A stretch of DNA of 23,120 bases from positions 1 through 23,120 of IMG/VR virus record IMGVR_UViG_3300005056_000024; one strand, written 5' to 3'. The notes under the pieces are model-generated. The model made no database searches and was not told where the DNA came from. It was given only the letters and a program-made list of their open reading frames with translations. Shown here piece by piece: positions 1-23,120 of this stretch; the stretch's first letter is position 1, and each line of letters opens with the position of its first letter. Source of the DNA: a virus. The position numbers and the translations under genes are program-made.

Positions 1-822
1 ACCAACGGGGATTATCTTCACGCTGTCAGGTTTGCCGCCTGGAATGTTCAAAAACATAGACCGGAAATTACCCGCACCTTTGCTGTTTGCAATTTGTTCC
101 TTTAGCGCTTTTTCGTCTTCATCTTCAAAATCCGCATCAGCGGTATAAAAGATGTACCCCATGTGTGCGCCGTTCTCATAATACTTACGACGAAATAATG
201 TCGCGCTTTCATTCAATAATATGGATTGAATCCCTCCGATATATTCAGGCATTCCGTAAATCTGTTGTTTGATGTCGTAGTCTTTTAGGTGAATAACCTC
301 ATCAATCTTGTAAACGATTTTGTCAGCACCATTTGATTGCAATTGGCAATACTGTTTTGCCTCTTTCATTTTCCGCATATACATGGCGGGTAAATGTCGT
401 AGCTGTACCACTTGGTCAAAGGCATTGTAGATTTTTTGGAAATAGCAGTTACCAAAAACAAAACGATCAAACACAGCGGGGCCAAATTCTTTACGGGGTA
501 ACAGTGTGTTGTCGTTATACCACTTGAGAATCATATTGCGCTTAAAATGCAATGCGGTTTCATGGTGAGCATTGGCTGACTTAATGTTGGCAAGCCCTTG
601 CAGAGATACGGGCGGGTTGTAGTAATCACTGCCAGAGTCCGAAAAAACCCCGAGATAATTGGTGATGATGTTACCCAATACGGGTTCTGGATCGCCAAAA
701 TTAAAGGCCATTGGGCCACGTTGCGATCGGCTTTTGGTTTGACGCTGCGTGGGAGTACTTCCAATGACATTAAAAGCGATATTTGACACGGTTTTAAAAA
801 CTCGTTGTGACAGTGTTGACAT
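1..822 (-). CDS. Q: Phage portal protein (P2 gpQ family), 3' end cut by window edge
   Basis: The portal forms the dodecameric ring at the head vertex through which DNA is packaged and ejected, and to which neck proteins attach. The minus-strand frame is open from an ATG at 822 to base 1 (274 codons, no stop), so the C-terminus lies outside the window. The N-terminal part reads MSTLSQRVFKTV. Further in are an IHLKDYDIKQQIYG segment and a YYENGAHMGYIFYTAD segment, which match the P2 gpQ/PBSX-type portal pattern of 'IHL..D..Q.IYG.PEY' followed by 'YY.NG.H.G.I.Y'. The start is supported by a purine-rich AGAGAGAG just upstream and by its place 14 bases after the terminase stop. Terminase followed by portal on the opposite strand to gpO/gpN is the P2 arrangement. 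The family call is confident; only the end is missing. Confidence 0.93.
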   Translation of the reverse strand, partial: MSTLSQRVFKTVSNIAFNVIGSTPTQRQTKSRSQRGPMAFNFGDPEPVLGNIITNYLGVFSDSGSDYYNPPVSLQGLANIKSANAHHETALHFKRNMILKWYNDNTLLPRKEFGPAVFDRFVFGNCYFQKIYNAFDQVVQLRHLPAMYMRKMKEAKQYCQLQSNGADKIVYKIDEVIHLKDYDIKQQIYGMPEYIGGIQSILLNESATLFRRKYYENGAHMGYIFYTADADFEDEDEKALKEQIANSKGAGNFRSMFLNIPGGKPDSVKIIPVG

Positions 823-836
823 GAAACTCTCTCTTA

Positions 837-2597
837 TTAAAAGCCTACGGATGCTTTGCGTTTCTTACCGCTTAACGCCTCATTACTCAGCGCGTGCATG
901 ATTGAAAATGCCACATCGGCATGACCTGTTTCACTGGTACGGTCTGCGATGTAGGTGATTTTGTCTTGCCCTGTTGTGGTTTGCTGTACTTGTAGGAATG
1001 CGTGTGGGATCTCTGTGTGTTCAGCATCCCATTCAATTCTGCCACTCTCGATAACGTCCATAGCTTTTAGTACGAGTTGTGTTTTTGTTTCTAAGCTGTA
1101 ATGAATCGCCGTTGCCCGCCTAAAGAATTTTTGTACCATATCGAAAACACCTAACCCTGGGCCTGTTGTATCTACGCCAATGAAGACAACGTTGTATTTT
1201 ATGGTCAATTCTTCTATGCGGTTCGCTTGGAATGGGAAGCTTCCACGCAAATTGATTTTTTCAAGTACTCTAAACTTCCCCCCTTCTTTAAGGGGTGGGG
1301 CAATCACAACCACGGTGGATTTATCCCCTCTACGTGCTGGATCGTAACCAATCCATACCGGAAGGTTTCCATAGGGACGTAATTGTTTACGCTTGAAGTC
1401 TACCCAGGTAACGTTACTATCTACGGCACACTTAAACAGATCATCGAGTTTGAAGACCGATAAACCCGCCTCCATAAAGGCGCACATAAAGAGGTTGTTA
1501 AATTCCGCTTCACTGTATTCATCGATTAATTCGTCAATATCAAATAGGTCACACCCTTGTTTTTGTGCTTCCTTAACGGTGATAACGTTGCGCCATATCT
1601 TGTCTTGACCGAGTAATCCGTCTTTGAGCTTTTTGTGGGATAATTCAAACTCTACTTTTCTTACGCGTTTATCGTTGTATTTTTCACCCGTCCAAAGTGT
1701 GTAGGCACCATGAGATTTAACGGATGGTGTAGAGAAATAGGTTTTACGCCATTTTTTGTGTGCAGCAATACCGCTGGCTACTTTGTTTAATTTTAGGAAG
1801 TCAGGTATCCAAAACACTTCATCAATATACAAGTGCCCGTGGTATCCGTTGGCAGATCTGGCACTTGTCGACATAAATCGAAGTTCAGCGCCGTTACTTA
1901 GAGTGATCACCTCACCTTTAAATTCAGCATCAAGATACTTAACACCGAAAGCGATAATGTAAGCTTTGAATATTTCAGCTTGTGAGCGGGAGGCAGACAA
2001 GAACACCTGATTTTCACCCGTTAGAATGGCGTCCTCTAGTGCCTCCCATGCAAAATAATACGTGGCCCCAATCTGTCGAGACTTTAATATAAATCGTGTG
2101 CGTTGAAATTTGTTTTCATGCCATTTGTGCTGGTAGGAATAAAACAACTCTTCTCTAATCTCTGCGAGCTGTTCTTTTGTAATGTGTGATATGTCGTTAG
2201 CTTTACGCTTACTATTACCTTTGGAACGTCTATTACCTTTGGAGCGTTCCCCACCGCCACCGTCCTGTTCTGATTTTGCGCGTGCTACTTCTTTTTTAGT
2301 TCGGGCTTTCTTGAGTTCAATGTTGGCGAACTTATCGAGCTGGTTTATCAGTCGATCCATCTCGTTTAAATCAAATTCGTCTTTGTTGTCCTTTTCTGCA
2401 AGCGCTATTAGTCGACGCGTGATTGCTTGCTCAACGGTTTCATGCTGTAGAAGTTGTGTCCATGCGCCTTTTTGAGCCCACTGGTAAACCACTCGCGCAT
2501 TGTTAAGGCCGAGTTGCTTCTGTATCTCGTTTGGAGACCATTTTTTTAAATAGAGAAGCTTTGCAGATTCTATTATTTCGGGTGGGTAATTTGGCAT
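837..2597 (-). CDS. P: Terminase large subunit, ATPase/nuclease (P2 gpP family)
   Basis: This is the DNA-packaging motor: an N-terminal ATPase drives translocation and a C-terminal RNase H-like nuclease cuts the concatemer. Counting from the ATG at 2597 the protein has 586 residues, close to P2 gpP. Residues 20-46 look like a helix-turn-helix of the terminase ATPase N-terminus. The Walker A-like segment is SRQIGATYYF (173-182), Walker B is LYIDE (256-260), and candidate nuclease acidic residues are D419 (GYDPA), D476 (GVDTTG) and D561 (HADVAFS). A basic linker at about 95-133 contains a tandem SKGNRR/SKGNSK repeat from an 18-bp duplication. An in-frame TTG at 2627 would add 10 residues; neither start has a good ribosome site, and I prefer the ATG because family members begin with a comparably short lead. 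It lies directly upstream of the portal gene, in the same direction. Confidence 0.93.
   Translation of the reverse strand: MPNYPPEIIESAKLLYLKKWSPNEIQKQLGLNNARVVYQWAQKGAWTQLLQHETVEQAITRRLIALAEKDNKDEFDLNEMDRLINQLDKFANIELKKARTKKEVARAKSEQDGGGGERSKGNRRSKGNSKRKANDISHITKEQLAEIREELFYSYQHKWHENKFQRTRFILKSRQIGATYYFAWEALEDAILTGENQVFLSASRSQAEIFKAYIIAFGVKYLDAEFKGEVITLSNGAELRFMSTSARSANGYHGHLYIDEVFWIPDFLKLNKVASGIAAHKKWRKTYFSTPSVKSHGAYTLWTGEKYNDKRVRKVEFELSHKKLKDGLLGQDKIWRNVITVKEAQKQGCDLFDIDELIDEYSEAEFNNLFMCAFMEAGLSVFKLDDLFKCAVDSNVTWVDFKRKQLRPYGNLPVWIGYDPARRGDKSTVVVIAPPLKEGGKFRVLEKINLRGSFPFQANRIEELTIKYNVVFIGVDTTGPGLGVFDMVQKFFRRATAIHYSLETKTQLVLKAMDVIESGRIEWDAEHTEIPHAFLQVQQTTTGQDKITYIADRTSETGHADVAFSIMHALSNEALSGKKRKASVGF
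2212..2247. repeat. 18-bp tandem duplication within the terminase linker
   Basis: Two 18-base units (2212-2229 and 2230-2247) match at 17 of 18 positions, each beginning CTATTACCTTTGGA. On the minus strand they encode the consecutive six-residue units of the basic linker (SKGNRR and SKGNSK). The repeat is in frame and so changes only linker length. Confidence 0.7.
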
Positions 2598-2639
2598 AAC
2601 AGAATAATACGGTGTTTTTTTTAGCAAACCGCGTTAATT

Positions 2640-2686
2640 AATTCCTGGAAATTCCTAGAATGCAAAAATAGGAATTTATAGGAATT
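2640..2686. promoter_or_regulatory. Four-site symmetric AATTCCT operator-like array
   Basis: The heptamer AATTCCT occurs at 2640-2646 and 2650-2656. Its reverse complement AGGAATT occurs at 2670-2676 and 2680-2686. All four start positions fall on a 10-base grid, and both the inner and the outer pair are symmetric about 2663, so the sites would lie on one face of the DNA helix. The array lies in the divergent gap between the terminase/portal and head operons and covers a leftward -10-like TATAAA (2680-2675, minus strand). This is seen directly. That it binds a late-gene regulator is inference. Confidence 0.6.
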
Positions 2687-2692
2687 GTTTCC

Positions 2693-2707
2693 TTTGAATG
2701 ATTCAAA
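2693..2707. promoter_or_regulatory. 15-bp perfect palindrome in the divergent promoter region
   Basis: TTTGAATGATTCAAA is a perfect inverted repeat around G2700, just right of the AATTCCT array. It could be a dimeric activator or repressor site, and it overlaps the -35-like element of the predicted rightward promoter. The symmetry is seen; the function is inferred. Confidence 0.45.
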
Positions 2708-2722
2708 AATCCGGCGTAAATT
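2694..2722 (+). promoter_or_regulatory. Predicted rightward late promoter for the head-tail operon
   Basis: TTGAAT (2694-2699) and TAAATT (2717-2722) are separated by 17 bases, each matching the sigma-70 consensus at four of six positions. The promoter would transcribe gpO and all genes to its right. The weak match fits an activator-dependent late promoter. By eye I find no P2 Ogr-type TGT-N12-ACA site nearby, so the activator may use another sequence. Confidence 0.35.
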
Positions 2723-2778
2723 TCGTTTCATCAAGCAGCGATGCAAACAAACACTGAAAACTTACAAACGGATTGATC

Positions 2779-3645
2779 ATGGCGACACAGTTAAAAACCG
2801 GATGGTTATGTATAGCGACAAGTGGTGCAACGGTTGATGATAGTGGACGGATAATTGAAAAAGAATGGTTAAACGATATGGCGCAACATTACAGCGCCAA
2901 ATTGTACACCGCAAAAATTTGGCCTGATCATTCACGTTGGTATAGCGCGGGTAAAGTGCTGGCGCTTAAAGTAGAGAAAGCGACAGAGCCAGGGCTTGAA
3001 GATGAAGTGCAGTTGTTCGCTATTTTGGCCCCCAGTGACACGCTCATCAACGCAAATAGACAGGGACAGTATTCTTACTCGTCTATTGAAGTTATTAAAA
3101 ATTTCAGAAACAAAGATCACTTTTATTTAGGTGGCCTTGGTGCAACGGATAGCCCCGCAAGTGCAGGAACGGATGAGATGCGTTTTTCTGGTATCAAGTC
3201 TAATGACTTTGGTGATAGTGCATCAATTGGTTATTTCGATGGCCACAAGTTTGACCTCACTCAATGTATAGAAGAAGAGAAAGAGGGATTTCTAAATAAA
3301 TATTTTAATCGTAAAAAATCAACCAATGAACCGGAAGACGAAACCATGAAGCCAGAAGAAATAACCGCACTCGCATTAGCATTCAGTCAGGCACTAGAGC
3401 CACAGTTTACCGCGTTACAAACGGCAATCGCGGGTAATGAAGGCGGTTCAGTTGATGACGATACGCCTCCAGAAAGTGAAGAAAACAAGCAATACAAAGT
3501 GCTAGAGGATAGCCACAAAACGCTTCAAGAAAACTTTACCGCTTTAAACGACAAGTTTGAAGCATTGCAGAAAAATCCAGCGGGTGATGAAACCCCTCCT
3601 GGTGATGGTCGTGGTGGTGATGCAGAACACCCAGAGGTTATCTAG
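2779..3645 (+). CDS. O: Capsid scaffolding protein / maturation protease (P2 gpO family)
   Basis: P2 gpO is both the internal scaffold and the serine protease that matures the capsid. This 288-residue protein is close in length to P2 gpO (284). Residues matching the P2 Asp-His-Ser triad are D20 or D21, H51 in WPDHSRW, and S102 in YSSIEV, followed by GLGATDSPASAGT, a family hallmark. The C-terminal third is helical with coiled-coil character (about 240-272) and ends in a Gly/Pro/acidic tail, as expected of a scaffold domain. The start is the ATG at 2779 (MATQLKTGWL); a TTG six bases upstream is possible but less likely. An in-frame ATG at 3346 with its own GGAAG may produce a separate scaffold. 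It is the first gene of the rightward operon. Confidence 0.92.
   Translation: MATQLKTGWLCIATSGATVDDSGRIIEKEWLNDMAQHYSAKLYTAKIWPDHSRWYSAGKVLALKVEKATEPGLEDEVQLFAILAPSDTLINANRQGQYSYSSIEVIKNFRNKDHFYLGGLGATDSPASAGTDEMRFSGIKSNDFGDSASIGYFDGHKFDLTQCIEEEKEGFLNKYFNRKKSTNEPEDETMKPEEITALALAFSQALEPQFTALQTAIAGNEGGSVDDDTPPESEENKQYKVLEDSHKTLQENFTALNDKFEALQKNPAGDETPPGDGRGGDAEHPEVI
3346..3645 (+). CDS. Possible nested scaffold product from an internal gpO start
   Basis: In the same frame as gpO, codon 190 is ATG (3346), preceded by GGAAG at 3333-3337, eight bases away. Initiation here would give a 99-residue protein (MKPEEITALALAF...) made of the coiled-coil scaffold portion without the protease. Nested scaffolds made this way are known in other phages, for example lambda Nu3 inside C, but P2 is known for making a scaffold fragment by autoproteolysis. 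The ribosome site and its spacing are seen; use of the start is inference. Confidence 0.35.
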   Translation: MKPEEITALALAFSQALEPQFTALQTAIAGNEGGSVDDDTPPESEENKQYKVLEDSHKTLQENFTALNDKFEALQKNPAGDETPPGDGRGGDAEHPEVI

Positions 3646-3711
3646 TTAACCACACGTTTACCGTTGAATAAAACCACCTAATTTATTATTGAAGATAGCC
3701 GGAGAAAGAAT

Positions 3712-4749
3712 ATGCGTAACGCCACGCGATTAAAATTTAATGCCATGACTGCTGCGATGGCCCTCACGTACGGTGTGCCGAGTGTTGCTGAAAACTTCGC
3801 GGCAACACCTACCATTGAGCAACGCTTAATGGATAAAATTGTTGAATCAATCGCCTTTTTACAACAAATAAATATTGTTCCTGTTGATGAAATGGAAGGT
3901 GAAAAAATACTAGGTTCAGTAACGGGCGCTCCTGGTAAGCGAACGGATACCACCAATAATGATCGTCAAACCAGTGATCCACTGAACTTAGATCCCCATG
4001 GATATAAGTGTGTTTTTACTGAATACGATGTTCATATGAAATACGCCACCATTGACGCATGGGCAAAATTCCCTAACTTGCATGAGAAGTTTATGGGGTA
4101 TGTGCGATTAGCACAGGCTCATTCTAGCATTCGAACGGGGTGGCATGGACTTACTGCTGCCGCCGTGACAAATAGTGGCGCGAACCCGTTGGGCGAGGAT
4201 ACCAACATCGGTTGGTTGCAACATATTCGCGCCTACAACGGTGGTTCACAGATGATGAGTCAGGGCGAAGTCGCTGATGAGATTCGCATCGGTGAAGGTG
4301 CGGGTGCTGACTATCCCAATCTGGACGCTATGGTGCAGGATGTTAAGCAATTAGTTCACCCGCTGCATCGACAGGCAGGTGATCTTGTGGCTATTGTCGG
4401 GGATGATTTAACCTCAATGGATAAAGCGCAGCTTTATCAGGCGCAAGGACAAACACCCACTGAGAAAGAAAAGATTGAGTTGGCCAGCATTACCCGAACC
4501 TATGCAGGGTTACCAACACACCAGATTCCATTTTTTCCATCGACAGGGATTTTGGTTACCAGTTTTAAAAATCTGTCTATCTACCATCAGCAAGGCACCA
4601 TTCGACAGCATGTAATTGATAATCCAAAGCGTAGCCGTGTGGAGCATTACAACTCTACTAACGAGGCGTATGTGGTGGAGGATGTCGAGAAAACGGGTGC
4701 GATTGAATTTGCCAACGTCAAATTCTGGTCTGGTGATGCCTGGGTATAA
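3712..4749 (+). CDS. N: Major capsid protein (P2 gpN family)
   Basis: This is the HK97-fold shell protein. At 345 residues it is near P2 gpN (357) and shares its landmarks from end to end: MRNATRLKFNAM at the start, INIVPVDEMEGEKILGSVTG at 54-73, DAWAKF and GWHG in the middle, and near the end LSIYHQQGTIRQHVIDNPK followed by VEHYNSTNEAYVVED. P2 gpN is cut by gpO after residue 31 of the precursor; by alignment the corresponding spot is near F29 (AENF/AATPT). A GGAG sits nine bases before the ATG. The spacing to gpO is 66 bases, and a hairpin follows the stop codon. Confidence 0.95.
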   Translation: MRNATRLKFNAMTAAMALTYGVPSVAENFAATPTIEQRLMDKIVESIAFLQQINIVPVDEMEGEKILGSVTGAPGKRTDTTNNDRQTSDPLNLDPHGYKCVFTEYDVHMKYATIDAWAKFPNLHEKFMGYVRLAQAHSSIRTGWHGLTAAAVTNSGANPLGEDTNIGWLQHIRAYNGGSQMMSQGEVADEIRIGEGAGADYPNLDAMVQDVKQLVHPLHRQAGDLVAIVGDDLTSMDKAQLYQAQGQTPTEKEKIELASITRTYAGLPTHQIPFFPSTGILVTSFKNLSIYHQQGTIRQHVIDNPKRSRVEHYNSTNEAYVVEDVEKTGAIEFANVKFWSGDAWV

Positions 4750-4766
4750 CGCTCATCAGTTAAATG

Positions 4767-4792
4767 GTGCCCACTGAGTTAGCTGTGGGCAC
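4767..4792 (+). terminator. Hairpin just after the capsid gene; possible attenuator
   Basis: GTGCCCAC (4767-4774) pairs perfectly with GTGGGCAC (4785-4792) around a 10-base loop, 17 bases after the capsid stop. A run of six T bases occurs only at 4808-4813, 15 bases past the stem, so it is not a textbook Rho-independent terminator. It could stabilise the 3' end of capsid mRNA or reduce read-through into gpM, giving more capsid than terminase. The stem is seen; the role is inferred. Confidence 0.4.
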
Positions 4793-4823
4793 TAAATCGA
4801 ATCATTATTTTTTAGGTTACTGT

Positions 4824-5540
4824 ATGTATCAATCCCCAGCAATGAAACACAAGGCGCGAGTAAAAAAAGCACTAGCACTCAAGGCAGTAAAAGCACAAGC
4901 AGATAAATTGCTGCTTGAGCGCGATGCGGATTCTCCACCGGATTCACCCGAAGTGCTGGGGAGTGATTACCCAACGGCGTTAATTTCGCTCAAGGCAAAT
5001 CTTGATTTATTAAAAGGCCGTTCTATCCCTGAAAAAATAGAACTTAAAAAAGCACTTGTCCCGATTTATAAGGGATTTATCCAAGACTACATCGACAACG
5101 AAGAAAATTTCAAAAACGAAGTTTTGGTGACCATGATCATTTGGTTACTTGATGTTGAAGACATTGAGTGCGCCTTACAGTTCGCGTTTGTTGCTATCGA
5201 GCAAAATCAATCGATGCCTGAACGATTCAAGCGTGATTTGGTAACGTATGTTGTTGAAACCGTTTGTACGTGGGCGGAATTGCAATATGAGAAAGAGTTA
5301 AGTTCAAGCCCTTACTTTGATGAAGTGCTAGACATGATCGTTTCAGGTGAATGGTCTGTTTCACAAATGATTGTTGATAGTAAATGTTATCGCATTGCTG
5401 GAATGATTTCACAGCGTGAAGGTGAATATCAGAAAGCGGTTGAATGGTATGAGATGTGTATGAAGGTGAACCCCAAAGGGCACGGGGTAAAAACCAAGCA
5501 CGCTGAATGTGTCACAAAATTGAAAAAACAAAACGATTAA
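4824..5540 (+). CDS. M: Terminase small (endonuclease-associated) subunit, P2 gpM family
   Basis: gpM partners with gpP in the terminase holoenzyme and takes part in recognition and cutting of packaging DNA. The protein has 238 residues against 247 in P2. It begins MYQSPAMKHKARVKKALALK, resembling the P2 'SPAQRH..RV' start. The middle matches the 'LMTVMLWRLDTGDI.GAL' block of P2 as VTMIIWLLDVEDIECALQF. The C-terminus has a TPR-like segment (EGEYQKAVEWYEMCMKVNPKG) and ends in lysine-rich residues. I take the ATG at 4824, with AGG seven bases upstream, over an in-frame ATG at 4764 that lies inside the hairpin region. It is followed by a 109-base gap before gpL. Confidence 0.87.
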   Translation: MYQSPAMKHKARVKKALALKAVKAQADKLLLERDADSPPDSPEVLGSDYPTALISLKANLDLLKGRSIPEKIELKKALVPIYKGFIQDYIDNEENFKNEVLVTMIIWLLDVEDIECALQFAFVAIEQNQSMPERFKRDLVTYVVETVCTWAELQYEKELSSSPYFDEVLDMIVSGEWSVSQMIVDSKCYRIAGMISQREGEYQKAVEWYEMCMKVNPKGHGVKTKHAECVTKLKKQND

Positions 5541-5649
5541 AAAGGCTCCCCGCGAGGTGGCCTGACTGGTGTGAATTTGACTCTTTATTGCAGTCATTCT
5601 TCTAGTCAGCTCAGCGCCACACCTATTCTAGTATTTTGTGGAAATGATG
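5541..5649. other. Intergenic spacer between gpM and gpL with weak inverted repeats
   Basis: This gap of about 109 bases is the longest in the rightward operon. It holds an imperfect GC-rich hairpin, AGGC at 5543 pairing with a downstream GCCT. CTGACT and GGTGTG are each followed later by their complements AGTCAG and CACACC, in the crossed order a pseudoknot would need. There is no T-run and no clear promoter. I see no ORF that looks like a gene. Confidence 0.3.
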
Positions 5650-6117
5650 ATGTCTGGATTTACGGGAAAATCTGAAACGTACTTGAACACTCCGATCACC
5701 AATGACGGGTTTTTCCCTGACGTGGTATTGGGTGATTTTCAGCGTGATTACAGAATCCCCACAAAATACGAACAAGAAACCGTTACCGATAAACTTTTAA
5801 TATCCATTGTGCGAATCAATGAACAGCTAGAAGAACAGCAAGCGTTGTGGATATTAGAAGGTTTTGGAACGTTAGAGGCGGTTACTTCAAAAGAAGTTAA
5901 CGGTATTAGCATTCTGATTATTCGTTATAAAGAGGCGGTGTTCTGTTATGCAAAAGCGTTACTGATTGCTGAGTTTGCCAGCATAAACCGTAAAGACTCC
6001 GCGTTGAATATTACAACGGACATCGAGCCAATAGACACGCACTGGAAAACACGCAGTAGCAAGGCCGTTAGGCGGTTGCTGGGGCGAAAAACAACGATCA
6101 GTGTGGAATTGTTGTAA
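5650..6117 (+). CDS. L: Head completion/stabilisation protein (P2 gpL family)
   Basis: gpL is a neck protein that binds the portal after packaging and seals the head. The predicted protein has 155 residues (P2 about 169). It contains DGFFPDVVLGDFQRDYRIP, matching P2 'DGWFPDITLPDFR..VRL', then VTDKLLISIVRINEQL, a YKEAVFCYAKALLIAEF block corresponding to 'YRRAVYSWARASLIERY', and ends RLLGRKTTISVELL like P2 'GRPRMTVELI'. Three consecutive ATGs occur at 5644, 5647 and 5650. I prefer the last, because GGAA at 5640-5643 then has normal spacing. Its stop overlaps the next start (TAATG). Confidence 0.87.
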   Translation: MSGFTGKSETYLNTPITNDGFFPDVVLGDFQRDYRIPTKYEQETVTDKLLISIVRINEQLEEQQALWILEGFGTLEAVTSKEVNGISILIIRYKEAVFCYAKALLIAEFASINRKDSALNITTDIEPIDTHWKTRSSKAVRRLLGRKTTISVELL

Positions 6118-6605
6118 TGGCGACTAAAAAACTAGAAGCGTTAACGGCGTTCTTGTTAGACAAAGACATGGTATCCGCTAACCAGTTTGATAGCTGGATG
6201 CAGGACGGTGAACTTCAAATGTCAGGTAAGAATCAAGGGCATGGTTTGTTGATCTTTCGCCTTAACTACAATGCGTTTTTTTCGATTGAAGAGTACACGG
6301 GTAACGCCGATACGTTGTGCGTGCATGTTGTCACCTGGTTGATGGATAACGATCCGTGTAGAGATAGGGACGAGCTACCTAATCCAAGCATTGATGTTGA
6401 TGTTGGTGCAAACGGGGTTGCTGATGTTGAAATCTCTATCAACTTTATAGAAGACGTTGAAATGGTAGAAGACCCTGATGGTGATATTACCTTTAACGGA
6501 AAAACGTGGAGCATAGGCGAGGTTGAAATCAGTGTGGTTGATGAAATAGCCGTAGGCGACAACACCGAATTACCACCGGACTTGGTGTATGTCCACGAAA
6601 GTTAG
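6117..6605 (+). CDS. R: Tail completion protein, P2 gpR-like
   Basis: gpR proteins act at the head-proximal end of the tail to finish the tube and allow joining to the head. The 162-residue product has the family layout: an N-terminal helix (KLEALTAFLLDKDMV), a GLLIFRLNYNAFFSIEEYTG strand block like P2 'YRYTLNIVITDYAG', then NADTLCVHVVTWLMDNDP, and a Val/Asp-rich beta region. It is strongly acidic (DVDVGANGVADVEISINFIEDVEMV). It starts at an ATG overlapping the gpL stop by one base and overlaps the next gene by 17 bases, so translation is probably coupled. The assignment rests on pattern and gene order (L, R, S). Confidence 0.75.
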   Translation: MATKKLEALTAFLLDKDMVSANQFDSWMQDGELQMSGKNQGHGLLIFRLNYNAFFSIEEYTGNADTLCVHVVTWLMDNDPCRDRDELPNPSIDVDVGANGVADVEISINFIEDVEMVEDPDGDITFNGKTWSIGEVEISVVDEIAVGDNTELPPDLVYVHES

Positions 6606-7245
6606 TAAGTCGGGTGATTTACGCCTTAAAAATCAGATAGCGCTACTCAAGTTGCCATCAGCAAAACGAAAACGATTGCTGGCACGCGTAGGGCGAAAGG
6701 TTCGGGTTAAATCCCGTAAACGATTAAGAGAACAAAAAGACCTTAATGGCAGGCCGTGGGAAAAACGAAGCGGTAAAAGTAAACGGAAGATGTTGAGGGG
6801 CATGAGTAAACGTATTGCCGTTTATAGCAGCCCTGAAAAAGTGGACATTACCTTTAGCAATGCCCTAACCGGAAAAATTGCAAAGGCCCATCAAGAAGGT
6901 ATTGATGAGGTGATGACTAGCGCAAAGATGAGGCGCTTAAAAGGACAGCCAGATTACGATGCTCCGGCAACACGCAAACAAGCAAAGTCTCTGCGTGATG
7001 CGGGTTACAAAATTAGAAAAAAGAAAGGCAAGGGTTGGAAAAAACCGAGCCTAAAACATATTACAGAAACAATGACCATTGGTCAGGCAGGTTTGGTGTT
7101 ACGGGTATTGCGTGATGAAGCCAGCAAAAAGAGCTGGACAATACCGTTACCAAAGCGAAGTTTTTTAGGGGCTAGTGAGCGTGATGTTACCGAGCTAGTG
7201 GATGAAATTTTAGAAGACATACTGAAACCAGTAAAAAGGGCGTAA
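6589..7245 (+). CDS. S: Tail completion / virion morphogenesis protein (P2 gpS, Mu gpG family)
   Basis: The Phage_tail_S family takes part in tail completion and head-tail joining. The 218-residue, very basic protein carries the family signature in order: KVRVKSRKRLREQKDLNGRP with WEKR after it (residues about 37-62), a SSPEKVDITFSN segment, IAKAHQEG (matching 'A.iHq.G'), and a C-terminal 'R.fLG....d...l.d.i.d.l' block seen as RSFLGASERDVTELVDEIL. The ATG lies within the 3' end of gpR. Its basicity (many Lys/Arg in the first 70 residues and at 130-160) contrasts with the acidic gpR just before it and would suit interaction between the two; that last point is inference. Confidence 0.86.
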   Translation: MSTKVSKSGDLRLKNQIALLKLPSAKRKRLLARVGRKVRVKSRKRLREQKDLNGRPWEKRSGKSKRKMLRGMSKRIAVYSSPEKVDITFSNALTGKIAKAHQEGIDEVMTSAKMRRLKGQPDYDAPATRKQAKSLRDAGYKIRKKKGKGWKKPSLKHITETMTIGQAGLVLRVLRDEASKKSWTIPLPKRSFLGASERDVTELVDEILEDILKPVKRA

Positions 7246-7248
7246 ATC

Positions 7249-8364
7249 ATGGCACAACCTATAGTCACCGTTAACAGTCTTAATTTATCGCAAGGCCCGT
7301 TCCCTGAGATTGAACGTAAGGCATTATTTATTGGTATTGGTGCTACCAACTTAAACAGTATTTTATCATTGAATCCACAAAGTGATTTGGATGTGATGCT
7401 GGGGGTTGCCGATAGCGCGATAAAAACACAGGCACAAGCCGCAAAAGATAACGGTGGTGAGAATTGGTTTGCATGGTGTATGCCAATTGATGGGTTAAGC
7501 CCTTGGCAGATTAGTCTTGATGCTGCCATGGCGGTTGTTTCTCCTGAGTTAGTTATTTTGTGTACGCCAGCTATAAACGCTGTAGCGTTGAATGATATGC
7601 AAACAAAAGCGGAGTCCATTAGAACAACCATGGGCCGACGCATCATTATTATTACCGCGACACCTGAGATTGATTCTGGCAATAAAACATGGGCGGAGTA
7701 TGCCACCGATCAAGCCGCTATTACCAATGGTGTGGCTGCACCGCGAGTGGTATGTGTTCCATTGCTTCATGGTAATGATCTAGGCGTGCTAGCGGGGCGT
7801 TTGTGTAATCGCAGCGTCAGTGTTGCAGATTCGCCAATGCGAACGGCTACGGGCTCTTTGTCGGGGCTGGGGCCAATCCCTGTTGATAGTGCGGGTGTAT
7901 CGCTTCCCTCTGCCAGCGTGACCGCATTGGATACGGCGCGTTTATCGTGTTCCTACATTCACACCGATTACCCCGGCACGTACTGGGGCGATGCAAATTG
8001 CTTGGATGTACCTGCAGGGGATTTTCAGGTTATTGAAAACATGCGGGTCGTTGATAAAGCGGCACGAGCAATTCGAATTTTGTCCATTGCTAAAGTGGGT
8101 GATCGAAGTTTCAACTCAACCCCTGCAAGTATCGAATCGGCAAAAACCTACTTTATGCGCCCCTTGCGAGAAATGAGCAAAGGCACTGAATTTTCGGGAA
8201 CCCAATTTCCAGGTGATATAAAAACGCCAAAGGATGACAGCATAACCATTCAGTGGTTAACAAAAATAAAGGTTCAGATATTTTTTAAGGTGACGCCGTT
8301 TAACTCGCCTAAAGAAATTGTTGCCAATATCATTCTTGATTTATCGACCTCAGAAGCGGTTTGA
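7249..8364 (+). CDS. Contractile tail sheath protein (DUF2586 type, HP1-like)
   Basis: This is the major sheath subunit that wraps the tail tube and contracts on infection. At 371 residues it fits the DUF2586 group that replaces P2 FI in HP1/K139-like phages. Recognisable parts are an N-terminal VNSLNLSQGPFPEIERKALF with an IGIG following, LDVMLGVADSAIK, NWFAWCMPI, MGRRIIIITATPEID, and a C-terminal IDKP-type domain with DKAARAIRILSIAKVGDRSF followed by a strand-rich end. It starts with an ATG three bases after the gpS stop and is followed after 30 bases by the tube gene, the usual sheath-tube pair. I recognise the family by memory of its motifs, not by search. Confidence 0.85.
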   Translation: MAQPIVTVNSLNLSQGPFPEIERKALFIGIGATNLNSILSLNPQSDLDVMLGVADSAIKTQAQAAKDNGGENWFAWCMPIDGLSPWQISLDAAMAVVSPELVILCTPAINAVALNDMQTKAESIRTTMGRRIIIITATPEIDSGNKTWAEYATDQAAITNGVAAPRVVCVPLLHGNDLGVLAGRLCNRSVSVADSPMRTATGSLSGLGPIPVDSAGVSLPSASVTALDTARLSCSYIHTDYPGTYWGDANCLDVPAGDFQVIENMRVVDKAARAIRILSIAKVGDRSFNSTPASIESAKTYFMRPLREMSKGTEFSGTQFPGDIKTPKDDSITIQWLTKIKVQIFFKVTPFNSPKEIVANIILDLSTSEAV

Positions 8365-8394
8365 ACGCATTTAAAAAATATTGGAGTGTAAGAG

Positions 8395-8847
8395 ATGGGA
8401 CAAAAATTATCAGGCAGAGATATTGACGTTATGTTGGGGGATCTAATGATCCACTTTGAAGACATATCACTTGATATTGATGATGCCACCGCCGTATCAA
8501 AGACAAAGGGTGTGCCCAATGGTTTTACTGTTGGTGAGGTTGGTGCGTCGGGAGAACTTGTTGTTGATACGGCAAATTTCAACTTAATCATGAAGGCTGC
8601 TGAAGCTGCGGGTTCGTTTCAACAGTTAGGTACTTTCGATACGGTATTTAATGGCGACACCTCTTCTGAGAAATTGAAGATCGAGGCGTTCGATTGCAAA
8701 TTTAAGATTTCGGGGCTGATTGCCGCTAAAGCAAGTGGTGGTGAAAAGTTGACGCATAAGTTGCCCTACGATGTGACAGGCTCAGACTTTGTTCGTATCA
8801 ATGGCGTTCCTTATGTTAACCCTGAAATTGCAGAGAAGTTTATCTAA
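8395..8847 (+). CDS. Tail tube protein (DUF2597 type, HP1-like)
   Basis: This is the inner tube subunit through which DNA passes. The 150-residue product begins MGQKLSGRDIDVMLGDLMIH and continues with VSLDID-like strands (EDISLDIDDATAVSKTKGVP), NGFTVGEVGASGELVVDTAN, and a C-terminal strand pair. The pattern 'S.G..fdv.lgdl.v.ve..tLdItD.savak..GvP.G...G.v.asGe.elD...f' is that of the HP1-like tube family. A GGAG 10 bases upstream marks the start. Its place right after the sheath and ahead of the lysis genes matches HP1 gene order. Confidence 0.83.
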   Translation: MGQKLSGRDIDVMLGDLMIHFEDISLDIDDATAVSKTKGVPNGFTVGEVGASGELVVDTANFNLIMKAAEAAGSFQQLGTFDTVFNGDTSSEKLKIEAFDCKFKISGLIAAKASGGEKLTHKLPYDVTGSDFVRINGVPYVNPEIAEKFI

Positions 8848-8850
8848 GTC

Positions 8851-9063
8851 ATGGCAACAGATCAGATAGACACAGCCTGTGACCTGCAACAAACGCTCAA
8901 CAGAACGGCATTGCAGGCGCAGCTTAAAAAATCAGACTTCACACGAAAAAGCAAAACGCACTGTAGTGAATGTGATGACCCAATACCAAAGAAACGACAA
9001 GCCATTGGTGGCGTTGAACTCTGTATTGACTGCCAGGGCGATTTGGAAAAAAGGAATCGATGA
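8851..9063 (+). CDS. Small TraR/DksA-type C4 zinc-finger protein
   Basis: The 70-residue protein has four cysteines, C38/C41 and C58/C61 (CX2C-X16-CX2C), within HCSECDDPIPKKRQAIGGVE followed by LCIDCQ, the DksA/TraR zinc-binding fold. The N-terminal helix is short, as in P2 orf82/YbiI-type phage proteins. Full DksA inserts a coiled coil into the RNA polymerase secondary channel; whether this short form acts on host transcription is not known. It starts three bases after the tube stop, and its TGA overlaps the next gene's start. The fold call is firm, the role open. Confidence 0.82.
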   Translation: MATDQIDTACDLQQTLNRTALQAQLKKSDFTRKSKTHCSECDDPIPKKRQAIGGVELCIDCQGDLEKRNR

Positions 9064-9653
9064 TGAGCACTATGTTTAAACGTATCCAAACCGCTATGCA
9101 TAAAATGGGATATACCTTTTTTAATCATGGTGAGTATAACTTGAATTTGGTGGGGGTTCGTTCGCAGGATGCCTATGCCAATACCTTTAATGATGCGTTG
9201 TATGTAGTGTATTTGATTGATGGTGTTGAGCAAGCCATGACCTTTCCGATGACAACCGATCCAGGAGTGTATTGGCGCACGCATCCTATTAACGTATCCG
9301 GTACCGCAATTGTTAAACCTGGACAATATCCTGGGCTTTGGAAAATTGGAAAGCACAAAAATCAATACGATGCCTTGGTTCAACAGCGTTTGATTACCGT
9401 TTTTCGAGATAATGATGGCGATGCTGAATTGTCTGAGGGTATTGAGGAGACAGGGCTCTTTGGTATTAATTGCCATCGTGCATCAAGTTTCACTGAATCA
9501 ATCCAAGTGGATAAGTGGAGCGCGGGTTGTCAGGTGTTAAGCAATCCGTTGGATTTTGATTTGTTAATGGCGTTATGCCACAAGGCTGCGTCTATCTATG
9601 GCAACAGCTTTACCTATACGTTACTTACTGAGGATGAATTATGGGGCCGCTAA
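9063..9653 (+). CDS. Candidate endolysin with an L,D-transpeptidase-like HX14SAGC motif
   Basis: I recognise this as a widespread prophage family of uncertain function. The 196-residue protein has conserved-looking blocks NLVGVRS (28-34), TTDPGVYW (64-71), GTAIVKPGQYPGLWKIGKHK (80-99), VFRDND (113-118), GLFGINCHRAS (131-141) and WSAGCQV (152-158). H138 and C156 are arranged as H-X14-S-A-G-C, which parallels the L,D-transpeptidase (YkuD) active site H-X14-17-[S/T]-H-G-C. There is no signal peptide. It sits where HP1-like phages carry their lysis genes and is followed directly by two holin-like genes, so cutting or modifying peptidoglycan is a reasonable inference. AAGGA seven bases before 9063 favours this ATG over the one at 9060. 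Confidence 0.6.
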   Translation: MSTMFKRIQTAMHKMGYTFFNHGEYNLNLVGVRSQDAYANTFNDALYVVYLIDGVEQAMTFPMTTDPGVYWRTHPINVSGTAIVKPGQYPGLWKIGKHKNQYDALVQQRLITVFRDNDGDAELSEGIEETGLFGINCHRASSFTESIQVDKWSAGCQVLSNPLDFDLLMALCHKAASIYGNSFTYTLLTEDELWGR

Positions 9654-10192
9654 CCGCAATTGCATTAGCTAGGACACTTATCACAACAACGGGTCTTGGT
9701 GATTGGTTTAGTAAAAAAATTGGTGACGAGTTTGGGGATAAAACCGCAAACAGCGTTATTGGAATTGCTAAGGTTGTCGCAGGTGTTACTACGACAGAAG
9801 ATGCAATCAAGAAAATAGAGCAAGATCAGTCGCTCGCCAACAAATTGCAGCTTCATCTTAAAGATAATGAGCATGAACTTAAAACGTTGGCTTTGGAGGA
9901 CGTTGCTAGTGCGCGTGATATGTACGGTAAGAAAAACGCCATGGCGGACAAGGTTGCAGATCATGTGACGCGCTTTAATTTGTTGGGTGTTGTGTTCTTG
10001 ATACTGGTTGATGTGTTGGTTCTTATGTTTGTCAAAGATTCAGTTGTTGCCGTTGCCCTTGGAAACATTGTGGGGGCAATTATTCAATCCCTATTGCAAG
10101 AGCGACAGCAAGTTATTGGTTTTTTCTTTGGGTCAAGTCTTGGCAGTAAGGAAAAAACCGCGATGCATATTAATCTGGTAAAAGATAAGTAA
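9641..10192 (+). CDS. Holin, '3TM holin / gene-transfer-release' type
   Basis: Holins open the inner membrane at the lysis time to release or activate the endolysin. This 183-residue protein has a soluble N-terminal half with KKIEQDQSLANKLQL and DNEHELKTLALEDVASARDM, typical of the phage 3TM holin family, then hydrophobic segments at about 112-131 and 134-152. It ends with IGFFFGSSLGSKEKTAMHIN, whose 'Y/FFFGSS.GSK.KT' signature is characteristic. The ATG lies 13 bases inside the preceding gene with GAGGA six bases upstream, pointing to coupled expression. Some members of this family are annotated only as hypothetical phage membrane proteins. Confidence 0.78.
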   Translation: MGPLTAIALARTLITTTGLGDWFSKKIGDEFGDKTANSVIGIAKVVAGVTTTEDAIKKIEQDQSLANKLQLHLKDNEHELKTLALEDVASARDMYGKKNAMADKVADHVTRFNLLGVVFLILVDVLVLMFVKDSVVAVALGNIVGAIIQSLLQERQQVIGFFFGSSLGSKEKTAMHINLVKDK

Positions 10193-10224
10193 TCGAAAGC
10201 CCCAACGATAATTGAGGTGTTGAT

Positions 10225-10470
10225 GTGACAGAGAAGACGACTATAGCCAGTTACCTTGTTTCTTTACTTGGTTTTCTGGGTGGTTTTTCAGGAGAACAAT
10301 GGATGTCCTTCTTGGGTGGTTTTTTCATGGTGGCTACGTTCGGGATGAGTTGGGCCTACAAACATTTTCAACACAAACGTGAAGAGCGCGAGTCTGAGTA
10401 TGAGCGTTTAAAAACAGAACATTTATTGGGTAGAAAACTACCGCTACAAGGAAATGATGATGAGCGATAA
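10225..10470 (+). CDS. hol: HP1-type small holin
   Basis: An 81-residue membrane protein starts with GTG (MTEKTTIASYL), with GAGGTG upstream. Hydrophobic segments at about 8-22 and 27-45 are followed by a highly charged tail (KHFQHKREERESEYERLKTE), the layout of class II holins such as HP1 Hol. 'FLGGFFMVATFGMSWAYK' resembles the HP1 'GLLLGV.TF..NWYYK' pattern. It is the second holin-like gene in the block, so one of the pair may be a holin and the other an antiholin or a functional duplicate. No spanin (Rz/Rz1) pair is recognisable. Its 3' end overlaps the chaperone gene. Confidence 0.7.
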   Translation: MTEKTTIASYLVSLLGFLGGFSGEQWMSFLGGFFMVATFGMSWAYKHFQHKREERESEYERLKTEHLLGRKLPLQGNDDER

Positions 10471-10768
10471 AAAAGACGATACTGAAGATAAGAATTCACA
10501 AACAATTGAAATTGAAATTGAGGATCGTGATTTTAAGTTCAATGTGACTCGACCAGACTACAACGATTGTGTGAATCAGTTAGCTACGGCAAAAAGTAAA
10601 GTGGCTACTATGCATAACTTCCTGATGTTGACGATTGATGAAAGTAACAAATCTGATTTGAGACAGATATTAAAAGATAACCCTGGATCAGAAACGCAAA
10701 TATTTCAGGCTGTTTACAATGAATACGTTCCCGATTTGGCGATTGTTGCAAAAAAGCGCAAGCGTTAG
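10460..10768 (+). CDS. Tail assembly chaperone, zero-frame product (HP1-type, PF10963-like)
   Basis: Tail assembly chaperones bind the tape measure and keep it in a form on which tube subunits polymerise. The 102-residue acidic-to-basic protein begins MSDKKDDTEDKNSQTIEIEI, has FKFNVTRPDYNDCVNQLAT and an ILKDNPGSETQIFQAVYNEY block, and ends AIVAKKRKR. This matches my memory of the HP1-like chaperone family. Three in-frame ATGs occur at 10454, 10457 and 10460; AAGGA at 10448-10452 fits 10460 best. Codons 97-99 (GCA AAA AAG) contain an A AAA AAG slippery heptamer, so part of the translation should shift into the -1 frame and continue to 10950. It lies immediately before the tape measure, as such genes always do. 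Confidence 0.78.
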   Translation: MSDKKDDTEDKNSQTIEIEIEDRDFKFNVTRPDYNDCVNQLATAKSKVATMHNFLMLTIDESNKSDLRQILKDNPGSETQIFQAVYNEYVPDLAIVAKKRKR

Positions 10769-10790
10769 CGGATAGCATCGAAAATAACGC
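10750..10790 (+). promoter_or_regulatory. Programmed -1 frameshift signal (slippery site plus stem)
   Basis: The heptamer A AAA AAG at 10750-10756 is in the correct zero-frame register (gcA AAA AAG) and is the most slippery -1 sequence known in E. coli. Five bases further, GCGTTA (10762-10767) can pair with TAACGC (10785-10790), giving a 6-bp stem at the spacing expected for a stimulatory structure. The zero-frame stop is at 10766-10768, so a ribosome that does not shift stops within four codons. Confidence 0.75.
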
Positions 10791-10950
10791 ATACGACCAG
10801 CTTTGTCTCATGGCCGCAAAGTGGTTGCCAGATGAGCCGCTAAGCCAACGAACATTAGGTAGAGCGCTTTACCTGGACAATAACTACTGGGACAGGATGC
10901 AGGATGCCGTCGCAAACGGTATTGCTCAAGCGTTAAACGGGAGTAATTAA
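10756..10950 (+). CDS. -1 frame extension of the tail chaperone (frameshift-only 'T' domain)
   Basis: After slipping on A AAA AAG, the -1 frame is open for 64 codons, from GCG at 10756 to the TAA at 10948-10950, two bases before the tape measure ATG. The fusion would be about 163 residues (99 zero-frame plus 64). The extension reads AQALADSIENNAYDQLCLMA and later RTLGRALYLDNNYW, a compact helical sequence resembling short uncharacterised proteins placed before tape measures in related prophages. It has no start with a good ribosome site of its own; the internal ATG at 10810 lacks one. Lambda G-GT and P2 E-E' use the same arrangement. In lambda the extension carries soluble tail tube subunits to the tape measure, and a similar role is inferred here. 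Confidence 0.75.
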   Translation, partial: AQALADSIENNAYDQLCLMAAKWLPDEPLSQRTLGRALYLDNNYWDRMQDAVANGIAQALNGSN

Positions 10951-10952
10951 AC

Positions 10953-12860
10953 ATGAGTACACGGCTTGAAAAATTGATGTTCACTGTGGGTCTTATTAAT
11001 CAGATCTCAGGGCCTGTTAACCAGATCATGGCGGACATTGACGAGTTAACCCGACATACCACCGCTGGCTTTTTGCGTATCGGTTTTGGTATGGCGGGTT
11101 TAGCCGGTGCTGGTCGTGTACTTGATGGTTTGCTTGATCCTGTAAAGGAAATGCAGGAGGCTCTGGGTGAAGTTAAGAGCCTGAGTGTTATTGATGAAAC
11201 GTTATCAAAGTTAGAAAACGCTGGTTTGCGCTACTCCATTAAATACGGTGAATCCGCCGCTGAATTTGTGAGTGCCAGTTACGATATACAAAGTGCTATT
11301 GATGGTTTGGCGGGTGATGACCTTTCGATATTTACCAACGCTAGTGCGGTGCTTGCTAAGGGCACCAAATCGGACGTGGCAACGATTACCAATTACATGG
11401 GCACTATGTATGGAATTTTTCAAGAAACCGCTAACGAGATGGGAAAGGCTCAGTGGGTAGAGCAATTGGCAGGACAGACCGCTAGTGCTGTAAAAATGTT
11501 TAAAACAACGGGGGCTGAAATGTCGTCGGCGTTTAGTGTCCTTGGGGCAGAGGCGCAAAGTAACGGTGTTGCCCTGGGTGAGCAGTTATCCATTTTGGGT
11601 ACCCTACAAGCCACGATGAGTGGCAGTGAAGCTGGCACCAAGTACAAGGCGTTTTTATCCGGTGTGGGCAAAGCACAGGATGCACTGGGGCTATCGTTCA
11701 CGGATAGCCATGGGCGGTTATTGCCGATGGTTGATGTGTTGGGCGCGATCAAAGGGAAATTTGGCGAGATTGATACCGTTGCAGAAGGCGACGTATTAAA
11801 GAAAGCGTTTGGAACGGGAGAAGCCGTTTCACTTATTAAGCTGTTAATGAAAAACACCGATGGTTTGGCTGACTCCATCAATGAGCTGAATCATGTGACC
11901 GGAATGGATAAGGCCATACAAATGGCAAATGACATGACACATTCTTGGGATCGCATGGGCGCGGGTATCACAGCCGTGAAAATTAAAATTGGTACTGCGT
12001 TGTTACCTGTATTAAACCCGTTAATGAATCTGATGGCGGACGGCACCGAAACGCTTGTACGCTGGTCTGTGATGTTTCCCAATATCACCCGCGTTATAGG
12101 TTTGGCAACAGTGGCTGTCCTTGGCATTGTTGCTGCCATTTCTCTTTTGACCATTTTAGGTGGTGTTATTTTGCTAATGAAAGCGGCGTCGATAGGTGCG
12201 GGAATTGGTGCAGTGGCATTGAAAGCGTTAAGTATGGGCTTTCTAACCGCCACCTGGGGCGCGTTAAAGTTTGGAGCAGCTTTGCTACTTAATCCTATTA
12301 CGTGGATTGTGCTAGGTATTGTGTCACTTGTCGGCAGTCTTGTATGGCTTTCCTCTAATTGGGGTACGGCCATGGGTTGGATAACCGAAAAATGGCAGTG
12401 GTTCAAGGGCATCATCGAGAACAACGCGTTTTTATCTTTTGTATTTGCGCCGTTAATGGCTGCTGCTGGAATTGTCGGTTTTATGATTGATAACTTTGAC
12501 AAAATACCGCAATGGTTTGAGCATTTTAAAAATTGGTTATCGGGGTTGAATCTCTTTTCTATCATTGGTGACGGTGTGGATTGGTTGGTGGACAAAATCA
12601 ACTTAATCCCTGGTATAGACATTGGTGGCGGTGAATCGTTATCAGTAACCGCAAAGAATGAGCGTGACGCCATACGGGCAAGCGTACCGAGTCTACAGAG
12701 ACAAGCCATTAACAAAGTGCCAAAAGGCGGTTTGTTAAATCAAATCTCAAATGCAACGAATAATAACGGCGGTGCTAATACCAATAATCTCACCGTTCAT
12801 ACGACTCAAAAGGTTGATGCATTCTTTCTTGAAAATCAATTGGCAATGGCAACCAGTTGA
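10953..12860 (+). CDS. Tail tape measure protein (TP901 core family)
   Basis: The tape measure sets tail length and is ejected ahead of the DNA. The 635-residue protein has the TP901-type core at about 60-330: AGLRYSIKYGESAAEFVSAS, LAKGTKSDVATITNYM, AGQTASAVKMFKTTGAEMSS, GVALGEQLSILGTLQATMSG and EAGTKYKAFLSGVGKA. Long hydrophobic stretches at about 381-409 and 439-467, and a third near 490, could insert into the host inner membrane. The C-terminus is Asn-rich (TNNNGGANTNN). At roughly 1.5 angstroms per residue the predicted tail would be about 95 nm, shorter than P2; that is an estimate by rule of thumb. GGGAG nine bases before the ATG supports the start, and the gene follows the chaperone frameshift stop by two bases. 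Confidence 0.92.
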   Translation: MSTRLEKLMFTVGLINQISGPVNQIMADIDELTRHTTAGFLRIGFGMAGLAGAGRVLDGLLDPVKEMQEALGEVKSLSVIDETLSKLENAGLRYSIKYGESAAEFVSASYDIQSAIDGLAGDDLSIFTNASAVLAKGTKSDVATITNYMGTMYGIFQETANEMGKAQWVEQLAGQTASAVKMFKTTGAEMSSAFSVLGAEAQSNGVALGEQLSILGTLQATMSGSEAGTKYKAFLSGVGKAQDALGLSFTDSHGRLLPMVDVLGAIKGKFGEIDTVAEGDVLKKAFGTGEAVSLIKLLMKNTDGLADSINELNHVTGMDKAIQMANDMTHSWDRMGAGITAVKIKIGTALLPVLNPLMNLMADGTETLVRWSVMFPNITRVIGLATVAVLGIVAAISLLTILGGVILLMKAASIGAGIGAVALKALSMGFLTATWGALKFGAALLLNPITWIVLGIVSLVGSLVWLSSNWGTAMGWITEKWQWFKGIIENNAFLSFVFAPLMAAAGIVGFMIDNFDKIPQWFEHFKNWLSGLNLFSIIGDGVDWLVDKINLIPGIDIGGGESLSVTAKNERDAIRASVPSLQRQAINKVPKGGLLNQISNATNNNGGANTNNLTVHTTQKVDAFFLENQLAMATS

Positions 12861-12881
12861 TAAAATCTACGAGATTTAGCG

Positions 12882-14324
12882 ATGACAATTAATATAGATC
12901 CGAATAGTAAAATAACCTTCACCAAAAAAGACGGACTTATTCTAAATTCAAAAAAACCTGGCGGGAGTCCTGATCCGAGTTTGTTACCACTGGCAACGCT
13001 TACTGATTTCACGAGTAAGTTTGTCGGGGTTTTTCGATACAACGCCAATTATGGGCGGGGAGTGATTGCCATTAAATCTAATGGCGTTGGGGTTGCTCCT
13101 ACAATGTTTGCTTCCGGCGCGAACGGTGTTGATGGTCAAGTTGATAGTGGCTACAACGTGGCTGAGTTCGCAGTGCCAGAAATATTACAGACCACTTTGG
13201 ACGATGTGTCCACGGTGCCTTTTGCCGAGACCATTCAGAGCTTTACGGGCAGCTTGGTTAATCGAGCGCCAGACAAAGGGGGGTGGCCTAATAACCCCGA
13301 TGAATTGCAAATGACTAGCATGCATTTTTACGATGGTAAATTGTTAGTGAATGGGGCTATTTACTATGATGGAAATGGTGAGAACACAACCACTAGCCTG
13401 ATCGTAGATGATGCATCAGATCTTGCGAACTCAAATATTACTGGTCAGTTTGGTATCCAAGGAGCGCAGCATCTTACTGGGTGGTTAGTGCCTACGTTTG
13501 AATGGGCTGCGACATTAGGTAGTGAGTATTTAATGGGTAGTGGTCAGAGCCTCGCTATAGTGTCACGACAGTCGGCGGGGCCGAGTTTATTTTCTGTAGA
13601 TAGAGATGCGATATTTGCAGCATCGGCAGGTGACATTGTTCCCTCTACTGCCCACTTAGATTACAGCCTATCGAATCCGTTAAAGGATGACCGCCTAAAT
13701 TTTGGCGGGACTAAGAAGGGTCGTGATCTGGGGTTGTCGAATAATGGTTTGATGACGTCAAAATGCAATCACACATTCGGTATCGTTGTACCTGAAAAGC
13801 GGTCTTATTTGGTTATTGGAAGGGGGGCAGGTATTACTCCTTTGCCGGACTCGGATGATTTTAATTGGCATGGATCGAAAACAGATTTCGCCGACAAGAA
13901 CGGAACATTATATTACAAGGGGAATGTGAATGCTGCTGGCGTGGCGTGGACATCTACCGATCCTGCCCCTGCAGACTACGTCAGAATAGCTAACAAGGCA
14001 GGAAGCGATGGGGCCGCTGGGTATGAGACTTATGATGGCGCGGACACTGGAACCCAGTATCTTTTATATGATTTAGATGAGATCGCTAAGGCGTCTGAAA
14101 CTTACGATCCTGTTCCTTATGAGTCGGGTTATATGGCGGATATATTCCCCAGAGCGGGGCAAACGGGTATTCCTAGTGGTGGTGAAAACCCACCGTTCTC
14201 TCCGACCTGGGATGAACCTAATAAACGGTTATACCTAAGTTTACCGTATACCGATTACCATCCAGGAGCCAATGGTCAGACGTATTCAAAGCAGCCGTTA
14301 ATAGCGGTATACGATTTCAGTTAA
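12882..14324 (+). CDS. Uncharacterised virion-associated protein, possibly beta-propeller-like
   Basis: I do not recognise this 480-residue protein. It has no membrane segment or signal peptide and is rich in Gly, Asn, Asp and Ser. Segments such as SMHFYDGKLLVNGAIYYDGN, TFGIVVPEKRSYLVIGRG and NKRLYLSLPYTDYHP, and the end PLIAVYDFS, have the strand-turn rhythm and 'V-Y-D' closings seen in beta-propeller proteins, but no clear repeat can be defined by eye. The N-terminus (MTINIDPNSKITFTKKDGLI) is hydrophilic and could attach to the virion. It lies 21 bases after the tape measure and before two Ig-like proteins, so a tail-surface or baseplate-peripheral role is an inference from position only. 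A host-binding or decoration protein would fit. Confidence 0.4.
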   Translation: MTINIDPNSKITFTKKDGLILNSKKPGGSPDPSLLPLATLTDFTSKFVGVFRYNANYGRGVIAIKSNGVGVAPTMFASGANGVDGQVDSGYNVAEFAVPEILQTTLDDVSTVPFAETIQSFTGSLVNRAPDKGGWPNNPDELQMTSMHFYDGKLLVNGAIYYDGNGENTTTSLIVDDASDLANSNITGQFGIQGAQHLTGWLVPTFEWAATLGSEYLMGSGQSLAIVSRQSAGPSLFSVDRDAIFAASAGDIVPSTAHLDYSLSNPLKDDRLNFGGTKKGRDLGLSNNGLMTSKCNHTFGIVVPEKRSYLVIGRGAGITPLPDSDDFNWHGSKTDFADKNGTLYYKGNVNAAGVAWTSTDPAPADYVRIANKAGSDGAAGYETYDGADTGTQYLLYDLDEIAKASETYDPVPYESGYMADIFPRAGQTGIPSGGENPPFSPTWDEPNKRLYLSLPYTDYHPGANGQTYSKQPLIAVYDFS

Positions 14325-14334
14325 GGAATAAAAA

Positions 14335-15654
14335 ATGTCTCAATTATTTACAATAGTACGTGATAACGATGTCTGGGCTAGCCCCCCTATTCCTGTTGAT
14401 AAAGGTATTCCGTATACGCCACCCGCCAATACGCTGATGGCGCTAACGGCGACATTTCATAATAGCAATAATGCGTATAATGCAGCGGCACATGCGGCGT
14501 TGTTAGCAGATAACTGGATTGAAAATTATGATACTGGGGCGCTAACAACTGCGCGAACCTATGTGTTTTCAAAATTAATGGGAGCGTCTCCTGCCCCATT
14601 CACGGCAGACATATCAAATGATGATGCGACGAAAGGGATTGCGTTCACCCTTATGGAAATTTCCGGTAATGCCACGGCGCTATCTGTTCCAGTCGTACAA
14701 ACAAGCTCTGACACATTTCCGCAATCATACTCACTAACATTGCCAGCATTTGAAACGAATGCAAACTCAACCTATGCGATTGTTACTGGTGGGGGGGATC
14801 TTCCTCTTGGCGCTTTTACAGGCGCTAGTTCTGCGATGGCGATTATTGATCACATATTTAATTCCGGTGCATCGGGATCATCGAATCAGCATTATATTGC
14901 GCAGAATTCAGAAATTAATACGCTAACCTATCAGGAGTCAGATGCAGCACCAATCACCTCAGTGATTGCCTTTGAGGTTATTGGTGAGTTAGCCGGAACA
15001 CCTATTTTGTCAGTGCCTACAAAATCTGGGCAGTCTGTGGCGGGTGTTACGCTTGGGGCTACTACCAACGAAGCGACAGGTACTGCATTTTTTGTTGTAG
15101 CGGCTACGGCTGCAGATTTGGTTGGTATCACTGTTCAACAAATAAAAGATGGATTAGATGCACAAGGTGACGCCGCCATTCTTGCTGGTAGCGTTGCTGT
15201 GGGTGTAAGTCCGTTCACCAAGGAACTCTTGGGAACGCTGTCGTTATCTACTAACTATGTTTTTGCAATCGTACAGAATGCTAATGCGCAAGATTCAAAT
15301 ATAATCACAGGAGCTTTTGCAACGGCAGGGGCGGTGAATTACGGGTTTAGGTTGCCACTTTTCTCCGCTCCAAGTATCCCCGCTCCTGATGATTCTGGGT
15401 TAACAGCGGCAATATACTCAGATAGATCGCTAGATACAAAGTTAGGTGTTGATTATTCGTCAGCCGAGATTGCGAACGGGATTTGTGAAGTGCCAAATGC
15501 TCAGTTCGGATCATCGTCAGCACTGGGTGATACGGTGTTTATGCTTTTGTATCGAACAGCACCAGCAACAAAGACGGATAACAGAGCTGGAGTTTTTGAG
15601 CTTATATGTGTCGATTTGGATACTGCGGATAATTCGTTGTTGGGGGTTGTGTAA
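14335..15654 (+). CDS. Uncharacterised phage structural protein with an FN3-like domain
   Basis: The function of this 439-residue protein is not recognised. It is rich in Ala, Ser and Thr. Residues about 223-332 look like a fibronectin type III-like domain of a kind common in phage structural proteins: VPTKSGQSVAGVTLGATTNE, then TGTAFFVV, a QIKDGLDAQGDAAILAGS helix-turn, and STNYVFAIVQNANAQDS before ITGAFATAG. The first 215 residues form a separate region with HNSNNAYNAAAHAALLADNW and alternating strands; the last 105 are a further small domain. AAGGA lies before the ATG, and the TAA overlaps the next ATG. FN3-like modules in phages are usually on exposed virion parts and may bind cell-surface glycans; that is family knowledge, not shown here. 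A G7 tract occurs at 14791-14797. Confidence 0.45.
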   Translation: MSQLFTIVRDNDVWASPPIPVDKGIPYTPPANTLMALTATFHNSNNAYNAAAHAALLADNWIENYDTGALTTARTYVFSKLMGASPAPFTADISNDDATKGIAFTLMEISGNATALSVPVVQTSSDTFPQSYSLTLPAFETNANSTYAIVTGGGDLPLGAFTGASSAMAIIDHIFNSGASGSSNQHYIAQNSEINTLTYQESDAAPITSVIAFEVIGELAGTPILSVPTKSGQSVAGVTLGATTNEATGTAFFVVAATAADLVGITVQQIKDGLDAQGDAAILAGSVAVGVSPFTKELLGTLSLSTNYVFAIVQNANAQDSNIITGAFATAGAVNYGFRLPLFSAPSIPAPDDSGLTAAIYSDRSLDTKLGVDYSSAEIANGICEVPNAQFGSSSALGDTVFMLLYRTAPATKTDNRAGVFELICVDLDTADNSLLGVV

Positions 15655-16919
15655 TGGCTGAATCATTCCTACTAAGGAATAATGTTGTCGTTAACGAAGG
15701 GTTTTATTGGAATGACAGTATCACTGCCGGAAACCCTCTTCCTGTTATTTCGTCTGCGACGGCATCGGTATCAACGGGCGATAGTATTACCATCGTGGGT
15801 GAAAATCTGGGTGCTATTCAGGCGGGTGGATCAGTTCGTTTTGTTCAGGGTGCGTTGTCACTGTTAGCGACAATCACCGGATGGACGGATACACAAATTG
15901 TTATTGTTACGCCAAACATAGAATCATCGATACTAAAGTACGGCACAACAACGTTGTTGGTACAAAATGATAATGGTGATTCTGTTATACAGGATGTAGC
16001 GATAAATCCGGTCTCGCCACGGGAGGCTATCGGTGTTACCTCTTATGATGCGAACGCCGTTGGGACGTTACAGTTTAGTGTCGGTGGTGGCGTCTCTCTG
16101 CCTGAATCAGGGGATCAACTTGTTAATGACCCGCAAGTTTATATTCAAGCAGGTGCTGCGGTCGCTGGCTTCTCTATATCAATAGCAAATGACATGAGCT
16201 ATGCGATTGTTGGTGCTGGTGACCTGGATGCGGGAAGTTATGAGATTCGTAATGTGCGTGGTTATGATCAATCCGAGTCTGTGTGGGGAGACTTGCTTTC
16301 AATCGGTTTCATCATGGCGGGTTCTGGTGCTGTTGATGCGCCTCCTGTTGTTACTGCACCTAATGATATTACGTTGTATTTTGACTATGGAACATCGGGA
16401 TTGTCCAAAGGTGATTCACTGTTTCTCGACTGGGTAGCAACGGCGAGTGTTACTGATGACAACGATAACTTACAAATTGATGATGTCCTTTCAGTATTGC
16501 CAAGCATCATGCCTGCGGGTTCTAGAACCATAACGTTTAGTGCGACAGATACCAATGGTTCAACATCCAGTGATAGTGCTTTATTGAATATTGTTGAGTC
16601 CTCCCAGTCGGTTCAAAATAAAACGACTACGATTTCCGGCGTTGTTGAGTTGGTGGGTGGTTATGCGCGTCCAGTGACACGCACCTACAGCCACTACTAT
16701 GTGACGAATTCAGATATTGATCTAAGCATAAAAAACTCTAGCGTTATCGACGTTTTGTTGTCGGGTGAAAATCTTAATATTGTTAATGGCGTTGGTAACG
16801 TTGTGTATTCAGGTGGCTCGCCAGTATCCGATGGTTATACGTTGGTTGCGTGGGATGAGGCAGAAGAAACAAACGGCCATAAACATTACTTTAGAAAATT
16901 GAACCTGATATTCGTATAG
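15654..16919 (+). CDS. Ig-like virion surface protein with IPT/TIG-like and HYR-like domains
   Basis: The 421-residue protein begins MAESFLLRNNVVVNEGFYWN, followed by an IPT/TIG-like domain at about 29-115 (PVISSATASVSTGDSITIVG, ENLG, ...VRFVQGALS..ITGWTDTQIVIVTP). The central part (120-220) is beta-rich and unrecognised. Residues 230-316 resemble a HYR/cadherin-like domain, with PPVVTAPNDITLYFDYGTS and PAGSRTITFSATDTNGSTSS. The C-terminal 100 residues are another beta region ending in HKHYFRKLNLIFV. Such modules occur in adhesins and phage decoration proteins. Its start overlaps the previous stop (TAATG), and its stop is nine bases before the DUF2590 gene, so it is made with the baseplate genes. 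Domain calls are by pattern; the exact role is inferred. Confidence 0.5.
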   Translation: MAESFLLRNNVVVNEGFYWNDSITAGNPLPVISSATASVSTGDSITIVGENLGAIQAGGSVRFVQGALSLLATITGWTDTQIVIVTPNIESSILKYGTTTLLVQNDNGDSVIQDVAINPVSPREAIGVTSYDANAVGTLQFSVGGGVSLPESGDQLVNDPQVYIQAGAAVAGFSISIANDMSYAIVGAGDLDAGSYEIRNVRGYDQSESVWGDLLSIGFIMAGSGAVDAPPVVTAPNDITLYFDYGTSGLSKGDSLFLDWVATASVTDDNDNLQIDDVLSVLPSIMPAGSRTITFSATDTNGSTSSDSALLNIVESSQSVQNKTTTISGVVELVGGYARPVTRTYSHYYVTNSDIDLSIKNSSVIDVLLSGENLNIVNGVGNVVYSGGSPVSDGYTLVAWDEAEETNGHKHYFRKLNLIFV

Positions 16920-16927
16920 GTGTGATG

Positions 16928-17347
16928 ATGCAAGCATTAGATGTCGATTTTTCAACAAGTGTAGATATCTCATTTATTTATGATGGTATTTCTGATGCTG
17001 TTGTAAGTGTTGCTGTCCGTAAATCGACAGAATTAAATTATGTGGATCTCTTAGTTGTTGATGATGATCTTATTCTGGATGGTATCGGTGTTCCTGGTGA
17101 GGTGGGTGGGAGAGCATCCATAGCACAAGACATTAAACACATGATTAGAGAAACGGGGTTGCTGGTAGAGTTAATTGGCGAAAGAAGCACGACAAAAGTT
17201 GCGGTAAATATGAACCGTATCGAAATTAAAATTGAAAATGATTTGCGTATAAAGCCTGGAACCGCTCGTGTTATCCGTACCGATATTGGGACGTTTTTTA
17301 TGACGGCTAAAACTATAAAATATGGCGACTTGGAATTTTACCTATGA
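16928..17347 (+). CDS. Baseplate protein, DUF2590 family (gpW/gp25-like role)
   Basis: The core from about residue 35 matches the DUF2590 pattern of HP1-like phages: YVDLLVVDDDLILDGIGVPG, ASIAQDIKHMIRETGLLVEL with IGERST after it, IEIKIENDLRIKPGTARV, and FFMTAKTIKYGDLEFYL. By position before gpJ and gpI it takes the place of P2 gpW, the gp25-like wedge protein linking baseplate to sheath. The 'D.RI.PGT' region parallels the conserved end of that fold; this equivalence is inference. Starts at 16922 (GTG), 16925 and 16928 are possible; AGG at 16918-16920 favours 16928, giving 139 residues. The first 34 residues are extra compared with the family as I know it. The TGA overlaps the gpJ ATG. Confidence 0.72.
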   Translation: MQALDVDFSTSVDISFIYDGISDAVVSVAVRKSTELNYVDLLVVDDDLILDGIGVPGEVGGRASIAQDIKHMIRETGLLVELIGERSTTKVAVNMNRIEIKIENDLRIKPGTARVIRTDIGTFFMTAKTIKYGDLEFYL

Positions 17348-18513
17348 TTGATAGCAAAAAAGAGTTTACCGCCATTGTTGAAGAGGCAGGTATTCCCACA
17401 ACCGATGCTGGACTAAAAGCGAAGTGGGAAAACGAAGTCGCGGCGCAAGGTTCGAGTATTAATAATGACAGCGATTATTCCCCGTTTTGGCGCTTAGTGA
17501 GTGCGTTAATTACGATACCCGTCCAGTGGCTTGTGGCGTTATTGATTAATCAGGTTTTGCCGAACTCTTATGTAAAAACCGCATCCGGTGTGTTTCTTGA
17601 TATGTTGGCCTGGGCGGTTAACGTAACGAGGAAGCTCGCCGTTAAAGCCGTTGGTAATATTGAGTTCACTCGCCTCGATGCATCCGGTGAGCTTCAAATA
17701 CCGATAGGAGCGGTGGTGCAGTCTGTAGAGATCAATGGGAAGGTTTACCGGGTTGTCACGACTGAGGCGGTAACCATGACGGATGGTGCGTTGTCTGTTG
17801 GCGTACCTGTTGAAGCGGTTGACACGGGCGATGGTTACAATCTGTCTGCAGGGTATTACTCTATTCTTGTTGAGCCGATCCCTGGTGTTACGGGTGTATC
17901 CAATTTAGCCGATTGGTTGACGGTTCCAGGGGTAAAAGAAGAACTTGATGATGATTTGCGGGATAGGGTTAGGAACCAATTTAGTGCGGTGAATCAATGG
18001 CACACGGATGCCGTGTATAAGGCGATTATATCGAGCTTTGATGGCGTTAAAACGAAAAATATATTTTTCCAGCACGATGCACCCCGTGGGCCTGGAACGG
18101 CTAATGCGTTTTTGATGTTAGATATTGGTACACCAGCCCCTTCGTTTATTGCTGAAATACAGTCAGAAATCACCGACAACGGCAATCATGGCCACGGTGA
18201 TGATTTACAGCTGTTTGCTATTCCTGAGACTACCCACCCTGTGACAGCGTCAATTTGGGGTGTTAGTAATTTGTCAGCAGAAAAAACACAGCTACTAAAA
18301 AATAACGTTGAGAATTTCATACGATCAGCGTTTAGGGAAAATACAGATTACCCCGCGACGTTGGTTGCGCCGTTGTCTCGTTTTTCATTTAGCCAGTTGG
18401 GGCGAGAGCTGCATAAGAACTTCCCTGATTTGTTATCCATTGAATTTGCGACCTCGGATATTATTAGCCTAATTGATAAACCTGTTTTGGGTGTGTTGAC
18501 GGTGACCGTGTAA
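17344..18513 (+). CDS. J: Baseplate wedge protein J (P2 gpJ / Mu gp47 family)
   Basis: gpJ proteins form the wedges of the contractile-tail baseplate. The 389-residue protein follows the Baseplate_J layout: an N-terminal helical part with SDYSPFWRLVSALITIPVQW and TASGVFLDMLAWAVNVTRK (the 'A.G..LD..A...G..R' block), a middle beta domain (IPIGAVVQSVEINGKVYRVV, then VPVEAVDTGDGYNLSAGYYS), and a 'GVSNLADW' segment followed by EELDDDLRDRVRNQF, corresponding to 'GvtN......Ga..EsDe.lR.R'. It ends in a strand-rich domain. It overlaps the DUF2590 gene by four bases (ATGA) and the next gene by one base (TAATG), as is usual for W-J-I type operons. Confidence 0.9.
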   Translation: MIDSKKEFTAIVEEAGIPTTDAGLKAKWENEVAAQGSSINNDSDYSPFWRLVSALITIPVQWLVALLINQVLPNSYVKTASGVFLDMLAWAVNVTRKLAVKAVGNIEFTRLDASGELQIPIGAVVQSVEINGKVYRVVTTEAVTMTDGALSVGVPVEAVDTGDGYNLSAGYYSILVEPIPGVTGVSNLADWLTVPGVKEELDDDLRDRVRNQFSAVNQWHTDAVYKAIISSFDGVKTKNIFFQHDAPRGPGTANAFLMLDIGTPAPSFIAEIQSEITDNGNHGHGDDLQLFAIPETTHPVTASIWGVSNLSAEKTQLLKNNVENFIRSAFRENTDYPATLVAPLSRFSFSQLGRELHKNFPDLLSIEFATSDIISLIDKPVLGVLTVTV

Positions 18514-19034
18514 TGAAAATTAATTTACCGTTTTGGCTAAACAAAGTTGAAGTTGAAAAGCTAAGTAATGCGGCATCATCTTACTGGGATTTGGTGGCAT
18601 CTTGGTTGCAATGGCCGTTAACCCAAATGGATGCGGAAACATGCACAGAGGCTATGTTAAACCTGCTGGCATATCAGCGTGATATAACACGTTTTAGTGA
18701 AGAGCCGCTTTCACTTTATCGGCTTCGGGTTAAATATGCATTTATTAATTCTGTGGATGCGGGGAGTGTTGTCGGTATAAAACGAATCTTTGTTCGATTG
18801 GGCATTGGGTTTGTTGAGGTGTTTGAACGACAGGACAACCGTGATTGGGATGTGATTATTCTTCGTCTCAGCGATACGCAGTTGTCACAGAATCATGAAT
18901 TGTTGCAAGTGTTAATGCAGCAATACGGGCGTACCTGTCGACGTTATGAGTTTGAGACATTAACCGCCATTGAGTGGGGTGTCTCGTCTACGGAGTTTAG
19001 TAATGTTTCTTTCACTGACGTGGCCAAATATTAA
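18513..19034 (+). CDS. I: Baseplate/tail protein I (P2 gpI-like)
   Basis: gpI-family proteins join the wedge to the tail fibre attachment point. The 173-residue product begins MKINLPFWLNKVEVEKLSNA and has the core DAETCTEAMLNLLAYQRDIT with RFSEEP, then YRLRVKYAFINSVDAGSVVG and IKRIFVRLGIGFVEVFERQD, matching the family pattern 'c....L..LAW.r.v..w.....e...R..i......h..kGt..al...l...G'. Homology with classical P2 gpI looks distant; the HP1-like version is closer by memory. Its place between gpJ and the fibre gene supports the call. It is separated by 12 bases, including GGGG, from the fibre ATG. Confidence 0.75.
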   Translation: MKINLPFWLNKVEVEKLSNAASSYWDLVASWLQWPLTQMDAETCTEAMLNLLAYQRDITRFSEEPLSLYRLRVKYAFINSVDAGSVVGIKRIFVRLGIGFVEVFERQDNRDWDVIILRLSDTQLSQNHELLQVLMQQYGRTCRRYEFETLTAIEWGVSSTEFSNVSFTDVAKY

Positions 19035-19046
19035 AAGGGGTAAAAT

Positions 19047-20702
19047 ATGCCAGCAATATTGAATGTAGGTCGCAATTTAATTGCACAAAAGCAAGCCGCC
19101 GGACAGGTGTTGGTGATAGATCGTTTTGTTCTTGCCAATATTAATGGGCTTAACCCGGATCAAGCGGTCAGTCTTGATGAGGCTATGCCAGTGCCCGGCG
19201 ATATCGTTTTTACGGGTGCGGTGACGGATAGCGGTTATGTGAATCCTGATCAAGTGGTTTACAGCTTGTTGTTAGGCTCTGGTGTCGGTGATTTTGATTT
19301 TAACTGGGTTGGATTGTTGGCTGATGATGGCACGTTGGTTGCGGTGAATTATTCACCGTTGCAACAAAAACGAAAGACGGTTGGTGTTACGTTGGGTAAT
19401 GCGATTACCAGAAACTTTTTGATCGCGTTCACTGATGCTCAAGCACTGACGAATATTTCTATTTCTTCAGAAACATGGCAAATTGATTTCACCGCGAGAT
19501 TTGATGCGCAAGATGAAAGGGCGCGTGAAACAGATAAGGACTTCTATGGGGATCAAACCTTTTTAGATGCAGGGTTTCAAATCGTTAATGATGCGGCAAT
19601 CTTTAAAATGCAAGCAGGGGTAGGCTATGTAGAGGGTGTTCGTGTTGAGAACGCTGCAGAGCTTGTTGTGGTTCCTGGTGTGTTACCAAAGGATGTATGG
19701 CTTGATGTTTCGCTGCAGGCATCGGCAACGAATGTTAGTGATACCGTAGATGTTGTTTTTAGCAGTGCCGTACAAAATAATTATGTTGATGCGAATGGCC
19801 GTCAACATTACTTTGTGAAAATTGCGAGTATTGATGTTGCTGGTGTGGTGACGGATAACCGTAATAATCAGCCCGTTGGTGCCTCGGTTTTACAATATGT
19901 TTTGGATGCGATGCCGGATAAGGCAAGTGCAGCGAAGGTCATTGCGGGAACGGATGATGTTGATTTTGTCACGGCTAAGGCGGGGGGTGATCGTTATTAT
20001 CATCCAGATAATAAGCCAACGGCTGATGATGTTGGGGCTATCGCGAATACACTAAGTGTGGCCCTTTTGGGAGATATTACCCTAAATAATGGTAGGCATA
20101 TAAAGGTTAAAGACGTCGGTGGTGTTGTTCGTAATATTTTGACGGTAGATGCTACTGATAAAACGGTTGTCGGTAATTTTGGAATGACAACAAAAATTAT
20201 CGGCAGTGGTTTTGAATATCATGACGGTGTTGAAGCGAGAACAATTTATCATTCAGGTAACTTACCACCAACCGATATACCAACAGGAACCATTATGGCT
20301 TTTGGTGGGCAGATTGCACCCAATGGTTTTTTGTTTTGTTATGGTTTGCTTTTGAATCGTGGTGTTTATGTTGGTTTGTTTTCCGTGGTTGATGAAGTAT
20401 TTGGTGTTGGGGATGGTGTTACCACTTATCTAGGGCCTGACTTTCGTGCGGAATTTGTGCGGGGTGCTGATTCTGGAAGGGGAATTGATGTTGGTCGTGT
20501 ATTGGGTTCATATCAAGCGGATGAATTAAAAAGCCATAGCCACTCGATGGATTTGTATCGAAGTAATGGGTCGGCGGATGGATCGAGTAAAGCGGGGGCA
20601 TATACAGATTTGGTGGGAAGAGGGTCATCTACAACGAGTTCTGAAGGTGGTGGTGAAACGCGGCCACGAAATGTCGCGGTAAATTACATTATCAAATACT
20701 AA
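19047..20702 (+). CDS. Tail fibre protein (N-terminal tail-collar fibre domain, C-terminal collar domain)
   Basis: This is the host-recognition fibre. Residues 1-150 match the phage tail-collar fibre N-terminal domain that docks on the baseplate: MPAILNVGRNLIAQKQAAGQ, FDFNWVGLLADDGTLVAVNY, TRNFLIAFTDAQALTNI. A short YHPDNKPTADDVGAIA tail-fibre repeat lies at 318-333. Residues 411-475 form a phage collar domain (PTGTIMAFGGQIAPNGFLFC, LGPDFRAEFVRGAD). SHSHS at 496-500 gives an HxH metal-binding motif of the sort found in trimeric fibres. The end PRNVAVNYIIKY is the usual closing of this family. At 551 residues it is compact. GGGG upstream of the ATG marks the start, and the assembly gene follows directly. 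Confidence 0.88.
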   Translation: MPAILNVGRNLIAQKQAAGQVLVIDRFVLANINGLNPDQAVSLDEAMPVPGDIVFTGAVTDSGYVNPDQVVYSLLLGSGVGDFDFNWVGLLADDGTLVAVNYSPLQQKRKTVGVTLGNAITRNFLIAFTDAQALTNISISSETWQIDFTARFDAQDERARETDKDFYGDQTFLDAGFQIVNDAAIFKMQAGVGYVEGVRVENAAELVVVPGVLPKDVWLDVSLQASATNVSDTVDVVFSSAVQNNYVDANGRQHYFVKIASIDVAGVVTDNRNNQPVGASVLQYVLDAMPDKASAAKVIAGTDDVDFVTAKAGGDRYYHPDNKPTADDVGAIANTLSVALLGDITLNNGRHIKVKDVGGVVRNILTVDATDKTVVGNFGMTTKIIGSGFEYHDGVEARTIYHSGNLPPTDIPTGTIMAFGGQIAPNGFLFCYGLLLNRGVYVGLFSVVDEVFGVGDGVTTYLGPDFRAEFVRGADSGRGIDVGRVLGSYQADELKSHSHSMDLYRSNGSADGSSKAGAYTDLVGRGSSTTSSEGGGETRPRNVAVNYIIKY

Positions 20703-20714
20703 TAGGTGGATGCA

Positions 20715-21413
20715 ATGAAGGTTTATAATTTTAACCCTGATACAAATGAATATAGCGGCGAGTCTGATGCACAAGTTGACGTTTTGAAAACACAAATTGA
20801 TCAGGTGATTCGTTTTCTTCTGACAGCCAGTGCAACCTATATTGCCCCCCCTCCGGTGGGAGTTGACGAGGTGGCAGTGTTTGGAAATGATCAATGGTCA
20901 GTGATGGTCACTCACGTAGGTAAAGTGGTTTATGATGTTTTAACAAGAGAGCCAAAACAGGTTCTTAGTCGTGGCCCTGTACCTAACGGCTACACGTTAA
21001 CGCCACCACCTACGATTTATTCTGTTTGGGAAAATCAAGGGTGGGTGTCTGTTGAGCTGGTTGGAGTCTTATCGAAGATCCCTTCGAAATTATTGGAAAT
21101 AAAAGCAGCTTGTGAAAACGCTATTGTCAGCGGTTTTTCATCCAGTGCATTAGGGGTTGCTCATTACTATCAAAGTGATAGAGATGATCAAATTAATTTG
21201 ATTGGGGCAGCTTTAGCAAATATCGATAGGCCATACCGATGCACGGATGATCAGTCTATTGATCAATTTTGGCCGCATACAGCGTTGCAGTTACAGCAAG
21301 TGTTGGCTGACGGTGCCGTTGCAAAGCAGACGTACTTAGAAAAAACAGAGCAATTAAAAAATCAAATCCATGCTGCGCAGACGTTTGCGGCGCTTGATGC
21401 GATTGTATGGTAA
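20715..21413 (+). CDS. Tail fibre assembly-like protein with DUF4376 domain
   Basis: Proteins of this type are encoded just after fibre genes and help fibres fold, or may stay on the tip. The 232-residue protein begins MKVYNFNPDTNEYSGESDAQ, like fibre assembly proteins ('..y.fd..tGey.g...a..dp'). It has APPPVGVDEVAVFGNDQWSV and a PPPTIYSVWENQGWV segment. From about 132 to the end it matches DUF4376: LLEIKAACENAIVSGFSSSA, LGVAHYYQSDRDDQINLIGA, and the closing QIHAAQTFAALDAIVW. AGGTGG at 20704-20709 sits five bases before the ATG at 20715, so I prefer it to the GTG at 20706. The stop overlaps the region where the next gene starts. Confidence 0.8.
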   Translation: MKVYNFNPDTNEYSGESDAQVDVLKTQIDQVIRFLLTASATYIAPPPVGVDEVAVFGNDQWSVMVTHVGKVVYDVLTREPKQVLSRGPVPNGYTLTPPPTIYSVWENQGWVSVELVGVLSKIPSKLLEIKAACENAIVSGFSSSALGVAHYYQSDRDDQINLIGAALANIDRPYRCTDDQSIDQFWPHTALQLQQVLADGAVAKQTYLEKTEQLKNQIHAAQTFAALDAIVW

Positions 21414-21418
21414 ATGTT

Positions 21419-22327
21419 ATGAGTTGGATAGAAACTGCATTTACGCTGCCTACCATCACCGCCGACATCGAGAGCGATGTCGACAGCATGTTGTCAAATA
21501 TACCGAACGAGTTATCTAGTGCTGCAACACGTTTGGGGGCGTTACCCGTGCACGATTATGTCGTAACCCCTATTTCTATTGATTGCGCGGGTATAGGATC
21601 GACGTGGGCACAGCTTGTTGACGTGATGGATTCAGAATCTTTTGTAGTGTCTATTCATCCTTGGGTTGACGGCGAGGGTCAAGGGGATGATGTTTACCAG
21701 TATATATCCCCGATTAATGCGGTTGAATCGTTAGCGGTTAAGTTAGAAGATATTAACGATAGTCATTTGCCAAATGATGAAAAAGAAGCGGTTGTTGTTA
21801 TGGTGTATGCATCAACGATGCATGAGTTCGAGAATCAATTAAACGCGTTTAATGTGGTTTTTCCTATCCCTGAATTTCAAATGGTACAGCGTAGAGCTAA
21901 ACAGTTGGTTAGCCTGGAAACTGAAAAAATAAAACTTCCTAATCCATCAAAGAACAATCGTTGGTCTGAAAGGAATGTGTTGCAGCATGATACGCCCAGT
22001 GAATTTCTTTCGTTATTAAGTGATCGAGTTGCTATATCAGTTGGTTACGATGAAGGAAGTAATAGCCCTGTTGCAGAGCTTGAGGCACTGATAGTAAAAA
22101 AACAACAACATCTATCAGATACAAAATCTAATTATGACAATGCGGTTTCCTCGTTGGTTGGGGGGGCAGGTAAATCTATTTTCATTTCGTCACGTTCAAT
22201 GTCGGCTATAGCAAGTGAATTACGTTCCTCTTCACCGCCTGGGCATGAATATTCCTTGTGTGCTGCTATGTTGGTTGTTGCTGATGCGGGTGAGTTGACG
22301 TTTTTAAGGGAGGTTCTTGGATTATGA
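21419..22327 (+). CDS. Unrecognised tail/baseplate-associated protein
   Basis: I do not recognise the family of this 302-residue protein with confidence. It begins MSWIETAFTLPTITADIESD and contains a hydrophobic central region (EKEAVVVMVYASTMHEFENQ), a helical segment around 220-240 (VAELEALIVKKQQHLSDTKS), and a closing part with PPGHEYSLCAAMLVVADAGE and LTFLREVLGL. There is no signal peptide or clear membrane segment. It lies between the fibre assembly gene and two baseplate/hub-type genes and overlaps the next gene by four bases (ATGA), so a structural or assembly role at the tail tip is likely from context. An in-frame ATG at 21407 overlaps the previous stop and cannot be excluded. A G7 tract lies at 22160-22166. 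Confidence 0.5.
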   Translation: MSWIETAFTLPTITADIESDVDSMLSNIPNELSSAATRLGALPVHDYVVTPISIDCAGIGSTWAQLVDVMDSESFVVSIHPWVDGEGQGDDVYQYISPINAVESLAVKLEDINDSHLPNDEKEAVVVMVYASTMHEFENQLNAFNVVFPIPEFQMVQRRAKQLVSLETEKIKLPNPSKNNRWSERNVLQHDTPSEFLSLLSDRVAISVGYDEGSNSPVAELEALIVKKQQHLSDTKSNYDNAVSSLVGGAGKSIFISSRSMSAIASELRSSSPPGHEYSLCAAMLVVADAGELTFLREVLGL

Positions 22328-22854
22328 TATTGAATGATTATGAGGTTCCAGGATCTGATATGGAAGTGTCTGTATATTTTCGTTTTGAAAACGAAGAAAT
22401 AAGCGGCCAAACCAGTGCAACAGAAAGAACCAATAAAGGTATTAAACCGAAGTCGTTGACAGTTTCGTTAGAAATAAAAGTCAAAGATAGTGATTTGTTA
22501 ACGGAATTGGTTTCAGTGTCTACATCGGTTGATGATAATAACAATATGTTGGTATATGACATAGTGGATATTACCGCAAAGACATTGCAGGTTAGGCAGG
22601 TTCAATTTACGGATAGCTTTAATGTTAGAAAAGTAGACAAAATCCAAGCGTGGCGAGTGTCTTTTGTATTAACAGAATATTTAAGTGTTGCTGAAAAGGT
22701 AGAGTTGCGACAAGCGCAAAGTAAAATTGAAGAGCAAGCGGCTGATGGTGATGTGGTAGCAATAAAGGAAATTGAGAATCAAAATAAAGAACCACAGGTG
22801 GCCCTTACGGGATTTGAACAAGTGTTAACGAAACTAGAGGGCGTGTTGTCGTGA
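22324..22854 (+). CDS. Baseplate complex / gpU-like tail protein (HP1-like)
   Basis: The 176-residue protein reads MILNDYEVPGSDMEVSVYFR, then EEISGQTSATERTNKGIKPK with SLTVSLEIK after it, and LQVRQVQFTDSFNVRKVDKI followed by AWRVSFVLTEYLSVAEKVEL. This is a pattern I know from HP1-like prophages, where it is annotated as a baseplate complex protein. Its place between the fibre cluster and gpD matches that of P2 gpU, but sequence likeness to P2 gpU is not evident. The C-terminal 50 residues are charged and helical (KIEEQAADGDVVAIKEIENQ). ATG overlaps the previous stop; its TGA overlaps the next GTG. The context is firm, the exact function uncertain. Confidence 0.6.
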   Translation: MILNDYEVPGSDMEVSVYFRFENEEISGQTSATERTNKGIKPKSLTVSLEIKVKDSDLLTELVSVSTSVDDNNNMLVYDIVDITAKTLQVRQVQFTDSFNVRKVDKIQAWRVSFVLTEYLSVAEKVELRQAQSKIEEQAADGDVVAIKEIENQNKEPQVALTGFEQVLTKLEGVLS

Positions 22855-23120
22855 AGTTGCACAGAGCGCTTGAGGTTGGTGGTGATGATAAACGAATTAT
22901 TGATGATGATGTTCGTTTAAATTTGTCGAGTCCTGGTAGTGCTTTTTTTGTGGTTGAATCAGATGAGCGGCTAAGTGGGATTGTTAGGTTTTCAATTGGC
23001 TATAGTCTGGATAAAATGCAGCGGTTTTTTATTGGGTATGTCGAGAGCAGTACCACTATTGATAGTAAACAACAGAAAATATTTTGCAGAGAACTAACGG
23101 CCTCCCTTAGTCGGCGCATT
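22851..23120 (+). CDS. D: Tail hub/late control protein D (P2 gpD-like), 5' part only
   Basis: The frame is open from a GTG at 22851 to the right edge (90 codons). It reads MKLHRALEVGGDDKRIIDDD, then LSSPGSAFFVVESDERLSGI and MQRFFIGYVESSTTIDSKQQ with KIFCRELTASL after it. The 'R.FiGYVe....d.kqq.lFCRElt..L' block is typical of the hub proteins that crown the tail tube at the baseplate and hold the spike (gpD/Mu gp44 fold). The GTG overlaps the previous TGA (GTGA), with AGAGG about ten bases upstream. The rest of the gene lies outside the window. Confidence 0.78.
   Translation, partial: MKLHRALEVGGDDKRIIDDDVRLNLSSPGSAFFVVESDERLSGIVRFSIGYSLDKMQRFFIGYVESSTTIDSKQQKIFCRELTASLSRRI

Follow-up and report, generated by a model that had tools for sequence, protein, structure and literature searches.

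Slippage into the -1 frame near the end of a chaperone gene, with two protein products as the outcome, is familiar in tailed phages. In the siphophage lambda (G and GT), the short form binds the tape measure protein, and the long form binds the tail tube subunit through its T part (PMC5009743). In phage P2, the chaperone gene E likewise stands before the tape measure gene and a -1 frameshift near its 3' end yields the product E+E', whose extension reaches the tape measure gene. Although their sequences show no similarity, P2-related phages and lambda are described as keeping the E/E' frameshift arrangement (PMC3931495), and HP1-like and P2-like phages diverge strongly in their tail modules (PMC10612066).

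The closest described relatives of the locus analysed here are found among the HP1-like phages. Pseudoalteromonas phage ACA1, an HP1-like member of the Peduoviridae, carries gp36/gp36a (OR438928), with the same chaperone family (PF10963), the same heptamer position and a homologous extension, and its record already annotates the two as one joined CDS, with a frameshift projected by analogy to P2. Orf26 of Haemophilus phage HP1 (NC_001697, P51730) belongs to the same family and shows the same gene order and a homologous -1 extension; its heptamer, A_AAA_AAC, stands directly before the stop, and no frameshift is annotated in NC_001697.

The present locus lies in a virus record of 23,120 bases (IMG/VR IMGVR_UViG_3300005056_000024, positions 1 to 23,120), hereafter called the window. 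Its heptamer is A_AAA_AAG, a variant different from that of HP1 and from the A_AAA_AAA of ACA1, and its zero-frame stop lies 16 bases past the heptamer start whereas that of ACA1 lies 28 bases past it. P2 is set further apart by its T_TTT_TTG site, which is recovered by the same reading of the site as was used here, and by the Pfam families of its two halves (TAC_7 and Phage_P2_GpE). Lambda is likened to the window by mechanism and by a presumed division of labour, not by sequence comparison. Frameshifting is not new to this phage group: it is projected in the ACA1 record, and the site is present in HP1. Based on these two precedents, the window is a member of a known system, securely supported by comparison, and the additions made here are small. 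They concern how widely the arrangement is conserved, how the slippery site has been replaced in nature, and evidence for DUF6890 as a domain reached by frameshifting and not a protein that stands alone. Judged from sequence, the window almost certainly encodes two chaperone products through -1 programmed frameshifting of the lambda G/GT and P2 E/E' kind.

The probable frameshift site in the window

All features described below lie on the plus strand. The chaperone ORF offers three in-frame candidate ATGs, at 10454, 10457 and 10460, the last of which is favoured as the start because AAGGA is found at 10448-10452, 7 bases before it. The short zero-frame product encoded at 10460-10768 is a Phage_TAC_10 tail assembly chaperone (PF10963, E=1.1e-16, 61.2 bits against a Pfam gathering score of 25.7; phrog_1214, E=3.8e-23). 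Near its end, the slippery heptamer A_AAA_AAG occupies 10750-10756 in the zero-frame register X_XXY_YYZ, its codons being AAA at 10751 and AAG at 10754, and the zero-frame stop TAG follows at 10766-10768. The -1 frame extension (10756-10950) consists of 64 codons and a TAA at 10948-10950, 2 bases ahead of the ATG at 10953 that opens the gene for the tail length tape measure protein (10953-12860; phrog_28, E=3.2e-90; PF10145). The chaperone gene is immediately upstream of this tape measure gene, as it is in the homologues among the 21 phage records. The extension matches DUF6890 (PF21830, E=8.1e-17, 61.1 bits against a gathering score of 23.6; phrog_7050, E=1.1e-16) and would form the C-terminal part of the predicted fusion, in which 99 residues from ATG 10460 up to the slip and the 64 that follow add up to 163. 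The heptamer, the stop, the 64-codon frame and the TAA two bases before the tape measure gene had all been placed by the original prediction, and every coordinate was confirmed.

From one start codon, two proteins would be made by -1 programmed ribosomal frameshifting. The majority of ribosomes would translate the Phage_TAC_10 chaperone and terminate at 10766; in a minority, the tRNA-Lys on AAA and AAG would slip in tandem one base back on A_AAA_AAG, and these ribosomes would continue through the 64-codon -1 frame to give the 163-residue chaperone-DUF6890 fusion. If the roles are as in lambda gpG/gpGT, the short form would serve as a coat for the tape measure protein, and recruiting the tail tube subunit would fall to the less abundant long form. 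The ribosomal nature of the slippage, its efficiency and the role in tail assembly are what we infer from the sequences.

The word AAAAAAG is by itself not rare, occurring 11 times in the window against 8.9 expected. Across the 24 window genes, 22 in-register X_XXY_YYZ heptamers are present, and the A_AAA_AAG at 10750 is the sole one within ten codons of a gene end as well as the sole one followed by a long -1 frame (64 codons, the next longest being 30). The stretch behind it is also the only inter-gene gap of more than 100 bases in the window. Unlike word frequency, heptamer conservation in hundreds of homologues is decisive for the reality of the site. In the same region, a holin-like gene at 10225-10470 (PF16080, the HP1 holin family, barely above the cut-off; also a PHROG holin) separates the tail tube gene from the chaperone gene, and the tail module is thus split by lysis genes, as it is in HP1.

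Conservation and replacement of the slippery site

The homologue set comprised 21 phage records together with loci found by the extension sequence in GTDB genomes and IMG/VR. Loci were obtained with subgroup alignments as queries; full family alignments were too diverse for searching, and each half of the window's predicted fusion, scanned singly against IMG/VR, brought up no relatives. Among the 348 loci carrying the extension, 341 have A_AAA_AAN (AAC, AAA or AAG) at the orthologous position, and as many of these loci are near-duplicates, the count after dereplication at 90% extension identity is 84 of 87. The other seven of the 348 have AAAGAAA (four loci), AAAGGAT (one) or single-base deletions (two). 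The deletions, in L181 and L206, lie at or just after the site and were put down to sequencing error or decay, as was a disrupted chaperone in L381. The zero-frame stop lies mostly 7 or 28 bases past the heptamer start, and the 16 bases of the window are unique in the set.

Since the first loci had been gathered via the extension, a second search was run with the chaperone alone, over ~1,150 genomes in family and order samples, which replaced a class-wide genome sample that was too sparse. The extension stood behind the chaperone in all 58 distinct loci, cut by a contig end in one of them. An A6N heptamer was in register at the end of an intact chaperone frame in 56 of the 58; one further locus had AAAGAAA, and in the remaining one the chaperone was disrupted upstream with the site intact. 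This joint conservation of the heptamer and the -1 frame protein, the check that had been proposed with the original prediction, supports the claim that an HP1-like phage makes a 163-residue fusion by -1 frameshifting. The case that would have spoken against it, namely an open downstream frame with no slippery site and a start codon preceded by a ribosome site, was not found in ~400 loci.

Where the heptamer is replaced by another sequence, shift-prone letters are retained. The five substitution exceptions keep A_AAG, which is shifty in E. coli (PMC5009743), and single-tRNA slippage may be enough at these AAAGAAA and AAAGGAT loci. One or the other of these words, with only the A_AAG tetramer left, is seen in place of A6N in L043, L079, L345, L346, L347 and L372. 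In L351 (931-937) and L352, whose tape measure proteins are the nearest to that of the window (48% identity), A_AAA_AAG is replaced at the same place and in the same register by G_GGA_AAG, another highly shift-prone heptamer (PMC5009743), and both the chaperone and the DUF6890 extension are retained. These natural replacements are ready test material for how a fixed product ratio is maintained.

Codon choice at the site is also unusual. Where valine precedes the lysine pair, it is encoded by GTA in 74 of 74 cases against 13.7% of valine codons elsewhere, although the loci are related and a formal P-value would overstate the contrast. The A6G set shows GTA at this place in 20 of 21, yet GTA accounts for only 8 of 156 valine codons in that set. 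On the sequence evidence, protein conservation by itself does not explain this choice. Both observations bear on transcriptional slippage, in which RNA polymerase would add or drop an A in the A6-A7 run to give mRNAs that fuse the two frames. Runs of 6-7 A are indeed present in most loci. However, L351 and L352 (GGGAAAG) and the AAAGAAA and AAAGGAT loci have both halves without a long run, and the zero-frame register and the GTA choice match tandem tRNA slippage, so that an origin in the polymerase seems very unlikely.

Evidence for translation of the -1 frame

Selection on the extension was measured in 205 distinct extensions with the zero-frame stop directly past the heptamer, which keeps the count free of confusion from overlapping frames. 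For extension codons 2-15, dN/dS is 0.13 when read in the extension frame, compared with 6.4 and 1.9 when read in the others, and codons 16-60 have a dN/dS of 0.22. Coding selection on the -1 frame is thus seen from its first codons, at a site whose position and register are observed directly and with which both halves are co-conserved.

These values bear on whether the gap is non-coding or the remnant of a decayed gene. The stretch does fall outside ORF calls that use ordinary starts, but its protein is conserved in hundreds of loci, evolves at a dN/dS of 0.13-0.22 and gives a confident three-helix model. Coding selection has already refuted this idea, and its probability is negligible.

Another contender is that the extension is a small gene of its own (DUF6890), with translation beginning at ATG 10810 or coupled to the chaperone stop, and with the A-run being incidental. 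Such a gene is what 7 of the 21 phage records list, and the Pfam model begins at a methionine of this kind (model position 1 is -1 frame residue 20). However, the codons ahead of ATG 10810 are under purifying selection. As codons 2-15 precede the methionines used in stand-alone annotations, this selection indicates that they are translated, which they would not be in a gene starting there. Further, ATG 10810 is not conserved; only 34 of 87 dereplicated loci have any ATG within the first 22 extension codons and only 3 of 87 have an SD-like 4-mer ahead of any candidate start. A separate gene also leaves both the conserved in-register heptamer and its G_GGA_AAG replacement unexplained. As the sole mode of expression it is effectively refuted, and we consider it highly improbable.

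Frameshifting into the extension, on the other hand, is the reading that records most often miss. Besides the seven with a stand-alone ORF, 13 of the 21 phage records omit the extension and 1 joins it, and the expectation that annotation would lose or split the extension was thereby borne out. In Cronobacter phage ESSI-2 (L022, 432-877), the chaperone and the extension are both unannotated though intact with the heptamer. Collectively, temperate phages of Vibrio, Aeromonas, Enterobacterales, Pseudomonas and Pasteurellaceae would share a two-product chaperone arrangement like that of lambda and P2, built from protein families without detectable sequence similarity to those of P2. DUF6890, a family of unknown function, would gain a role, and gene models that split or drop the extension could be corrected.

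Downstream RNA structure and predicted protein folds

A stimulatory RNA structure downstream of the site is common in such frameshift chaperones, though not obligatory. The original prediction proposed a stem for the window, and a 6-bp stem, GCGTTA (10762-10767) with TAACGC (10785-10790), is present 5 bases past the heptamer, within 10762-10790. Its role as a stimulator found no support: 3.5% of random window positions carry a comparable stem, and the window fold is no more stable than synonymous recodings of it (z of +0.24 and -0.69 in two set-ups).

A stem common to the whole family was sought and not found. Some phages of Vibrio, Salinivibrio and enterobacteria have strong hairpins; the A6G (Pseudomonas) class does not, and the window does not clearly have one. 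Hairpins of 7-9 bp that begin 3-9 bases past the heptamer were observed in L010, L011, L016, L018 and L090. The strongest folds are mainly at A6A sites of Vibrio phages, with z near -3; at 90% dereplication, the mean hairpin z is -2.1 for A6A and -0.07 for A6G, and at 80% dereplication the difference in hairpin stability between A6A and the rest is not significant (p=0.09). The AAC and AAA heptamer variants are weaker in E. coli (PMC5009743), and a pairing of weak heptamers with strong hairpins is suggestive. It forms one part of a joint proposal for the HP1-like group, to which we give an even chance as a whole: that DUF6890 would be a frameshift-encoded domain of Phage_TAC_10 and not a protein of its own, that the slippery site would be replaced and not lost (from A6N to G_GGA_AAG or A_AAG tetramers), and that hairpins would be strongest at intrinsically weak heptamers.

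The chaperone had been described as unrelated-looking, which holds at the level of sequence against P2 E and E'. Neither half of the window gave a Pfam match to the P2 gpE/E' families (PF10109, PF06528), and hhalign against the P2 sequences returned probabilities of 0.1 and 1.1, with power limited by the use of single sequences. In its predicted fold the chaperone may resemble known tail chaperones, including that of HK97, with middling scores. The AlphaFold model of the chaperone half (pLDDT 89) has as its best structural match the uncharacterised 3fgx (Z 10.3, rmsd 2.3 over 84 residues), followed at a distance by the HK97 gp14-type 2ob9 (Z 5.1, rmsd 5.5 over 88 residues) and YqbN 3klu (Z 5.2, rmsd 6.4 over 88 residues).

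The three-helix model of the extension alone is confident (pLDDT 95). No solved structure matched it convincingly (best Foldseek E 3.4), which has no bearing on the novelty of the fold. In the collection of papers searched, neither DUF6890 nor PF10963 is named. The DUF6890 Pfam model covers the extension only from an internal methionine (window 10810-10947; PF21830, phrog_7050), leaving out the first ~19 residues, and seems to have been built on mis-started ORFs.
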